Assembly: GCA_019359095.1 (NCBI GenBank)
Contig: JAHHHZ010000013.1
Location: 372,001-436,000 of the forward strand
From: Pleurocapsa minor HA4230-MV1
GTDB taxonomy: Bacteria; Cyanobacteriota; Cyanobacteriia; Cyanobacteriales; Xenococcaceae
Direction: 5' to 3'
DNA length: 64,000 nucleotides
Within the stretch, counting starts at the first letter, position 1. Each line of letters starts with the position of its first letter. The translations under genes and the position numbers were made by a program. Below are positions 1 to 64,000 of this stretch, in pieces. The notes under the pieces are model-generated. The model was not told the origin of the DNA and ran no database searches. It was given only the letters and a program-made list of their open reading frames with translations.

Positions 1-291
1 TGCATTGATGCGGGATTTGTTCCAGGGACAGGCTGGCCAGAACCAGGGGGTCTATTACCTCGTGAGGCGCTACATTTACTCAAAAGAATTGTGCAAAATA
101 CTACAGTATGTGGTATTGAAGTAGTCGAAGTTTCTCCACCCTATGACGTTAGCGATATGACGGCACTTATGGCCACTCGCGTTATCTGCGACACCATGGC
201 ACATTTGGTAGTTTCAGGACAGTTACCCAGAAGCGAAAAACCATCCTACATTCATGAAGAAGCACAGCAAGTAGATGAACCTTGGCAATAG
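1..291 (+). CDS. gdmH: Ureohydrolase C-terminal part, probable Ni-dependent guanidine hydrolase (partial)
   Basis: The reading frame is open from the window edge and gives the last 96 residues of an arginase/agmatinase-family enzyme. The family metal and active-site block is visible at the very start (DAGFVPGTGWPEPGGL), with a second conserved helix-strand segment near VCGIEVVEVSPPYDVSDMT. Ureohydrolases use a dinuclear metal site to hydrolyse guanidino groups and release urea. Known: Synechocystis Sll1077 (GdmH) is a Ni-dependent guanidine hydrolase that needs two accessory proteins for nickel loading. The Trp in GTGWPEPGG, where agmatinases usually have Thr, and the downstream HypA, HypB and ABC importer fit GdmH better than agmatinase. 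That assignment is inference; the diagnostic N-terminal extension lies outside the window. Confidence 0.75.
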   Translation, partial: CIDAGFVPGTGWPEPGGLLPREALHLLKRIVQNTTVCGIEVVEVSPPYDVSDMTALMATRVICDTMAHLVVSGQLPRSEKPSYIHEEAQQVDEPWQ

Positions 292-297
292 CAATGA

Positions 298-321
298 GTC
301 CTAAAGGATTAGCTTCGCGTC
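298..321. repeat. Small interspersed repeat, CCTAAAGGAT core copy
   Basis: This short copy of the window's modular repeat reads GTCCTAAAGGATTAGCTTCG followed by CGTC. It sits between the ureohydrolase stop and the methyltransferase start, flanked by CAATGAG/CAATGAAC heptamer-like words that recur near another copy at 40.6 kb. Confidence 0.7.
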
Positions 322-331
322 ACAATGAACA

Positions 332-1105
332 ATGAGCAATAACAATAAGCAACTGTATCAACTAAATCCTCAAAGTCGATTTAGCGATCGCGCTCAGGAT
401 TATGCTAAATATCGTCCTAGTTATCCATCTGAGGCGATTGATTGCATTTTAGCGGGACTAGACACATCTGGAATAGCTGCTGATATTGGCGCTGGAACGG
501 GTATTTCTTCGAGATTGCTAGCCGATAGGGGAGTTAAAGTAATTGCCATTGAACCTAATGCAGCAATGAAACAAGCAGCCGAGTCACATCCTTTAGTTGA
601 ATTTGGCGATGGGAATGCTGAGGCGACAAAATTATCTGACAACTCAGTAGATTTGGTTACTTGTTTTCAATCTTTTCACTGGTTTAATCCCGAACCAGTG
701 TTACAAGAATTTGCCCGTATTCTCAAGCCAAAAGGAGTATTAGCCGTAGTCTGGAATAATCGCGATCGTGAAGATAATTTTACTCGTGAATACAGTCATT
801 TAATTCAAGTTGCTTCTAACAATCAATCTGAATTGCGTTATGGCACTCAAAGATTTCTTCACGAGCCAGAATTATTTGCTCCTGTTCGTCATGAAATTTT
901 TCCCTATTACCAAGGATTAAATCGTGAAGCTTTAATTGGTAGAGCGATGAGTACTTCTTATATTCCCAAACAAGGAGAAATAGCAACTAAATTTATTCAA
1001 GATTTAGAGCAATTATACGAGCAACACAAAAATAGTAATGGCTTGGTTTATTTAAAATATAACACCAGTATTTATCTAACTTTTTTGTTAGTCAGTACAA
1101 CTTAA
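332..1105 (+). CDS. Class I SAM-dependent methyltransferase
   Basis: This 257-residue protein has a Methyltransf_11-type Rossmann core. Motif I is DIGAGTGISS (about residues 47-56), followed by the acidic strand end IAIEPN (about 71-76) that would bind the SAM ribose, then the post-motif DLVTCFQSFHWF. The N-terminal RFSDRAQDYAKYRPSYP motif is typical of a widespread family of uncharacterised small-molecule methyltransferases. The substrate cannot be read from the sequence. The chosen ATG directly follows a repeat copy. The gene lies between the ureohydrolase and hypA, which are adjacent in Synechocystis, so it looks like an insertion into the conserved operon; a role in guanidine metabolism is not supported by sequence. 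Confidence 0.85.
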   Translation: MSNNNKQLYQLNPQSRFSDRAQDYAKYRPSYPSEAIDCILAGLDTSGIAADIGAGTGISSRLLADRGVKVIAIEPNAAMKQAAESHPLVEFGDGNAEATKLSDNSVDLVTCFQSFHWFNPEPVLQEFARILKPKGVLAVVWNNRDREDNFTREYSHLIQVASNNQSELRYGTQRFLHEPELFAPVRHEIFPYYQGLNREALIGRAMSTSYIPKQGEIATKFIQDLEQLYEQHKNSNGLVYLKYNTSIYLTFLLVSTT

Positions 1106-1151
1106 AATCAACTAAAAATCTTTAAGTACAGACTCGTAAGTATCATCAGCT

Positions 1152-1523
1152 ATGCATGAAACAGACATGACCAAAGCTTTGATTTTGACCGTGAAAGATT
1201 GGTATGAATCACAATCAGAAGCGATCGAGCTGCAAAAAATACATTTAATTGTTGGTCAATTTACCTGTGTCGAACCTCTGGGTTTGCAGTTTGCTTTTGA
1301 AGTTCAAACCCGCAATACTTTTTTAGAAGGAGTAGAACTGGCGATTAAAGATATTCCTTTGATCGCTTTTTGTCATAGCTGCCAACAAGAATATAAACCT
1401 GAAATTGGACTGCAATATAGTTGTCCTGATTGTCAGTCACCAATGGAAGATATTCGCTCTGGACGTGAATTAAAAATCGATCGCCTTGAATATTCTTCTA
1501 TAACTAAAAATTGTAAGGGCTAA
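1152..1523 (+). CDS. hypA: HypA/HybF-type nickel chaperone
   Basis: The 123-residue protein starts with Met-His-Glu, the family's essential nickel-binding N-terminus, which fixes the start codon. Two cysteine pairs (CHSCQQ and CPDCQS, about residues 75-97) form the structural zinc site. HypA proteins hand nickel to HypB partners or target enzymes in the cytoplasm. No hydrogenase or other hyp genes occur here. Known: the orthologous Synechocystis pair beside GdmH serves guanidine hydrolase maturation rather than hydrogenase. Neighbour order (ureohydrolase, hypA, hypB, ABC importer) supports the same role, by inference. Confidence 0.88.
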   Translation: MHETDMTKALILTVKDWYESQSEAIELQKIHLIVGQFTCVEPLGLQFAFEVQTRNTFLEGVELAIKDIPLIAFCHSCQQEYKPEIGLQYSCPDCQSPMEDIRSGRELKIDRLEYSSITKNCKG

Positions 1524-1635
1524 CGGCGACGCGACTTAAGGAGCTAATCTCCAACTAAGCGACTTGTCCTAAAGGATACTGCTCCGCATATGCCGCTTAG
1601 TTCGGTAGACAAGTCCTTTAGGGCGTTCGCCCCTA
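1524..1635. repeat. Modular interspersed repeat cluster between hypA and hypB
   Basis: The hypA-hypB spacer is built almost wholly of repeat modules: GACTTGTCCTAAAGGATACT, GCTCCGCATATGCCGCTTAG, and CGGTAGACAAGTCCTTTAGG, then GGCGTTCGCCC. ACTAAGCG and CGCTTAGT are inverted relative to each other, so a long hairpin could form. Similar pieces occur at 21.9, 36.1, 39.3, 46.4 and 58.0 kb. Confidence 0.75.
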
Positions 1636-1658
1636 CTAATAACTAACAACTGAAAAAA

Positions 1659-2351
1659 ATGCATCAAACATTCGACGCTGCAATTGAACTAAATTTACTC
1701 CACGCTAACCAAGAAGGCGCAGATCACAACCGCGAACATTTTGACAAGTGGGGAATTACCTGTCTTAACATTATGAGTAGTCCAGGAGCAGGAAAAACTG
1801 TTCTTTTGGAACAAACCTTAAAAGCTTTAAAAGATAAGTTAAACATTGCCGTGATTGAAGGCGATATGACCACTGAACTGGATGCCGATCGCCTTCGTAA
1901 ATATAATGTTCCTGTAATTCCCATTAATACGGGACGTTCCTGTCATTTAGATTCCAAAATGGTGGCAGGTGGCATTCATACCTTAGAGCATCAATATAAT
2001 CCGAACGAGCTTGATTTAGTGTTAGTTGAAAACGTGGGTAACTTAGTTTGTCCTGCCGAATTTGAAGTAGGGGAACACGCTAAAGTTGCCTTATTAAGCG
2101 TTACTGAGGGAGAAGATAAGCCTTTAAAATATCCTGTGATGTTTCAGCAGGCAGATTGCCTGTTAATTACCAAAACCGATCTAGCACCCTATTTAGATAT
2201 CGATCTTGAGCGGATTAAAGCCAATGTACGGCAGATGAATCCCCAAGTAATAATTATTCCTATTTCTGCCAAGACAGGTGAAGGATTAGAAATTTGGCTA
2301 GATTGGTTGCGATCGCGGAGCGTAGGCGCGACGCGGAGGACGCGGAGCTAA
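1659..2351 (+). CDS. hypB: HypB-type nickel-inserting GTPase
   Basis: The 230-residue SIMIBI-class GTPase has a P-loop (SSPGAGKT, about residues 40-47), the HypB metal site in [11 protein letters not shown] (Cys95, His96), VENVGN as the DxxG-like switch region, and TKTDL as the base-recognition motif. HypB couples GTP hydrolysis to nickel delivery with HypA. It lacks the N-terminal CxxGCGC motif and the long His-rich stretch of some HypBs. The last 14 or so residues ([14 protein letters not shown]) are encoded by a modular repeat with related copies in intergenic DNA, so the C-terminus has been replaced or extended. By context it probably activates the neighbouring ureohydrolase. Confidence 0.88.
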
Positions 2352-2387
2352 TCCTTTAGGACTAGTCCTTTAGGGGAGCCTAATCGC
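2311..2387. repeat. Modular repeat overlapping the 3' end of hypB
   Basis: The repeat contains GGAGCGTAGGCGCGACGCGG, then GCTAATCCTTTAGGACTAGT, CCTTTAGG, and GGAGCCTAATCGC. The first half lies inside the hypB reading frame and supplies its stop codon. The GCGTAGGC...GGAGCCTAATCGC piece recurs at 23.06 and 35.16 kb; the TCCTTTAGGA piece is the general family core. Confidence 0.75.
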
Positions 2388-2500
2388 AAACACACAAAGC
2401 AAAAGATTTAACTGTTAATTGAGCAAATTAAATTTAGTTTTTAATAGCGATCGCACTGGTAAGCTATTCTCTAACCTAACGTGATTACTTTACTCAATTT

Positions 2501-3550
2501 ATGCTAAAAATTCGTTCATTTTTCACTTATTTGCTTATTTTTGTCCTCAGTGCAACTGTTGTTGTTGGTTGTAATCCAGCTACTTCGATTAAAACAACCA
2601 CTGATACCGATTCTCCTACTTCTACTAGCGAGGCTGCCTTCACTTTGGGCTATAGTGCCTGGCCTGGTTGGTTTCCTTGGCAAGTTGCACAAGCAGAAGG
2701 AATTTTTAAAGCAAACAGTGCTTCGGTCGAGCTTAAATGGTTTGACGGTTATTTAGAATCACTCAGTGCTTTAACCACAGGACAAATTGAGGCGAACAGT
2801 CAAACCTTAAACGATACGATTAGTAGTGTCTCAGGCGGTACAGATCTGGCGATAGTTTTAGTTAATGACAACTCCACTGGTAACGACAAAATAATTGTGA
2901 GTGAAGAAATTAATAGTGTTGCCGATCTAAAAGGGAAAAAAATTGCTGCTGAAGAAGGCACAGTCGACCATTATTTATTATTACTCGGGCTTGAAAAAGA
3001 AGGTTTATCCGCAGCAGATATTGAGTTTGTCCCCTTAGAAACAGGTCAAGCAGCTACAGCCTTTGTTGGTGGTCAAGTTGATGCCGTTGCTGTATTTGCT
3101 CCTTTTACCACTCAAGCCCTAAAACGACCTGGCAGCAAAGAATTATTTAGTTCCAAAGACTTTCCTGGCGCAATTTCCGATCATTTAGTATTTTCTCGTC
3201 AGTTTATTGCAGAAAATCCCGAACAGGTGCAAGCTACAGTCAATTCTTGGTTTGCCACCCTCGATCGTATCGAGCAAAATAAAGCATCAGCTAATAAAAT
3301 CATGGCAAAACGGGCAAATGTAACCATCGCCGAATATGAAGATTATGCCGATGGTACAACCATCTTTTCAGTGCAAGATAATCTTAAAGCTTTTAAACCA
3401 GGGCAAGATGTCACCTCGTTACAATTTTCAGCCCAGAAAATTAGCGATTTTTTAGTCAAATCTGGTTTAGCCCAACAAGCTCCAGATCTGAGTAATCTAT
3501 TTGACGATCGCTTTGTCAAAGCCTATGCAGCCAAACAGCCAAGTTCTTAA
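2501..3550 (+). CDS. ABC importer substrate-binding lipoprotein (NMT1/TauA/SsuA-like)
   Basis: The 349-residue protein has a lipoprotein signal peptide with a hydrophobic core and lipobox ending VVVGC, predicting lipidation at Cys24. The mature part is a type II periplasmic binding fold: GYSAWPGWFPWQVAQAEGIF opens the first lobe, and VADLKGKKIAAEEGTVDHYLL and GQVDAVAVFAPF are typical of the nitrate/sulfonate/taurine family. It would capture a small solute outside the inner membrane for the permease and ATPase that follow. The order matches Synechocystis sll1080-sll1082 next to GdmH, so guanidine or a related cation is the likely ligand, by context only. Confidence 0.85.
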   Translation: MLKIRSFFTYLLIFVLSATVVVGCNPATSIKTTTDTDSPTSTSEAAFTLGYSAWPGWFPWQVAQAEGIFKANSASVELKWFDGYLESLSALTTGQIEANSQTLNDTISSVSGGTDLAIVLVNDNSTGNDKIIVSEEINSVADLKGKKIAAEEGTVDHYLLLLGLEKEGLSAADIEFVPLETGQAATAFVGGQVDAVAVFAPFTTQALKRPGSKELFSSKDFPGAISDHLVFSRQFIAENPEQVQATVNSWFATLDRIEQNKASANKIMAKRANVTIAEYEDYADGTTIFSVQDNLKAFKPGQDVTSLQFSAQKISDFLVKSGLAQQAPDLSNLFDDRFVKAYAAKQPSS

Positions 3551-3565
3551 TTAAACAATTGAACT

Positions 3566-4417
3566 ATGAATCACCATGATAACCAGCGATCGATTCAATC
3601 GTTGATCAAGCCTAAAACTATACGCCCAACGGTTTTTTGGCGACTGGCAGAAGATATTCCTCAACCCCTAAATACTTCTCTAATTATTACTTCAATCGCT
3701 TTGCCGCTAGTTGTCTGGTGGTTGGTAACGACATTCGGCAATATAGACCCCAAGTTTTTACCCTCTCCCGCCCAAGTCTGGTCTGCCTTTATCCGTTTAT
3801 CGAGTACGGGAGAACTGCTTAAAGACACTGTAGCTAGTTTATGGCGAGTCGGCGTGGGCTTTTTTCTAGCATTAATCTTAGCGATTCCGATTGGCGTGCT
3901 GATGGGCAGTTTTGCGAGTATCCGCGCTCTCTTGGAACCTCTCTTCGGCTTGATGCGCTATATGCCTGCTCCAGCTTTTATTCCTCTGTTGATTCTATAT
4001 CTGGGTATCGGTGAAGAACCAAAAATTATGCTGATTTTTATTGGTGTATTTTTCTTTAACTCGCTGATGGTGATGGATACAGTTAAGTTTGTCCCTAAAG
4101 AATTAATTGAAGCTACCTATATGTTGGGTGGCGATCGCTGGTCAGTCTTAAAACAAGTAATTTTGCCTTATGTTCTCCCTGGAATTATCGATGCCTGCCG
4201 AATTAATTTAGCAGCAGCTTGGCAACTGGTAATTGTCTCAGAATTAATTGCTGCCAATGAAGGATTGGGTCGTCGGATTAGCGTTGCTGGCAGATTTTTA
4301 AAAACCGATGAAATTTTTGTCGGCCTAATTGTTATTGGTATTATCGGACTTATTTTCGATTTACTCTTTCAATATTTTTTAAGGGTGAGTTGTCGGTGGG
4401 CAAGTCAGAAACGATAA
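3566..4417 (+). CDS. ABC importer permease (BPD_transp_1, SsuC/TauC-like)
   Basis: The 283-residue inner-membrane protein has about six hydrophobic segments and a BPD_transp_1 domain. The EAA-loop-like region (ATYMLGGDRWSVLKQVILPYVLPGI, around residues 187-211) is the contact site for the ATPase. Only 15 bases separate it from the binding-protein gene, so the two are probably cotranscribed. It should form the translocation channel of the importer. Substrate specificity cannot be deduced from the permease itself. Confidence 0.88.
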   Translation: MNHHDNQRSIQSLIKPKTIRPTVFWRLAEDIPQPLNTSLIITSIALPLVVWWLVTTFGNIDPKFLPSPAQVWSAFIRLSSTGELLKDTVASLWRVGVGFFLALILAIPIGVLMGSFASIRALLEPLFGLMRYMPAPAFIPLLILYLGIGEEPKIMLIFIGVFFFNSLMVMDTVKFVPKELIEATYMLGGDRWSVLKQVILPYVLPGIIDACRINLAAAWQLVIVSELIAANEGLGRRISVAGRFLKTDEIFVGLIVIGIIGLIFDLLFQYFLRVSCRWASQKR

Positions 4418-4596
4418 AAACTTTAGCAAGAGAAAGTAAACATGAAATCGCTTAATAAACTAAACAGTGATTGATGTGAGTTTTGATCTTGTTGAGTAAT
4501 TTCAGTCTAGATCTTAAAAGTGTGTTTAATCGCACAGTACATAGTTGAGTAATTGATAACTATATTAAAAACGTCTATTTAAAGTTATACCTAACT

Positions 4597-5370
4597 ATGT
4601 TTTTGGAAATTAATCACCTCAACAAACATTTTCCAACTAAAAGCGGTACTTTAGTGGTGCTTAAAGAAATCAATATGGCGATCGCCGAAGGTGAATTTAT
4701 CTGTGTGGTAGGTGCATCGGGTTCGGGTAAATCTACGTTGTTGCGTCAAATTGCTGGCTTGGATAGTCCTACCAGTGGCGAAGTAAAAATCGACGGTCAG
4801 TGTGTTACTGCACCAGGGCCTGATCGCGGTATGGTTTTCCAGCATTACACCCTCTATCCTTGGATGAACGTACAGGAAAACACCGAATTCGGACTCAAGT
4901 TACAAGGTGTCCCCCAAAAGCAACGCCGAGAACAAGCCAGTTACTATTTAAACGTCGTTGGTTTAACTGAATTTGCCCGTTTATTACCCAAAGAATTATC
5001 GGGTGGGATGAAACAACGAGTTGCGATCGCTCGTGCTTTAGCTTCTGAACCAAAGGTACTGCTGATGGATGAACCTTTTGCAGCCTTAGATGTTCATACT
5101 AAAGAGTCAATGCATGAGTTTATGATCGATCTGTGGCAGCGTACTGGTTTGACTGTGTTTATGATTACCCATGATGTCGAAGAAGCTGTTTTTCTCTCCA
5201 ATCGCATTTACGCTTTGAGTTCGCGCCCTGGTACTGTGCGCAAAGAGATGTTAATTAAATTGCCAGAACGGACACAAATGGTCAAACGACACTCTCTGTT
5301 CCACGATTATCGCGATGAATTAATGTCTCTGCTACGTCAACACGGACAAGAATTAGCAGCAGTTGCCTAA
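4597..5370 (+). CDS. ABC importer ATP-binding protein (SsuB/TauB-like)
   Basis: The 257-residue ATPase has Walker A GASGSGKST (39-47), Q-loop MVFQHYTLYPW, signature LSGGMKQR (134-141), Walker B VLLMDEP (154-160) and an H-loop in MITHDVEEAV. It belongs to the nitrate/sulfonate/taurine importer subgroup and would energise the preceding permease. The gap to the permease is about 180 bases and AT-rich, longer than the 15-base gap upstream, so a separate promoter is possible. Its stop is followed almost immediately by the convergent GNAT gene; the palindrome AAAATAGCGCTATTTT lies between them. Confidence 0.92.
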   Translation: MFLEINHLNKHFPTKSGTLVVLKEINMAIAEGEFICVVGASGSGKSTLLRQIAGLDSPTSGEVKIDGQCVTAPGPDRGMVFQHYTLYPWMNVQENTEFGLKLQGVPQKQRREQASYYLNVVGLTEFARLLPKELSGGMKQRVAIARALASEPKVLLMDEPFAALDVHTKESMHEFMIDLWQRTGLTVFMITHDVEEAVFLSNRIYALSSRPGTVRKEMLIKLPERTQMVKRHSLFHDYRDELMSLLRQHGQELAAVA

Positions 5371-5393
5371 TCAATATCAAAATAGCGCTATTT

Positions 5394-6236
5394 TCAATCA
5401 GCAAAACTATAGTTGCTGATGTCTTCCATCGGGAGATAGCCAATTTTACGATAGATATGATTAGAAGCGGGATTAGCTAAATTAGTGAATAAAAAACAGT
5501 ATTTATATTGATTGAGCAATTTTTGGCTTATTACAGCTACACAAGAAGTTGCATATCCCCTCCCTCTATGCTCTGGTGGCGTATATACTGCATTTACTTT
5601 AATTCCATTAGGTGTTGTGCCTCCATATGCTGCCATCGATACAGTTTTTCGATCCTGCCAAACGTATAAGCTTTGTTTTTTTAAATTTCGGTCAAACCAT
5701 AACTGGCTATCCGACTTCGGTTCACTGTCTCCCAAAGCCTCTATTACAAATGCCTGTATCCAATCTGTTAGCAAATGGCGATCGCTTTCTTTGGCTAACC
5801 TTATTTGACCTGTTGCATTAGTTATCCGTTGCACCTGGTTTAACTGATGCACTCGCATGGCAACATTTAATTTAGATAATTGTCCTGTTAAATTGTGCCA
5901 AGTATCGACAAATGTTTTAGCTTCAGCTTTTGAAGCAATTACTCCAGGCAAAGATTGAGGATTGGTTGCAAGATCTTGGGCAATTAGTTTAATTGCTTGC
6001 GAGTTACTGGGTTTTGCCAAAATTAAATTACGCGGTGGAGTTTGTATCGCTGTAGCTACTATGGATCGATCCTGTTCGACAACAACCATATAAGGTTGAT
6101 TTGCACTATTGGCCTCACCACCAACTAAACCTTTGTTCATACCCAAAATTAAGCAGTTAGCTGCCTCATGCTGAAGCAAATAATTTTTTACTCTCTGATA
6201 GTACTGAGGCGCATCATAAAACTTAGTTAACTTCAT
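5394..6236 (-). CDS. GNAT family N-acetyltransferase
   Basis: The 280-residue protein has a degenerate N-terminal half and a clear C-terminal GNAT domain. The acetyl-CoA binding motif A is NAVYTPPEHRGRGYATSCVA (about residues 215-234), followed by the beta-strand and helix FLFTNLANPASNHIYRKIGY. Two-part proteins of this type transfer acetyl groups to unknown amines. It converges on the ABC ATPase gene with almost no spacer and is not part of that operon. Substrate unknown. Confidence 0.85.
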   Translation of the reverse strand: MKLTKFYDAPQYYQRVKNYLLQHEAANCLILGMNKGLVGGEANSANQPYMVVVEQDRSIVATAIQTPPRNLILAKPSNSQAIKLIAQDLATNPQSLPGVIASKAEAKTFVDTWHNLTGQLSKLNVAMRVHQLNQVQRITNATGQIRLAKESDRHLLTDWIQAFVIEALGDSEPKSDSQLWFDRNLKKQSLYVWQDRKTVSMAAYGGTTPNGIKVNAVYTPPEHRGRGYATSCVAVISQKLLNQYKYCFLFTNLANPASNHIYRKIGYLPMEDISNYSFAD

Positions 6237-6329
6237 CTTTATAATTTAACAGCTATAAATTTTGCTCTAGCTCATAGCTGGTTTCCGTTTCCTTTTTCCC
6301 TGTTTCAACCAGGAAAACTTGGCAAGACT

Positions 6330-6809
6330 CTAATTACCATCTTGAATCATGTCAAAAAACACATTATCTAACTCGTAACCAAATAACTGTGCCATCGATT
6401 TTAAACGCGATCGCTCTGGAATTCCCTGTTCTTGTAACCAGTCAGACAAAACAAAGATTTTATTCATCACAAAAATCTCTAACGCCTCTGGATTAAACAT
6501 AATGCCTTCGCTACGATTAAATTGATGAGGCACAAGCATCGCCGTGTAGCGTGCTAATTCTCCCGCTTTCCAATCTAGAAGAAACGGTAGCCAAGGATAG
6601 GTGGCATCTAAGCGAACATACCAGAGTCTGATTTCAGGAATCTCTGATAGCTCACGAGGATCATTTTCTGCTTGCTCAAAATCGAGCGCAAACTGTAGTT
6701 GCTGTTCATAGTCGGCAATTTTTGCCAACCAGGGGGCAAGTTGTTTTTTTACTACTGATAAATCTAAAGAGGCGATCGCTTGATGATCTAGGGTTAATTT
6801 TATAGTCAC
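6330..6809 (-). CDS. CRR6-like NDH-1 assembly protein (DUF1817)
   Basis: The 159-residue soluble protein matches the chlororespiratory reduction 6 family found in cyanobacteria and chloroplasts. Recognisable stretches are SEIPEIRLWYVRLDATYPWL, FLLDWKAGELARY, ALEIFVMNKIFVLSDWL and the C-terminal YELDNVFFDMI. Known: CRR6 is needed for assembly of the NdhI-containing arm of photosynthetic NDH-1. Length is normal for the family. It stands alone; both neighbours are unrelated in function. Confidence 0.85.
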   Translation of the reverse strand: MTIKLTLDHQAIASLDLSVVKKQLAPWLAKIADYEQQLQFALDFEQAENDPRELSEIPEIRLWYVRLDATYPWLPFLLDWKAGELARYTAMLVPHQFNRSEGIMFNPEALEIFVMNKIFVLSDWLQEQGIPERSRLKSMAQLFGYELDNVFFDMIQDGN

Positions 6810-7043
6810 AAGTAATATTACAAAAATAGATAAATTTTTTATTTAAGCTCAAATTATCCAAGTCAACACGAGCCAAAGGTTAAAGCGCTCGATCGAGAAA
6901 GCAGAATATTCTTATTAAGGCGGGCTACTGTTTACTTTACCAAAAAAAGCTTTTAGCTTATGCGCAATTACTTAAGTAAATAGCTAATAGCTAAGAGCTA
7001 ATAGCCAGGGCGAAGCCCTTTACTAGTTTTTGTGATAGACATT

Positions 7044-7098
7044 TAGTTTAAATTTAAGTTAAAGTGGTAATGACTATGTATAGTTTTAAATTAAGTTA
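7044..7098 (+). promoter_or_regulatory. Paired 18-nt AT-rich direct repeats upstream of furC
   Basis: TAGTTTAAATTTAAGTTA and TAGTTTTAAATTAAGTTA match at 16 of 18 positions and start 37 bases apart; the second ends nine bases before the furC ATG. The AT-rich composition fits Fur-family operators, so autoregulation is plausible, but no binding data are available here. Confidence 0.4.
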
Positions 7099-7107
7099 GC
7101 CTCCCAT

Positions 7108-7554
7108 ATGAAAACGACTGAGGCAAGTCCCAAACCCATTAAATCTTTAGAAGATGCTCTAGCTCGTTGTCAAGAATTAGGTATGCGAGTTAGTCGTCAG
7201 CGCCGCTATGTTTTAGAACTGCTGTGGAAAAATGAAAATCATCTTTCCGCTAGAGAGATTTATGATCTGCTCAACCAAGAGGGCAAAGAAATCGGTCATA
7301 CTTCGGTGTATCAGAACCTAGAGGCATTGTCAGCAGGAGGCGTAATCGAGTGTCTAGAACGCTCGGACGGCAGGCTGTATGGCAATATTAGCGATTCTCA
7401 TAGCCACATTAACTGTTTAGATACCAACCAAATTATCGATTTACAAATTGAGTTACCCGAATCAATCATCAAGCAGATTGAAGAACAGACGGGAGTTTCA
7501 ATTGTAGATTATCGGATTGACTTTTTTGGTTACAAAAATTCGCCAAAAGCCTAG
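7108..7554 (+). CDS. furC: Fur-family repressor, FurC/PerR type
   Basis: The 148-residue protein has the Fur winged helix (GMRVSRQRRYVLELLW, then GHTSVYQNLEAL as the recognition helix region) and a dimerisation domain with the histidine cluster DSHSHINC. The usual CxxC zinc pairs are absent; only one Cys remains in NCLDTNQ, as in cyanobacterial FurC/PerR proteins. These regulators respond to metal or peroxide and control oxidative-stress genes. The specific assignment rests on overall similarity to Anabaena FurC as remembered. A pair of AT-rich direct repeats upstream may be its own operator. The downstream sulfite reductase gene has a separate leader of about 360 bases. Confidence 0.82.
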   Translation: MKTTEASPKPIKSLEDALARCQELGMRVSRQRRYVLELLWKNENHLSAREIYDLLNQEGKEIGHTSVYQNLEALSAGGVIECLERSDGRLYGNISDSHSHINCLDTNQIIDLQIELPESIIKQIEEQTGVSIVDYRIDFFGYKNSPKA

Positions 7555-7916
7555 GATAAAATTCTTTAGAGATCTTTTATCTTCATCTCTACCTGCTGTG
7601 GGATCGGCTTCTCTTCGCTCATCTCATCGGTAGACAAGAAGATAATTTTTGTAAGCATAGACATGGAGCAACTTGTATTGTTTGTTACCAAGATGCGAGA
7701 ATGTTACTTCTTAGTCGGCAGGTAAATTGGTTCAAAAAAACCGCCAGAAGGCTTTGAGCTTAAGTAGCTCTTGTCAAAAATCAGGGTTCATTCATTGATA
7801 TGTCTTAACACATTATTTCGATACGATAGGCGATCGCAAACGCTAAGATAAAAAAGAACCTTTAAACCCCAAACAGCAAAACTTAAACAATTCTCCTGGT
7901 ATTTATTGATAAGAAT
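7555..7916. other. Spacer between furC and sir
   Basis: No gene was found. GATAAAA and TTTTATC form a weak inverted repeat just after the furC stop. A TCATCGGTAGACAAGAAG stretch shares the GGTAGACAAG word with the repeat at 1.6 kb. One HIP1-like site and AT-rich leader sequence precede sir. Confidence 0.5.
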
Positions 7917-9869
7917 ATGGTTCAGACTCCAATTGAAAAAAAAGTTGAAAAAAAAGTATCCAAAGTTGAAAAAATAAAAGAGCGCAGTAACTTTCTTCGC
8001 GAACCTCTTTTGAGTGAACTAAAACAAGATACCACCCACTTTACCGAGGATGCGATTCAAATCCTAAAATTCCACGGCTCTTACCAGCAAGATAACCGCG
8101 ATAATCGAGTCAGTGGTCAAGAAAAAGACTATCAAATGATGCTGCGTACTCGTAGCCCAGGGGGATTTATTCCACCAGAATTATTTTTGGCTTTAGATCG
8201 TCTTGCCGAAGAGTATGGCAATCATACCCTGCGAATCACAACTCGTCAGGGGTTTCAGATTCACGGAATTCTGAAGCAAAACATGAAAACGGTAATTAAG
8301 ACGATTCTCAACAACATGGGTTCAACCCTGAGTGCTTGTGGAGATGTTAACCGCAACATCATGTCTCCTCCTGCGCCGTTTAAGAATAAGCCTGAATACC
8401 AATATGCTTTTAAATACGCCAATAATATTGCCGATCTATTAAATCCTCAAAGTGGCGCTTATTACGAGATCTGGCTAGATGGGGAAAAAGCGGTTAGTGT
8501 CGAGGAAGCTCCTGAAGTAAAGGCTGCTAGACAAAGTAAAGGCAGAGGGATGATTATTGAAAACAGCCTCGAACCAATCTATGGCGAGCAATTTTTACCC
8601 CGTAAGTTCAAAATCTGCGTTACTGTACCTGGGGACAACTCTGTTGATGTCTACACCCACGATATTAGTCTGGTGGTAATGAGTAATAAAAAAGGTGAGT
8701 TACAGGGATTTAATGTGCTTGCTGGGGGTGGTTTAGGACGTACTCATAATAAAGAAGAAACCTTTGCACGGATTTCTGATGAAATTGGCTATGTAGATAA
8801 GGCTGATGTTTACGATTTAGTTAAAGCAATTGTTGCTACTCAACGAGATTATGGCGATCGCACTAACCGCCGTCATTCGCGCATGAAATACTTGATTCAC
8901 GATTGGGGAGTTGAGAAATTCAAAGCCAAAGTCGAGTCCTATTTCGGCAAAGAACTAAAGCCTTATAAAAAGCTCCCAGCCTGGCAATATCAAGACTTTT
9001 TAGGTTGGTATGAGCAAGGAGATGGTAACTGGTTCTTCGGCATCGGGGTGGAAAACGGCCGAGTTAAAGATGAGGGTGCTTTTCAATTAAAAACTGCTCT
9101 AAGAGAGATTGTGCAGCAGTTAAACCTACCCATGCGCTTATCTCCCAACCACAATATCATCCTCTGTGAAATTGCTCCAGAGCAGAAAGCAACCGTCGAG
9201 AATATTCTCAATAATCGGGGCATAATTACCGATCCCCAGGCGATCGAACCCTTAACTCGCTATTCTATGGCTTGTCCTGCCTTACCTACCTGTGGACTAG
9301 CGGTTACGGAATCGGAAAGAGCTTTACCAGGAATTACCGATCGAATCAGGACATTATTGAATAAACTAGGAATGGTAGACGAACACTTCGTGATGCGGAT
9401 GACTGGGTGTCCCAACGGCTGCGCTCGTCCCTACATGGCAGAACTAGGTTTTGTCGGCAGCGCACCAGAGAAATACCAAATCTGGCTGGGAGGCACACCC
9501 AACCAAACTCAGCTAGCCCAACCTTATGAGCAGAAAATGTCCGTAGATGAGCTAGAAACCTTCTTTGAGCCTATATTTGTCTTCTTCAAGCAGGGTCGCA
9601 AATCTAAGGAAAGCTTTGGTTCATTCTGTAGTCGCGTCGGATTCGCTGCCATTCGTAATTTTGCTGAAAACTACACCCTAGGAAGCTATATGGATATGGA
9701 TACAGATACTACCACTCAACCCAAATTTCGCAAAAATCAGCGTCGTGTTAGCGTTCCCGATCACCTTTTTCCTCGCTTGAAAGAAATTGCTGAAAAGGAA
9801 GGTCGACCTATGAATCAAATTATTGCTGATGCTTTAAGCGATTACTTTAGCAAAAGTAAAGAAGCATAA
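7917..9869 (+). CDS. sir: Ferredoxin-sulfite reductase with C-terminal ribbon-helix-helix-like tail
   Basis: The 650-residue enzyme reduces sulfite to sulfide with six electrons from ferredoxin in assimilatory sulfur metabolism. Two nitrite/sulfite reductase half-repeats are present. The cysteines that hold the [4Fe-4S]-siroheme centre are Cys453 and Cys459 (ACPALPTCG) and Cys498 and Cys502 ([10 protein letters not shown]). The N-terminus is Lys-rich. After the catalytic domain comes a basic linker and a segment [20 protein letters not shown] plus [16 protein letters not shown] (about residues 605-643), which resembles a CopG/Arc ribbon-helix-helix DNA-binding unit. Sulfite rather than nitrite specificity is inferred from overall resemblance. 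A terminator hairpin follows. Confidence 0.9.
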
Positions 9870-9903
9870 TTAAGATCACTGTCTTAAATCAAATAACTTG
9901 CTG

Positions 9904-9925
9904 GGCTGCTACTTAGCAGCCTTTT
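9904..9925 (+). terminator. Rho-independent terminator after sir
   Basis: GGCTGCT, loop ACTT, AGCAGCC, then TTTT: a perfect 7-bp stem with a T run, 34 bases after the sir stop. Confidence 0.75.
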
Positions 9926-9993
9926 ATTCTATCTAGAGCATTTCTTAGTTCACTAAGAAACATTTTTTACTCCCTTCTGTTTCTTCACTTAAA

Positions 9994-10584
9994 TTAAAAA
10001 GTCTCTTTGGTTAAGACAAAAACGTTACCTTCATTGCCTCGACTAATGCGCATATCCCGATCTAAATAGGTAATTTCCAACCAGCCTTGTTGTTCACCGC
10101 GCTCAATTTTAAAGTCGATGGGCAAAAATTTCTTACCCGACTCGATCTGTTGAATCAGTTTGGCAGGAGTTTTATAGCTAAACAACCTTTGTAAACCAAT
10201 AATCGAGCGTTCAAAAATAACATTAACTCGGCGATCTGAAACTGGGTCAAAACTAGCAGCGACGCTAACCAAACCTTCTAACATCGGTAAGCCGATAATC
10301 TCAGCAATATTATATACCTTGGCTTCTGATACTCGAATGCATTGATAGATTTGACCTAGCTTAAACAGGGGAAAGCGATCTAAACCAAGAATCCCCTTGC
10401 TGGTGGTATAGAGCAAACGCCAGTCACCATTGAGTAAATCCTTAGCCTCTAAAGGCTTCTGTGTCGGATTAGTATCTTCTAGCTGTTGAATTGCCGAGAG
10501 AACTCTGGCATTATCAATTTCGGTTGCCAGCAAACCACGATTTTTACCCGCGATCGCCTCTAATAATTCTGCTTTTTTACTCAT
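9994..10584 (-). CDS. PAP/fibrillin family protein
   Basis: The 196-residue protein matches the plastid-lipid-associated/fibrillin family, a lipocalin-like fold found in thylakoid or plastoglobule-associated proteins. Diagnostic pieces are LLNGDWRLLYTTSKGILGLDR in the middle and the C-terminal WLEITYLDRDMRISRGNEGN with VFVLTK. Members are linked to photoprotection and storage of prenyl lipids, but this protein's ligand is unknown. It is followed by nothing on its strand and lies tail-to-tail with sir. Confidence 0.88.
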   Translation of the reverse strand: MSKKAELLEAIAGKNRGLLATEIDNARVLSAIQQLEDTNPTQKPLEAKDLLNGDWRLLYTTSKGILGLDRFPLFKLGQIYQCIRVSEAKVYNIAEIIGLPMLEGLVSVAASFDPVSDRRVNVIFERSIIGLQRLFSYKTPAKLIQQIESGKKFLPIDFKIERGEQQGWLEITYLDRDMRISRGNEGNVFVLTKETF

Positions 10585-10764
10585 AATCTTTTAACTCAGA
10601 TCAACAATTTTAATCCAGCTACTTATATTTTATCGACTTATTCGGCTGAATATTTTTTAACAGAAAAAACGATCGCAGCTATATTTTAATTTTGGCGATC
10701 GTTTAAACTTTTTTTAGTTATTGACTAATATTTAATTATTTAATTGTTTTTGACTCTATTAGCT

Positions 10765-11535
10765 TTACTTTAAAGAAATAGCAGTTCCCCAATCGTAACT
10801 TGGTGTTGTAGGTAAAGAACTAAGGTTATTATCATTAGTCAAATCTTCACCAATAGTTTTCGCTACTTCAATTCCTGATTGCTCTAGAATGACTTTGGGG
10901 CTAGAGTAACGATTGCGATCGATTCTTTTGATCAATACTTGACCATTAGATAAATATTGTCCTACTTCGACATAGCGACTGGTCTCTTCATCTGGTGCTT
11001 TAACAATTAGCCTTATTTTCCCCTTGGCTTCATACAGCCCTGAAATCACGACATTATTTGCTATAGTTGGTTCAATGATTTCTAGTGGGGCTGAAATTGG
11101 ATTAGTATCGTTACTATCTCCTTGATTCTGTAAGTTACTTGTGTAGTTATCACGATTTGCGCTTGGCTGCTTCGCCACCTCTTTTTTAGGCTGCTTCGCT
11201 TCTTCTTTAATTTTAATTCGAGGATTAAGAGCTACAACGGAAAAAGGATCATTTCTACCACGAATAATACTTCTAACTCTAACTTCAGGATCTGTTGCAG
11301 GAATTAAGCCAGCAATTTCTGGTAAAGATTCTTTCTCTGACTGTTCTAGTTCTAAATCAGCAAAATCTTCTTCTGCCTGTAGTTGAGCTTTAGTAGTATC
11401 AGTCTCTACAGGATTTGATTTAGGAGTATTTTCTTCTAGCACTTTTTGAGAATCAGCCATACTAGAGAAAAAAGAACAGCTTTGAGTTGTCAAAGCCAAA
11501 GTTCCGATTAATGTCAACAATACAACTTTATTCAT
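10765..11535 (-). CDS. Putative lipoprotein with PilP-like C-terminal domain
   Basis: The start chosen is the Met before NKVVLLTLIGTLALTTQSC, a lipoprotein signal with the cysteine in TQSC; an upstream in-frame ATG would add 12 residues before the signal. A low-complexity Lys/Glu/Pro-rich linker follows RGRNDPF. The C-terminal part (NNVVISGLYEAKGKIRLIV, YVEVGQYLSNGQVLIKRI) resembles the beta domain of PilP-type pilus-assembly lipoproteins. This is a pattern-level resemblance, not a proven homology. It sits 70 bases downstream of a SigF-like sigma factor gene on the same strand, and SigF controls pili in Synechocystis. Confidence 0.6.
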   Translation of the reverse strand: MNKVVLLTLIGTLALTTQSCSFFSSMADSQKVLEENTPKSNPVETDTTKAQLQAEEDFADLELEQSEKESLPEIAGLIPATDPEVRVRSIIRGRNDPFSVVALNPRIKIKEEAKQPKKEVAKQPSANRDNYTSNLQNQGDSNDTNPISAPLEIIEPTIANNVVISGLYEAKGKIRLIVKAPDEETSRYVEVGQYLSNGQVLIKRIDRNRYSSPKVILEQSGIEVAKTIGEDLTNDNNLSSLPTTPSYDWGTAISLK

Positions 11536-11641
11536 AATAATAATCATTAAGTATCTATTAAGATTACCCAATTTAATCTATAAGCAAAAGATTGAGACTC
11601 TAAGATAACAGTTGACTTGAAGATCAGCCAGAGAGTACAAA

Positions 11642-12418
11642 CTATATTTTTTCTGATGCCATTGATTTTTTTAGTAAATTTAATCCCTTTTTAAGCTGAC
11701 GCGAGACTGTCACGACACTAATATTTAACATTTGTGCGGTTTCTTTTTGAGTTAGATCGTGTAAAAAAACAAACTCTAAAACATCTCTCGTACGCTCTTC
11801 TAACTCTTCCAAAGCTTGCTGCAAACGTACTCGATCTTCGTAGACTAGATGGAAACTACGATGCTTAGGATCGGAAACTAAATCGCAAAGGCTAGTCTGA
11901 TTATCTAAATCATTATTGACAGAGATATCTAAGCTTAGTGGCTTACGATTTTGATAGGCTAGTTGAATATCTTGCCATTCTTTAATAGATACTTCTAAAT
12001 GTTTAGCAATATCTAAATTAGTAGGTTGTCGATGATACTCTTCTCGAAAACTATGCACAAAAGTAACTGATTTTTGCTTTAGTTCTAACCAGCGACGCGG
12101 AATTCTTAAGGTAGTACTTTTATCCCGAAGATAGTGCTGAATTTCTCCTCTAATATAGGGAATAGCAAAAGAACTAAAAGCATTGCCTTTCTCAACATCA
12201 AAACGCTCAATTGCTCTAATTAAACCAATTGAACCAACTTGTAATAAATCTTCAAAGCTTTCATTACATTGATTCACCCAATGATAAGACTCTTTTTTTA
12301 CTAGACCAAAGTTTAACTCCACGATTTTATTTCTTACTTTGGTACTATGCTCTTTTTGATATTCTTGAAATAGATATAAACTATCTAATTTGATATTTTT
12401 GTCAATGCAAGCTGCCAT
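11642..12418 (-). CDS. sigF: Group 3 sigma-70 factor, SigF-like
   Basis: The 258-residue protein carries regions 2, 3 and 4. Region 2.1-2.4 includes FEDLLQVGSIGLIRAIERFD and AFSSFAIPYIRGEIQHYLRD; region 3 contains YHRQPTNLDIAKHLEVSI; region 4.2 is LTQKETAQMLNISVVTVSRQ. The YIRGEIQHYLRD pattern is typical of SigB/SigF/SigG alternative factors rather than the housekeeping group. Known: cyanobacterial SigF controls type IV pilin and cell-surface genes. SigF assignment among group 3 factors is inference. A PilP-like lipoprotein gene follows on the same strand. Confidence 0.8.
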   Translation of the reverse strand: MAACIDKNIKLDSLYLFQEYQKEHSTKVRNKIVELNFGLVKKESYHWVNQCNESFEDLLQVGSIGLIRAIERFDVEKGNAFSSFAIPYIRGEIQHYLRDKSTTLRIPRRWLELKQKSVTFVHSFREEYHRQPTNLDIAKHLEVSIKEWQDIQLAYQNRKPLSLDISVNNDLDNQTSLCDLVSDPKHRSFHLVYEDRVRLQQALEELEERTRDVLEFVFLHDLTQKETAQMLNISVVTVSRQLKKGLNLLKKSMASEKI

Positions 12419-12921
12419 TAAATTTAGTCCCTAAATAGAGATAATTTATTATCTAAAAATTAATAATCTACTTGATATAAATTAGTTTATTTCAGAAACA
12501 ATTACAGCTTATTATTCACAGGACTTATTAAACAACAGCATTTATACTATTTTAATTTAATGAATTTTCAAAAAATACCAGATTTACACTTAGTCATCTA
12601 AGTAAATATTTTAGCCAATGAGTATTATTACTAATAATAGTTACCAATACTAATGAATATTTAATTTTGTTTAAGTAAAATCTCGATTAAAATCAGTTTC
12701 AGGTAAAGATTAAAGATTAAATTGTTAGCACTAGTTAATGCGTAATGGTTTAAATAGAAAATTGTTGGGTCTTGAATCTTAAATATTTCAGTAGCAAGGA
12801 TAAAGCCTTCTTCTACCACTATCCAAAACCTAAAGCAAAAATAAAAAATTTTACTTTTCTTCCGTTTTAAATTAGCTAATTGATTGCAAAGTTAAATTAG
12901 ATTGTAACTGTAAGTTAAAAC
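12419..12921. other. AT-rich divergent spacer, sigF-like / sbtA-like
   Basis: About 500 bases with no credible ORF. It must hold divergent promoters. TATTATTACTAATAATA is a short dyad. No repeat of the CCTAAAGGAT family is present. Confidence 0.5.
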
Positions 12922-13920
12922 ATGGACTCTAGTTTAATTCTCTCTAATATCTTAAATCCGCCTGTCTTATTCTTCTTCATTGGTCTGATGGCGGTTTTTC
13001 TCAAGTCCGATTTAGATATCCCCCATCCCTTACCCAAACTATTTTCACTTTATTTACTGTTTGCGATCGGATTTAAAGGAGGGCATGAAATTCATGAAAG
13101 CGGAATTAATAGTGAAATTGCCATTACCCTTTTGACTGCAATATTTTTGGCTGCTGTGGTGCCGATTTATTCTTTCTTTATTCTCAGGCTCAAATTAGAT
13201 GTCTATAATGCAGCAGCGATCGCTGCTACCTATGGTTCAATTAGTGCGGTAACTTTTGTAACGGCTAGTTCTTTTCTTGAGCAACAAGTACCTCCCGTTG
13301 CCTATGGAGGACATATGGTGGCAGCTTTAGCCTTAATGGAATCTCCTGCGATCATTGTAGGTCTAATTTTAGCTAGGTTGTTTGCTCACTCTTCAGGGGA
13401 CAATCAAGATCATGAAGCAGTAAAAGAATTTTCTTGGTCAGAAGTGTTACGGGAAGCCTTTCTCAATGGTTCAGTTTTTTTACTATTGGGTAGCCTCTTG
13501 GTGGGGATGATTACTAGTGAAAATGGCTGGGAAAGACTGGAAGTTTTTACTGGTGATATATTCTACGGTATGCTGACTTTCTTTTTGTTAGACATGGGAA
13601 TAGTAGCAGCAAAAAGAATAGACGATTTAAAAAAAAGCGGTTCGTTTATAATTGGATTTTCAGTTTTCATGCCTGTCATTAATGCTCTCATTGGTATTTT
13701 TCTGGCCAAAATAATTGGCATGTCTCCAGGCAATGCGCTTCTATTTTCCGTATTGTGCGCTAGCGCCTCCTATATTGCTGTTCCTGCTGCAATGCGAATG
13801 ACCATACCAGAAGCCAATCCTAGTCTATATATTTCCATGGCTTTGGCATTAACCTTCCCCTTTAATATTATTGTTGGTATTCCCATCTATTTAACAATAA
13901 TCAATCGTATTTGGGGCTAA
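12922..13920 (+). CDS. SbtA-family sodium-dependent bicarbonate permease
   Basis: The 332-residue membrane protein has about ten hydrophobic segments and fits the SbtA/DUF897 family. Conserved features include IGFKGGHEI in TM2-3, AATYGSISAVTFVTA, ALMESPAIIVGLILA and, near the end, ASASYIAVPAAMRMTIPEAN. SbtA imports bicarbonate with sodium for the carbon-concentrating mechanism. It is shorter than classical SbtA (about 370 residues), lacking most of the central cytosolic loop, and no SbtB-like PII gene follows. It is therefore a divergent paralogue whose substrate is inferred. Confidence 0.82.
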   Translation: MDSSLILSNILNPPVLFFFIGLMAVFLKSDLDIPHPLPKLFSLYLLFAIGFKGGHEIHESGINSEIAITLLTAIFLAAVVPIYSFFILRLKLDVYNAAAIAATYGSISAVTFVTASSFLEQQVPPVAYGGHMVAALALMESPAIIVGLILARLFAHSSGDNQDHEAVKEFSWSEVLREAFLNGSVFLLLGSLLVGMITSENGWERLEVFTGDIFYGMLTFFLLDMGIVAAKRIDDLKKSGSFIIGFSVFMPVINALIGIFLAKIIGMSPGNALLFSVLCASASYIAVPAAMRMTIPEANPSLYISMALALTFPFNIIVGIPIYLTIINRIWG

Positions 13921-13957
13921 AACAAGGCAAAGAAGTAAGTAGATAGAGTATTTAGCT

Positions 13958-15049
13958 TTATAGCGATCGCAATCCGCTCAATAACTCCTCTTGAGCGGTA
14001 AATGCGAGGTTACAAACTGATTGTTGCCATTGAGGGAGAACGCCATAAAAGGCATCCAACATATTTTGTTTAATTTCGACTGCTTGTCTTGTATCTAAAT
14101 CACCATGAGTATGTAACCAATGATCGGCTCTTAGAGCATGAAATACTTCAGTTTCGTATATTGTGCCAAATTCATAAGCAGCAGCAATGCAGTTAGAGGT
14201 TGCTAATTTAGCTTGCAAGGCAGCAATCAAAGTTCCTTGAGGAGAATAGACAGCCACAGACTCAGCAGAACCTGTCACAACTAATTTATCCCCCCAAATT
14301 TCCGAGGCTAAATTGTATTTGGCTTCAGAATTAACCGGCAGACTCATTAGCTGCCCTGTAGCGTGTTGTCCTAAACCCGTATGATAATCCAGTAGACCGA
14401 CTGCTTGTTTGTCGAGGAGATAGCGATCGCTAATTTGATTAAATACTCGATTTGACCAGCTAGGAACTTCCCCGCCATAAAAAGGTGCATACCAGTATTG
14501 ATATTGCCCTTTAGCTAAGTCGGCTACCGCTGATGGTTTGTTGGCTAAATACTCAGTGATTTGGTCTAAAGTTTCCATCTGAGTTTCTACCGTCCAATTT
14601 TCGGGGACAATTACATTTGCTAAATCAGCATAAAAAGTATTTGTGGGTAATGGTTGCTGAAAATCAAGAAAATTGCGGTTAAGATCGACTCCATCTTCAT
14701 TGACTCGTCTTAAATGACTCATCCCATAAGGATTTAAGCCATGAATCATCACAATAGCAACATTGCTATCTGCTTGGAGATGCCACCCTGTTCTAATTGA
14801 ACCGACTTGAATTCCTGAACCGCAATATCCTTCTACTCCATGAGTTCCAGAGATTAAAAGTAATACTTTTTTAGCAGCAAGATCGCCAAACCAAGCCAGA
14901 TCTAAATATAGCTTTTCCCCTGCTATGCCTCTTAGGGGATGCTGCCAAGATTTGATTAAGGTGGCTTGTCCTGAAGCAGCAGTGAGAAAATTGTGACGAG
15001 CCTTAGAGTATTTTGAATTAAAACGAATAGGATGAGCTTCGGATTGCAT
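13958..15049 (-). CDS. DUF2817 / M14-like zinc carboxypeptidase family protein
   Basis: The 363-residue protein has the DUF2817 pattern: ISGTHGVEGYCGSGIQ carries the His and Glu expected to bind zinc, RRVNEDGVDLNRNFLDF contains the substrate-binding Asn-Arg, and LLDYHTGLGQHATG carries the third zinc ligand. The fold is the M14 carboxypeptidase family, and AYEFGT near the C-terminus fits the catalytic Glu position. Natural substrate unknown. No signal peptide is seen, so it is probably cytoplasmic. Confidence 0.85.
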   Translation of the reverse strand: MQSEAHPIRFNSKYSKARHNFLTAASGQATLIKSWQHPLRGIAGEKLYLDLAWFGDLAAKKVLLLISGTHGVEGYCGSGIQVGSIRTGWHLQADSNVAIVMIHGLNPYGMSHLRRVNEDGVDLNRNFLDFQQPLPTNTFYADLANVIVPENWTVETQMETLDQITEYLANKPSAVADLAKGQYQYWYAPFYGGEVPSWSNRVFNQISDRYLLDKQAVGLLDYHTGLGQHATGQLMSLPVNSEAKYNLASEIWGDKLVVTGSAESVAVYSPQGTLIAALQAKLATSNCIAAAYEFGTIYETEVFHALRADHWLHTHGDLDTRQAVEIKQNMLDAFYGVLPQWQQSVCNLAFTAQEELLSGLRSL

Positions 15050-15145
15050 ACTTAAAATGGTTACTGGTTAAGTGGAATATGGTGGGCAAAATCAACTGAT
15101 TAATAAAGCATTTTTAGATCTAAATCTTGCCCACCCTACTGTTGG

Positions 15146-15835
15146 TTACTGATTACTGATTACTAAGTAATGTAGAAATAATTCTTGTTCTATGTACTTG
15201 ACTTCTAGTAGCTGGAGTTTTTTGCCTTGAGAATGGATAAATCCTTTTCCCGCCACAGGAGTCGGGGCAGACTGACCGCCAAAAATTATGGGACAAACGG
15301 TTAACCACAGTTCATCGATTAAATTTTCTGCTAATAATGATGCTACTAGTTCCCCGCCACCCAAGATAGCCAGCTTGTTTAAATCTAATTCGGCTAGCTG
15401 CTGAAAAGTCCTTGTCCAATTAATGATCGAGTTATTTTCTGGAGCAATTAAAATACGCTCAAATTCTGTTCTGCTTTGCCATTTGCCATCATTACCAGGA
15501 AGAGTGATCAACCATCGCGGGATGGGTTGTTGAAAAAAGCGCCATTGAGAATCCAAATTCCCTGATGCAGAGACGACGATTTGTACAGGTTGAGGTGATT
15601 GCGATCGCGCTTTTCTCTCTTGCAACAGCAGCGGATTAGAAACCGACATGGTACTACCATAAGCTCTTAATGTACCTGCCCCAAACAAAACTGCATCTGC
15701 TAAAGATACCTGTTGTTCGAGGTGAGTGCGATCGTTAATAGAACCAAAACGGGCAGCCGAACTCTGATAGTCGGCAATTTTGCCATCGGCAGTCATCGCT
15801 AGAATAACAGTGGTATGTAATCGATTTTTCATCAA
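15146..15835 (-). CDS. RibD C-terminal-type reductase
   Basis: The 229-residue protein is a stand-alone reductase domain of the RibD/dihydrofolate-reductase fold. Key parts are VILAMTADGKIA at the start, DAVLFGAGTLRAYGS, and the NADPH-binding LAILGGGELVASLL. The family reduces pyrimidine riboflavin precursors, but many cyanobacterial members are only annotated by similarity. The last residues (VISNQ) are encoded by GATTACT heptamer repeats, so the C-terminus has been reshaped by a tandem repeat. It is followed by the DUF2817 gene on the same strand after about 95 bases. Confidence 0.82.
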   Translation of the reverse strand: MMKNRLHTTVILAMTADGKIADYQSSAARFGSINDRTHLEQQVSLADAVLFGAGTLRAYGSTMSVSNPLLLQERKARSQSPQPVQIVVSASGNLDSQWRFFQQPIPRWLITLPGNDGKWQSRTEFERILIAPENNSIINWTRTFQQLAELDLNKLAILGGGELVASLLAENLIDELWLTVCPIIFGGQSAPTPVAGKGFIHSQGKKLQLLEVKYIEQELFLHYLVISNQ

Positions 15836-15950
15836 TCAAGTTAGAATTGTTACTTCCTCAGAAAATGGATCTGGCAAATGGTGTTGGAGTGGATATCATT
15901 AAAATACAACAGTAGAGATCTAGTTTAAGCGTGAGGCTAAGTCTTTTCTT

Positions 15951-18041
15951 ATGGCACCTAGTCAATCTTCTTTTCGACGAATTTTACTCTCGCGCATTCT
16001 GTTAGTCAGTGTTCCCGTCTTGCTAATTGGCGTATATGTCACTTATAGAAAGGCTCGTTCGGCTTTTTTGGAGACTGCTAGACAGAATTTAACCGAAAGT
16101 GCCGTGAGAAAGGGAGAAACAATTCAACATTCGATTGAAGCTTTACAAAATAACCTGGCGAGTGCCAGCGATGCAGCAATTGCTCGCTCAGATATTTTAA
16201 ATGGAGAGTTACTAATTGCTCAACTAGAAGAAGTCTTGCCAATAGGCATTCTCTGCGCTCAGATTACCGATCTCGAAACTAATGCTATCACTTCTTCTAC
16301 CTGTAAAGAGCCAGTTGAGCTAGAAAATAATACCTGGAAGAAAAAACAGCGAGTTTTTACCACTGCGTCTCAAGTGGATGTCAAATTACTTTCCTCTACC
16401 GCATCTTTGTTACGAAATTCTGCCGAAGCCAGTGAAAATCCTTCAGGTCGTCAATTAAAATTGTGGTTGACTGCCCCTATCTACGATCGCCAAGGTAATC
16501 TGCGCTACGCCTTAAGTATCAAGTCTGCTATTCTTGCTCAAGAAATCGTTGAGCCAGGTTCATTAGAAGGCTATCCCGTAGTAATCGATCAAGACGGCAC
16601 AATTCTCGCCCATCCTTTTGAACAGCGAGTGGGACGCAACGTCAAGCAAATGTCCGATGCTCAAAGGTTGACGGAATTAATGCAAAATGCGATCGCCAAT
16701 AAGCCAGATTTTCTGCATTTATTTTATTTGGAGACTGATGGAGTCGAATTAGTTACTGGATATAGTTCTATTCCTTCTCCTATTACCAGCAATAAAGGAG
16801 AAAAATGGATTATTCTCGCGGTCAGTCCCCTAGATGCTGCCTTAGAACCCCTCAAGGACATTCAGCAAGCTCTTGTGGGCATGACTTTAGGTTTGATCGC
16901 TGCCTGTTCTCTGGCTACGCTCTATTTGTCCCGTGAATTGGCTCGTCCTTTAGAACAAATTAGAGATTATTCCTTGAAGGATCAACACCTAAATTCTCAT
17001 GTCGATCGCCTGCCAGAAAATTTTAAAATCCGCGAATTTAATCAGCTTTCTCTCTCCCTCAATGATATGGTGGGTCGCTTAAGGGCTTGGGGAGATGAAA
17101 TTATTACGGCTTGGAAGCAAGCCCAGACAGCTAACCAGTTGAAAAGCGAATTTTTAGCCACCACTTCTCACGAGCTGAGAACTCCTCTAAATGGCATCAT
17201 TAACTGTATTCGGGTAGTTCAAGACGGTTATTGCGATAGCAAAGAAGAAGAACGAGAATTTCTTCAGCAGGCAGACGATGCAGCAATTCATCTTTTAGGA
17301 ATTATTAATGATGTACTGGATATCTCCAAGATTGAGGCGGGAAAACTTTCGCTCAGGATTGAACCCGTTAATTTAAATAGAGTGCTGAATGAAGTAGTCG
17401 ATCTCCATCTGGTTTCTATCCAGCAGAAAAACTTGCATTTAAAAATGCCAGTTTGGGGAAAAAAACTTTATGTCCTGGCAGATGCTGCAAAACTCAAGCA
17501 GGTGCTAATTAACATAGTTAGTAATGCGGTTAAATTCACTGATTTTGGTACAATCACGATTACAATTACGACTCAACTACTGACAAGCGATCGAGAATTT
17601 GATAATTATCAATATTCTCTGGCTTCAAAAGCAGACTACCAGAGAGATATTGAAGCTTCAAGCGATAATATTGCCCTGGCTGCAAAAGCACAAATTACTG
17701 AAGAATATAATTCGCCAAATTCTTCTACAAATTCTTCTACAGCCGATAGTTATCCCGAAACACAGCAGCAAGAGCCAAATCAATACGTTGTAGTTAAAAT
17801 CGAAGATACAGGCATCGGGATTGACCCCAGCCAACAGCATAAACTCTTTAATCCCTTTGTCATGGTCGATGGTTCAACCACCAGAAAGTTTGGTGGGACA
17901 GGTCTTGGGTTAGCCATTTCGCGTAATCTGATGGATTTAATGCAGGGTACGATCTCCTTAGAAAGTCCTGGAATAGGTCAAGGTACTGCTGTTTCAATTT
18001 CGATTCCGCTAACAGAAATTATAGTGAGCAATGAACAGTGA
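15951..18041 (+). CDS. Cache-HAMP sensor histidine kinase
   Basis: The 696-residue membrane kinase has TM1 near residues 12-28, a periplasmic double-Cache-like sensor (about 40-300, with PVVIDQDGTILAHPFEQRVG), TM2 near 309-327 and HAMP. HisKA follows with the phosphoacceptor His407 in TSHELRTPLNG. The HATPase domain has N525 in the N box, DTGIGID at about 619 and GGTGLGLAIS. Between the N and G1 boxes lie about 94 residues, longer than usual, including a Ser/Thr/Asn-rich low-complexity insertion. No receiver domain is fused and no response regulator lies beside it, so its partner and signal are unknown. Confidence 0.92.
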   Translation: MAPSQSSFRRILLSRILLVSVPVLLIGVYVTYRKARSAFLETARQNLTESAVRKGETIQHSIEALQNNLASASDAAIARSDILNGELLIAQLEEVLPIGILCAQITDLETNAITSSTCKEPVELENNTWKKKQRVFTTASQVDVKLLSSTASLLRNSAEASENPSGRQLKLWLTAPIYDRQGNLRYALSIKSAILAQEIVEPGSLEGYPVVIDQDGTILAHPFEQRVGRNVKQMSDAQRLTELMQNAIANKPDFLHLFYLETDGVELVTGYSSIPSPITSNKGEKWIILAVSPLDAALEPLKDIQQALVGMTLGLIAACSLATLYLSRELARPLEQIRDYSLKDQHLNSHVDRLPENFKIREFNQLSLSLNDMVGRLRAWGDEIITAWKQAQTANQLKSEFLATTSHELRTPLNGIINCIRVVQDGYCDSKEEEREFLQQADDAAIHLLGIINDVLDISKIEAGKLSLRIEPVNLNRVLNEVVDLHLVSIQQKNLHLKMPVWGKKLYVLADAAKLKQVLINIVSNAVKFTDFGTITITITTQLLTSDREFDNYQYSLASKADYQRDIEASSDNIALAAKAQITEEYNSPNSSTNSSTADSYPETQQQEPNQYVVVKIEDTGIGIDPSQQHKLFNPFVMVDGSTTRKFGGTGLGLAISRNLMDLMQGTISLESPGIGQGTAVSISIPLTEIIVSNEQ

Positions 18042-18057
18042 TGATTATCTTTTGTAA

Positions 18058-19140
18058 TCACCTGGCTTGAGGCAAAATTAGCATGGCATCGCCAAAGGAA
18101 TAAAAACGATATTCAAGAGCGATCGCTTGTTGGTAAAGACTCAACAACTGCTCTCGACCAATCATGGCACTCACCAGCATTAACAAGCTAGAACCTGGTA
18201 AATGAAAATTAGTGATTAAGCCATCTACTACTTGCCACTGATAGCCTGGATAGATAAACAAATTAGTCTTACCGCGAAAAGGCTCGATCGAGTCTGATTT
18301 GGCTTCTCTAGCTGCTCCTTCTAAGGCTCTGGTGGCAGTTGTCCCCACGGCAATGACTCGACCTCCTCTGGCTTTCGTGGCTTTAATCTTGGCTACGGTT
18401 TCTGCACTGACTTCAATCCATTCTTGGTGCATGGCATGATTCTTAATTTGCTCTGTTTCTACAGGACGAAAAGTGCCAATTCCCACATGAAGCGTAATTT
18501 GAGTCTGTTCAATCCCCTGGCGCTCTAGTTGAGCTAATAATTCGGGGGTAAAGTGTAAACCTGCGGTGGGTGCTGCGATCGCTCCTGGTTGATTGGCATA
18601 TACAGTCTGATATCGCTCGTCAGGAGCATCACTATCCGTAATATAGGGGGGCAAAGGAAGCTGTCCATAATCATCCAATAGCTGCCAGAGAGACTGACCT
18701 GGAGCTAGCTCAAACTGCAAGATTCTCCCCCCTGTGGCTTCATCTTTGCCGATCACTGTAGCCTGGAGTGGATTATTGTTTGAGTCGGGATTACCCAGAG
18801 CATCAAAGTTGATGGTTGCTCCAATCGTAAAACGCTTGCCAGGTTTGACTAGAGCCAGCCAACAGTTAGACGCTCGCTCTTCAATCAGCAAAATTTCTAG
18901 CTGAGAACCCGTAGTTTTATGACCATAAAGACGAGCAGGAATAACGCGGGTATTGTTCAGGACGAGCAAGTCACCTGGTTTTAACCAATTGGGCAAGTCC
19001 CGAAAAGTTGAGTGGGTAGGCTCTCGCCGTGAATTTACGATCAGTAGACGAGAGCTATCTCGCGGCTCGGCAGGAGACTGGGCTATCAGCTCTTGAGGCA
19101 ATTGGTAAGTGTAGCTAGAAAGCAAAAAATCTTGATCCAT
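18058..19140 (-). CDS. queA: S-adenosylmethionine:tRNA ribosyltransferase-isomerase
   Basis: The 360-residue enzyme transfers and isomerises the ribosyl part of SAM onto preQ1 at the wobble position of tRNA, giving epoxyqueuosine. It has the full family pattern: [20 protein letters not shown] at the N-terminus, [43 protein letters not shown] and [20 protein letters not shown]. Length is normal. It converges on the histidine kinase gene. Confidence 0.97.
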
Positions 19141-19281
19141 CCTAAGTTATAAGTTCAATTTACACGATCGTATTTGGGTAATATCCCCTATAGCAAATTT
19201 AAAAGATCGGGTGCTTTTCCCCAAGCGCGATCGACACATTTATTGTCAGACTATAAATACGCTTCTGTAAAAACATGATTT

Positions 19282-19671
19282 ATGGACTATCTGTATTTCC
19301 TGGCCAATGCCAGCGTGACCTTAAGAACAATCGAGTATCTCCGCAATATGGAGCATACGACCAATGCTTCTCTCACCGTAATTCATCAAATTGATGGCTG
19401 GATTGTCAAAATACACTTCCCCCAAGCTCTAGAACCAAGATTACACGGTAATCTTTGCGCCTTTATGTCAGAGTTGGGCATTGTCTATGAACCAGAAATG
19501 CGACTCAAAATGGTCTTCTGGAGTTTAGAAACTGGTCAATCTCCTGTGGAAGTTATGCGCCGTTATCAAGTAGCAGTGGTTTCTTATGGTGTGCCAGATA
19601 CCAAAGATATTGAAGCTTTTCGTCAACAATTTACCATTGGACTAGGTTACTGTCCAGAAACCTTAGCCTAA
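19282..19671 (+). CDS. Conserved-looking hypothetical protein
   Basis: This 129-residue soluble protein was not recognised. It has no signal peptide or membrane segment. The composition and predicted alternation (SLTVIHQIDGWIVKIHFPQ, LKMVFWSLETGQSPVEVMRR) suggest a compact alpha/beta domain. An internal Met at residue 28 could be an alternative start. It is transcribed divergently from queA and overlaps the end of the KaiB-domain gene by four bases, tail to tail. Confidence 0.65.
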   Translation: MDYLYFLANASVTLRTIEYLRNMEHTTNASLTVIHQIDGWIVKIHFPQALEPRLHGNLCAFMSELGIVYEPEMRLKMVFWSLETGQSPVEVMRRYQVAVVSYGVPDTKDIEAFRQQFTIGLGYCPETLA

Positions 19672-20429
19672 TGAAAACTCGAAATAATCTGTAAGACTCT
19701 AGAGATATCGTCAAGCTGTCCCACAATACGTTTGACAGGCCCAGGAGAGACTCGAATTAAAGTCGGGGTGGTTATAACTCGGTGTATTATCGCTTGTTCG
19801 GGGTTTTTAGCAACATCAATCACTTTTAAGGTGTAGGGATTAGTCAATCTTTCTTCTAATAGCTGATGAAGATTACTTAAGGTTTTTTCGGCACTATCAT
19901 TCTGACTGGAAATAAACAGGCGTAGATTGTATCCTTCGCTCTTGATTACAGTTGTTCTGATGTGATCTTGAATTATCCCAGAGTCTTTAGAAGGCAATTT
20001 AGTTGATTGTTTAGGGTCAAGACGAATAACTAAATCTTGTCGCTGCCAAAGTTGCGGAAAATGGGGTTTATAAGTCTCAATTACTGCCCGATGACAATGC
20101 TCTTCTTGCCAAGGAGCAATTTGCCATTCAGTTTTGGCATCGAGTTTAAATAATGCTTGCAATAAAGGGATATATTGCTGTACTGCGGGGTAAACTTCGG
20201 CAATAGTCTGTAGCTGATGAGTTGTAGGGTCTAACCAACGCTCTACTGTGGCTGTATATCCAGGTACGAGAAAATGAGGTGAATCAGCTAAATTGAGCAT
20301 CTTTTGTAATTCATGACATAAATGAACATGCCATTGAGTTTGTTTACTCGAATTGATGCCATAAATCAAATCTCCCCCTGGTGTAAACAAGGCTATACCT
20401 TTAAATACTTGAGGCAGAACATTTATCAT
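19668..20429 (-). CDS. Protein with C-terminal KaiB-like domain
   Basis: The 253-residue protein has an unrecognised N-terminal region (about 1-160) and a C-terminal domain (about 166-251) that closely follows KaiB. YNLRLFISSQND is strand 1, YTLKVIDVAKNPEQAI the middle, and VITTPTLIRVSPGPVKRIVGQ the segment with the thioredoxin-fold cis-Pro region. KaiB is the fold-switching protein of the cyanobacterial clock; SasA has a KaiB-like domain at its N-terminus, opposite to this. No kaiA or kaiC lies nearby. It follows pilT on the same strand after about 140 bases, which may mean a shared transcript. Function unknown. Confidence 0.75.
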   Translation of the reverse strand: MINVLPQVFKGIALFTPGGDLIYGINSSKQTQWHVHLCHELQKMLNLADSPHFLVPGYTATVERWLDPTTHQLQTIAEVYPAVQQYIPLLQALFKLDAKTEWQIAPWQEEHCHRAVIETYKPHFPQLWQRQDLVIRLDPKQSTKLPSKDSGIIQDHIRTTVIKSEGYNLRLFISSQNDSAEKTLSNLHQLLEERLTNPYTLKVIDVAKNPEQAIIHRVITTPTLIRVSPGPVKRIVGQLDDISRVLQIISSFH

Positions 20430-20568
20430 CTATTGCCGATCATGATCTCAAACCCGACAGTTTAACAACTGCTGACTAGTTAATAGTAATACTTTTAAAG
20501 TATATCTATTCCTGTGGGTAATAAATATGGATGCATGAACACTTTAACATGCTAAATGTTCTGTGTAT

Positions 20569-21789
20569 TTAGATTCTACCTCTGAGCATCATCGCCATTT
20601 CATTGGCTGTCGGAGACATTTCCATGGCTACTTCCTCGGTAATTCTGCCTTCTTCGTAAAGACTGAAGAGAGCTTGATTGGTAGTAATCATTCCGTCATA
20701 TTCTCCATCCAACATCAGATTCTGAATCTCATCATACTTACCCTGTTTAATATATTCTTTGACGGTTTCTGTATTAACCATGATGTCATGATACGCAGCT
20801 CGTTTACCATCTGTGGTGCGACATAATCCTTGAGAGATGACAGCTACTAGGGACTCGGAAATTGCCACGCGCATCGCATCCTGTTCTTCGGCAGTGTAGA
20901 GAGTCAAAATCCTTTCAATAGTTTTAACCGCACTGTTGGTATGTAACGTTCCCATGACCAAGTGACCTGTTTGGGCTGCTTTGAGGGCCGTATTGACCGT
21001 TTCGCGATCGCGCATTTCCCCAATCAAGATAATATCAGGATCTTCCCGCAATGCTGCTTTGAGGGCATGATCGAATTTGTGAGTATTGATGCCAACTTCT
21101 CGTTGTTTAATTAAAGAGCGTTTACTCCGATGGACAAATTCAATCGGATCTTCAATGGTAATAATATGCTTGGCATGTTCGGTGTTGATGTAGTCTACCA
21201 TCGCTGCCATAGTGGTCGATTTACCTGAACCCGTCGGCCCCGTAACTAAGATTAAACCTTTATGTTCGTCAGAAATATCCCGAAAAACTGGGGGTAAACC
21301 CAAGTCGTCCATGGTCAAGATTTTGAGGGGAATCAGACGCATTACTAAGGCAGGGCCTAGCAGAGTGTCAAACACGTTGATCCTGACCCTAGCAAACTCG
21401 TACTGAGTTGCACCATCAAATTCTAGTTCTCGCTTGAACTGTTCTACTTCGCGATCGCTTAAAATCTCATGTAGCCAACTCATAAAAGTTTGGCGATCGG
21501 TTTTGGGATACTCTGTTAGTGCCATTTCTCCGCGATCGCGCATTCTGGGGACTTCTCCTACTCCCACATGAACATCGGAGTATCCTTTGTCGTATGCCTG
21601 TTTAATGATATATGCCAAAGAGGGTTGACCAGAAGCTCTCTGTGGTTTGTTGTTTGACGCTGATGTTGGAGCTTTAACAGCAGAATTTTCCGCTTTTACT
21701 TCGACAGGTAATGAATTACTAGTTCTGCCAATAGTGGATGGTGGGGGTGGTGGCAGTGGTCGAGATTGTTGATCTACTTTTTGATTCAT
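20569..21789 (-). CDS. pilT: Type IV pilus retraction ATPase PilT
   Basis: The 406-residue secretion-type ATPase has Walker A GPTGSGKST (184-192), an Asp box in ITIEDPIEFVH, Walker B DIILIGEMRD and a His box GHLVMGTLHTNSA. It powers pilus disassembly for twitching motility and DNA uptake at the inner membrane. The first 55 residues are a Pro/Ser/Asn-rich extension (PLPPPPPS) absent from the short PilT type. It is isolated from pilB and pilC, which usually lie near it. A long spacer with repeats lies upstream. Confidence 0.95.
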   Translation of the reverse strand: MNQKVDQQSRPLPPPPPSTIGRTSNSLPVEVKAENSAVKAPTSASNNKPQRASGQPSLAYIIKQAYDKGYSDVHVGVGEVPRMRDRGEMALTEYPKTDRQTFMSWLHEILSDREVEQFKRELEFDGATQYEFARVRINVFDTLLGPALVMRLIPLKILTMDDLGLPPVFRDISDEHKGLILVTGPTGSGKSTTMAAMVDYINTEHAKHIITIEDPIEFVHRSKRSLIKQREVGINTHKFDHALKAALREDPDIILIGEMRDRETVNTALKAAQTGHLVMGTLHTNSAVKTIERILTLYTAEEQDAMRVAISESLVAVISQGLCRTTDGKRAAYHDIMVNTETVKEYIKQGKYDEIQNLMLDGEYDGMITTNQALFSLYEEGRITEEVAMEMSPTANEMAMMLRGRI

Positions 21790-21922
21790 TTAATTTATGT
21801 GTTAGAGAACTATTGTTTTTATATGATTAGTATGCCCAGCCCTTCCAAGTTTTTAACAACTTTAAGACTGAGTTAAGTAGGTAGGCAAAATAATTGATCA
21901 AACCCCTACCCTTAGAGCTATT

Positions 21923-22001
21923 TGTCCTAAAGGATTCCTAAAGGATTAGCTCCTTCGTCCTAAAGGATACCGCTCCGCATATCGCGTCACCGCTCCGCAT
22001 A
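21923..22001. repeat. Modular interspersed repeat cluster
   Basis: Three CCTAAAGGAT cores are stacked (TTTGTCCTAAAGGATTCCTA, AAGGATTAGCTCCTTCGTCC, TAAAGGATACCGCTCCGCAT) followed by a second CACCGCTCCGCATATTA. The ACCGCTCCGCATAT module is duplicated. Confidence 0.75.
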
Positions 22002-22028
22002 TTACTCGTTACTCGTTACTTGTTACTC
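22002..22028. repeat. TTACTCG heptamer tandem repeat
   Basis: About four units of TTACTCG/TTACTTG directly follow the modular repeat cluster. Confidence 0.7.
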
Positions 22029-22585
22029 CCTAACCTTATTTCCAATTTAATTACACCCACCTACTTAGTTATTTCAATTACCATCTGTTAGGTTGATCGA
22101 GCTTTTTCAAACTGTTAGAACTGTTAAAAATGATACTTAAATTGTCATGCTTATCATTACTTAATAGCTAATATTATTTCCTCACAATTACCTCACAAAA
22201 ATATTATTTACTAACTCTTAATTGATTAATGTCTTAAAATCTGCAAGCTAAATTTTTGCTTTCAGAGTAATTAAGTATAAATACTTATTTGTTTCCCAAG
22301 CCTTGCTCAAGATCCAAATTAAATAAGAACAAAGATATTATGGTAAAAATAATTATTTTTGCTAAAAGAGTCTAAATTTGCCTTGAAGCTATGGGGATCG
22401 ATGAGAATAAAGAAAAATTAGATTAACGAGTGATGATTAATGGTCAAGTTTGTGTATTGCCAAATGTAAAAATATATTTTCAAAATGTATTTTTCTGATT
22501 GAACTTTCTTATACTTAGTTTATTCAAAAGAAATAAAGTCTGATTTTTGCTTCGTTGTTGTTTATGTTTAAGGATTTGCAAAACT

Positions 22586-22951
22586 ATGGAAACTACCCGA
22601 AAGAATAGTTACGTTGGTTTAATCAAAAGCTTCTTGATTTGGAGTTTTACCTTAACGGTCTGTCTACTAGTAGTAGGTTTTCCCGTGGGAGCTTTAATAG
22701 TTACAGTCGGTCTTTTAGCGACTATTGTTTTACAAACAGTTCTACCTGCTAGCGCCGTTTTGCTGGTGACAGGCAGCATTTTTAGTCTTAATGTGGCAGT
22801 GGTAGTCATTGGGGCTGCGGCTCTAGCTTTAAAAGGAGTTAATCCTGAAGAGGTAAGCTGGCTAAACTGGTTACATGGACAAAAAGATTTAATTAATATT
22901 CCTGTGTACGCTTCGTGTCCATTAACTTGCCAAGTTGAGATTCATCAATAA
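22586..22951 (+). CDS. Small hydrophobic membrane protein
   Basis: The chosen ATG gives a 121-residue protein; a TTG 39 bases upstream would add a Cys-rich tail with no family support. The sequence has about three closely spaced hydrophobic stretches (FLIWSFTLTVCLLVVGFPVG, LLATIVLQTVLPASAVLLV, LNVAVVVIGAAALAL) and a short polar C-terminus. The Gly/Ala/Val pattern fits a small integral membrane protein. No family was recognised. A terminator-like hairpin follows about 150 bases downstream. Confidence 0.6.
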   Translation: METTRKNSYVGLIKSFLIWSFTLTVCLLVVGFPVGALIVTVGLLATIVLQTVLPASAVLLVTGSIFSLNVAVVVIGAAALALKGVNPEEVSWLNWLHGQKDLINIPVYASCPLTCQVEIHQ

Positions 22952-23057
22952 TTGATCTGCAACCATAAAAATTAAACTAACTGGTTTAATGTCTATTCTG
23001 TCGTTGATTACTTGAATGCAAAACTAAATCCCCAACAGTAAATGCGCTCAATAATTA

Positions 23058-23091
23058 GCGATCGCAAAGCGTAGGCGGAGCCTAATCGCTC
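23058..23091. repeat. Short interspersed repeat (GCGTAGGCGGAGCC type)
   Basis: GCGATCGCAAAGCGTAGGCG then GAGCCTAATCGC. The same word set recurs at the hypB end and at 35.16 kb, forming a sub-family without the CCTAAAGGAT core. Confidence 0.7.
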
Positions 23092-23101
23092 ATACGAACC
23101 G

Positions 23102-23126
23102 AAACCCAGAGTATACTGGGTTTTTT
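23102..23126 (+). terminator. Rho-independent terminator
   Basis: AAACCCAG, loop AGTATA, CTGGGTTT continuing into a run of six T in total: an 8-bp stem with T tail. It would end transcription from the small membrane-protein gene and insulate wecB. Confidence 0.7.
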
Positions 23127-23170
23127 ACTGTCAAAAAGCATGATCAGTTATGTTGTTGCGTTGAGGGATT

Positions 23171-24286
23171 ATGACTAAACCAATTTCTGTCGGAGTAATT
23201 TTAGGAACTCGCCCAGAGGCAATTAAGCTCGCTCCAGTAATCGAACAGCTTAATCTAACTCAAATTAAAACCCATGTGATTCTGACAGGGCAACATCGAG
23301 AAATGGTAGATCGGGTGATGGAGCTATTTAACCTCGAAGCAGATTTCGATTTAGGCATAATGAAACCGCAGCAAACCCTCAGTAGTATTACCTGTGATAG
23401 CTTACAGGGTTTGGGTAAGATTTTTACGCAGATTAAACCACAGTTGATTTTTGTTCAAGGCGACACCACAACTGCCTTTGCTGCTGCTCTGGCTGCTTTT
23501 TATCATCAGATTGCGATCGCTCATGTTGAAGCAGGCTTGCGTACTGATAATTTATATAATCCTTATCCTGAAGAAGCAAACCGTCGCCTAATTTCACAAA
23601 TTGCTCAACTGCATTTTGCACCGACGGAACTAGCGGTTAAAAATCTGCAAAAGTCAGGGGTGACAGGCGAAATTCATCATACAGGTAATACGGTAATTGA
23701 TACTTTATTAACCGTAGCGGGGAATAAGCCCAAATGTGAGATAGCTAATTTAGATTGGTCAAAATATCGAGTATTGTTAGCTACGGTTCATCGTCGCGAA
23801 AATTGGGGGAGACCACTGACAGATATTTTGCAGGGATTTAATGCCATCTTGGATCGTTTCCCCGACACAGCTTTACTGCTGCCGCTACACCGTAATCCTA
23901 CCGTGCGAGAGCCAATTAAAGCAGCACTTGGCGATCGCCCTAGAGTATTTCTCACAGAACCATTAGACTATAGCGAACTGGTTGGTGCGATCGCTCGCTG
24001 TCATTTGTTGTTAACCGATTCGGGCGGATTACAGGAAGAAGCCCCCAGTTTAGGGAAACCTGTGTTGGTGCTGAGAGAAACCACAGAAAGACCAGAAGCC
24101 GTTCAAGCGGGTACAGCCAAGCTGATTGGCACCGATCCTCAAACCATAGTTAATGCCACCGCTGAATTACTTGAAAACGACCATCTCTATAATCAAATGG
24201 CAACGGCGATTAATCCTTTTGGTGATGGTCAAGCATCCGTTAGAATTGTCAAAATTGCTCAAGATTATTTAACAAAAAACTTATAG
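23171..24286 (+). CDS. wecB: UDP-N-acetylglucosamine 2-epimerase (non-hydrolysing)
   Basis: The 371-residue enzyme converts UDP-GlcNAc to UDP-ManNAc for surface polysaccharides. Family motifs are GTRPEAIKLAPVI at the N-terminus, LTGQHREMVD, QGDTTTAFAAALAAF, HVEAGLRT, TVHRRENWG, and TDSGGLQEEAPSLGKPVLVL plus RETTERPEA near the end. Length is normal. It converges on the CHAT gene with only seven bases between stops. Another ManNAc-type transferase gene (wecG-like) lies at 55 kb. Confidence 0.95.
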   Translation: MTKPISVGVILGTRPEAIKLAPVIEQLNLTQIKTHVILTGQHREMVDRVMELFNLEADFDLGIMKPQQTLSSITCDSLQGLGKIFTQIKPQLIFVQGDTTTAFAAALAAFYHQIAIAHVEAGLRTDNLYNPYPEEANRRLISQIAQLHFAPTELAVKNLQKSGVTGEIHHTGNTVIDTLLTVAGNKPKCEIANLDWSKYRVLLATVHRRENWGRPLTDILQGFNAILDRFPDTALLLPLHRNPTVREPIKAALGDRPRVFLTEPLDYSELVGAIARCHLLLTDSGGLQEEAPSLGKPVLVLRETTERPEAVQAGTAKLIGTDPQTIVNATAELLENDHLYNQMATAINPFGDGQASVRIVKIAQDYLTKNL

Positions 24287-24293
24287 CTTATAG

Positions 24294-26945
24294 CTACTGC
24301 CAGTTGCCAACCAAAACATAAGCAGCCCAATAATAAGGATGTGGAGGAAGCTGCTTGAGTTCTGGCAGGGGTGGATTGGCGCGTAAAGATTCGATCAAAG
24401 ATAACTGGGCTTGTTGTAGAGCAACAACTTTTTTCGTGGTGGGATTTTCTAATTCACGATAAAACTGGCTCATCAACTTACTAGTGGAATCATCTTCCAC
24501 TGACCATAAAGATGCTACGGTACTGCTGCCAGAACGTACTGCTACCCCTGCTAATCCTAAAACAGCCCGTTCATCTCCTGTCGCCGTATTGCAGGCACTA
24601 AGCACAATTAACTCAGGTCTGGTGTTGCTGGAACTGAGCAAAGTATTCAGAGCTTCAAGATCGAGCAGATGGCGATCGCCAGTAACAATAAAAGTCTGTT
24701 GCGGATCGGAGCTAAATACTCCGTGGGTAGCTAAATGAATGATGGGAAATCCTGCTTGCAGTTGCTGGGCAATATTTTTAGCGGTAAACTCTCGATCTAA
24801 TAGCTGTCGCGATCGCGGAAAAACTGTTTTAATTTGCTTCAATTCTTCAGGAACATTGTTTAATGCGGGGAAGATTTCTCCTTGAATTTCTACTTGCTGG
24901 CTTAATCCTGCTGCTAATACTTTGAGCTTATCCCTCGGTTTTGCTTGGGTGTTGAGTAATTGTAAACTAGGGGCTAAAGCAACGCTATGCTTTTCTAAGA
25001 GATATTGCTTACCGTCATAGAGTGCTGCCATCGGCACATTTTGTAATTTGCCACTGAGGATAAAAACCAGAGTTTCGATTTGATTGGCGGTTAATTCGCC
25101 TTCCAAAGGTTCAATCAACCAGCGATATATTTCTTGGAGATTGGGTAATAAGGCTTGAGTATTGGCAATTACTTCTTGAGGGTTAAGAGGAGTAGTGCTA
25201 AAAATATTGACTGCCGAATTATTAATGCTTTGGTTATAAAGACTGTCGTATAAAGCGTCGAGGGTGCGATCAATTTCTGTCGCCGAAATATTCCTGGTAA
25301 AGCGCTTCAAAGGTTTCCCTGCCATGGAGAGAATTACCTCTAGGCGATCGCTTAAGATAATGGGATAAATGACTGCTGCTTGAGGGTCTAAATCATCAAT
25401 GGTTACGGCAATATCAGCCGTTGGGGAGCAAGGATCTTGAAAGAAATTATCTAATTCAGCAAGCTGGAGGGATTCGATTACTTGACGAGCTAGTTCTAAG
25501 TTGTCGTTAGAAGTATAAGAAGTAGAGTTAACAGTGTTAATTGTGGTTAGAGATTTAGAGGCTTGCAGATTATCTGACAAAAGTAAATTTGCCAAACGTA
25601 GGTAGACAGGCTTGACTGACTGGCGAAAGTTAAATTGGACTACTTGATTATTAGTATTTAGATCGGTACGCAAAGACTGAAGAGTGTTAAAGGCTAGGGT
25701 ATAGGCGGCGATCGCCTCTTCTTTCCTACCTGAGCGCTCTAAGAACATCCCTAATTGGGACTGCCACAGATAACTAATTTCACGCGCATCACCAGCAATA
25801 TTTTGCGCTTCTGCCACAGCTAAAGCCTGATTAGTCAAAGCGATCGCTCGATTTAAGTCTCCTTTTAGACCATAATTCTCTCCCAAATATCCCAACGCAT
25901 AGCTCTCTCCCCGTCGATCTTCGATCAGTCGTGCCTGTTGCAGTGCTGTTTGTAAGATGGACTCGACAGTAGTGGTTTGCTGGAGGCGAGTTAAGCTTTG
26001 AGCATAATTGATCTGAGCATAAATTCCCTGATGAGTCTGTGGTAGCTGTGGTAAGTTAGCAGCGATATCTGCAATTAACTTGGTTTGATTGTTTTTTAGT
26101 TCAGTAGTCAGTAAAGCCAAAAAATTTTCTGCCATTTCAACCAGCATACTTTGGTTGAGCCGTTGCCATGATTGGATCCGTCTTTGTGTTTGCTGTTGCC
26201 ACCAAGCTTCCAGTTCAATCAGGAGAGATAAATGATTTAGCTGTGCCTGAGTCTGGGTGAGCAATTCCGTTTGTGGCTCAAGGGCAATCTGTTCGTAGGT
26301 TTTAAATGTAGCTAGATATGGCTTTAAGGCATTTTTCGAGTCTTGGCGATCGATAATTTCGGTGATGCGCTCATAGTTCCAGCGATCGCGTACCTGATTT
26401 CCCAATGCCTGTTGAATGTTGCCCAGTGCTAAAAGAGTTGCCCCCGATTCTGAAGAGTTAAGAGTTGCTGTGGCACTAAGCTGGATGATTGTTTGCGCCA
26501 AACTTAGCATTCCTTTATTTTGTAAAATATTACTCAAGCTACGCAAACCGATACCCTCAACGAGAGTAATTTTGTGTTGCTTTAAAGTCTGAATTAGCTG
26601 TTCTATTCCATCACTATTACATTGAGTATCTTCTAGTTTAAAAGCCTTGAGTAAACTAGTACAGGCACGAGGATATAACCCTAAATCTTGCAATACCTGA
26701 GATTGGTTAATTAAGCTTTTGGTTTTGCCCAAGCGATCGCCCTGAGCCGCAAATGCTGCTGCTGCTTCTTGCCAAGCTATAGCTGCTGGTGCTAATTGAC
26801 CTGTCTGATAAAGCTGTTGCGCCTGTAAAGATAATCCTAGTCCATTAGGTTGAGACTGCACTGGTAGATGAACAGCTACTGCCAACCATGCCGAGAGCGT
26901 GACAGTTAGGAGGCGACGCCATAACCAAGATCGATCACTTAACAT
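24294..26945 (-). CDS. TPR-CHAT domain protein
   Basis: The 883-residue protein starts with an export-type signal (RRLLTVTLSAWLAVAVHLPV), followed by alpha-helical TPR-like repeats (for example SYALGYLGENYGLKGDLNRA) and a C-terminal CHAT caspase-like domain (about 590-880). The predicted catalytic dyad is the His in HLATHGVFSS and the Cys in VLSACNTATGD. CHAT proteins are cysteine-peptidase relatives. It lies 66 bases downstream of a TpsB gene on the same strand, a pairing common in cyanobacteria, where a secreted TpsA partner is also expected but is not seen here. Confidence 0.9.
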   Translation of the reverse strand: MLSDRSWLWRRLLTVTLSAWLAVAVHLPVQSQPNGLGLSLQAQQLYQTGQLAPAAIAWQEAAAAFAAQGDRLGKTKSLINQSQVLQDLGLYPRACTSLLKAFKLEDTQCNSDGIEQLIQTLKQHKITLVEGIGLRSLSNILQNKGMLSLAQTIIQLSATATLNSSESGATLLALGNIQQALGNQVRDRWNYERITEIIDRQDSKNALKPYLATFKTYEQIALEPQTELLTQTQAQLNHLSLLIELEAWWQQQTQRRIQSWQRLNQSMLVEMAENFLALLTTELKNNQTKLIADIAANLPQLPQTHQGIYAQINYAQSLTRLQQTTTVESILQTALQQARLIEDRRGESYALGYLGENYGLKGDLNRAIALTNQALAVAEAQNIAGDAREISYLWQSQLGMFLERSGRKEEAIAAYTLAFNTLQSLRTDLNTNNQVVQFNFRQSVKPVYLRLANLLLSDNLQASKSLTTINTVNSTSYTSNDNLELARQVIESLQLAELDNFFQDPCSPTADIAVTIDDLDPQAAVIYPIILSDRLEVILSMAGKPLKRFTRNISATEIDRTLDALYDSLYNQSINNSAVNIFSTTPLNPQEVIANTQALLPNLQEIYRWLIEPLEGELTANQIETLVFILSGKLQNVPMAALYDGKQYLLEKHSVALAPSLQLLNTQAKPRDKLKVLAAGLSQQVEIQGEIFPALNNVPEELKQIKTVFPRSRQLLDREFTAKNIAQQLQAGFPIIHLATHGVFSSDPQQTFIVTGDRHLLDLEALNTLLSSSNTRPELIVLSACNTATGDERAVLGLAGVAVRSGSSTVASLWSVEDDSTSKLMSQFYRELENPTTKKVVALQQAQLSLIESLRANPPLPELKQLPPHPYYWAAYVLVGNWQ

Positions 26946-27011
26946 TAACTATGAACCATTAACTAGTTTTAACTTGATTTAATTTGAACTGTAAATATGA
27001 GGAAAATTGAG

Positions 27012-28745
27012 CTAAAAAAAACTGTACTGTAACTGTAGATAAACTCCATTTTCCTGTATAGAACTACCTTCCTCGTCGTGATTAACTAAAGGAATCCCCC
27101 AGTCAACTCGCGCCGAAAAATTTTCTGGTGTTTGTAATAGTAAACCGAATCCAGTGCCGATTAAAGTATTAAATTCTGTCTCTTCATCATCCTGATTCCA
27201 ACCAGTGCCAAAATCAATAAATGGGGCAACCTGCAAGGTAGCATCAAGAGACTCAAAATAAAATATCGGCAGGCGAAATTCCGCACTAGCCAAGAACCCA
27301 CTGTCAGTAAGTAAAGCATCTTGACGATAACCTCGAACCGTTGTGGCTCCACCTAAACTAAATTGTTCTGTAGATATTAAAGGATCGGCAGCTAACTGTA
27401 ATTCCGAACGTAACAACATCGTCGCCCCAAATTCGCGATCGGGTTGACTGAGCGATCGCAAATAAGAAAACTGTCCCCGCCAGCTAAAAAACTGACTATC
27501 AGGTTCTTCTGGCAGAATCGTAGCACCCAGAACATCAACCCCCAGATTAAACTGCGAACGAGCCGAAATTACTTGACGACGATTACGCTGTAGCCATTCT
27601 TGACCAAAGCTCACCACTGAAGTACGAATTTCCCCCTCTTCATTAGCACCAGGACTTAGGGGTTCGGCATCGTTCATAATTGTGCTGTCACTGGCTCTTC
27701 TGGCTGCCGTGACGCTGACAGCTAGTTCTTGGGACACTTGAGGAGTGGCTGTTTGGAGTAAAGGTTGTCGCCAAGTCAAATCATAGTTGCGGGATTCAAT
27801 ATCGATATCAAGATCTTCAAAAGAAGACTGCACAATTTCATTCTGTCCCCAGCGAAAATTGAACCCCAAAGAACCATCGCGAGTATTAAGAGGTAAAGTA
27901 TAGCCACCACCAAACTGGTTGCTGCCTTCCGTATTATCGTAGGTTAGACGAAAGCGATCGCCAATCCCCAGCAGATTTGCTTCCTCCAGTTGAATTCCTC
28001 GCTCAAAAGTGCCAACGCTCAAGTTACGATTATTATTGAGCTTAGCTTGGAGGCTAAAAGTATCGGCGCTATTTACTGATACGGTGAGAATATTAGTTCC
28101 TGGTGTAATCCCTGCCGAAAGCTCTGCATTTAAACTCTCGATCAGCGGATTAAGCTGAAGTAACTGTAGTGCTGATTGTAGTTGATTAATATTCAGAGGC
28201 GTAGTAGTTCTTTGGGCGATGCGATCGCGCACATAACTTTCTTTTAGTCTCCCTGTAACATTCACCTCAATTGCGGCTAGACTGCCTTCAACAATCTGAA
28301 TTTTAACTTTGCCTGATGATAAACTTTGTTCAGGAATATAAGCTCCAGTGGTAATATATCCCCGACTGACATAAAGCTCGGTAATCTGATTCGCTGCCTG
28401 GACTAATTGAGCAAAAGAAATTGGCCCCTTGGTAAAATTGGCGATCGCTTGATTTAATTCTGCTGGACTAAATACTGTGTTGCCGACAAACTCAAACTGT
28501 TCAACTGCGATCGTGCCTGGAATATCTAACACCGATTCAGGAACAGGAGGAGTCGGAATTGTTTTAAAAGGATTGACGGCGGGAGGCAACGGCGGAGGCT
28601 GCTGAGGTTCGATCGGTTCTGGGGTTAAAGGTTCAAAACTTTGAGCTGTTGCCGAGTCAAGATGCCAAAAACTTGACGCCAGGAATGCTGCATAACTCAA
28701 AAATTTAGTTGTCTGTTGAACGCTAGAGGTTTGACCCATAGCCAA
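27012..28745 (-). CDS. Two-partner secretion outer-membrane transporter (ShlB/FhaC, TpsB)
   Basis: The 577-residue protein has a signal peptide region, a Pro-rich linker (EPQQPPPLPPAVNPF), POTRA domains (IAVEQFEFVGNTVFSPAELN; TTGAYIPEQSLSSGKVKIQI) and a 16-strand-type barrel. The barrel contains FSLGGATTVRGYR, the conserved VRGY loop motif that reaches into the pore, and ends LQLQYSFF with the terminal Phe required for Bam insertion. TpsB proteins export large TpsA exoproteins. No TpsA gene is within the window; the next gene on the strand is the TPR-CHAT protein. Confidence 0.92.
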   Translation of the reverse strand: MAMGQTSSVQQTTKFLSYAAFLASSFWHLDSATAQSFEPLTPEPIEPQQPPPLPPAVNPFKTIPTPPVPESVLDIPGTIAVEQFEFVGNTVFSPAELNQAIANFTKGPISFAQLVQAANQITELYVSRGYITTGAYIPEQSLSSGKVKIQIVEGSLAAIEVNVTGRLKESYVRDRIAQRTTTPLNINQLQSALQLLQLNPLIESLNAELSAGITPGTNILTVSVNSADTFSLQAKLNNNRNLSVGTFERGIQLEEANLLGIGDRFRLTYDNTEGSNQFGGGYTLPLNTRDGSLGFNFRWGQNEIVQSSFEDLDIDIESRNYDLTWRQPLLQTATPQVSQELAVSVTAARRASDSTIMNDAEPLSPGANEEGEIRTSVVSFGQEWLQRNRRQVISARSQFNLGVDVLGATILPEEPDSQFFSWRGQFSYLRSLSQPDREFGATMLLRSELQLAADPLISTEQFSLGGATTVRGYRQDALLTDSGFLASAEFRLPIFYFESLDATLQVAPFIDFGTGWNQDDEETEFNTLIGTGFGLLLQTPENFSARVDWGIPLVNHDEEGSSIQENGVYLQLQYSFF

Positions 28746-28945
28746 AATTTTTAAACTGATAATAATTGCTTAACCTAAAGTTAAATTTAACCTTAATAAT
28801 GATATTTAATCTCAATAGTGGTTGGGAATTCTCTTAAGCTGTCGTTGTGGTTAAGATTTTTCAAGTTAACGAAATGTTTATTTAATCAACTAAATTTTTC
28901 TGGGAAATTACAATTTTTGTTATAATAGTTTCCTATGAAATTTAA

Positions 28946-28980
28946 AATGTAATTTAGATTTCTGCAATCTAGATTACATT
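28946..28980. promoter_or_regulatory. 15-bp inverted repeat upstream of cop23
   Basis: AATGTAATTTAGATT, loop TCTGC, AATCTAGATTACATT: 14 of 15 positions pair, the remaining one as a possible wobble. It lies in the divergent tpsB/cop23 spacer, about 100 bases before cop23 and just after a TATAAT box. No T run follows, so an operator or RNA leader hairpin is more likely than a terminator. Confidence 0.55.
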
Positions 28981-29077
28981 AAATTGGCACTTTTATACAT
29001 AAAATCAGGCGAAAATCAGGTAAAAATATTTAATTTTAACGATATTTAAATCCCAGCAATTCACAATTATAAAGATC

Positions 29078-29596
29078 ATGATCCAACCAAGTTATCTGGC
29101 GATAGTAACGACACCATTGATTGCTTTGGCAGGCTCAGTTTTTCTAGCTCTTCCAGCACAGGCAAATAGTCTGGTTAATGTAACTTGTGAACAAAAGGCA
29201 TCTGTTCCTACGGTAATTGCGACTTTATCCAATCAAAATGTCTCACAGGTAACATCTATACTGTCCTTTTTACCTCAGTATTTTGAAACCTCCCAAGCAC
29301 TTAAGCAGTGCAAAAATACTGCTGATAAGCTACATAGCTTTTACAATCAGAATAGAATGAACTATCTTGCCAGTGACACCATCAAGGGTAAGCCTGTAGT
29401 TTGCGCGGTTGAGCGTCGAGGTTTAAGTTGCGATAGCTACAATAGTGATGTTTTATTTTCTTTAAATCAGCCGATTAGCCCTGGAGAACTTCTATACAAT
29501 ATGCTGGGTGAAGATTTCAAAGGTTCTAAAGCACCCTCTTCTCGAACTGTAAGTCGCATCTATACCGATTTAAGACCATTGTGGTGGCCTTTTTAA
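29078..29596 (+). CDS. COP23 family circadian-oscillating membrane protein
   Basis: The 172-residue protein begins with a signal peptide (ALAGSVFLALPAQA cleavage region) and has the COP23 domain pattern: VTCEQKASVPTVIA, cysteine spacing around KQCKNTADKLHSFYN, VCAVERRGLSCDSYN and a C-terminal Trp/Pro-rich end. Known: Cop23 is a circadian-controlled peripheral protein first described in Synechococcus RF-1; its molecular role is unknown. A strong inverted repeat precedes the gene. Confidence 0.88.
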   Translation: MIQPSYLAIVTTPLIALAGSVFLALPAQANSLVNVTCEQKASVPTVIATLSNQNVSQVTSILSFLPQYFETSQALKQCKNTADKLHSFYNQNRMNYLASDTIKGKPVVCAVERRGLSCDSYNSDVLFSLNQPISPGELLYNMLGEDFKGSKAPSSRTVSRIYTDLRPLWWPF

Positions 29597-29669
29597 TGAG
29601 TCATAGATGATCTCAATCCTACTTGACAAAACTTAATGTGACCGAAGTTGAAAAAAACCCGAACTGAGG

Positions 29670-31628
29670 TTAGTTACACTGTTTTTTGGCTGCCCTAGCC
29701 ATTTCATAATCAGGCTTAAGTTCAAGCGCTCGCTCAAATGCTGCTACACCATCAGGATTTGCTTCAGCTTGACACAAAGTTTTGCCTAAATAGAACCAAG
29801 TTTGCGCTTGCTGCGTCCGTGTTAACAGATGGTCTTGTAACATAATTTTAAACTCAGCTTCAGCTTCTTGAAGGCGATTTGCTCTACTCAAAGTGATTCC
29901 TTTGCCTACATGAGCGGGAAAATACTTGGGAGTATAGCGTGTGGCTCGTTCATAGGCAGCGATCGCCCGATCAAATTTTTCTTGTTTACGATAATTATTG
30001 CCCAAAAAAGTAAGTGCAACAGCAAACTCTCCCGCGATTTTGGTTTTTCCTCGATCCGCTTCCATGCGCTCTAAAATTTCTATTGCCTGCTTAATTGAGT
30101 CAATTGACTTCTGATTATTGCCCAAAGCCGCAAAAGATTCGCTTTTATTAATCAGAAAAATCGGATCGGTTTTATTTAAAGCGATCGCCTTGTCAAAAGC
30201 GACTATAGCCTCCTCGTCTCGCTGCAAATTATGCAAAGCTTCTCCCTGACAATTCCAAGCATATACAGCAGCTGGCTTAATAATTGTGGCAGCAGAACAG
30301 GATTCGCGCATTGCTTCATATTTCTGCAAACCCGCTAAAGCATATCCTCGATTAGTCCAAGCTTGGAAATAATTGCTGTCTATATTGAGCAGTTTATTAT
30401 ATTTTTCTACTGCTCCACTGTAAGATTTCTGCTGAAGCAATTGGTTACCTTGGTGAAAAGCTCTTCTAATCGTTATACGTTTAAAAATGTTATTCAAAAA
30501 TACACTCAGTAACCCTATCAAAGTCAAGACCAATAAAATATTTTTAAAACTCAACCAGCGATCTTTAGGTTCAGTTGGGGTAGGTACTTTGACAATATCT
30601 GTAACACGATCATTTCGAGTTAATCTACTGCGATCTTGTTCGTATTGGGCTTGCGCGCTCAAAGCTTCAATAACCCAGCCAAGATTGAATACAGACTGAT
30701 AGATGCGGTTGGCTATCACTAACTTATGTTGTTGCTTCAAAACTAGACCTGTATTCAGCAATTCTTGTTGCTCTTTACTGTCGTCTAGCAATACTGTTTC
30801 AGTAAGAACTCTTTGATATAGTTGCAGTAACCGATTGGGAGAACACTGCTGATTATTCAGTAAACGACTTCTAAGCGTTCTCAAGTGTGATTTTAGTTCA
30901 TTATTCGACCAATCATCAATTATCTTCGTCTGAATCAAATAATCAATCTGCTCCTCTTCTTCCTGTGGCGAAAAAGAATTAGAAGCTTGAGTAATTAAGG
31001 AAAATACTTTTTGAGTCAATAAAGAATGTCCATTCGTCCAAGACAATACTCGCTCCAAAGCCTTTTCCGAATAATTTTTCTGTCCCTCAATTTTGAGTAA
31101 TTTACGCTTAATTTGTAAAAAACCTTCGTGAACCTTCTGAGAATTATCTTGTTCCTTGCTTAAGTCGACTGGTTCTCGATCAGAATTGAGCGATGGCTTA
31201 GAAGTTAATTGCCGATCTGGGGCTGCTGAAGTAGAATTTGGTTTGGTTTGGAGATGGGTCAAGAAAAAATCAATCGTAGTTGGTTTAATCCAGCCTTTAG
31301 CAATTGCCACTTCACCAAATTTACGTTGGCTACTCTTTTGCTCCACCAAAATAGTTTGAATCTGTTGCTCGTTTAATAATGCAGCCTGCTTTAAATATTG
31401 ACCAATTGGTTGTTCTGGCTTTTCGGTAACTAAACTTAACCAACGTTCAGCAAAAAAGTCTACTGTTGCGGGCGAAATTTTTCCTTCATTAGCTAAAATT
31501 TCACCGATCGTCAAACTATTATTGGTCTGCTTTTGCTGTTCGCGAGCCTGATTCACTTGTTCAGCGGATACCAAACCCGCCTGCTGCAAAATCGCTCCTA
31601 AAGTTACTTTATTGCCAGAGTAAGACAC
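29670..31628 (-). CDS. Membrane TPR protein with GspE/MshEN-like N-terminal repeats
   Basis: The 652-residue protein has two N-terminal helical units shaped like the MshEN/GspE-N domain (LGAILQQAGLVSAEQVNQAR; IGQYLKQAALLNEQQIQTIL). A segment like the tail of cyanobacterial AAA-type signalling proteins follows (LSWTNGHSLLTQKVFSLI ... LRTLRSRLL), then one TM (ILLVLTLIGLLSVFLNNIF, about 370-390) and C-terminal TPRs (AWTNRGYALAGLQKYEAM, GNNYRKQEKFDRAIAAYERA). Function unknown; the layout suggests a membrane-anchored scaffold. Confidence 0.8.
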   Translation of the reverse strand: MSYSGNKVTLGAILQQAGLVSAEQVNQAREQQKQTNNSLTIGEILANEGKISPATVDFFAERWLSLVTEKPEQPIGQYLKQAALLNEQQIQTILVEQKSSQRKFGEVAIAKGWIKPTTIDFFLTHLQTKPNSTSAAPDRQLTSKPSLNSDREPVDLSKEQDNSQKVHEGFLQIKRKLLKIEGQKNYSEKALERVLSWTNGHSLLTQKVFSLITQASNSFSPQEEEEQIDYLIQTKIIDDWSNNELKSHLRTLRSRLLNNQQCSPNRLLQLYQRVLTETVLLDDSKEQQELLNTGLVLKQQHKLVIANRIYQSVFNLGWVIEALSAQAQYEQDRSRLTRNDRVTDIVKVPTPTEPKDRWLSFKNILLVLTLIGLLSVFLNNIFKRITIRRAFHQGNQLLQQKSYSGAVEKYNKLLNIDSNYFQAWTNRGYALAGLQKYEAMRESCSAATIIKPAAVYAWNCQGEALHNLQRDEEAIVAFDKAIALNKTDPIFLINKSESFAALGNNQKSIDSIKQAIEILERMEADRGKTKIAGEFAVALTFLGNNYRKQEKFDRAIAAYERATRYTPKYFPAHVGKGITLSRANRLQEAEAEFKIMLQDHLLTRTQQAQTWFYLGKTLCQAEANPDGVAAFERALELKPDYEMARAAKKQCN

Positions 31629-32103
31629 TATGTTCTACTAAAATTATTTTATTGAGTTTATTGAGAATGAACAATCACTCTTAGCGCCTAAGACGATTTG
31701 TCATGTCAGATCAAACCAATATAACTAAGAATAATCAATTTAGTTGAGAACAGCATGATCTGATATAGTTACCGTTTAGACCCAAAAAAACTTAAAGATC
31801 AGCATTAAGATTGAGTATCTTCTCAACAATTGAACTCAAGTTATATCATAGTAATTGCTCTGAATTTTTGCTATAGCTCAAATAAACTGTCAAGCATTTA
31901 TAGCTGTACAAAGTTAGCGGCTCTTGAGTATACCACAAGGGTACAACGTGAAGATTCACACTCATTTGCCCTAAAGGATTAGCTCCGCGTCGCCGTTCGC
32001 CCGTACAGGTAGTAGAAAGTATAGTCATTGCAAAAATGTCCTAACGTTTTTACGTATGGCTCTAGTTTAACTTCCGTACAAGTTTAGTGTTTATTTTGCG
32101 ACG
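31629..32103. other. Spacer with one repeat
   Basis: About 475 bases upstream of the TPR gene and downstream of psbY. It contains a CCTAAAGGAT repeat copy; a 60-codon reverse ORF running through that repeat has no coding character and was not called. Confidence 0.5.
31968..32002. repeat. Modular interspersed repeat, CCTAAAGGAT type
   Basis: GCCCTAAAGGATTAGCTCCG then CGTCGCCGTTCGCCC. It closely resembles the copies at 0.3, 2.3 and 58.0 kb. Confidence 0.7.
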
Positions 32104-32139
32104 AAAAAACCGACTAGTGCAAAGACGATGCTTAGTCGG
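32104..32139 (-). terminator. Rho-independent terminator of psbY
   Basis: On the reverse strand CCGACTAAGC, loop, GCACTAGTCGG and then TTTTTT: a 7-bp GC-rich stem plus T run, 33 bases after the psbY stop. Confidence 0.75.
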
Positions 32140-32171
32140 CGAAATAATTGACTCAATTCAATTGGTGTTTG

Positions 32172-32288
32172 TTAATCTTTATCAAAGTATTTTTGTACCT
32201 GTGCCAAAGCAGCACTACCAATGTTAAATATAGCCCAACTAGCAGCGATCGCCAGAGGTGCTACTACTATTATTACACGCCAATCCAT
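32172..32288 (-). CDS. psbY: Photosystem II protein PsbY
   Basis: A 38-residue reading frame, too short for routine ORF calling, begins MDWRVIIVVAPLAIAASWAI and continues with FNIGSAALAQVQKYF. The MDWRVI start, single membrane helix, and NIG/AQ(V/L)Q C-terminal pattern match cyanobacterial PsbY, a small peripheral subunit at the PSII periphery near cytochrome b559. A good ribosome-binding site (AAGGAG) precedes the ATG, and a terminator follows the stop. It is monocistronic. Confidence 0.93.
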   Translation of the reverse strand: MDWRVIIVVAPLAIAASWAIFNIGSAALAQVQKYFDKD

Positions 32289-32511
32289 AATTCTATTTCT
32301 CCTTGACAGCTATTAATTCATTTAAAAGGTTTATTTATGCAAAACCAGATTTATCTATACTCAAATGTACCAGCTTTCTTAACCTTTGTTGCAGATTTTT
32401 TCTCAGCTTGAGGCACTTAAGAGTAATTGATGGTCAATAAAAAAGGGGAATAAAGATCCCCCAATGATCGATGACTTTAAATTAAAGGTTGAAGTTTCTA
32501 ACTCAGCAATA

Positions 32512-33492
32512 TTACACTAACTTGAGATTAGGATAGTATGCCAAGATGTCATCAGATGATAGAGTGTCGCCGTCGGCTTGGGGTGTCCAAAGGATTTCTA
32601 CCGCTAATAAGCGATCGCTACCTAAACTACCTATCTGCTGTAGTGCCTGACGCATTTCATCAGTGCCATTAATTGTGGGCAGGTCGAGGTTACCAGTTGC
32701 ACCGACAATGATTGTAGCGACGATATATTCTCCTGTATCCCCTTCTTTGACTTGGAGCGCGCCATCTTTGGTTTCTCCCCCTAGTGCTTTTTGTGATTCG
32801 TCGATCACGTTATCTACATTAGTTAGGGTTTCAGCTGTAAACTTACTACGTTCAGTCAAAGAGAACTGATTAAACTTAGCTTCGGCTGCTTCTAAGCTAG
32901 CTTTTTGCGAGTTGGTTGCACCATAAACCCAATATTCTGGGTGACGCAATAAAGCAAGAGTTGCTTCCTGCAAAACAGTAGCTCGTCCTGAAGCAGTGCT
33001 AGTATCCGCTGTTAGAGCCAAACGATTTAACTCAGGTTGTAGTTCACGAGCATTGGCAAGCAAGCCCACCTGTACTTCTGCGACAGAAACGGTAGAAGTA
33101 CCGCCATAACCCTCTTCGCGGCCCACTCCTGCACTTTGAAAACTACGGACAATAAAACTGGCGATCGCAAAGAAGATCAGAATGGAGAATAAACCACCGC
33201 CACCATAACCAACAAAAGGCAAGAGAAACGGAAAGCCAAAGCCGCCACCACCATAACCATAGCCAGGAGATCTATAACCACCGCCATAACTGCCACCACT
33301 AGGACTAGAATAGCCGCCAGAAGGTGCGCGGAAAGAACCACCGCCAATTCTACCGCCAGTACGGGCAGCCATGGCATCACCAGCATTACCTAGAACGAGA
33401 ACGCTAACTAATACTAGAGCGACGATGGATTTGAGCCATAATTTAGACCAATTTCGTTTAAAAATCATGTTCATTTTTTGCTTAATCATCAC
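32512..33492 (-). CDS. DUF1517 membrane protein
   Basis: The 326-residue protein has an N-terminal hydrophobic segment (VALVLVSVLVLGNAGDAMAA, signal-like), a Gly/Ser/Tyr-rich low-complexity stretch (about 46-95), a second hydrophobic segment (LFSILIFFAIASFIV) and a DUF1517 C-terminal domain (VQVGLLANARELQPELNRLA ... EILWTPQADGDTLSSDDIL). DUF1517 is shared by cyanobacteria and plastids; its role is unknown. A second Met at position 2 or 7 could be the actual start. Confidence 0.85.
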   Translation of the reverse strand: MMIKQKMNMIFKRNWSKLWLKSIVALVLVSVLVLGNAGDAMAARTGGRIGGGSFRAPSGGYSSPSGGSYGGGYRSPGYGYGGGGFGFPFLLPFVGYGGGGLFSILIFFAIASFIVRSFQSAGVGREEGYGGTSTVSVAEVQVGLLANARELQPELNRLALTADTSTASGRATVLQEATLALLRHPEYWVYGATNSQKASLEAAEAKFNQFSLTERSKFTAETLTNVDNVIDESQKALGGETKDGALQVKEGDTGEYIVATIIVGATGNLDLPTINGTDEMRQALQQIGSLGSDRLLAVEILWTPQADGDTLSSDDILAYYPNLKLV

Positions 33493-33572
33493 ATTTAAAA
33501 ATTTGATTTTTTAATTTTCCCCTTACAGTAATCACTAACACCACAAGAAAACAATATCTTTTAGGACAACCT

Positions 33573-33607
33573 CAGTAATCAGTAATCAGTAATCAGTAAT
33601 CAGTAAT
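33573..33607. repeat. CAGTAAT heptamer tandem repeat
   Basis: Five perfect units of CAGTAAT end four bases before the thiS stop codon. Confidence 0.85.
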
Positions 33608-33610
33608 TAT

Positions 33611-33832
33611 TCACCCACCACCAACAATGGTGACAATTTCTAAGCGATCGCCCGATTGCATTTGCGTCTTTGGCCAATATTGACGGTGTAAGATTTCCCC
33701 GTTGTATTCTACGGCGATCAGTCGAGGATTTAATTTAAGCTGGGTTAGTAGCTCTGGCAGAGCAGTTGGTGCTGCACAGGTATGACTTTCTCCGTTGACC
33801 TGTATAGTTATTGTATTAGTTGCATTCAACAT
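33611..33832 (-). CDS. thiS: Sulfur carrier protein ThiS
   Basis: The 73-residue ubiquitin-fold protein has a beta-grasp pattern (ITIQVNGESHTC, LIAVEYNGEIL, DRLEIVTIVGGG) and ends in the GG motif that is adenylated and thiocarboxylated. It donates sulfur for thiazole formation in thiamine synthesis. It lies 24 bases downstream of thiE and is likely in the same operon. A CAGTAAT repeat array abuts its 3' end. Confidence 0.93.
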   Translation of the reverse strand: MLNATNTITIQVNGESHTCAAPTALPELLTQLKLNPRLIAVEYNGEILHRQYWPKTQMQSGDRLEIVTIVGGG

Positions 33833-33856
33833 AGATCTAGCTAGAAACTGGGGTAA

Positions 33857-34870
33857 TTACCGTCTAATTAACTGAGCCAAAAATTGGCGCGTCACCTGGC
33901 TTGGATGTTCTGCCTGCATAATAGCGCGAACCACGGCAACTCTCTGTGCGCCTATGGTTAGAATTGCATCCAAATTGTTTAAGTCAATGCCACCAATGGC
34001 AAACCAGGGAACAGGACATTTAGCTTTTACATAGTCGATATATTCTTTGGTCAGGGGTGACTTTCCAGGCTTGGTAGGAGTTTCGTAAAATGGGCCAACT
34101 CCCACGTAATCTGCTCGTTCGGCGATCGCCCTATTTAGTTCTTGTTTATTAGTGGTAGAACGACCAACAATTTTCTGGCCACCCAAGATGTCGCGAGCAA
34201 AGGCTACTGGTGCATCATTTTGACCCAAATGTACCCCGTCTGCATCTACCGCTAGAGCGATATCGACGCGATCGTTCACAATAAATAGGGCGTTATATTG
34301 ATGGCATAGCTGACACAATTGATCGGCTTTTTCCAGGCGATCGCTATCATTACCATTTTTATCTCGATACTGTATCAAGTTTAGTCCACCCTTAAGGGCT
34401 GCTTCTACTGTCTTGAGGATATCTGGTTCAGGAGAAGTGATTAAGTATAGTGGCGCATTTTGTAGTCGCTGATGTCGATAGCTATTAAAAAGCTTACTTT
34501 CAATCGTGTAGACGCGGTAGCGTAGCTGTTTACAAGCTGCTGCCATTTCTGGATTATAGAGCTTACTATATTCTTCCAATACTCTTAATGCTTCTTGGGC
34601 GCGACATAAGTTTGCCTGAAGTAGCTGTTCAATACTGTCTCGTACTTCTTCTTGAGGATGAGAAATGTCTGTTCCCACATCACCAGGAGTATCTCTAGCC
34701 TGACGCAGTTCCCAACTATGCCATTGAGCGAGTTCTTGACGTAGCTGTTTACATTCTTCTGCTAGTGGCTGGTTATTTAGCCCCAAACGACACCACTCTT
34801 CAATGATTCTTAAACCTTCACGGGCGCGATCGAGATTAGCATCTAAAATACGGTAAATAGCTTTTTTCAT
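33857..34870 (-). CDS. thiE: Thiamine-phosphate synthase with N-terminal ThiD2-like domain
   Basis: The 337-residue protein is longer than ordinary ThiE (about 210). The N-terminal 125 residues contain two similar helical units (ILDANLDRAREGLRIIEEWC; LLQANLCRAQEALRVLEEYS) typical of the ThiD2 extension in cyanobacterial ThiE. The C-terminal TIM barrel has YLITSPEPDILKTVEAALKG, IQYRDKNG, LFIVNDRVDIALAVDADGVH, LGQNDAPVA, and VGVGPFYETPTKPG. It joins HMP-PP and thiazole phosphate to make thiamine phosphate in the cytoplasm. Confidence 0.93.
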   Translation of the reverse strand: MKKAIYRILDANLDRAREGLRIIEEWCRLGLNNQPLAEECKQLRQELAQWHSWELRQARDTPGDVGTDISHPQEEVRDSIEQLLQANLCRAQEALRVLEEYSKLYNPEMAAACKQLRYRVYTIESKLFNSYRHQRLQNAPLYLITSPEPDILKTVEAALKGGLNLIQYRDKNGNDSDRLEKADQLCQLCHQYNALFIVNDRVDIALAVDADGVHLGQNDAPVAFARDILGGQKIVGRSTTNKQELNRAIAERADYVGVGPFYETPTKPGKSPLTKEYIDYVKAKCPVPWFAIGGIDLNNLDAILTIGAQRVAVVRAIMQAEHPSQVTRQFLAQLIRR

Positions 34871-35198
34871 CTAGCTTTAATTAGTTAATATTTTCACCAT
34901 GACTAAATGATGGCGCATTACTGTTGCCAGTTTTTCAAGATAAAATCGTTTGTGATACTAGCTCGAAATCTAAGCAACACGAGTAAAAGCCTTAGAAAAA
35001 TTAATAATTCTCGGCATTGAGCAAACAAAAGCGATCGCTACTCATATTCACAACAAGCATGACTTTAAAATGAAGTGGAGACAACCTAAATGTGGCAACA
35101 AAAGAGTAGAAAGGAATGTCGCCTTTTTACCGCCCATAATAGCAATTTTCCCAAAGCGCGATCCCGAAGGGTAGGCAGAGCCTAATCGCCTTGAGTTA
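34871..35198. other. Spacer upstream of thiE with one short repeat
   Basis: No intact gene. A short forward frame near 35.07 kb (MKWRQPKCGNKRVERN) looks like a degenerate zinc-ribbon fragment but is too short to call. A GCGATC...GAGCCTAATCGC repeat lies at the downstream end. No TPP riboswitch pattern was recognised. Confidence 0.45.
35155..35190. repeat. Short interspersed repeat (GAGCCTAATCGC type)
   Basis: AGCGCGATCCCGAAGGGTAG then GCAGAGCCTAATCGCC. It resembles the copy at 23.06 kb. Confidence 0.65.
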
Positions 35199-35672
35199 CT
35201 AATTCTTACTAGCAAAATACTCGGCTAATTTCTCTGGTGCTAAAGCGGTGGTATATTGTTGTGCTAATTCTGGAGTTGCTAGTTCGAGTAACACGGCATT
35301 TTCGATCCAAAACTCAATCACATCAAAGAAACCGCGACTACAACGCAAGCACCGCCAGTTCTCACGGGCAGCAATAGAATCAATTTGCGACTGGTCAAGC
35401 GGTATGGAAATGGCAGCGTGAGTAGCAATAAACTGATTAGCCGAATTTGGCTTTTGGTACTGTATCGGTTTATCATCTTCTCCTGGAATCATTTCAGTGC
35501 CAAGAGGATAAACTTCAATTAGAGTCCCATAATCATCGCCAGCAAAAGCTACATAGCTCTCTGGATGGGATGGAAAAGGGGCAGAATATCCATTGAATAA
35601 TTCAGCTAATACTTCAGCAACGTGAAATGGATTTTTAGCAGGGATGGAAATATGATGAATCACTTTATTCAA
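35199..35672 (-). CDS. VOC-like hypothetical protein
   Basis: The 157-residue protein opens with KVIHHISIPAKNPFHVAEVL and has paired strands around VAFAGDDYGTLIEVYPLGTE and THAAISIPLDQSQID, resembling the vicinal oxygen chelate (glyoxalase/dioxygenase) fold. Metal ligands cannot be assigned with confidence, and no enzyme name is justified. Length is normal for a single two-module VOC protein. Confidence 0.65.
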   Translation of the reverse strand: MNKVIHHISIPAKNPFHVAEVLAELFNGYSAPFPSHPESYVAFAGDDYGTLIEVYPLGTEMIPGEDDKPIQYQKPNSANQFIATHAAISIPLDQSQIDSIAARENWRCLRCSRGFFDVIEFWIENAVLLELATPELAQQYTTALAPEKLAEYFASKN

Positions 35673-35868
35673 TAACTCCTATGACTTTAGATAACTCCAG
35701 CAATATTAGGCAGGTTATTGTTTATCTTATCAAGGTCGTCAACAATGAGTCTAATCGCAACTGACCAAAGTTCAATTAAGCAATTCTCGATCGCAATTAC
35801 TTATAGTGCGATCGCATTTTTTAGAACATTTCTAATCTGAAGAACTAGTGACTTTAAAGTTAAAGTTA

Positions 35869-36206
35869 TTAACTATCTGCTGTTCCTAGAAACATGGCAA
35901 ATAACTCTTCTCCTGTCATATTTTTGGTTTGATTGGCAAAAGAATAATATTCGGGCTTTTCTTCAATAAAAACCTGAAGATCGAAAATAAGATCTTCATC
36001 ATCATCAAAAATTCCCACTGGTATGTAGTAATGATTGTTTTCTTTCAATTTATAAAATAGGTGGCTACCATATGCGAAGCGGTATGCTAAAGCATTTGCG
36101 GAGCTTATCCTTTAGGACTAGCTGCGCGTCGTCCTTTAGGACACTTGTTACAGAATCCACGTTCCGCCCATTCTGAAGATTGATATATCGTACTTTGAGT
36201 CAAATT
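35869..36206 (-). pseudogene. GFA-family gene remnant interrupted by a repeat
   Basis: Two reverse-strand pieces join perfectly when a 71-base repeat is removed. The upstream piece reads ...YQSSEWAERGFCNKC, the downstream piece GSHLFYKLKENNHYYIPVG ... to FAMFLGTADS. Together they recreate the GFA (glutathione-dependent formaldehyde-activating, CENP-V type) zinc motif CNKCGSHLF and the C-terminal half of the family. The insertion shifts the frame and brings an in-frame stop. The N-terminal half, with the first CxCG motif, is not found upstream, where a TAA closes the frame. The gene is therefore dead or badly truncated. Confidence 0.8.
36070..36140. repeat. 71-nt repeat inserted into the GFA gene
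   Basis: ATATGCGAAGCGGTATGCTA, then AAGCATTTGCGGAGCTTATC, then CTTTAGGACTAGCTGCGCGT, CGTCCTTTAGG. Both ends are defined because the GFA reading frame resumes exactly at each side. No clear target-site duplication is seen. Confidence 0.8.
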
Positions 36207-36907
36207 TTAAGCTTTTGATTATTGAAGCTGAAATAGTAGTTTTAAAAATTTTATTGCTCAACACCAAATAATATTGATTTTTGTAAAAACATATATTTTG
36301 GCTCTATTCCAGTTCAGGTTTGGGTTACGTAATTTTACTGAACAAAAACTACTATTTTAATCATAAATTGTCATTGCCAATTCTATTTTGAGTGATTATG
36401 ATTGTGTTTGAAAACAGTCTCCGTATTTTTTCGTAAGTGAATATATGGAAAATAGCCAAGTAATTAGCGTTTATCGAAGACTTTTTTAGAGTTAGATAAT
36501 CTACAGAATTAAACCAAAAATTTTATTGTTGCTCCTGCGATCGCAATGCAATTATCAAAATAGATTTAAAAACAAATTATTGTAATTAAGTTAGTTTTAT
36601 GCTGCCCAAATCTAAGAGGATATCTAAAAAGTCTAATTGCTACGTTTCCAGTGGGTAGATCCCCCTAAATCCCCCTTGTTAAGGGGGACTTTGATTCCAT
36701 TCCCCCCTTGTTAAGGGGGCTAGGGGGATCTGCTAGGGTCTAAGCATAACAGAATTGAGTTCTCAGACATCCTCTAAGGGATGACTATGTTGAAAGATTT
36801 CAATGTGACTATCAAAAAAATGTATTGCAAGTTGAATTCCTGTAGCTAATCTAGCAACTTTTCTGACTATTCTGACTAAAAATTCTCACCATCACCACAT
36901 AACAACT
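36207..36907. other. Long noncoding spacer before the glycosyltransferase genes
   Basis: About 700 AT-rich bases with no supported gene. It contains a 75-bp palindromic element (listed separately) and may include decayed GFA sequence near its left end. Confidence 0.5.
36657..36731. repeat. 75-bp palindromic CCCCC-rich element (MITE-like)
   Basis: It begins AGATCCCCCTAAATCCCCC and ends GGGGGCTAGGGGGATCT, with two internal CCCCCTTGTTAAGGGGG palindromes. The terminal inverted repeats make a MITE-like structure. Similar G/C-run repeats are known as common in large cyanobacterial genomes. Confidence 0.75.
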
Positions 36908-38074
36908 ATGAAAATTGCCGTCATTGGGGCAAGGGGTATTCCTGCTAAATTTGGGGAAATTGAGCGCTATTGCCAAGAATTATATCCTCAAATCGTGGCT
37001 CGCGGACATGAGGTAGATTTATATGTTCAACCTAGTTATCATCAGCAATCATGGTTTTCTAGGTTTACTTACCAAAAAATGAAGGTAATTACCCTATTTT
37101 CTTTACCAGGAAAGCGATTTAGCTGGCTGAACTCGGCTCTTAATACTATTTGGGCAACTTTTGGTAACTATGATGTGATTCATCTTCATGGAATGGTAGG
37201 AGCTTGGTTTGCTTGGTTTCCCCAAATGTTTTCCAACTCGTCTATTGTCGTTACCTTTCACCAGCTAGAATCTAATGCCACATGCTCATCTAAAACATTT
37301 CGTAGATTATTACCGTGGCTGGAAAAGATAACAGTAAACTATGCAGACGAAATTGTTGTGACTACTCAGGAGTTAGCAAACTATTTTTTGCGCAAGTATG
37401 GTGTCTGTCCTCATTATATTGCTAGCGCTCCAGCTAAATATGCGGAAAACAACAATCACTTTGGCTTTCGTCAAGCTTTCGGCTTAGAGCAACAGCGTTA
37501 TGTATTATATTTAGGCACGTTTGAACCTAATCAAAGATTAGATTTACTCATTTAAGTATTTCAGAAATTACAGTCGCGCAATTGGAAGTTAGTTTTAGCA
37601 GGAGACATTAGTTCTTCTTTCCAGCACACCATCAATTTGTTACAAATGGCTCGACAGCAAAACAATATTATCTTTACTGGCGAGATTAGCGGTAATTTCT
37701 TAACTGAATTGGTGCGTGGTGCAGGTATATTTGTCGAGCCTTCCGAAGGTAATAATTTAAGTTCTTCTGTCGGGATGTTGGAAGCCATGCGGGAAGGAAT
37801 TCCCATTGTGGCTAGCGATACTATAACCAATCGTAAGTTAATTGGCCGCGATCGCGGTTTACTCTTTAAAGCAGGACAATTCGATTCTTTATTAATTCAG
37901 CTGGAATATGCCATGTCTCGACCAAATTTACTCATGACTATGGCAAAAAAAGCGCAGACATATATTGCTGTAAATCATAACTGGGATAAGGTGATCTATA
38001 AAAATTTGTTTTTATATTTACAATTAACTAGCAAAATACCTACTCAGCGATCGCATCAAACTATAGATGTTTAA
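36908..38074 (+). pseudogene. Family 4 glycosyltransferase interrupted by an in-frame TAA
   Basis: The frame encodes a GT-B glycosyltransferase: MKIAVIGARGIPAKFGEIER at the N-terminus (donor-independent domain), then RYVLYLGTFEPNQRLDLLI, a TAA at codon 216, and in the same frame VFQKLQSRNWKLVLAGDISS, LVRGAGIFVEPSEGNNLSSS and GMLEAMREGIPIVASDT, the GT4 donor-binding motif. Nothing but the stop breaks the protein, so a single CAA-to-TAA change is the simplest cause. A second ATG at codon 244 could start only a partial domain. It heads a run of three glycosyltransferase genes; a sugar acceptor cannot be inferred. Confidence 0.8.
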
Positions 38075-38181
38075 AAGAATTTAAGGGGTAATTTGAGCAA
38101 CCCCGTAGAATTTTTGCTTGAATTTTTTCTTTGCTGTTTGAGCGCTGTTAGCTCACTGTCGATCTTATATTTCATGCAACC

Positions 38182-39222
38182 ATGTCTTTAGAATTGCCCA
38201 CAGTTTCTATAATTATTTTCGCTTATGAGGGCATTAGTTATTTACCAGCTACGATCAAGAGTCTTCTCCAGCAGACTAGTGGTGATTTTGAGATCTTAGT
38301 ATTTAGTGATAATTACCATCAGATCAATTGTTGGTCTAGGGAACAGCTAGATCAGCGGCTAAGATTTATTTTACACAGCAATTTGGGTCTGGCTACTAGA
38401 CTTAATCAAGGAGTCCTTGAAGCTCAAGGAAAATATATCTCGTTTGTAAATGCTGGCGACTTGTGGCATCCCAATAAGCTACAGCAGCAGCTATTTTATC
38501 TCGCTCGATATCCTGAAGTTGGTCTAATTTACTCTTGTTTGATGCTAATCGATCATCAGGGTCAAGATATTAAGGTGGCTAGTTCTCTTGGTCAGATAGT
38601 TAGCCAGCTCAAAGATTTGCTTCAACCTCCAGAAATTTTGGCCCAAAACCAGATTAATCTCTCTTCGGTTATGCTGCGTCGTAGCTGTTTTGAGATGGTG
38701 GGGCTGTTTGATCCTCAATTACAGGTTATTCCTGACTGGGAAATGTGGATTAGATTAAGTAACCATTATCAGTTTATCGCGATCGCCGAGCCTTTAGTCT
38801 ATTGTCGTCAACTTCCAGAACATAACCGCAACTGCCTCAAGATCGAGACAGATTTACAGACAATAATTGAAACAGTATATGCCAAAATGTCTCCAGAGTT
38901 TGAACAGCAAAAACATCGCAGTTATGGCTTTGCCAGTTTATTTCTGGCGCAAAATACTCTGCAAACCAAAAATCCCGATCCTGCTATTGCCCGTAACTAC
39001 TGGTATCAAACTTTAGTACACAATCCACTAATCATCTTCTCTCCCCAATTCTGCCAACTACGCTGGGCAATTTTTCGCCTACATTGTCGGCAGTATTATC
39101 AGCAAAGCGATCGCTATCGTCATTTACGGCAATTCATTGAGGATGCGAAAAGTCGATTTAAAATCGCGCTTTCTCGTCCGAACATTTTTAACTGGATGCT
39201 TGATGAAGACAGCAGTAACTAA
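38182..39222 (+). CDS. Family 2 glycosyltransferase
   Basis: The 346-residue protein has the GT-A fold: PTVSIIIFAYEGISYLPATI at the start, GKYISFVNAGDLWHPNKLQQ carrying the DxD-like acidic motif (NAGD), and NLSSVMLRRSCFEMVGLFDP with PDWEMWIRL further on. It would transfer a sugar from a nucleotide donor at the cytoplasmic membrane face. The C-terminal 100 residues are less conserved. It follows the broken GT4 gene in the same direction, which points to an exopolysaccharide or surface-glycan locus. Confidence 0.9.
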   Translation: MSLELPTVSIIIFAYEGISYLPATIKSLLQQTSGDFEILVFSDNYHQINCWSREQLDQRLRFILHSNLGLATRLNQGVLEAQGKYISFVNAGDLWHPNKLQQQLFYLARYPEVGLIYSCLMLIDHQGQDIKVASSLGQIVSQLKDLLQPPEILAQNQINLSSVMLRRSCFEMVGLFDPQLQVIPDWEMWIRLSNHYQFIAIAEPLVYCRQLPEHNRNCLKIETDLQTIIETVYAKMSPEFEQQKHRSYGFASLFLAQNTLQTKNPDPAIARNYWYQTLVHNPLIIFSPQFCQLRWAIFRLHCRQYYQQSDRYRHLRQFIEDAKSRFKIALSRPNIFNWMLDEDSSN

Positions 39223-39279
39223 TAGACTTCTTGCACGAATCAAAAAAAACTAACTTACCAAGAGGGAAAAGGTTAAGGG

Positions 39280-39405
39280 CTTGCCCTAAAGGATATGCGT
39301 AGCGGTATGCTTTAGCACTAACTTCGTGTCGCACCGCATAGTTTGGTGGAAAAGCGCGAAGTTGCGTTGCGGGGGTTCCCCCCGTTGAGCAAACTTCGTA
39401 AGAAG
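39280..39405. repeat. Modular repeat with strong GC hairpin
   Basis: GCCCTAAAGGATATGCGTAG and CGGTATGCTTTAGCACTAAC start the cluster. It then forms a nested hairpin: CGAAGTT ... AACTTCG outside and CGGGGG TTC CCCCCG inside. It fills most of the spacer before the next glycosyltransferase gene. Confidence 0.75.
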
Positions 39406-39480
39406 GGAAAATAGATTAGTCTGCTATTCATGCAAGAGGTCTAATAACTACAAATAATTACAAAAAGGAGTAGCTAAGTA

Positions 39481-40605
39481 TTGTCTAAGATCATCTTGAT
39501 TCATCCCCAAGCTGGGATTGATTGGAAAAGTAATTCCTCTGTGTTCGCGGTTGAGTTAGCGCGCCGTCTCGATAATTATTTTGCAGTAGAACTCTTAAGC
39601 GGTGATGAATGTGGTTCTTTTAGTCGGCCGATTAGCTCTCTACCCCAGAGTAATTCTGGTTTAAGCTTTATCAATCGCTGGTTTCAACAGCCTCAAAAGA
39701 CGATCGCTCAACTAACTAGTTTTTTACCCTGTATATCCTATCTGTTAAATCATCCCGCCGATTTGATTTTGCCACAAAATGGTTATGCTGGCTTGTTGGC
39801 AGCCAATTGTGTTCGAGCGATTAAACAAACTCCAATTCTATTTACCGATTACAACAGCTTAAATCAGTCAAAAAATCTCGAACGCAATTTAACTCTTAAG
39901 CCCGATCGCTTAATTACTCTTAATCCAATTGTCGCCAAATATGCCCGTAAGTTAGCACCAAACCAAATAGTTGATACTATTCCCCTGGGAATCGATCCGA
40001 CAGAATTTATCCCTAAAGGTAAAGCGATCGCGACTGGCTTATCCCAACCGTGCATTATTGCAGTTGCTCCTTTAAATCGTCATAGCGACCAAAGAATTGA
40101 ATTAACTATTGAAGCAGTTGCTCGTCTACCCCAAGCTAGTCTCCTAATTTGTGGTGAAGGTGTCGATCGCGATTATTTTCAGGCGCTGGGCGATCGCTTA
40201 TTAGGTGTAGGACGATTCCAAATTAGGGCTTTTGCCTATGCTCAAATGCCCCAGGTTTATCGTAGTGCCAGTATTTTTACTTCTGCTGCGATTCAAGAAA
40301 CTTGTGGTCTGAAATACATTGAGGCGATGGCTTGTGGTCTGCCTGTTGTGGCAATGGATAATCCAGTGCATCGCTATTTAATTGGCAATGGAGGTATTAC
40401 CTGTGACGTGACTAATCTTGATGTATATGCCAAGTCTCTGCAATCGGCGATCGCTAAATACTGGCATCTACAGCAACCAAGACAAAATGCTTTAAGGTTT
40501 AGCTGGCAAGGCATCACTCTCTTGTATTATCAAGCAATTTTAAAAACTATGCGCACTTACAACCATCAATTTTCGGCTGACTCTCATCAATCTTTTAATG
40601 GCTAG
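39481..40605 (+). CDS. Family 4 glycosyltransferase
   Basis: The 374-residue GT-B protein starts at TTG, supported by an AAGGAG ribosome-binding site about ten bases upstream. N-terminal SKIILIHPQAGIDW and NHPADLILPQNGYAG, DTIPLGIDPTEFIPKG, and the donor motif IEAMACGLPVVAMDNPVH (EX7E type) are visible. It probably adds a hexose in the same glycan as the two preceding genes. It is separated from them by a repeat cluster, so it may have its own promoter. Confidence 0.88.
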   Translation: MSKIILIHPQAGIDWKSNSSVFAVELARRLDNYFAVELLSGDECGSFSRPISSLPQSNSGLSFINRWFQQPQKTIAQLTSFLPCISYLLNHPADLILPQNGYAGLLAANCVRAIKQTPILFTDYNSLNQSKNLERNLTLKPDRLITLNPIVAKYARKLAPNQIVDTIPLGIDPTEFIPKGKAIATGLSQPCIIAVAPLNRHSDQRIELTIEAVARLPQASLLICGEGVDRDYFQALGDRLLGVGRFQIRAFAYAQMPQVYRSASIFTSAAIQETCGLKYIEAMACGLPVVAMDNPVHRYLIGNGGITCDVTNLDVYAKSLQSAIAKYWHLQQPRQNALRFSWQGITLLYYQAILKTMRTYNHQFSADSHQSFNG

Positions 40606-40625
40606 AATTCAACAGTGAGCAATGA

Positions 40626-40680
40626 GTCCTAAAGGATTAGTCCTAAAGGATTAGCTCGCAAGCTCGCGTCCTTCGCGTCA
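40626..40680. repeat. Modular interspersed repeat
   Basis: GTCCTAAAGGATTAGTCCTA then AAGGATTAGCTCGCAAGCTC and GCGTCCTTCGCGTCA: a doubled CCTAAAGGATTAG core followed by the CTCGCAAGCTCGCG palindrome. Confidence 0.75.
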
Positions 40681-40796
40681 CAATGAGCAATGAGCAACGC
40701 TCAGTTACCTCTTTTTCAAAAAATGAGGATTGTTATTATTAAGGAAAGAATTTCTGTTTATTTCTTTGTGAACGAAGAGGTTTTAAACCTGATTAA

Positions 40797-40848
40797 TCCT
40801 AAAGGATATCCTAAAGGACTAGCTCCTTACGTCGCGTCGCACTTCGTT
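40797..40848. repeat. Modular interspersed repeat
   Basis: TCCTAAAGGATATCCTAAAG then GACTAGCTCCTTACGTCGCG TCGCACTTCG. The core is again doubled. Confidence 0.7.
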
Positions 40849-40898
40849 ATCAATTGTTCAATGTTCAATGTTCACTGATCATTGGTAATGCCAATACT

Positions 40899-40941
40899 AA
40901 AAACAGTACCAGAGGAAGACGATTAACTCCATCTGGCACTG
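40899..40941 (-). terminator. Long-stem terminator downstream of the YqeG gene
   Basis: On the reverse strand CAGTGCCAGATGGAG pairs with CTTCCTCTGGTACTG (14 of 15, some wobble) and is followed by TTTTT. It lies about 130 bases past the yqeG stop. Confidence 0.7.
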
Positions 40942-41070
40942 CTCTAGAATTTAGCTGTTTATTATATTTAAGGTCTTTATATAAGCTGACCTCTTTTTAT
41001 CATGTAAGTATATTCTCAGATATTTTTGCAACTCTCTTATTTCGTAATATTTTCTTTATATTTACCTAAG

Positions 41071-41613
41071 TCAAGAGTTATTACCTTTTGTTACGTTAAC
41101 AGAGCTATTGGCTAAAGACACCCCTAGCAGTTGCGATAGCCAAATTTCAAAATCTCGGATGGGATGAGAACGGACTGCCACTAGGGGGTCGATCATTGGC
41201 TCAACTAGAATAGTAAACATTCCTAGACGATTGCCAGCCAAAACATCAGTAAACAGGCGATCGCCCACCATTGCTACTTGTTCGAGCGGTAAATCCATTG
41301 CTGTTGCTGCCTGCTTTAGCTTACGACGAGAAGGCTTTTTAGCAGAGGAGATAAAAGGTAGATCTACCGACTGGGCAATATTGCCAATCCGAGAGTGACT
41401 AATATTATTGCTTACCAGCCAAATTGGCGTGGTTTGCCTGATTTGTGATACCCATTGCTGTAACTCTTGAGTTGTTTCTTTTTGTTTAAAAGGAACGAGG
41501 GTTTCGTCTACATCTAAAATAAGCCCTTTAATCTTGTGTTCTTGCAATGTGACGGGAGTTAAATCAAAAATAGTACCGCCTAAAACTAAATTTGGCTCTA
41601 GTAAATTAATCAT
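41071..41613 (-). CDS. YqeG family HAD IIIA-type phosphatase
   Basis: The 180-residue protein has the HAD nucleophile motif LILDVDETLVPF (DxDxT, about residues 31-42), a central WLVSNN, RRKLKQAATAMDLPLEQVAM, and the acidic motif GDRLFTDVLAGN. YqeG-family enzymes in plants and some bacteria act as phosphatidylglycerophosphate phosphatases (PGPP1-like), which suggests a role in phosphatidylglycerol synthesis for thylakoids; that function is inferred. Confidence 0.9.
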   Translation of the reverse strand: MINLLEPNLVLGGTIFDLTPVTLQEHKIKGLILDVDETLVPFKQKETTQELQQWVSQIRQTTPIWLVSNNISHSRIGNIAQSVDLPFISSAKKPSRRKLKQAATAMDLPLEQVAMVGDRLFTDVLAGNRLGMFTILVEPMIDPLVAVRSHPIRDFEIWLSQLLGVSLANSSVNVTKGNNS

Positions 41614-41709
41614 ACAGATGATCTAAAAAAAATAAATGGCAACGAACCATTTTGGCATGAAAAACAATCTTAGTATTTTTCAACAGATGTTGTACAACAA
41701 GTGAATTAC

Positions 41710-42351
41710 TTAATCATCAGCTTTCGACAGAGATTTAACTGTTTTTTTGTCTAGGTTCAAGTAAATATAATCCTGATCCATACGAGCGATCGCCGACATC
41801 GGTAAGGTCAATTCTTTTTTGTCCCACAGATGTCCTTCTTGCAGCACTAAATGAGTAAGATGTTTATTGTCTGGATCGATTAAAAATTCCTCAACTCGTC
41901 CAATATGACCGTCAGTAGCTTCGATTGATGCACCCCGATGCACCGCTATTGTGCCAGCAGGAATTAATTCTTGTTTGATGGGGGTAGACAAAAGATCGCC
42001 ACTCAAAGATGTATCAGACCACATTAAATAAGAGCTACTGTGGAAAATCGCTTCGTCGCCAAAATTTTTCAAAGGTTCATATTTAGACGTAGTAGGATTA
42101 AAGAAACGCATCTCGGTAAACGGAGGAAAAAGAGCCAGTTCTTCTTTAGTACAGCTTAACTGGATTGAGTCTGAACTAGTTTTTACCACATATTCAATCG
42201 AGACTAAATATTTATGAGAATCTAACAGATGAGAATTACTCACTACCAGGTGGGTAACTTTTTGGCTATTTTGCTCGATAATTACATGACTCGATTTACC
42301 ACATTCACCATCAAGGCATAACACCTGGGTATCTAAAGAAATTTCTCGCAT
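41710..42351 (-). CDS. PRC-barrel domain protein
   Basis: The 213-residue protein contains two PRC-barrel-like segments: residues about 1-80 (SLDTQVLCLDGECGKSSHVI) and about 125-200 (VHRGASIEATDGHIGRVEEF LIDPDNKHLTHLVL). PRC barrels occur in ribosome maturation and photosynthetic reaction-centre proteins. It has no membrane segment. Function unknown. Confidence 0.85.
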   Translation of the reverse strand: MREISLDTQVLCLDGECGKSSHVIIEQNSQKVTHLVVSNSHLLDSHKYLVSIEYVVKTSSDSIQLSCTKEELALFPPFTEMRFFNPTTSKYEPLKNFGDEAIFHSSSYLMWSDTSLSGDLLSTPIKQELIPAGTIAVHRGASIEATDGHIGRVEEFLIDPDNKHLTHLVLQEGHLWDKKELTLPMSAIARMDQDYIYLNLDKKTVKSLSKADD

Positions 42352-42532
42352 TTTTCTTTTTCAAACTAAGTTAAGCTAATAAATTAAATAAAATTTTTCT
42401 CTAACACAAGTACCTAAAGGTATACTTTCTAATCAGTTAAGTTCTGTATACTACGAACAGTAGATCCTAAAGAAAAGATATATTGTTAAAATTAGTAAAG
42501 AAATTGAAAATTAAAATTAAGCTATAAGAATT

Positions 42533-43696
42533 ATGGGTCGTATTGGAGTTTTGCTGCTCAACTTAGGCGGGCCCGATAAAATCGAAGATGTCCGTCCTTT
42601 TTTATATAATTTGTTCGCCGATCCTGAGATTATCAGACTGCCTGTTAAAGCGTTTCAGAAGCCTTTAGCCTGGTTAATATCCTCCTTAAGAGCCAAAACA
42701 TCTGAGGCAAACTATCTCGAAATTGGTGGCGGTTCTCCACTGCGAGAAATCACTGAAGCCCAAGCCAGTGCTTTAGAAGAGAAGCTTAAAGAAATGGGAC
42801 AAGATGCCAAGATCTATATTGGTATGCGCTACTGGCATCCGTTTACAGAAGAGGCGATCGCCCAAATTAAAAGCGACGGGATCAAAGAAGTAGTTATTTT
42901 GCCACTCTATCCGCAATTTTCCATTAGCACTAGTGGTTCGAGCTTTCGGGTTTTAGAAGAAATGTGGTCAGAAGATCCTGGCTTAAAAGATGTAGACTAC
43001 ACATTAGTATCTTCTTGGTATGACAATCCTGGCTACTTGCGATCGATGGCAGATCTAATTGGTCAAGAGCTAGATAAATTTCCCAACCCTCATCAAGCTC
43101 ACGTGTTTTTTAGCGCCCATGGTGTTCCTGTAAGCTATGTAGAAGAAGCAGGCGATCCTTATAAAGAGCAAATTGAGCAATGTACACGCTTAATTATGGA
43201 AACTCTTGGTCGTACCAATCACTACACTTTGGCATACCAGAGTAAAGTCGGCCCTGTAGAATGGTTAAAACCCTACACTGATGATGCACTTAAAGAGTTA
43301 GGCGAAAAAGGCATCAAAGATCTAGCCGTCGTACCCATCAGCTTTGTTTCTGAACATATTGAAACGTTACAAGAAATTGATATTGAATACCGCGAAGTTG
43401 CAGAAGAAGCAGGAATTGAGAATTTTCACCGTGTTCCTGCCTTAAATGTCCATCCTGGCTTTATCGATTCTTTAGCCCATATCGTCGTTGATTCTCTGGA
43501 CGATCGCCCTTGCTCTTTTGCCGATGTGATTCACCCGAAGAAAAACATGAAGATGTATCCTCAAGAAAAGTGGCAATGGGGTTTAACCACGGCTGCGGAA
43601 GTTTGGAATGGTCGTTTAGCAATGTTGGGCTTTATTGGTTTATTGGTTGAGTTACTTAGTGGTAGTGGCCCATTACATATGGTCGGCATACTATAG
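42533..43696 (+). CDS. hemH: Ferrochelatase with C-terminal chlorophyll-binding helix
   Basis: The 387-residue protein inserts Fe2+ into protoporphyrin IX. Catalytic features include the N-terminal [20 protein letters not shown], the [17 protein letters not shown] block with catalytic His, and [20 protein letters not shown]. The last 45 residues form a membrane helix with the Chl a/b-binding motif [16 protein letters not shown], as in cyanobacterial and plastid type II ferrochelatases. This anchors the enzyme and links heme synthesis with chlorophyll binding. It has its own promoter region and a bidirectional terminator downstream. Confidence 0.97.
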
Positions 43697-43749
43697 ATAA
43701 CAAACCTGTGGTTCAACAAATTAAGCTGGAGTTAATTTTATTACTCAAC

Positions 43750-43784
43750 AAAAAAGATTCACTGTCAATCATGAATCTTTTTTT
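43750..43784. terminator. Bidirectional terminator between hemH and rpe
   Basis: AAAAAAGATTCA, loop CTGTCAATCA, TGAATCTTTTTTT: a perfect 12-bp stem with T runs reading both ways, placed between convergent genes. Confidence 0.85.
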
Positions 43785-43809
43785 GCTTTTATCTATCTAC
43801 TAATTAAGC

Positions 43810-44508
43810 TTACTTGGCGGTAGCCAGTTCAGGTTGAGGACGTTTGCTATTACGAATACCTTCAATTGCTTCAGCGTAATCTGGAGCTTTGAATACCGCC
43901 GAACCCGCGACGATCGCATTAGCGCCTGCTTCTAATACCTGCCAAGTATTGTTGGGTTTTAGTCCACCATCAACTTCAATCCAAGGATCTAGTCCTCTTT
44001 CATCACACATCTTGCGTAGGCTGGCTACTTTACCGACCATTTCTTCAATAAAGCTTTGACCGCCAAAACCAGGGTTAACGCTCATAATCAAAATTAGGTC
44101 ACATAGAGGCAGTACGTGTTCAATGAAAGATAACGGCGTACCAGGATTTAAAACTACACCAGCTTGTTTACCCAGCTCGCGAATTTGACCTAAAGTGCGG
44201 TGTAAATGAGGAGAAGCGTTATGTTCTGCGTGAACAGAGATAATATCTGCACCTGCTTTGGCAAAATCTTCGACATACTTTTCAGGTTCGACGATCATTA
44301 AGTGAACATCAAGGGGTTTAGTCGTATGAGGACGAACTGCCTCGACAATCATTGGGCCAATTGTGATGTTAGGGACAAATCTACCGTCCATTACATCAAT
44401 ATGAATCCAATCTGCACCTGCTCGATCTATGGCTTCAATTTCTGCACCAAGACGGCTGAAGTCTGCGGATAAAATCGAGGGGGAAATAACAGTTTTCTTA
44501 TTAGTCAT
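43810..44508 (-). CDS. rpe: Ribulose-phosphate 3-epimerase
   Basis: The 232-residue TIM-barrel enzyme interconverts ribulose 5-phosphate and xylulose 5-phosphate in the Calvin-Benson and pentose phosphate cycles. Motifs are [39 protein letters not shown] (metal ligands His and Asp), [22 protein letters not shown] and WIEVDGGL. Length is normal. It is monocistronic, convergent with hemH. Confidence 0.97.
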
Positions 44509-44688
44509 AAATTTTATTTCTCTTAATGTTTTGTATCGAGCGTAACAAAAATTTATCTAGTTAATTAATAAGATATCATGTTTCTCTTATGTAGAGAGTG
44601 TAAGGAAAACTAATCTGTTTTATTTAGCATTATTATGCAACAGATTTCTGCAACAATCTTGCCAACTATTGACAGATAAATTACGCCT

Positions 44689-45369
44689 TCAAAACTCAAC
44701 CTGGGACAGCCTCTGCTGCAACATTTTGGGAAACGCGTCATAGTATTGCTGATTGAGTGGAGAAGGATGGGGTAAAGGTAACAGCGCGATCGCTTTATGG
44801 TGGGATATGCCCTGGTCATCTGTAGCGCTAAGGTTCACAGTTAATTGATTTTCAAAGCGATCGCTACGGCGATAAAAACTATCAATTTCTCCTTTAGCGC
44901 CATAGGGAGCAAACCATTTAAAAGCTTCTGTGCCTAATGTAATAACTTGATTTCCTTGCCAATGAAACACAAACAATTGTTCTATAAAAGGACGAAATCT
45001 ATTTTTCACCTTCATTAAATAAGCTTTATTACCTGGTGGCTTATAGGGAACCGTATTAGTTAATAAAACTCGCTCAATCGTTGTATTATCTAGCTCTGTT
45101 CTTGAAGGAGCTTTATTTTTATGCACTGCGTAATAAAAACCCTGTCTAACCATTGTGCCTGAAGCACCAATTAAAGGTTGCCGAGCCTGAACTTCATCTT
45201 TGCCTAAGTCACGACCAAAAAAACACAGGGAACTAGTCAAATTTCCTGCATAAAGAATTGGTTTGGTTGGTTCAAGTCCCGCAGATTTATATACGGGAAC
45301 GTCGATGGGAAATTCTGCGCGCTGTGCTTCTTGTTGTACCTGAGAAATTAGAGTTTCAAGATCGGACAT
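44689..45369 (-). CDS. Uracil-DNA glycosylase family protein
   Basis: The 226-residue protein has a UDG-superfamily pattern: FFGRDLGKDEVQARQPLIGA as motif 1 near the N-terminus, LTNTVPYKPPGNKAY as the pyrimidine-pocket region, and LPLPHPSPLN as the final His-containing loop. It lacks the four-cysteine cluster ligands typical of type 4 enzymes, so the exact subclass is unclear. It should remove damaged or deaminated bases, but activity is not proven. It is divergent from sfsA. Confidence 0.75.
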   Translation of the reverse strand: MSDLETLISQVQQEAQRAEFPIDVPVYKSAGLEPTKPILYAGNLTSSLCFFGRDLGKDEVQARQPLIGASGTMVRQGFYYAVHKNKAPSRTELDNTTIERVLLTNTVPYKPPGNKAYLMKVKNRFRPFIEQLFVFHWQGNQVITLGTEAFKWFAPYGAKGEIDSFYRRSDRFENQLTVNLSATDDQGISHHKAIALLPLPHPSPLNQQYYDAFPKMLQQRLSQVEF

Positions 45370-45496
45370 AGATTCAGCTTTGAAGTTAACAGTAGGATCA
45401 AAAATAATTATTACATCTTGTCTTTGCTCACCAACACAACTATTTATAGATTTATACCCTGATAAAATTAGCCTGGTCTTTAGTCAATCATCAGCC

Positions 45497-46231
45497 ATGA
45501 GCCTAATCTATCAATATCCTTCCCTAATTCCTGGTCGCCTCATCAAACGCTATAAAAGATTTTTGGCAGATATCGAATTGGTTACAGGGGAAGTTATTAC
45601 GGCGCACTGTCCCAATACAGGGCCAATGACGGGAATTTGCACGCCCGATAGTTTAGTGCAGGTATCTAAGAGCGATAATCCCCAACGCAAGCTGGCATAC
45701 ACCTGGGAAATGATTCAGCTCGGCTCTACCTGGGTTGGCACCAATACCGCCATACCTAACCGAGTAATTAAATTAGCGTTGCAGCAGCAACTCTTGCCTG
45801 AATTAGCCAATAAATGTAAGGTCATTCGTTCTGAAGTTGCCTATGGTAAGGATAATAAGAGTCGAATTGATTTTTTGTTAACAGGAGACAGCACCCAACC
45901 TACGATATATGTTGAAGTAAAAAGCGTCACTCTCAGTACGGGTAACTTAGCTTTATTTCCCGATACAGTTACCCTACGGGGACAAAAACATCTGCGAGAA
46001 TTAACCGATTTAGTTCCCGAAACCAAAGCTGTGATGCTTTATTTTATCAATCGAGGCGACTGCGATACCTTTGCCCCTAGCGATACCTGTGACCCAAAAT
46101 ATGGTGAGCTATTACGCCAGGCGGTGGCTCAAGGAGTACAAGTTTTGCCCTATCGCTTTGAAATTACGCCTCAAGGCATTAGCTGTTTAGGAGTAGCAGA
46201 TTTTTTAGCTTGTGAACCAATAGTTAACTAA
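45497..46231 (+). CDS. sfsA: SfsA family protein (sugar fermentation stimulation homolog)
   Basis: The chosen ATG (MSLIYQYPSLIPG) gives 244 residues and matches the family N-terminus; an earlier in-frame ATG would add 39 residues with no family support. Family motifs are LIKRYKRFLADIELVTGEVI, AHCPNTGPMTG, GSTWVGTNTAIPN, and SRIDFLLTG with YVEVKSVTL, which carries the acidic PD-(D/E)xK-like centre. SfsA proteins bind nucleic acid and have a nuclease-like fold, though the physiological role is unclear. It is divergent from the UDG gene. Confidence 0.92.
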   Translation: MSLIYQYPSLIPGRLIKRYKRFLADIELVTGEVITAHCPNTGPMTGICTPDSLVQVSKSDNPQRKLAYTWEMIQLGSTWVGTNTAIPNRVIKLALQQQLLPELANKCKVIRSEVAYGKDNKSRIDFLLTGDSTQPTIYVEVKSVTLSTGNLALFPDTVTLRGQKHLRELTDLVPETKAVMLYFINRGDCDTFAPSDTCDPKYGELLRQAVAQGVQVLPYRFEITPQGISCLGVADFLACEPIVN

Positions 46232-46340
46232 ACGTATTTTGAGAAAATAATAGCGATCGCCATTAGTATAGGGTTTGCTGAAAAAGTAGCATAAGAACAA
46301 GAGTTCTATTGACGAATAATTCGCTCAATTCGTTGTACCC

Positions 46341-46529
46341 TTGTCCTAAAGGATAAGCTTCACAAATGGTATACCGCTTCGCGACGCGAAGGACGGACGC
46401 GCCAGCTAATCCTTTAGGACGAGCTTACGAGCTAATGGTAAACCACTTGTCTCGCATAGTTGGAGATACCGCTTCGCGACGCGAAGCTAGTGCTAAAGCA
46501 TACCGCTACGCATATCCTTTAGGGCATAT
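46341..46529. repeat. Composite array of modular repeats
   Basis: The largest repeat cluster in the window. It contains three CCTAAAGGAT/ATCCTTTAGG cores, one ACCGCTACGCATAT module, TGCTAAAGCATACCGC, and two copies of the perfect 15-base palindrome CTTCGCGACGCGAAG about 95 bases apart, each preceded by ATACCG. It fills the sfsA/M48 spacer. Confidence 0.8.
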
Positions 46530-46573
46530 CCCCAAGTCTTCGATTTGTAGCAAACATTTGTAGATTTCATACC

Positions 46574-48070
46574 CTATCGAGGAAACATCTTTTGATAAGC
46601 ATCTACGCCTTCATAACCATAGCGGTTGTAGCCATTAGTCTGAATTAACTCTTCCAAATAACGCATTCTTTCTTCTGAAGCAGGGTGACTAGATAATAGG
46701 GTTGCTCCACCACCAGATACTTTTTTAAGTTTTGCCATCACGTTATATAAGCCATCAGCCGAGTATCCCGCAGCATCTAATACTCTCAAACCCAAAATAT
46801 CAGACTGTTTCTCTTTATCGCGACTAAATTTCTGACTTAAAAGCAATCCTCCCACATTAGAAACTGCTCCTGCTTCATTTCCCAATACACTAGAGATTAA
46901 ATTGGCAGCTGTCCCAGTTAATGCACTTTCCCCAATCTGCTTATAGCTATGAGACAAAACAGAGTGAGCTATTTCATGAGCTAATACCCCTGCCAACTCC
47001 GCCTCAGAATCCATTAACTCCAGCATTCCTGTATGAAAAAATATCTTGCCTCCTGGCAGAGCAAAAGCGTTAGGAGTCGGATCTTCAATAATATTGAATT
47101 CATACTCAAATTCATCTCGACCCATTAGTTTAGCTAATTTTTGACCAATATCATTAAGGTATTTTAGCTGTTCTGGATTGTCGACCATTTTCGATTGAGC
47201 CTTAATATTCTGCGCAAAAGACTGTCCTGCTGCCTTTTCTCCCGCCAATAAAACCTGACCAATTTCTAACGCACCGAATTCGTTTCCTGTAGCTACCTGA
47301 CCAATAGTACCCAGTATTCCTGATGTAGTAACTTTACTGTTGAGCTTTTTCTTATACTGAGCAAAATACTGATTGGCTGCCTCTTGATAAGCTTTACTTT
47401 TAGGATGATCGGGATTACTAAAGGCAAATTCTCGTGCTGCAATAGAAGCTTCTAAAGGTTTGCCATAAAGCAATAGTAAATCAATCTTGGTATCTAAAAC
47501 ATCCTCTCTAGCAGGATACATTTCTGCCGCTCTTTCTATAACTTCTAAAGCGGGTTTTTCTTCGCCATATAAATCGTGAGTATCTGCTAGTAATATATGA
47601 CCAGGAATGAAACCAGGGTTTTCTTTAACTAAACTCTGTAATGGCTCGAAAATTTGACTATTCACTACCTCTTCCAATTCTGGATCTGTTTTGATGGCAG
47701 CATTAATCCTTTGCCAAGATTGTTGTTGCTTAGCATCTAATTTGGCTACATCATCAAAGGCGGGAGGGAGAGTTGCTGTTGGATTGAATCCAGGCTTAAC
47801 GCGCTGTTGAATTTCTTTGGCTTGGTCAAGATTTCCCTGGCGATAAAAACTGTCTGCTTCAGATAATTTTTGATAGTAATTGTTATCAAAATTTAATTGT
47901 TGATACGCTTGAGCAGTAGTAAATTGAGCAGTATTATTTAATCTCTGAAGACTTGGATTACTGGATTCTAAATTTTTAGCATAAACAAAATTATTGGTAG
48001 TAACCGCTATTGTAAATCCAATAACTATAGCAATGAGCTTATTTTTGTTTAATTTATTTAAATAAAACAT
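46574..48070 (-). CDS. M48 family metallopeptidase with TPR-like region
   Basis: The 498-residue protein has a signal peptide or N-terminal anchor (LIAIVIGFTIAVTTNNFVYA), helical repeats in the first 230 residues (IPGHILLADTHDLYGEEKPA), and a C-terminal M48 domain with the zinc motif HEIAHSVLSH (about residue 350) and a downstream EKQSDILGLRVL third-ligand region. BepA/LoiP-like peptidases degrade or fold outer-membrane proteins in the periplasm. The helical part precedes the peptidase, unlike BepA, where TPRs follow. Its function here is inferred. Confidence 0.9.
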   Translation of the reverse strand: MFYLNKLNKNKLIAIVIGFTIAVTTNNFVYAKNLESSNPSLQRLNNTAQFTTAQAYQQLNFDNNYYQKLSEADSFYRQGNLDQAKEIQQRVKPGFNPTATLPPAFDDVAKLDAKQQQSWQRINAAIKTDPELEEVVNSQIFEPLQSLVKENPGFIPGHILLADTHDLYGEEKPALEVIERAAEMYPAREDVLDTKIDLLLLYGKPLEASIAAREFAFSNPDHPKSKAYQEAANQYFAQYKKKLNSKVTTSGILGTIGQVATGNEFGALEIGQVLLAGEKAAGQSFAQNIKAQSKMVDNPEQLKYLNDIGQKLAKLMGRDEFEYEFNIIEDPTPNAFALPGGKIFFHTGMLELMDSEAELAGVLAHEIAHSVLSHSYKQIGESALTGTAANLISSVLGNEAGAVSNVGGLLLSQKFSRDKEKQSDILGLRVLDAAGYSADGLYNVMAKLKKVSGGGATLLSSHPASEERMRYLEELIQTNGYNRYGYEGVDAYQKMFPR

Positions 48071-48451
48071 TATTTTACTTTAAGTAAATATTTATAACAG
48101 AAAAATATTACCCTTTGATAGAATAACTCTAAAAGACTATGGAAAATTTGCTTTTTATAGCAGGTAATCTTAATAATATATTTTAGCTTTTATGACAAAG
48201 TACACTTAAGCTCTTAAGTAACTGATGTTACGCGCTAATCAATCTGTGAGGATGGGGCAAAGGTTAAAGGTTAAAGGGGAAATTGTTCTTTTTTTCATTT
48301 TTGATTGAAACTATTGATTTCTCGTTTTTCTGCGTAATATCAGTTAAGTAAAATTATGAGTTTTAGCCTTTTTTCAGCATAATTTTACCCTTCGTTTTTT
48401 GACTAAGTATTTTTTCTCATGCTTCAACTGGGATCTAGTTACTGGCAAGTT
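48071..48451. other. AT-rich spacer
   Basis: No gene found. A short AAAGGTTAAAGGTTAAAGG repeat lies near 48.26 kb. The rest is AT-rich with promoter potential for the M48 gene. Confidence 0.45.
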
Positions 48452-48985
48452 TTACTGCTCAGGTATAATCTTCAGTAAATCTGTAACACCTACATCTAAT
48501 TCCTGTTGACTAATTAAAGTTGAAGCTTGTCCGCGATGGTGAGTTTGATGATTAAAAAAATGATGTATTAATTGACCAAAGTTTTTCTGATAATAATTTC
48601 CTTGAGTATCAGTGTAGGATAGATTATCTTCCAAATCTTGAGAGTCTATTTCTTGACACCAATTAATAATAATTTTGTCTAACTCTTGTCTTAATTGATT
48701 TAGTGTTTCTATTTGATTAGTTACAGTTTGATTTAATATTGTGTAGCTGAATAATTCTGGTAATTGATTAAGACTTGAATACTTTTTGGTATGTTGGGCA
48801 AATCGTCTGAGCCAAATAATATCTGCTACATAAATATGATTGAGCGTACCGAAAAGTGAGTTGAAAAATGCTCCTTGATTTTGTTGAATTTTATCATTAC
48901 CCAATTGTTGAGCAACTTGATAGATCTTCTGATTCATCCACTGGTTGTATTGGCTCATTAACTGTAAGTTAGATAACAAACTCAT
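48452..48985 (-). CDS. DinB family protein
   Basis: The 177-residue protein is a DinB/YfiT-type four-helix bundle. Pattern: LMSQYNQWMNQKIYQVAQQL at the N-terminus, GTLNHIYVADIIWLRRFAQH with the first metal His, and LIHHFFNHQTHHRGQASTLI carrying the H-x3-H metal pair. Such proteins are often metal-dependent thiol transferases; the specific role is unknown. Confidence 0.92.
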   Translation of the reverse strand: MSLLSNLQLMSQYNQWMNQKIYQVAQQLGNDKIQQNQGAFFNSLFGTLNHIYVADIIWLRRFAQHTKKYSSLNQLPELFSYTILNQTVTNQIETLNQLRQELDKIIINWCQEIDSQDLEDNLSYTDTQGNYYQKNFGQLIHHFFNHQTHHRGQASTLISQQELDVGVTDLLKIIPEQ

Positions 48986-49497
48986 GGGTATTATCTTTGG
49001 TTATTTTAATATTTATTGAATAAAAATTTGTTTAAAAAACTCAGTAAACACTATAAATATTCTCTCGCCCCTGGGAAAGTAATATTAATCCCGTATCTGC
49101 GATCGTATATATTACTCGACTAATTTTATTACAAATTATATTACTCACGGGTACTACCAATTTTACTCCCCGATTGATCTGATACCAAATCTGATGGTCA
49201 GAAATGCTTTTTTGTGAGTGTGCCATTGAATTACTCGCGAGCGCCAAGATCGGTTTATCGGTTGTCGTTGCCTAGTTTAAAATGCTTCCCACTCCCTGAT
49301 TTGACTACATTTGACAAATTCTACCTTTTCTTAACTTGTCACCAATGGGTAATGGGTAATAGAGTTTCAGCCCAATTAAACTGTTTACACCAAGTTATTT
49401 TTGAGAATCGGATTCAGTATAACAACGTTAGGACATCTTTGAAATACCACTTCCTATTTCCTATTTCCTATTTCCTATTTCCTACTTCCTACCTACT
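48986..49497. other. Spacer with heptamer repeat
   Basis: No convincing gene. A 68-codon reverse frame (49041-49247) lacks family similarity and coding support. A TTCCTAT heptamer array lies at the right edge just before the GTPase stop. Confidence 0.45.
49451..49492. repeat. TTCCTAT heptamer tandem repeat
   Basis: Four perfect TTCCTAT units then two TTCCTAC variants, immediately next to the stop of the GTPase gene. Confidence 0.85.
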
Positions 49498-50868
49498 TTA
49501 AAGTTGCATCAATTCTTGTTTTAAGCGGTAGATAATCGTATTTGGTTCTACCTGAGATAAAATCTGTTTAATTAGGGTTGAAGCACCCATTTCGCCCCAG
49601 GTACAGCCTTGTTCGAGATATACCTGGGCTACTCGACCAATGACAAATGTACCGTAACCAGCGATCGCTCCCTGGACACTAGCAGTACCTAGATAAGCGG
49701 TAATTGCTCCAGCACTATCAAAACCACTGCTCAAAATTGCACCACTTTTACCAACGCTTAAAAATAAGCTGCTGCCAACTTCTCCTAGTAATAAACCTCC
49801 TGTACTAGCTAAAATTCGCCTGAGTAAGTTTCCTGCCTCAAAGGTAGTAATGGGTAGACCATAGAGTTTGGATAAAGATCTAATTAAAGCTAGATCCGCC
49901 ACTAAACCACCAATTAAATCAGCAAAAATAATCGGGTTAGCAGCAACGGCGATCGCCTTATAGCGGGCATATTTAGCAATAATTTCTTGAGCCTCTAACT
50001 GACGCAACTCGATGGTTTTGCGGGCAATATTAAGTTCGGCATCCCTCGCCTGTACTAAAGCGTTGAGTGCCAGCAACGATTTTCCTTCCTGCTGGAGAAT
50101 TTGTACTAAAGCATCCCTCAAAGATTCAATTTCAGGTTCGGGATATTCCCAGGTATGAGCTACAGTACCTTCTGCCGATTCAGTTCTCACCTGGATTGGT
50201 TGGGGTTTGGCTGCCACCGTCACAATTTCGTGAGGGGCAATAATATCTTCCAGGAGGCTGCCACTATTTGCCACATTGAGTTTTTGCAGCTGTCGATAAA
50301 TCTTTTGGCGATCGAGATCGGGATAGAGATCGATTTTATTAAAAACTAGAATAAGTGGCTTTTGGGTACTTCTTAATTCGCAGAGAGCTTGATATTCAGT
50401 GCGAGTAATATCTCCTGCCACTACAAATAAAATCAGGTCAGATTTTTGAGCAATCGATCGCGCCATAACTGCCCTTGCTTCCCCTGTCACTTCATCTAAA
50501 CCAGGAGTATCGATTAATTCAGCGTCTAAGCCTGATTCTAGGGAAGGACTCCAACGCAAAATAGTCAGAGATTGGGTCACGCCATGCAAAGGCCCTGTGG
50601 CTACCACTTCCTCTCCCAAGAGGGCATTAATCAAAGATGATTTACCACAGCTAACCAAACCAAAGGTGCTGATGCGAATCGCTTGGCGATCTAATCTTTC
50701 TAAAGCATTTTGCAAAGACTGTAAATCAGTTTTGACTGCTGCTTGAAGGCGATCGCTAGGAGGGAAATTACCATGACGGCGAAAACTAGAATACCAAGAA
50801 ATCGCTTGTTGCAAGCTGGCATGAGCCTGATTTAATTGAGCTGACTGTAACGATGTTTGCTGACCCAC
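49498..50868 (-). CDS. Era-like GTPase with DUF697-type C-terminus
   Basis: The 456-residue protein has a G domain: P-loop STFGLVSCGKSSLINALLG (about 83-101), switch region GVTQSLTIL, DTPGLDEV (G3) and NKID (G4). The C-terminal half has hydrophobic helices (AVAANPIIFADLIGGLVADL, LLRRILASTGGLLLGEVGSS) typical of the DUF697 family of membrane-associated GTPases. It may act in membrane remodelling or cell-envelope homeostasis; the function is unproven. Confidence 0.88.
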   Translation of the reverse strand: MGQQTSLQSAQLNQAHASLQQAISWYSSFRRHGNFPPSDRLQAAVKTDLQSLQNALERLDRQAIRISTFGLVSCGKSSLINALLGEEVVATGPLHGVTQSLTILRWSPSLESGLDAELIDTPGLDEVTGEARAVMARSIAQKSDLILFVVAGDITRTEYQALCELRSTQKPLILVFNKIDLYPDLDRQKIYRQLQKLNVANSGSLLEDIIAPHEIVTVAAKPQPIQVRTESAEGTVAHTWEYPEPEIESLRDALVQILQQEGKSLLALNALVQARDAELNIARKTIELRQLEAQEIIAKYARYKAIAVAANPIIFADLIGGLVADLALIRSLSKLYGLPITTFEAGNLLRRILASTGGLLLGEVGSSLFLSVGKSGAILSSGFDSAGAITAYLGTASVQGAIAGYGTFVIGRVAQVYLEQGCTWGEMGASTLIKQILSQVEPNTIIYRLKQELMQL

Positions 50869-50908
50869 AGTAACTTTTAGATTCTCATAATCTGCTAACT
50901 ATACTAAT

Positions 50909-53380
50909 TTAAGTCAATTTATTATTTTTGGCGGCTAAATCCAGCGCGCCTTTGGGATAAACGATCCGCTTATGGTTAAACCGTTCCCAAACACGGATAA
51001 AAACTTCAGCAATTACTGGTAGTTCATCATAGCTTAGCCCACTATCAACTAACTGACGATCTTGCCAACGAGACTTAAAAATTTTTTGCAGGGTAGCTAG
51101 AGCCTGTTTGGGTGTCGCATCGGATAGCGATCGCAGCGCTGCCTCACAACCATCTGCCAGCATCAAAATACCAGCCTCTCTGGACTGGGGAATAGGCCCA
51201 ATATAGCGAAAATCGGCTTCTGCCACTACGGCTCCCGACTCTTGAGCTTTTTGCTTTGCCTGGTAGTAGAAATAGACAATTAGTAACGTGCCTTGATGTT
51301 GGGGAATAAAATCACGAATGGCTTTGGGCAAACCGTATTTTCGCGCTATGACTAATCCTTCACTAACATGTTTTTTAATGATCTCAGCACTGACCCAAGG
51401 ATCGTCGATGGCATCATGTTTGTTGGGATCGCCCATTTGATTTTCAATAAATCCCAAAGGGTCATACATTTTACCGATGTCATGATACAAAGTCCCTGCT
51501 CTCACCAATTCTACGTTGCAGTTCAATTCTCTCGCAGCAGCTTCGGCTAAGGAAGCGACAAACATGGTGTGCTGGAAAGTTCCTGGTGCTTCAGTTGCCA
51601 ATCTTTTGAGTAACGGCAAATTAGGATTGGATAATTCTGCTAGGCGAATGGGGGTAATCAAGTCAAAAAAGCGTTCGAGATAAGGAGAGATCCCAATGGC
51701 GAACACAATCCAAGCTACGCCAAATAAACCGCAAATAGTAGCATCAGGTAAGATTGCCGACCAAATAGTGGTGGCACTGGTACTTATAATCAGGTTGACA
51801 ATTAGGTAAACAGCTATTTGAGATAGACCTACTGCAATACCCAATTTAGAAATTGCTTCTCGTGAACGTAATCTACCTGCAAAAACAGCAGCAATTAAGC
51901 CCCCGATCGCCCCTGATAAAAGATAGATCGAGCCAATATTCTGACTACTAAACATTACTAGTACTGTCACCAATACCACCTGGCAAATCGCTAAACCAGG
52001 GCTGTAAAAACTGCTAACTAATAGCCCAATCGCAGGTAAACTGGTGTGGGGAAATTCAAAGACACTTAATAAAGGTGCGCTAATTGCTAATAAACAAAGC
52101 AGTAAATAATCGCGATGGCGAATTGAAGAATAGATTTTTCTTTGAATCACTAAAAATAAGTTAACAATCCCCCCGACTATAAGTGCTGATAGTTCAAGTC
52201 CTCTCCAGTTGACTCCACGTTGGCTTAATTTAAAGCCATCGAGTAAAACAAAATTTGCTTGAGTAATTTTTGCTCCTTGTTCAACAATCACCTCACCCTG
52301 TTCTATCTCCACGACCACCGAATTAATTGCCATTCCCGCTTTTTCGGCCATCTTGCGCGTAGCGTATTTATCTTCTTCCAAGTTGGGCTGTAGGGTCTCT
52401 AATAATAGATTGTAGGCGATCGGTTCCGTGAGATCGGGCATCTGTGGGTTAAGTTGTGCAGTAACAGCTTGCTCCTGTAAATTTGAGGGTAGACCCAAGG
52501 GAATTCCTTGAATTAAAATGCGCTCGGCAGTTTGTAAGATCGTCTTTTTAGTGGCTTTCCATTCTCTTTCGCTCAGGTCGAGCAAGATAATTAATTCTTT
52601 TTCTGCCAAATGCGCAATCTTTCTTTGTGGAATGCTTTTCCAAGCTTGGGAGTAGCGATAACGAGTTAAAGTAATTTGAGCTATAAGAGTATTAAATTTA
52701 GTTTCTGAATTATTTTTGCGGTATGCCTCCAGTTCGGTAGCTACTTTTTGTAAGTCGAGATTAAAGTCTGGTCTTTTTTCTAAAGTTAAGTTTTTCGAGT
52801 TGGTGGCCCCATAGTTTTGCTTCACAGAAGCTAAAACCGACTTAAATTCTGATTCTGGACAAAAGCGAATATATTTCTGGCTCATTAAGGAGAGAGCTTG
52901 TGGCGCAGCAAAGGGGAAAGGTGCAGCCATTTTCCTCAGCTCATCAATCTGCTGGAGGTATGACTCCAGTTTGTCGCTAATTTCTTGGGTTAGTTCTTCA
53001 TTCTGCTTGAGGATCGGAATGATTCCAGTTTGTACTTCCTTGCGTCTTTCTAAGGTGGTTTGGGTGTCTTCAAACTGCGCTGAGTAGGGAGCTTTAATTG
53101 TGAGAGGAGCAATTTTCCCTACGGTTAATTGAGGCTGGTTATAAAATCGGTAACCAACTACGCTAGTCAAGGCAATAATGCTCAAAACTAACATGACGAT
53201 AAAATCTCTCAATTTGGTTTGATGTCTTTTTCTACCTGATTGCCCATAATTAGAGCCAAAAGACAACTCGCTCAAAGTTTTGTTGCGAATTTTTTTTCCC
53301 CACCAAACGAATTTTTGGTGTTGATATTTGTCTCGCCATCCCTCAATTTTTTGAATTAGTGAATGCCAGCTTTTCATCAT
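50909..53380 (-). CDS. 7TM-HD domain phosphodiesterase (PgpH-like)
   Basis: The 823-residue membrane protein has an N-terminal TM near residue 65, a large extracytoplasmic 7TMR-HDED domain (LTVGKIAPLTIKAPYSAQFE ... IVEQGAKITQANFVLLDG), seven TMs and a C-terminal HD phosphohydrolase domain. Metal ligands include H in TFQHTMFVASLAEAAARELN, HD in LYHDIGKMYDP, and later HV and HQGT. PgpH proteins hydrolyse cyclic di-AMP. Synechocystis has a homologue, so c-di-AMP turnover is the likely role. The GTPase gene follows 40 bases downstream on the same strand. Confidence 0.92.
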   Translation of the reverse strand: MMKSWHSLIQKIEGWRDKYQHQKFVWWGKKIRNKTLSELSFGSNYGQSGRKRHQTKLRDFIVMLVLSIIALTSVVGYRFYNQPQLTVGKIAPLTIKAPYSAQFEDTQTTLERRKEVQTGIIPILKQNEELTQEISDKLESYLQQIDELRKMAAPFPFAAPQALSLMSQKYIRFCPESEFKSVLASVKQNYGATNSKNLTLEKRPDFNLDLQKVATELEAYRKNNSETKFNTLIAQITLTRYRYSQAWKSIPQRKIAHLAEKELIILLDLSEREWKATKKTILQTAERILIQGIPLGLPSNLQEQAVTAQLNPQMPDLTEPIAYNLLLETLQPNLEEDKYATRKMAEKAGMAINSVVVEIEQGEVIVEQGAKITQANFVLLDGFKLSQRGVNWRGLELSALIVGGIVNLFLVIQRKIYSSIRHRDYLLLCLLAISAPLLSVFEFPHTSLPAIGLLVSSFYSPGLAICQVVLVTVLVMFSSQNIGSIYLLSGAIGGLIAAVFAGRLRSREAISKLGIAVGLSQIAVYLIVNLIISTSATTIWSAILPDATICGLFGVAWIVFAIGISPYLERFFDLITPIRLAELSNPNLPLLKRLATEAPGTFQHTMFVASLAEAAARELNCNVELVRAGTLYHDIGKMYDPLGFIENQMGDPNKHDAIDDPWVSAEIIKKHVSEGLVIARKYGLPKAIRDFIPQHQGTLLIVYFYYQAKQKAQESGAVVAEADFRYIGPIPQSREAGILMLADGCEAALRSLSDATPKQALATLQKIFKSRWQDRQLVDSGLSYDELPVIAEVFIRVWERFNHKRIVYPKGALDLAAKNNKLT

Positions 53381-53612
53381 AGGTGAGGATTTTTATCAGC
53401 GATAGAATCGCTAGAGTTTAATTTTAGTTAAAGATCTAAAAGAATATTTAATAACTGTATATTACAAAATAATTGAAATTTATTACAAGAGCCAAATTAA
53501 CTACAATATTTAACTAAAAACTGTTAATCAATATACATAAGAAAATATTAATTTAATACTTGGGCAAATTGATTATGGCAATATAGCACTAAAATCCCTG
53601 GTAATTTAATCT

Positions 53613-54542
53613 TTAGCTTGACGAGAATTGCGAAATAATTTTTAAACTTTGACGAGGTTGAATAAATTGAGGTGACGCGATCGCATCTAACTCTAGATTA
53701 TACAATTCATTATTTTGCTCTGAAGGATAAATTCCCAACCAAAACCTAAATAGTTTTAGCAACAGATGATTTTCTAAATCACAGCTTTGATTTTGCTCAA
53801 TCTCTGCCCTCCAATTTCCTGAAATCCTTGTCACACCATTATATGCCCCCGACAATGTACTGGTGAGAGAAGTTGTCAACCAGGCTAGCTTGGGATCAAC
53901 ACGGGCAGCCCTCTGGACAGATAATTTAAAGTCGTGGGGAGTAGTGGCAAAACAATACCAGCTTAAGGCGATCGCCGTTGCCTGAAGCCGATCTTTGGCT
54001 AATAATTGCTCCATTAATTGATGCAAGCTGATACCGTTTTTAATTCCTTGAACCACTATGTTCAACATCTCTATTAAGGGGCTTTTTGGCCTCAGATTCT
54101 GTTGAAAAACATTCTTAATTAACAGCTCTTTTTCGGCTATTTTAGTTTTATGATTCAAGACGGTAGTTAGTAAATAGCTCCAGATTAGTATGTCCTGACT
54201 AAGGAAAATATTGCTTGGGGAATTTACTGTTTTTAAGTTAGGCTGTTTTGCGAGTTTTAAAGACAAATTCGCTTCATCTGTCTGAAAAATAATCAGAGGT
54301 AACAGAGATAGTAGATTACTATGATATTTCAAATCATCGCCAGCAGATTGGAGTGCTAGAAATGAAAGTGAATTAGTGGTATCTAATTTTTGAGTAAGCA
54401 TCATTTGCGCTATTTGTCTGCGTTTTAATAGCCAAGGTTGAGTCAGGGGATCGTCAAATTGATTAATTTGATTAACCATTGTTTGCCCAATAATGCTCCC
54501 CCACCAACTGCCACAAAATCGGTCATAAGTATTGTGGTGCAT
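53613..54542 (-). CDS. Degenerate ADP-ribosylglycohydrolase-like protein
   Basis: The 309-residue protein has an all-helical pattern resembling the DraG/ADP-ribosylglycohydrolase fold. Its N-terminus (YDRFCGSWWGSIIGQ) and the segment AIALSWYCFATTPHDFKLSV QRAARVDPKLAWLTTSLTST LSGAYNG match the family's A-x-A...GGDSDT...G(A/S)xxGAYxG region, but the catalytic Asp motif (GGDSDT) is replaced by RVDPKL. The enzyme is therefore probably inactive, and the homology itself is inferred. It has no neighbours of related function. Confidence 0.55.
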   Translation of the reverse strand: MHHNTYDRFCGSWWGSIIGQTMVNQINQFDDPLTQPWLLKRRQIAQMMLTQKLDTTNSLSFLALQSAGDDLKYHSNLLSLLPLIIFQTDEANLSLKLAKQPNLKTVNSPSNIFLSQDILIWSYLLTTVLNHKTKIAEKELLIKNVFQQNLRPKSPLIEMLNIVVQGIKNGISLHQLMEQLLAKDRLQATAIALSWYCFATTPHDFKLSVQRAARVDPKLAWLTTSLTSTLSGAYNGVTRISGNWRAEIEQNQSCDLENHLLLKLFRFWLGIYPSEQNNELYNLELDAIASPQFIQPRQSLKIISQFSSS

Positions 54543-54618
54543 TTAACTAAACTCTCAAGTAATAGCTATCAATAATATAATGTAAAAGCAAATTTAGTTA
54601 CGATCGCTTTAAACAGAA

Positions 54619-54945
54619 ATGTTAGTTACCACAACTGATACAATTCAAAATCAACCGATTGCAGCCTATTTGGGAGTAGTGACAGCAGAGGTAGTATATG
54701 GCACTAATGCCTTACGCGATCTGTTTGCGGGAATTCGCGACGTAATTGGTGGACGCACTGGTAGCTATGAAAAGGTTTTTGAACAAGGACAACAAAAGGC
54801 AATCGCTGAACTAAAAGAACGCGCTCAAAGATTAAATGCCGATGCCGTAGTTGGGATTGAAATCGATACAGGAACAATTAATGTAGACAACAAAGGCGTG
54901 CTGTTATTAATTACGGCAACAGGAACAGCCGTTAAACTAGCCTAA
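54619..54945 (+). CDS. YbjQ/UPF0145 family protein
   Basis: The 108-residue protein follows the UPF0145 (DUF74) pattern: VTTTDTIQNQPIAAYLGVVT, RDLFAGIRDVIGGRTGSYEK, and RLNADAVVGIEIDT. YbjQ forms a pentameric ring and is sometimes called a heavy-metal-binding domain, but no function is established. It is divergent from the degenerate glycohydrolase-like gene. Confidence 0.95.
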   Translation: MLVTTTDTIQNQPIAAYLGVVTAEVVYGTNALRDLFAGIRDVIGGRTGSYEKVFEQGQQKAIAELKERAQRLNADAVVGIEIDTGTINVDNKGVLLLITATGTAVKLA

Positions 54946-55030
54946 TCGCGCTAAGGCCTATTTTTCCCGATCTACTTAGCAATAATTGAAGCTAAAATCT
55001 AGACTGGTTTTAATTGGCTAAGCAAAAATT

Positions 55031-55771
55031 ATGTTGTCTATAGATAGTAACTTGCCCACTCCTGCTACCTTTCCCGTGCTTAATCTTCAGGTTCATCTCC
55101 TCGATGATTATCTAGGCTGGTTGATAGCCAGGCTTCAGCAGCAAATTGGGACTCATGTAGTGACGTTAAATGCTGAAATGAGCATGATGGCGCAGGAAGA
55201 CGCAGCTCTGAGAAAAACTATCACAGCAGCAGAATTGGTCATTCCCGATGGTGCAGGGGTCATTATTTATATGCGGTTGCGGGGTCGTAAACATCAGCGT
55301 TGCCCTGGAATTGAGCTAGCTGCTGCTTTAATTGAGTATTTAGGGACATCTAATCCGTCTAATTCTTTATGCTTCTTTGGGGGTAGTCCTGGGACGGCAG
55401 AGCAAGCAGCTAAGGTATGGCAAGAGCAGTATCCTCGCCTGTCAATTTTGACCCAAGATGGATATGTTACGGGAGTAGCCTTAGAGGAATGGAAACAGAC
55501 TCTAGAGACCAAACAACCCGCAGTTATCTTGGTGGGTATTGGCGTACCGCGACAAGAGCTATGGATTCAAGAAAATCGCCATCTCTGTCCCAATGCAGTC
55601 TGGATTGGTGTTGGCGGGAGTTTGGATATTTGGGCGGGAACTAAAGAGCGTGCGCCAGAGTGGTTACGCAACAATAACTTGGAGTGGTCTTACCGTCTCT
55701 ATCAAGAACCTTGGCGTTGGCGGAGAATGTTGTCTTTGCCTAAATTTTTCTGGCGATCGCTTTGGGCATAA
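55031..55771 (+). CDS. WecG/TagA/CpsF family glycosyltransferase
   Basis: The 246-residue protein has the family pattern: VVTLNAEMSMMAQEDAALRK (conserved N and acidic residue), LVIPDGAGVIIYMRLRG with the catalytic Asp of DGxG, FFGGSPGTAEQAAKVW, and VGIGVPRQELWIQENRH. Members transfer ManNAc(A) from UDP to undecaprenyl-linked GlcNAc in surface polymers, consistent with a WecB homologue elsewhere in the window. No wec cluster surrounds it. Confidence 0.92.
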   Translation: MLSIDSNLPTPATFPVLNLQVHLLDDYLGWLIARLQQQIGTHVVTLNAEMSMMAQEDAALRKTITAAELVIPDGAGVIIYMRLRGRKHQRCPGIELAAALIEYLGTSNPSNSLCFFGGSPGTAEQAAKVWQEQYPRLSILTQDGYVTGVALEEWKQTLETKQPAVILVGIGVPRQELWIQENRHLCPNAVWIGVGGSLDIWAGTKERAPEWLRNNNLEWSYRLYQEPWRWRRMLSLPKFFWRSLWA

Positions 55772-55810
55772 TTAGACTGAGTTCGGGTTAAGACAATTGA
55801 TCGCTTAGGG

Positions 55811-55845
55811 TAGCTCTTAGCTTTTAGCTTTTAGCTTTTAGCTTT
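55811..55845. repeat. TAGCTTT heptamer tandem repeat
   Basis: Five units, the first TAGCTCT, then four TAGCTTT. The array lies between the WecG-like gene and the convergent YwlC gene. Confidence 0.85.
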
Positions 55846-55994
55846 TTAATCCAGAGTCAATTGTCACAACTCATCTGTGCTTCCGCTGTTATTGAAGATC
55901 AAAAATTAATTCAGCCAATTAGTAACAAAAAAGTAAGATTGCAGCTTATCCCGAACTGAGGTTAATTAGACTGAGAAATTGGGTAACCAAATCC

Positions 55995-56648
55995 TTAATG
56001 CACGATATCTAACCAGTTTTCTACTTCTTGCCAACCCAAGCCTTGACGCACAACCTCTGGTTCATCGGTAGTAAAATCTAAAATAGTAGAGACGTTGAAA
56101 CCTGGGTCTACTTGATTATCGATGATGATATCTACCTGATTTTCTAGCGCATCAAAAAGATAGGCTTTTTCCAGGTTGATGGTGGGATAGTCTCCATCGT
56201 CGTCAGGTAAATGCGCTGAAGTAGAAACGACTGGATTACCCAAAGTGGTTAACAGTTCTTGGCAGAAGGTATGTTCGGGAACTCTAATGCCTGTGGTTTT
56301 TCTTTTGGGACTCATGACGAGCTTGGGTACTTGTTTAGTAGCAGGGAGTAAAAAGGTATAAGGGCCAGGAATCAAATGTTTCATAATCCGATAGGCGCGA
56401 TCGCTTACCGTGGCGTATTCGGCAATATTAGAGAGGGAAGAACACAGAAAAGTGAGGGGTTTATCGTTAGACATCTGCTTGATTCGGCGCACTTTTTCTA
56501 CAGCAGATTTGACGTTCAGGTCGCAGCCGATCGCGTAAACTGTATCGGTAGGATAAAGCATTACCGCGCCTTTTTGTAAGGCAGTAACTATTTGGTTGAT
56601 CGTCCGTTGTTGAGGATTATTTTGATTTAGTTCGTATAAAATTGCCAT
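55995..56648 (-). CDS. Sua5/YciO/YrdC/YwlC family protein
   Basis: The 217-residue protein has a YrdC fold: GAVMLYPTDTVYAIGCDLN near the start, KVRRIKQMSNDKPLTFLCSS (the KxR...SxxxPL motif), GPYTFLLPATKQVPKLV, and TTGIRVPEHTFCQELL with VVSTSAH. Family members make threonylcarbamoyl-AMP for tRNA t6A, but YciO-type paralogues look very similar; the FLCSSLSNIAEYATVS segment favours the YciO-type group. It converges with the WecG-like gene. Confidence 0.9.
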   Translation of the reverse strand: MAILYELNQNNPQQRTINQIVTALQKGAVMLYPTDTVYAIGCDLNVKSAVEKVRRIKQMSNDKPLTFLCSSLSNIAEYATVSDRAYRIMKHLIPGPYTFLLPATKQVPKLVMSPKRKTTGIRVPEHTFCQELLTTLGNPVVSTSAHLPDDDGDYPTINLEKAYLFDALENQVDIIIDNQVDPGFNVSTILDFTTDEPEVVRQGLGWQEVENWLDIVH

Positions 56649-56730
56649 AGTGCTAATCGATTAATAATAATTTTTACTTAAAGAACAATCAACAGCTAAA
56701 ATCATTTCAAGATTGAGCAAAACGGTTTTT

Positions 56731-57984
56731 ATGGTCAAAATTGGTTACTTGGAATGTCCGACAGGAATTGCTGGGGATATGTGCTTGGGAGCATTGGTAG
56801 ATTGTGGGTTACCCTGGCAATATTTGCTTGATGGTCTCAAGAGTTTAGGTATAGAAGCAGAATATCAGTTAAGCACCGAGGTTGTGAGCCGTAATGGGCA
56901 ATCAGCAACTAAAGTTTATGTCAATTTGCAGCAACATCGCCACGATCATAGCGAGCATCATCACCACCACGCTAGACGTTTACCAGAGATTGCCAGTTTA
57001 ATTCAAGCTGCATCTCTACCAGAACGGGTAAAACGCTGGAGCTTGAGCATATTTCGACAGTTGGCGATCGCCGAAAGTGCCGTTCACGGTATTCCCCCCG
57101 AACAGGTTCACTTTCACGAAGTCGGGGCAACTGATGCCATTATCGATATTGTTGGCACCTGTATCGGTTTAGACTGGCTGGATCTCGATCGGCTTTATTG
57201 TTCGCCCATGCCCACTGGAGGAGGGACGATTAAGGCTGCTCATGGTCAACTGTCTGTTCCTGTGCCTGCGGTGGTCAAGCTGTGGGAGACAAGAGAAGTG
57301 CCAATTTACAGTAATGGTATCAAAAAAGAGCTAGTTACACCAACAGGAGCCGCGATCGCCGTAACTTTAGCGCAACACTTTGGTGAACCTCCAGCGATGA
57401 AGTTAACTAAAATTGGTTTAGGTGCGGGTTCAAAAGATTTGGCAATTCCAAATATTCTGCGTTTATGGATTGGTGAAGCAACAGAAAACCCAGCCAAGAT
57501 TGAGCTAGAGCAAGAAACAATTACCGTACTCGAAACTCAAATCGACGATCTCAGTCCGCAAGTAGTGGCATATACCCTCGAACAGCTTTTAGCAGCAGGG
57601 GCGCTGGATGTTTTTACTCAAAGCATCGGTATGAAAAAATCCCGTTCAGGCATTTTGTTAACCGCGATCTGTCATCCTGACACAGCATATGTTTGTAAAA
57701 CCATTATCTTCCGTGAGACAACTACTTTAGGTATCCGCGAAAGCACTCAGCAGAGAAGTATTCTCAATCGCGAAATTAACACGATCGAGACCAAGTATGG
57801 CACCGTACGGATTAAAGTTGGTAGCTGGGGATTTGGGGAGGACAAACAAATCATCAACGTGCAGCCTGAATACGAAGACTGTGCTGCCTTAGCTCGTCAA
57901 CATCGTGTGTCCTGGCGGGAAGTTTCCCAGCAAGCGATCGCAGTTTATCAAAAAGCTTTAAACTCTAATATGAAGTCCGTTTAA
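56731..57984 (+). CDS. larC: Nickel-pincer cofactor biosynthesis protein LarC
   Basis: The chosen ATG (MVKIGYLECPTGIAGDM) gives 417 residues; a TTG six codons upstream is also possible. The family pattern covers IGYLECPTGIAGDMCLGALV, HEVGATDAIIDIVGTCIGLDWL, MPTGGGTIKAAHGQLSVP, VTPTGAAIAVTLAQHF and QIDDLSPQVVAYTLEQL. A His-rich stretch (DHSEHHHHHARR, about 82-93) probably binds or stores nickel. LarC is a CTP-dependent nickel insertase in the lactate-racemase cofactor pathway, but cyanobacterial copies often stand alone; larA, larB and larE are not in the window. Confidence 0.9.
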   Translation: MVKIGYLECPTGIAGDMCLGALVDCGLPWQYLLDGLKSLGIEAEYQLSTEVVSRNGQSATKVYVNLQQHRHDHSEHHHHHARRLPEIASLIQAASLPERVKRWSLSIFRQLAIAESAVHGIPPEQVHFHEVGATDAIIDIVGTCIGLDWLDLDRLYCSPMPTGGGTIKAAHGQLSVPVPAVVKLWETREVPIYSNGIKKELVTPTGAAIAVTLAQHFGEPPAMKLTKIGLGAGSKDLAIPNILRLWIGEATENPAKIELEQETITVLETQIDDLSPQVVAYTLEQLLAAGALDVFTQSIGMKKSRSGILLTAICHPDTAYVCKTIIFRETTTLGIRESTQQRSILNREINTIETKYGTVRIKVGSWGFGEDKQIINVQPEYEDCAALARQHRVSWREVSQQAIAVYQKALNSNMKSV

Positions 57985-58003
57985 ACAATTCCAATTAAAA
58001 CTC

Positions 58004-58060
58004 GCGCCCTAAAGGACTAGCTTCGCGTCGCAAAGACGTTTATCCCGCTTAGTTTGGGGC
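58004..58060. repeat. Modular interspersed repeat
   Basis: GCCCTAAAGGACTAGCTTCG then CGTCGCAAAGACGTTTATCC CGCTTAGTTTGGGGC. The core is followed by the GTCGCAAAGACG hairpin and CGCTTAGTT piece seen at 1.6 kb. Confidence 0.7.
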
Positions 58061-58133
58061 AAAGACGCTAAGATTTTATTAAAAATAATTAAGCGGACTT
58101 GATATAAGCTTTAAACTTCTGGAGCAGCATAAT

Positions 58134-58694
58134 TTAAGCGAAAATAGCGCTTTCTAGTTGAGCGATCGCCACTTCCAAGTCATCATTGACAATGATAAAT
58201 TCAAACTCTTCACTGGCAGCAATCTCCTGACGGGCAATAGCTAACCTGCTGGCGATCGACTCTTCGGAATTAGTTCCTCTGGCTCTAATTCTCGCTTCCA
58301 ACTCGTCAATTGAAGGGGGTAAAATAAAAATCCGCCTTGCTTGAGGAAAAATATTGGCGATCGCCCTAGCTCCTGCCAACTCAATTTCTAATAAAATATA
58401 ATTACCCTGCTCAATCTGCTCTAATACTTGCGCCTTGGGCGTACCGTAATAGTTACCCGCATATTCTGCCCACTCTAGTAACTCATGATTGAGGATGGCG
58501 GTTTCAAAGTCTTGCTGATTCAAAAAGTGGTAGGCAACGCCATCTATTTCGCCTGGACGAGGTTCTCTAGTGGTAGCAGATATTGAGAGACGTAATTGAG
58601 GATGACGTTGTAAGAGCAGGCTAACCAAAGTGCCTTTACCTACTCCACTCGGCCCAGTAATAACAATAAGTTTACCTGGCTGTTCGACTGACAT
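58134..58694 (-). CDS. gmk: Guanylate kinase
   Basis: The 186-residue enzyme phosphorylates GMP and dGMP. Motifs: GKLIVITGPSGVGKGTLVSL with the P-loop, STTREPRPGEIDGVAYHFL for GMP binding, ILLEIELAGARAIANIF, and SRLAIARQEIAASEEFEFII near the end. Length is normal. It lies 20 bases downstream of the RemA-like gene on the same strand, a pairing widely conserved in bacteria. Confidence 0.97.
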   Translation of the reverse strand: MSVEQPGKLIVITGPSGVGKGTLVSLLLQRHPQLRLSISATTREPRPGEIDGVAYHFLNQQDFETAILNHELLEWAEYAGNYYGTPKAQVLEQIEQGNYILLEIELAGARAIANIFPQARRIFILPPSIDELEARIRARGTNSEESIASRLAIARQEIAASEEFEFIIVNDDLEVAIAQLESAIFA

Positions 58695-58713
58695 TAGTGA
58701 TAATCTAGTTGGG

Positions 58714-58965
58714 CTACGGTTCTTTGCTGACTACAAAGCGGTGAGCTACGGTTTCAGGCTGAATTGCTGAAAGTACCACATGAGAAGAATCGGTAATAAT
58801 TACGGCACGGGTACGACGACCATAGGTGGCATCGATCAGCAGGCTCTTCTCTCTAGCTTCAGTAATAATTCTTTTGATCGGCGCAGATTCTGGGCTAACA
58901 ATGGCAATAATACGATTAGCTGAAACGATATTACCAAAACCAATATTAATTAACTGGATATCCAT
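58714..58965 (-). CDS. RemA/DUF370 family DNA-binding regulator
   Basis: The 83-residue protein matches the RemA (extracellular matrix regulator) family: [20 protein letters not shown] at the start, [20 protein letters not shown] and [20 protein letters not shown]. Known: Bacillus RemA binds matrix-gene promoters and forms ring oligomers. In cyanobacteria it sits beside gmk, as here; its targets are unknown. It is divergent from the NFACT gene. Confidence 0.93.
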
Positions 58966-59185
58966 AGTTATTCATTTGCAACTTTTCAGACTGCTTCTCG
59001 CTAAACTTTAAATTTGGGAAAATATAGTTTTAATACTATAGTTTTACCACTCGATTTACAAGGAAAAAGCCATATAAACGGAGCTATTTAAGGAAATTTT
59101 AGCTTTTGGCAATAATTCAACTACTTTGTAGCCAAAATCACAATAATTTACTACTTAATCTCATATCTTTTGCTTTTTTACAATT

Positions 59186-60931
59186 ATGCAACCAGTTGAC
59201 TACACGACTTTAATGGCAAGCTGTGCCGAACTAAATCGAGATTGGATTCCCTCGCGGATCGAACAGGTTTACCAGCGCGATCGCTTTACTATTTCTCTCG
59301 CTCTACGTACCCTCAAAGCCAAGCCTTGGTTAACTATTTGCTGGCATCCTGAAGCGGCTCGGATTAACCTTGGCGATCCACCACCCCGCATTAAAGATAC
59401 CTTTACCTTTAGCGATCAACTGCGCCATCAGCTCAAAGGTTTAGCTCTAACGGGAGTTGTGGCGATCGCTCCTTGGGAAAGAGTAATCGACCTCCAGTTT
59501 GCCCAACGCCCAGGAGAAGAGCCTCTATGGCACTTATACGTTGAGATTATGGGAAAACACAGTAATGTCATTTTAACCGATGGTTCACAGCAGATTGTCA
59601 CTCCCGCTAGGCAAATTAGCTCTACTCAGTCTAGCGTACGCCCAATTCAGACGGGACAGCTGTATGAAGTTCCTCCCTCCCTCACAGGTACTACTCCTAA
59701 ATTAGAAGAATCTTTTGCCCGTTGGCAGGAAAGAGTGAGTCTAGTTCCTGGTCAGTTAAAACGTCAATTACTCCAGTCCTATCGTGGCTTAAGTCCTAAA
59801 GTAGCAGCAGAAATGGCGATCGCAGCTGGCTTATCTCCTCAACAGCAGACCGACACTTTGGAATTAGAACATTGGCAAGCATTATTTCGCTATTGGCAAA
59901 AGTGGCTACTTGTCCTGGAACATCAGCAGTTCTCTCCAGGATGGTTAGAGGATGGCTATACAGTTTTGGGCTGGAATAAAACCACCTCGGTAGAGTCAGT
60001 TCAAACACTGCTAAATCTTTACTATACTCAATCAGTCAACCGCCAGCAGTTTCAGCAGTTACACCATCAGCTCAACCAAAAGCTGATCAACCTCTTAAAA
60101 AAACTTAACATCAAAGCAAATACTTTTCGCCAACGTTTAGCACAGTCGGCAGATGCCCAAAGCTATCGTCAGCAAGGAGATTTATTAATGGCGCATCTTC
60201 AGCAATTACAGCCAGGCATGAAGTCGATTACCCTTAATGACTTTGAGACAGGGGAACCGATTAAAATTAAGCTCAATCCTGAAAAAAATCCTGCTCAAAA
60301 TGCTCAATATATATACAAACAGAGCCAAAAACTGAAACGTGCTAAGGATGCAGTCGTTCCCTTATTAGCAGATGTCGAGAGCGAGATTAACTATTTATCT
60401 CAGGTGCAAACAGCTTTAAATCAGCTACAGAGCGAAAATACAGGAAGTGCCGAAGATTTACAGGCTTTAGCCGAGATTAAAGAAGAACTAATTCAACAAG
60501 AATATATCATTGCCGAACGTCAAGAAAGCGATCGCCAAATAGATCGAGACTCTCAACCCTATCGCTTAACTGCACCTTCAGGAGTGCAAATCTGGATTGG
60601 TCGTAATAATCGTCAGAACGATATTTTAACTTTTCGTACGGCGGTGGACTACGATCTCTGGTTTCATACCCAAGAAATTCCTGGAAGTCATGTATTGCTA
60701 CGTCTAGATCCTGGTGCAGTTGCCAGTGAAGCAGATCTTCAATTTACGGCAGACATCGCAGCCTACTATAGTCAAGCCCGTGAAAGTGAGCAAGTTCCCG
60801 TAATCTATACCGAACCAAAACACGTTTATAAACCCAAGGGAGCAAAACCAGGAATGGTGATCTACAAACAAGAAACAGTTATTTGGGGTAGACCACAAGT
60901 AGCTAAAGTTTATCTTACTGGAGCAAATTAG
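59186..60931 (+). CDS. NFACT family protein (Rqc2/FbpA-like)
   Basis: The 581-residue protein has the NFACT-N domain (RFTISLALRTLKAKPWLTIC; LYVEIMGKHSNVILTDGSQQ), a helical hairpin/coiled-coil middle (about 290-440) and a C-terminal NFACT-R (DUF814) domain: YRLTAPSGVQIWIGRNNRQN, YDLWFHTQEIPGSHVLLRLD, KPKGAKPGMVIYKQETVIWG. Bacterial RqcH/FbpA proteins act in ribosome-associated quality control, adding C-terminal Ala tails, and also in fibronectin binding. No signal peptide is present. It is divergent from the RemA-like/gmk pair. Confidence 0.93.
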   Translation: MQPVDYTTLMASCAELNRDWIPSRIEQVYQRDRFTISLALRTLKAKPWLTICWHPEAARINLGDPPPRIKDTFTFSDQLRHQLKGLALTGVVAIAPWERVIDLQFAQRPGEEPLWHLYVEIMGKHSNVILTDGSQQIVTPARQISSTQSSVRPIQTGQLYEVPPSLTGTTPKLEESFARWQERVSLVPGQLKRQLLQSYRGLSPKVAAEMAIAAGLSPQQQTDTLELEHWQALFRYWQKWLLVLEHQQFSPGWLEDGYTVLGWNKTTSVESVQTLLNLYYTQSVNRQQFQQLHHQLNQKLINLLKKLNIKANTFRQRLAQSADAQSYRQQGDLLMAHLQQLQPGMKSITLNDFETGEPIKIKLNPEKNPAQNAQYIYKQSQKLKRAKDAVVPLLADVESEINYLSQVQTALNQLQSENTGSAEDLQALAEIKEELIQQEYIIAERQESDRQIDRDSQPYRLTAPSGVQIWIGRNNRQNDILTFRTAVDYDLWFHTQEIPGSHVLLRLDPGAVASEADLQFTADIAAYYSQARESEQVPVIYTEPKHVYKPKGAKPGMVIYKQETVIWGRPQVAKVYLTGAN

Positions 60932-61013
60932 CGATCGCCAAAGCGAGACTAAATCCGATTGCTCATACTAATTTTATAGCCATCGAACGATAAATTAAGA
61001 CATCTCCTAGTCC

Positions 61014-61052
61014 CTTTACGTCTTTACGTCTTTGCGTCTTTGCGTCTTTGCG
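61014..61052. repeat. TCTTTRCG octamer tandem repeat
   Basis: One partial CTTTACG, one TCTTTACG and three TCTTTGCG units in the spacer upstream of the phytase-like gene. Confidence 0.8.
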
Positions 61053-61187
61053 CGAGATAAAATTTTTAAATTGATAATTACCAATTCTTAATGCGAGCAT
61101 GAAATTCTTAAGCTTAGGGAAACAAATAGTTTGTTTTAATTGTTTTCCAATTTAAGTGGTTTTATCTTCATTCAGAATAATTACACC

Positions 61188-63914
61188 ATGACTAATCAAT
61201 TAGCTGGTTTTGCTTTCTTGCCAGCAGATACTTTCGCAGAAGGTATGCCTGCGGGGGGTGATGACGGCGAGGGTAATCCAATAGATGCCAATGGACGCAC
61301 AGGGCCTTTTGATGGTCAGCCTGTCCAGGGTTTTAGTGGGGTACAGTTTGCACCCGATAATACTGGAGCATTTTGGTTTTTATCTGATAATGGCTTTGGT
61401 GAACAAGGAAATAGTGCTGATTATTTATTGCGAATCTATCAAGCAGACGCCAACTTTACGGGTGTAGAAAATGGTGACGGCACGATCGAAATAGAAAATT
61501 TTATTCAGCTATCAGATCCAAATAATTTAATTGATTTTAATCTAGTTAACGAAGACAGCGAAGACCGTTTGCTTACAGGAGCAGACTTCGATCCTGAATC
61601 TTTGGTAATTGACGATCGGGGTGATATTTGGGTCGGTGACGAATTTGGCCCTTATTTATTGCACTTCAACTCTGATGGTGAGTTATTAGAAGCTCCTATT
61701 GCAACTCCTAATGTTACTAACTTAAATACCCTTAACGGTCAAGATCCTCTGGTTATCGGACATCGTGGCGCAAGTGGTTTATTACCCGAACATACTCTAG
61801 AAGCTTATCGGCTGGCGATCGCTCAAGGGGCAGATTTTATTGAACCAGATTTAGTATCGACTAAAGACGGGGTGTTAATCGTTCGTCACGAGCCTATTTT
61901 AGATGATACGACTAATGTGGCAGAGGTATTTGGCGCAGATCGCATGTCTACCAAAACCCTGGATGGAGAAGAGGTAACAGGCTATTTTGCCGAAGACTTT
62001 ACTTTAGCGGAAATCAAGCAACTACGGGCAGTGCAGCCCCAAGATTCCCGTTCTGATGAGTTTGATGGTGCATTTGAAATTCCTACTTTTGAGGAAGTAA
62101 TTCAATTAGTCCAAGAGACAGAAGCAGAGACAGGGGTCAAGGTTGGCATCTATCCCGAAACCAAGCATCCCACTTTTTTTGACGAACAGGGTTTATCTTT
62201 AGAAGAATCTCTAGTTAAAACTTTACAAGATAGTGGCTTTACCGATCCCAGTCGTATTTTTATTCAGTCTTTTGAAGTTAGTAACTTAATTGAACTCGAA
62301 GCCACTTTATCAGCAGCAGGTTTAGGCGATATTCCTCTGGTTCAGTTATTGGGTAATACGGAAGACGAGGATATCAACGACGGCGGTGGTGGTTTTTCTG
62401 TTCCCTACGATTTTGTAGCTAACTTTAGCCAAGAAACGTTTTCTCAATCAGACGCGGTTGCAACCTATGGTGAAGAGTTACTAACTGCTTTAGGGATTAT
62501 TGGCGAAGACGGAAGTTATCATCCCGAAGTTGGGCAAGGAATTACTTATGGCGACCTTGCCAACCCCGAAGTGATTGAAATAATCAGTAACTACGCTGGT
62601 GGTTTAGGGCCTTGGAAGAATAATATCTTATTACGGTCTGAGTTAGATACACCCGTAGACGGCAATGGCGATGGTAAGGCTGAAATTAGCACCCAGCTAA
62701 CAGGAGAAGTTTTCCCGCTGGTAGATTATGCACACGATGCGGGTTTGCAAGTACATCCCTATACTTTGCGGAATGAAGAACAATTTCTGACCCTGGATGC
62801 TGAGGGAAATCCTCAGACTCCTGAAGATGAGTTCAAACAACTAATTGAGCTGGGAGTCGATGGCTTCTTTACCGACTTTCCTGGCACGGGAGTAGCGGTA
62901 GTAGATTCTGTGACGGGAGAATTTGTTACCTCTCCCCAAAATCCTAATTTAGGTGACGATTTACCTAATTTGGCTCGTTCTCAAGGCTTTGAAGGCATGG
63001 CGTTTAGTCCTGACCGTAAGACTCTTTATCCTTTGTTAGAGGGAACAGTAGACGGCGATCCAGAAAATTCTTTACGCATCTATGAATTTGATGTCGAGTC
63101 ATCTTCTCATCAGGGTTTGCTTGGCTACTATCAGACTACTGATGGTAATCCGATTGGGGACTTTACGCCGATTAACGACCATGAATTTTTGGTGATTGAA
63201 AGAGATGCAAATCAGGGAGAAGAAGCCAAGTTTAAAAAGATCTTCAAAATCGATATTTCTCAGGTAGATGAAAACGGTTTTGTGGCAAAAGAAGAAGTCG
63301 TCGATCTATTAAACATTGATGACCCCAATGACTTCAATGGCGATGGTAAAACAACCTACGATATGCCTTTTACAACTATCGAAAATGTTGTCGTAGTCGA
63401 TCGAGATACCATCCTAGTTGCCAACGATAACAACTATCCTTTTTCCCAAGGAAGAGAAGGAGACATTGATAACAACGAAGTAGCTTTAATCGATTTAGAC
63501 ACCCCTTTAAATTTAGATCCAAATTTAGGAGGAAATGTTGTAAATCCGACACCAATCGAAAATACTGGGGATACAGAACAACCTGCACAAGTAAAGGAAT
63601 TGAATGGCTACGAAGTAGATCCCATTTTTACGCTCGGCGAAGAATCTAACGGTTATACACCTTCAGGAATTTCTGATGGTCTAATTTCTGATGGTCTGGG
63701 TGCTTTTGCCTGGGATACTGACTCCCAACCTGATGATCTCGGTAATTGGGAAACTTCTAGTATTCTTGATGTTTCTGACTTATTTGGGGAAGCATCAGGA
63801 ACGCGCTTTATTTCTGGCACTCAGGCTCATAGCCTGGAAGATGGCATTATTGCTGATGCGGAGCTAGTCCAAGGTGATCGATTAGTTTTCTTAACTACAG
63901 AAACAACTATTTGA
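61188..63914 (+). CDS. Phytase-like esterase domain interrupted by a glycerophosphodiester phosphodiesterase domain
   Basis: The ATG (MTNQLAGFAFLPADTF) is preferred over a TTG 16 codons upstream; the protein is then 908 residues. The first ~185 residues match the esterase-like-phytase propeller (FSGVQFAPDNTGAFWFLSDN; DESLVIDD-type region DPESLVIDDRGDIWVGDEFG). A GDPD TIM barrel follows (about 188-570): VIGHRGASGLLPEHTLEAY, IEPDLVSTKDGVLIVRHEP. The propeller resumes at GFEGMAFSPDRKTLYPLLEG. Calcium-type loops (DGNGDGKAEI; DFNGDGKTTYD) and no signal peptide suggest type I secretion. It may release phosphate from phosphodiesters and phytate-like esters; this is inferred. Confidence 0.85.
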   Translation: MTNQLAGFAFLPADTFAEGMPAGGDDGEGNPIDANGRTGPFDGQPVQGFSGVQFAPDNTGAFWFLSDNGFGEQGNSADYLLRIYQADANFTGVENGDGTIEIENFIQLSDPNNLIDFNLVNEDSEDRLLTGADFDPESLVIDDRGDIWVGDEFGPYLLHFNSDGELLEAPIATPNVTNLNTLNGQDPLVIGHRGASGLLPEHTLEAYRLAIAQGADFIEPDLVSTKDGVLIVRHEPILDDTTNVAEVFGADRMSTKTLDGEEVTGYFAEDFTLAEIKQLRAVQPQDSRSDEFDGAFEIPTFEEVIQLVQETEAETGVKVGIYPETKHPTFFDEQGLSLEESLVKTLQDSGFTDPSRIFIQSFEVSNLIELEATLSAAGLGDIPLVQLLGNTEDEDINDGGGGFSVPYDFVANFSQETFSQSDAVATYGEELLTALGIIGEDGSYHPEVGQGITYGDLANPEVIEIISNYAGGLGPWKNNILLRSELDTPVDGNGDGKAEISTQLTGEVFPLVDYAHDAGLQVHPYTLRNEEQFLTLDAEGNPQTPEDEFKQLIELGVDGFFTDFPGTGVAVVDSVTGEFVTSPQNPNLGDDLPNLARSQGFEGMAFSPDRKTLYPLLEGTVDGDPENSLRIYEFDVESSSHQGLLGYYQTTDGNPIGDFTPINDHEFLVIERDANQGEEAKFKKIFKIDISQVDENGFVAKEEVVDLLNIDDPNDFNGDGKTTYDMPFTTIENVVVVDRDTILVANDNNYPFSQGREGDIDNNEVALIDLDTPLNLDPNLGGNVVNPTPIENTGDTEQPAQVKELNGYEVDPIFTLGEESNGYTPSGISDGLISDGLGAFAWDTDSQPDDLGNWETSSILDVSDLFGEASGTRFISGTQAHSLEDGIIADAELVQGDRLVFLTTETTI

Positions 63915-63946
63915 TCTTTTTTGGCAACAATAAGAAAGATGAAACG

Positions 63947-63987
63947 TGCGATCGCATTTTACTTAAAAAAAACCAGCGCGATCGCAC
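63947..63987. repeat. HIP1-containing 10-bp inverted repeat
   Basis: GTGCGATCGC and GCGATCGCAC face each other 21 bases apart, 33 bases after the phytase-like stop. It could be a transcription-end hairpin or simply two HIP1 sites in opposite context. Confidence 0.5.
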
Positions 63988-64000
63988 AATTTATGTTTAT

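Follow-up and report, generated by a model that had tools for sequence, protein, structure and literature searches.

The window analysed is the 64,000-nucleotide stretch C13:372001-436000 of the genome of Pleurocapsa minor HA4230-MV1, which comprises 36 contigs and 5.64 Mb and is rated 100% complete. Coordinates are those of the window; those of the extended locus L003 are higher by 10000. The window opens within gdmH, the gene of the guanidine hydrolase, on the forward strand. The 3' end of gdmH occupies positions 1–291, with Cys302 as first residue and the Trp313 codon at 34–36; the full gene (C13:371098-372291 = L003:9098-10291) encodes 397 aa. On the same strand follow a class I SAM-dependent methyltransferase (Methyltransf_11) of 257 aa (332–1105), ghaA, a HypA paralogue with N-terminal MHE and two CxxC motifs (1152–1523), and ghaB, a HypB-type GTPase with P-loop, Cys95-His96 and Cys131 (1659–2351). 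An ABC importer completes the cluster: a Sll1080-like, lipoprotein-like substrate-binding protein of the NMT1/SsuA family (2501–3550), a Sll1081-like permease (3566–4417) and, as the last gene, a Sll1082-like ATPase (4597–5370), all on the forward strand. The next gene (5394–6236) lies on the opposite strand. Cys95-His96 and Cys131 of GhaB are taken to be a metal site. The six guanidine genes (gdmH, hypA, hypB, substrate-binding protein, permease, ATPase) are all open and of full length.

The preliminary description placed a ureohydrolase end with GTGWPEPGG, a HypA with MHE start, HypB and the three importer genes in one series on one strand, in the order sll1077-sll1082. The common strand is correct; the simple order is not, as the methyltransferase gene intervenes. 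The cluster is the guanidine hydrolase (GdmH) operon already described in Synechocystis, reportedly by Funck et al. 2022 in strain PCC 6803 as gdmH-ghaA-ghaB-sll1080/1081/1082. Relative to the operon of Synechocystis sp. PCC 6803 (Wang et al. 2021, PMC8390497; PMC10094980; both in excerpt), that of P. minor is alike in enzyme, type of chaperone pair, importer and order bar one insertion, but carries the methyltransferase gene between gdmH and ghaA. The Synechocystis leader has a guanidine-I riboswitch (PMC8390497, in excerpt), whereas that of P. minor has none.

The full-length enzyme matches solved Synechocystis GdmH (7esr/7oi1) with 820 bits (E 4.9e-246) over residues 1–397, and the guanidinase of Nitrospira inopinata (9fek) with 585 bits. 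The best match to a non-guanidinase ureohydrolase reaches 171 bits. Metformin hydrolase MetCa/MetCb (8ryi, 8snf), described as Ni-dependent (PMC11399263 and PMC11271267, in excerpt), belongs to the ureohydrolase superfamily like GdmH, but is heteromeric and matches with just 130–141 bits. The best named matches come from Hyellaceae, Xenococcaceae and Myxosarcina, and by these relatives the genome is probably that of a cyanobacterium in the Pleurocapsales lineage. Guanidine specificity is assigned to T97 and W305 in Sll1077 and to T105 and W313 in N. inopinata (PMC11410670, in excerpt). In the alignment with these two enzymes, T105 and W313 of P. minor match both specificity residues; the equivalents are identical in 80/80 named homologues (the best 80 of 369). 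The Trp beside PEPGG, first put forward as a candidate for narrowing the pocket, is thus W313, a known specificity residue. The arginase domain match begins at residue 92, versus residue 19 in the agmatinase of the same genome (contig C19), so the N-terminal region of GdmH is present; it aligns with 7esr. A GdmH-type enzyme, proposed from the 3' end, is upheld by the full length, including the N-terminal region shared with GdmH. The N. inopinata guanidinase belongs to the same ureohydrolase clade; as excerpted, PMC11410670 gives that organism an APC permease, a retained riboswitch and neither Ni chaperones nor an ABC importer nearby, whereas P. minor has chaperones and importer and no riboswitch.

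Alternatively, the locus could hold an agmatinase that generic hydrogenase or urease nickel proteins adjoin by chance. GdmH does pass the NCBIfam agmatinase model, narrowly (179.5 vs a cut-off of 174.3), and the window HypA and HypB pass hydrogenase-maturation models. The narrow pass explains the misnaming of such genes; the automatic labels 'agmatinase' and 'hydrogenase maturation proteins' are misleading for gdm loci. A better agmatinase, with 288 bits to the same NCBIfam model, is encoded elsewhere in the genome (L004). With this, the strength of the GdmH match and the presence of both specificity residues, the agmatinase reading of the enzyme was rejected. By sequence, the enzyme is shown to be GdmH. 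It presumably uses nickel.

The nickel proteins point in the same direction. In a search of 60 genomes with a HypA model, a single HypA was found in P. minor, that of the window. Neither HypD nor a NiFe hydrogenase large subunit was detected in the whole 5.64-Mb genome at E <= 0.001; judged on these two, no hydrogenase maturation cluster is present. The earlier statement that no hydrogenase is present proves valid genome-wide, and no maturation set, as judged on HypD, lies outside the window. A urease is encoded, with a separate UreG on contig C28. The number of HypA was compared with the occurrence of close gdmH, in 43 genomes, and of HypD, in 29; two overlapping fragments in G036 were taken as one, and matches below the cut-off were dropped in G038 (two) and G049 (one). 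The HypA count equals gdmH plus HypD in 53/60 genomes; when the gdmH label was shuffled 10,000 times, a procedure that ignores relatedness, the maximum was 45. Seven genomes break the rule (G004, G008, G022, G026, G042, G043, G049).

A tree was built from 60 of 77 HypA places, of which L147 and L163 were lost without a match, leaving 58 tips. A 100/98 branch, with bootstrap not fully settled, parts 35 gdmH-linked copies and one further copy (G023) from 22 others. The G023 copy is preceded by a weak riboswitch match. The 22 others lie away from gdmH; 21 come from HypD genomes and the remaining one from G026. Compared with the P. minor HypA, gdmH-linked copies are 68–89% identical and the 21 from HypD genomes 28–37%. 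In this tree the window HypA is shown to belong to a guanidinase-linked clade apart from the HypA of hydrogenase-type genomes. From the HypA clade and the count comparisons the window pair can be equated with GhaA/GhaB, names used for the chaperone pair in PMC10094980 (in excerpt); HypB is included by adjacency. The proposal that both proteins are dedicated to the guanidinase is supported for HypA by the tree split, its status as sole HypA, the count rule and the lack of HypD and NiFe hydrogenase; for HypB it rests on position. Service of the pair to hydrogenase or urease was rejected: HypD and NiFe hydrogenase are missing, the urease has its own UreG, and HypA falls in the guanidinase-linked clade. 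The same points, added to those from the enzyme, leave an agmatinase with chance neighbours very improbable. With its sole HypA and neither HypD nor NiFe hydrogenase, P. minor offers a natural test of whether HypA/HypB paralogues serve guanidinase alone.

The importer of the gdm operon is described as a guanidine importer (PMC12186494, PMC10094980; in excerpt). Among solved structures, the P. minor substrate-binding protein matches only sulfonate-, nitrate- and taurine-type proteins or unnamed ones, none of which gives its substrate. From the literature and the operon position, guanidine is a plausible substrate. The genes would then act in the known sequence of guanidine import, hydrolysis and urease, described for the GdmH/GhaA/GhaB/importer operon (PMC10094980, PMC12186494, PMC8390497; in excerpt). 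Guanidinium would be taken in by the importer and cleaved by GdmH, at a nickel site, to urea and ammonium. GhaA and GhaB, with no hydrogenase to serve, would load nickel into GdmH, and the separate urease of the cell would complete the breakdown.

The leader sets P. minor apart. The guanidine-I model (RF00442) matches in 40/60 genomes at E <= 0.1, in 37 of them above its cut-off, and is above cut-off in 12/12 other genomes of the same genus searched. None was found in the P. minor genome at E<=10. In a laxer cmscan, no Rfam family matched locus L003 up to E = 1; the lone match was a snoRNA model on L004 (E 0.49). The guanidine riboswitch that the preliminary description proposed to seek in the leader is thus present neither at the locus nor elsewhere in the genome at that threshold. 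A riboswitch that is present but missed was rejected on the two negative searches. The absence is not unique to P. minor: G016 and G022 of its own family likewise lack a guanidine-I riboswitch. Among 80 named loci (the best 80 of 369), 65 have an aptamer core within 500 bp upstream, by regular expression with one mismatch per core and with Rfam not checking each; a further two have an aptamer by Rfam. The other 13 show none at the gathering threshold, which weak copies may escape; two of the 13 have leaders just 367 and 395 bp long.

A relic remains in P. minor. The 79 bp directly upstream of gdmH are 81% identical to the leader of G005 and match the terminator arm 3' of the aptamer. Of the former terminator, the inner hairpin is conserved; the terminator hairpin has weakened to −11.1 kcal/mol vs −25.8 to −31.8 in five relatives. 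A NYN-domain gene precedes gdmH, with a gap of 220 bp. In G005 and G002 the operon is preceded by another gene (alpha/beta hydrolase-like, by eye), which in P. minor sits on contig C8 with another gene close behind. The promoter and aptamer part of the G005 leader has no match in P. minor beyond 26 bp on contig C20. The relic, the upstream gene on C8 and the loss of promoter and aptamer together argue for a rearrangement with its breakpoint in the leader; such an event, or a deletion at this point, would have removed both elements. An assembly artefact is unlikely, since the relic shows decay along its 79 bp and there is no clean cut.

A second control element is affected. The pattern GTAN8TAC followed by TAN3T about 22 nt on is presumably an NtcA-type promoter motif. 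The box with TAN3T 20–24 nt later occurs in 23/80 named-locus leaders, versus 0.46 expected from shuffles, and the box alone in 41/80, versus 3.66 (the best 80 of 369 in both cases). The exact pattern is absent from the 450 bp upstream of P. minor gdmH, and a scan for a promoter found none, sigma-70-like matches being at chance level (3 vs 2.5). The Synechocystis gdm operon is repressed by ammonium (PMC10094980, in excerpt), which fits an NtcA-type motif in the leaders. G005 (L095) and G002 (L092), of the same genus, have gdmH 96% and 95% identical to that of P. minor and a methyltransferase gene in the same place, but keep the riboswitch and the NtcA-type promoter. In both, a GST-like gene also stands ahead of hypA; P. 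minor lacks all three at these places.

Taken together, the locus is best read as a GdmH-type guanidine assimilation operon that has lost promoter and aptamer from its leader and whose expression is most likely not gated by guanidine (probability about 0.87). In close relatives the operon is preceded by a guanidine-I aptamer and terminator and, in 13/20 fetched relatives (L091-L110, including G005 and G002), by an NtcA-type promoter too. The breakpoint would have taken promoter and aptamer and left the decayed terminator arm behind. With the sensor step missing, expression of the P. minor operon is probably not gated by guanidine and may be constitutive. The operon belongs to a known system. 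Of modest novelty is the variant that lacks the sensor, carries the methyltransferase and is probably guanidine-blind. No account of riboswitch loss or of a methyltransferase in gdm operons was found in titles and abstract openings; an earlier report is possible, most of all for NtcA control.

Selection on the coding regions bears on whether the operon is instead silent and dying after the loss of promoter and switch. The dN/dS values versus G005 are 0.028 for gdmH, 0.13 for hypA, 0.09 for hypB, 0.16 for the substrate-binding protein and 0.07 for the permease. They span time before and after the riboswitch loss, as the date of the loss is not fixed. Purifying selection is shown for gdmH. A dying operon would account for the missing aptamer and exact NtcA-type pattern, for the lack of a clear new promoter, for the missing GST-like gene of several relatives and for repeats in the gaps. 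Against it stand, besides the dN/dS values, six full-length open genes and a terminator that has decayed and was not left as a block. Silence and decay are accordingly considered quite unlikely. Slightly less so, though still unlikely, is guanidine control kept by another sensor, an unlisted riboswitch or a protein regulator. The 220-bp leader and its conserved inner terminator hairpin leave room for one, and the folding of the leader covered the terminator; against it, no Rfam family matches L003 in the lax search. With expression most likely not gated by guanidine, the locus offers a natural test of the consequences of sensor loss for a guanidine operon. Its sisters with an intact switch permit direct comparison of expression cost and guanidine exposure.

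The methyltransferase gene was passed over in the preliminary description. It occupies the gdmH-hypA gap in 10/19 fetched relatives (shorter in L108), with one broken remnant and none in eight; the twentieth relative, L091, ends before the gap. It occurs in 7/80 named loci, with a remnant in one more, all of which probably coincide with records of the G loci (the best 80 of 369). Between gdmH and hypA it was seen in this family only. Among the matches listed, the best ones outside the P. minor family lie away from gdmH. In the methyltransferase tree, 11 operon copies and two others share a 98/98 branch, with three label changes, which is compatible with one insertion in the family. The P. minor methyltransferase is 89% identical to that of G005 and 62% to that of G002. 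The gdmH bases of G005 and G002 are 96.1% identical, vs 87% of either to P. minor. This mismatch suggests that lineages have exchanged methyltransferase alleles. The gene has a dS of 0.16 and a dN/dS of 0.37.

The GST-like gene (by eye) precedes hypA in 9/19 fetched relatives, with fragments in two more. In P. minor none precedes hypA, and matches elsewhere in the genome have 36% identity or less. The family-specific methyltransferase, and the GST-like gene next to it in relatives, could be working parts of the pathway, for example with methylation of guanidine or another guanidino compound; sensing would be needless if cells constantly produce or encounter the substrate. This is a doubtful proposal; if true, it would mean an extended guanidine metabolism in the lineage of P. 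minor. A putative fatty acid methyltransferase of N. inopinata is up on guanidine with marginal significance (PMC11410670, in excerpt). The best solved structure for the P. minor methyltransferase is 3ege (5.4e-14), which gives no substrate.

Counted strand-wise, the palindromic repeat TCCTAAAGGA/TCCTTTAGGA matches 27 times in the window, where 0.30 matches would be expected. Three copies lie in the gaps of the guanidinase operon, at window positions 298–309, 1566–1577 and 2351–2362; further places are 21924–21968, 36107–36142, 40626–40819 and 46343–46420.

Within the family of the source genome, guanidinase operons repeatedly include a GST-like gene, so named by eye. It precedes hypA, the gene of the presumed nickel chaperone, in relatives' loci L092, L094, L095, L101, L102, L104, L105, L106 and L110. 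Two copies of gdmH are present in G001, a genome of the same genus, on contigs C267 (locus L091) and C21. They are 86% and 81% identical to the enzyme of the source genome, and a separate guanidine-I riboswitch match accompanies each copy.

The 98%-complete genome G042 contains a close gdmH, and a search of this genome for HypA gave no match, a pattern reminiscent of the comammox guanidinase, which is chaperone-free. In G023, the stretch 18661–19409 of contig C83 holds a lone HypA preceded by a weak guanidine-I match (45.6 bits). Its gdmH and a second weak match (49 bits) are located on a different contig. The guanidinase operon of G023 is perhaps split.
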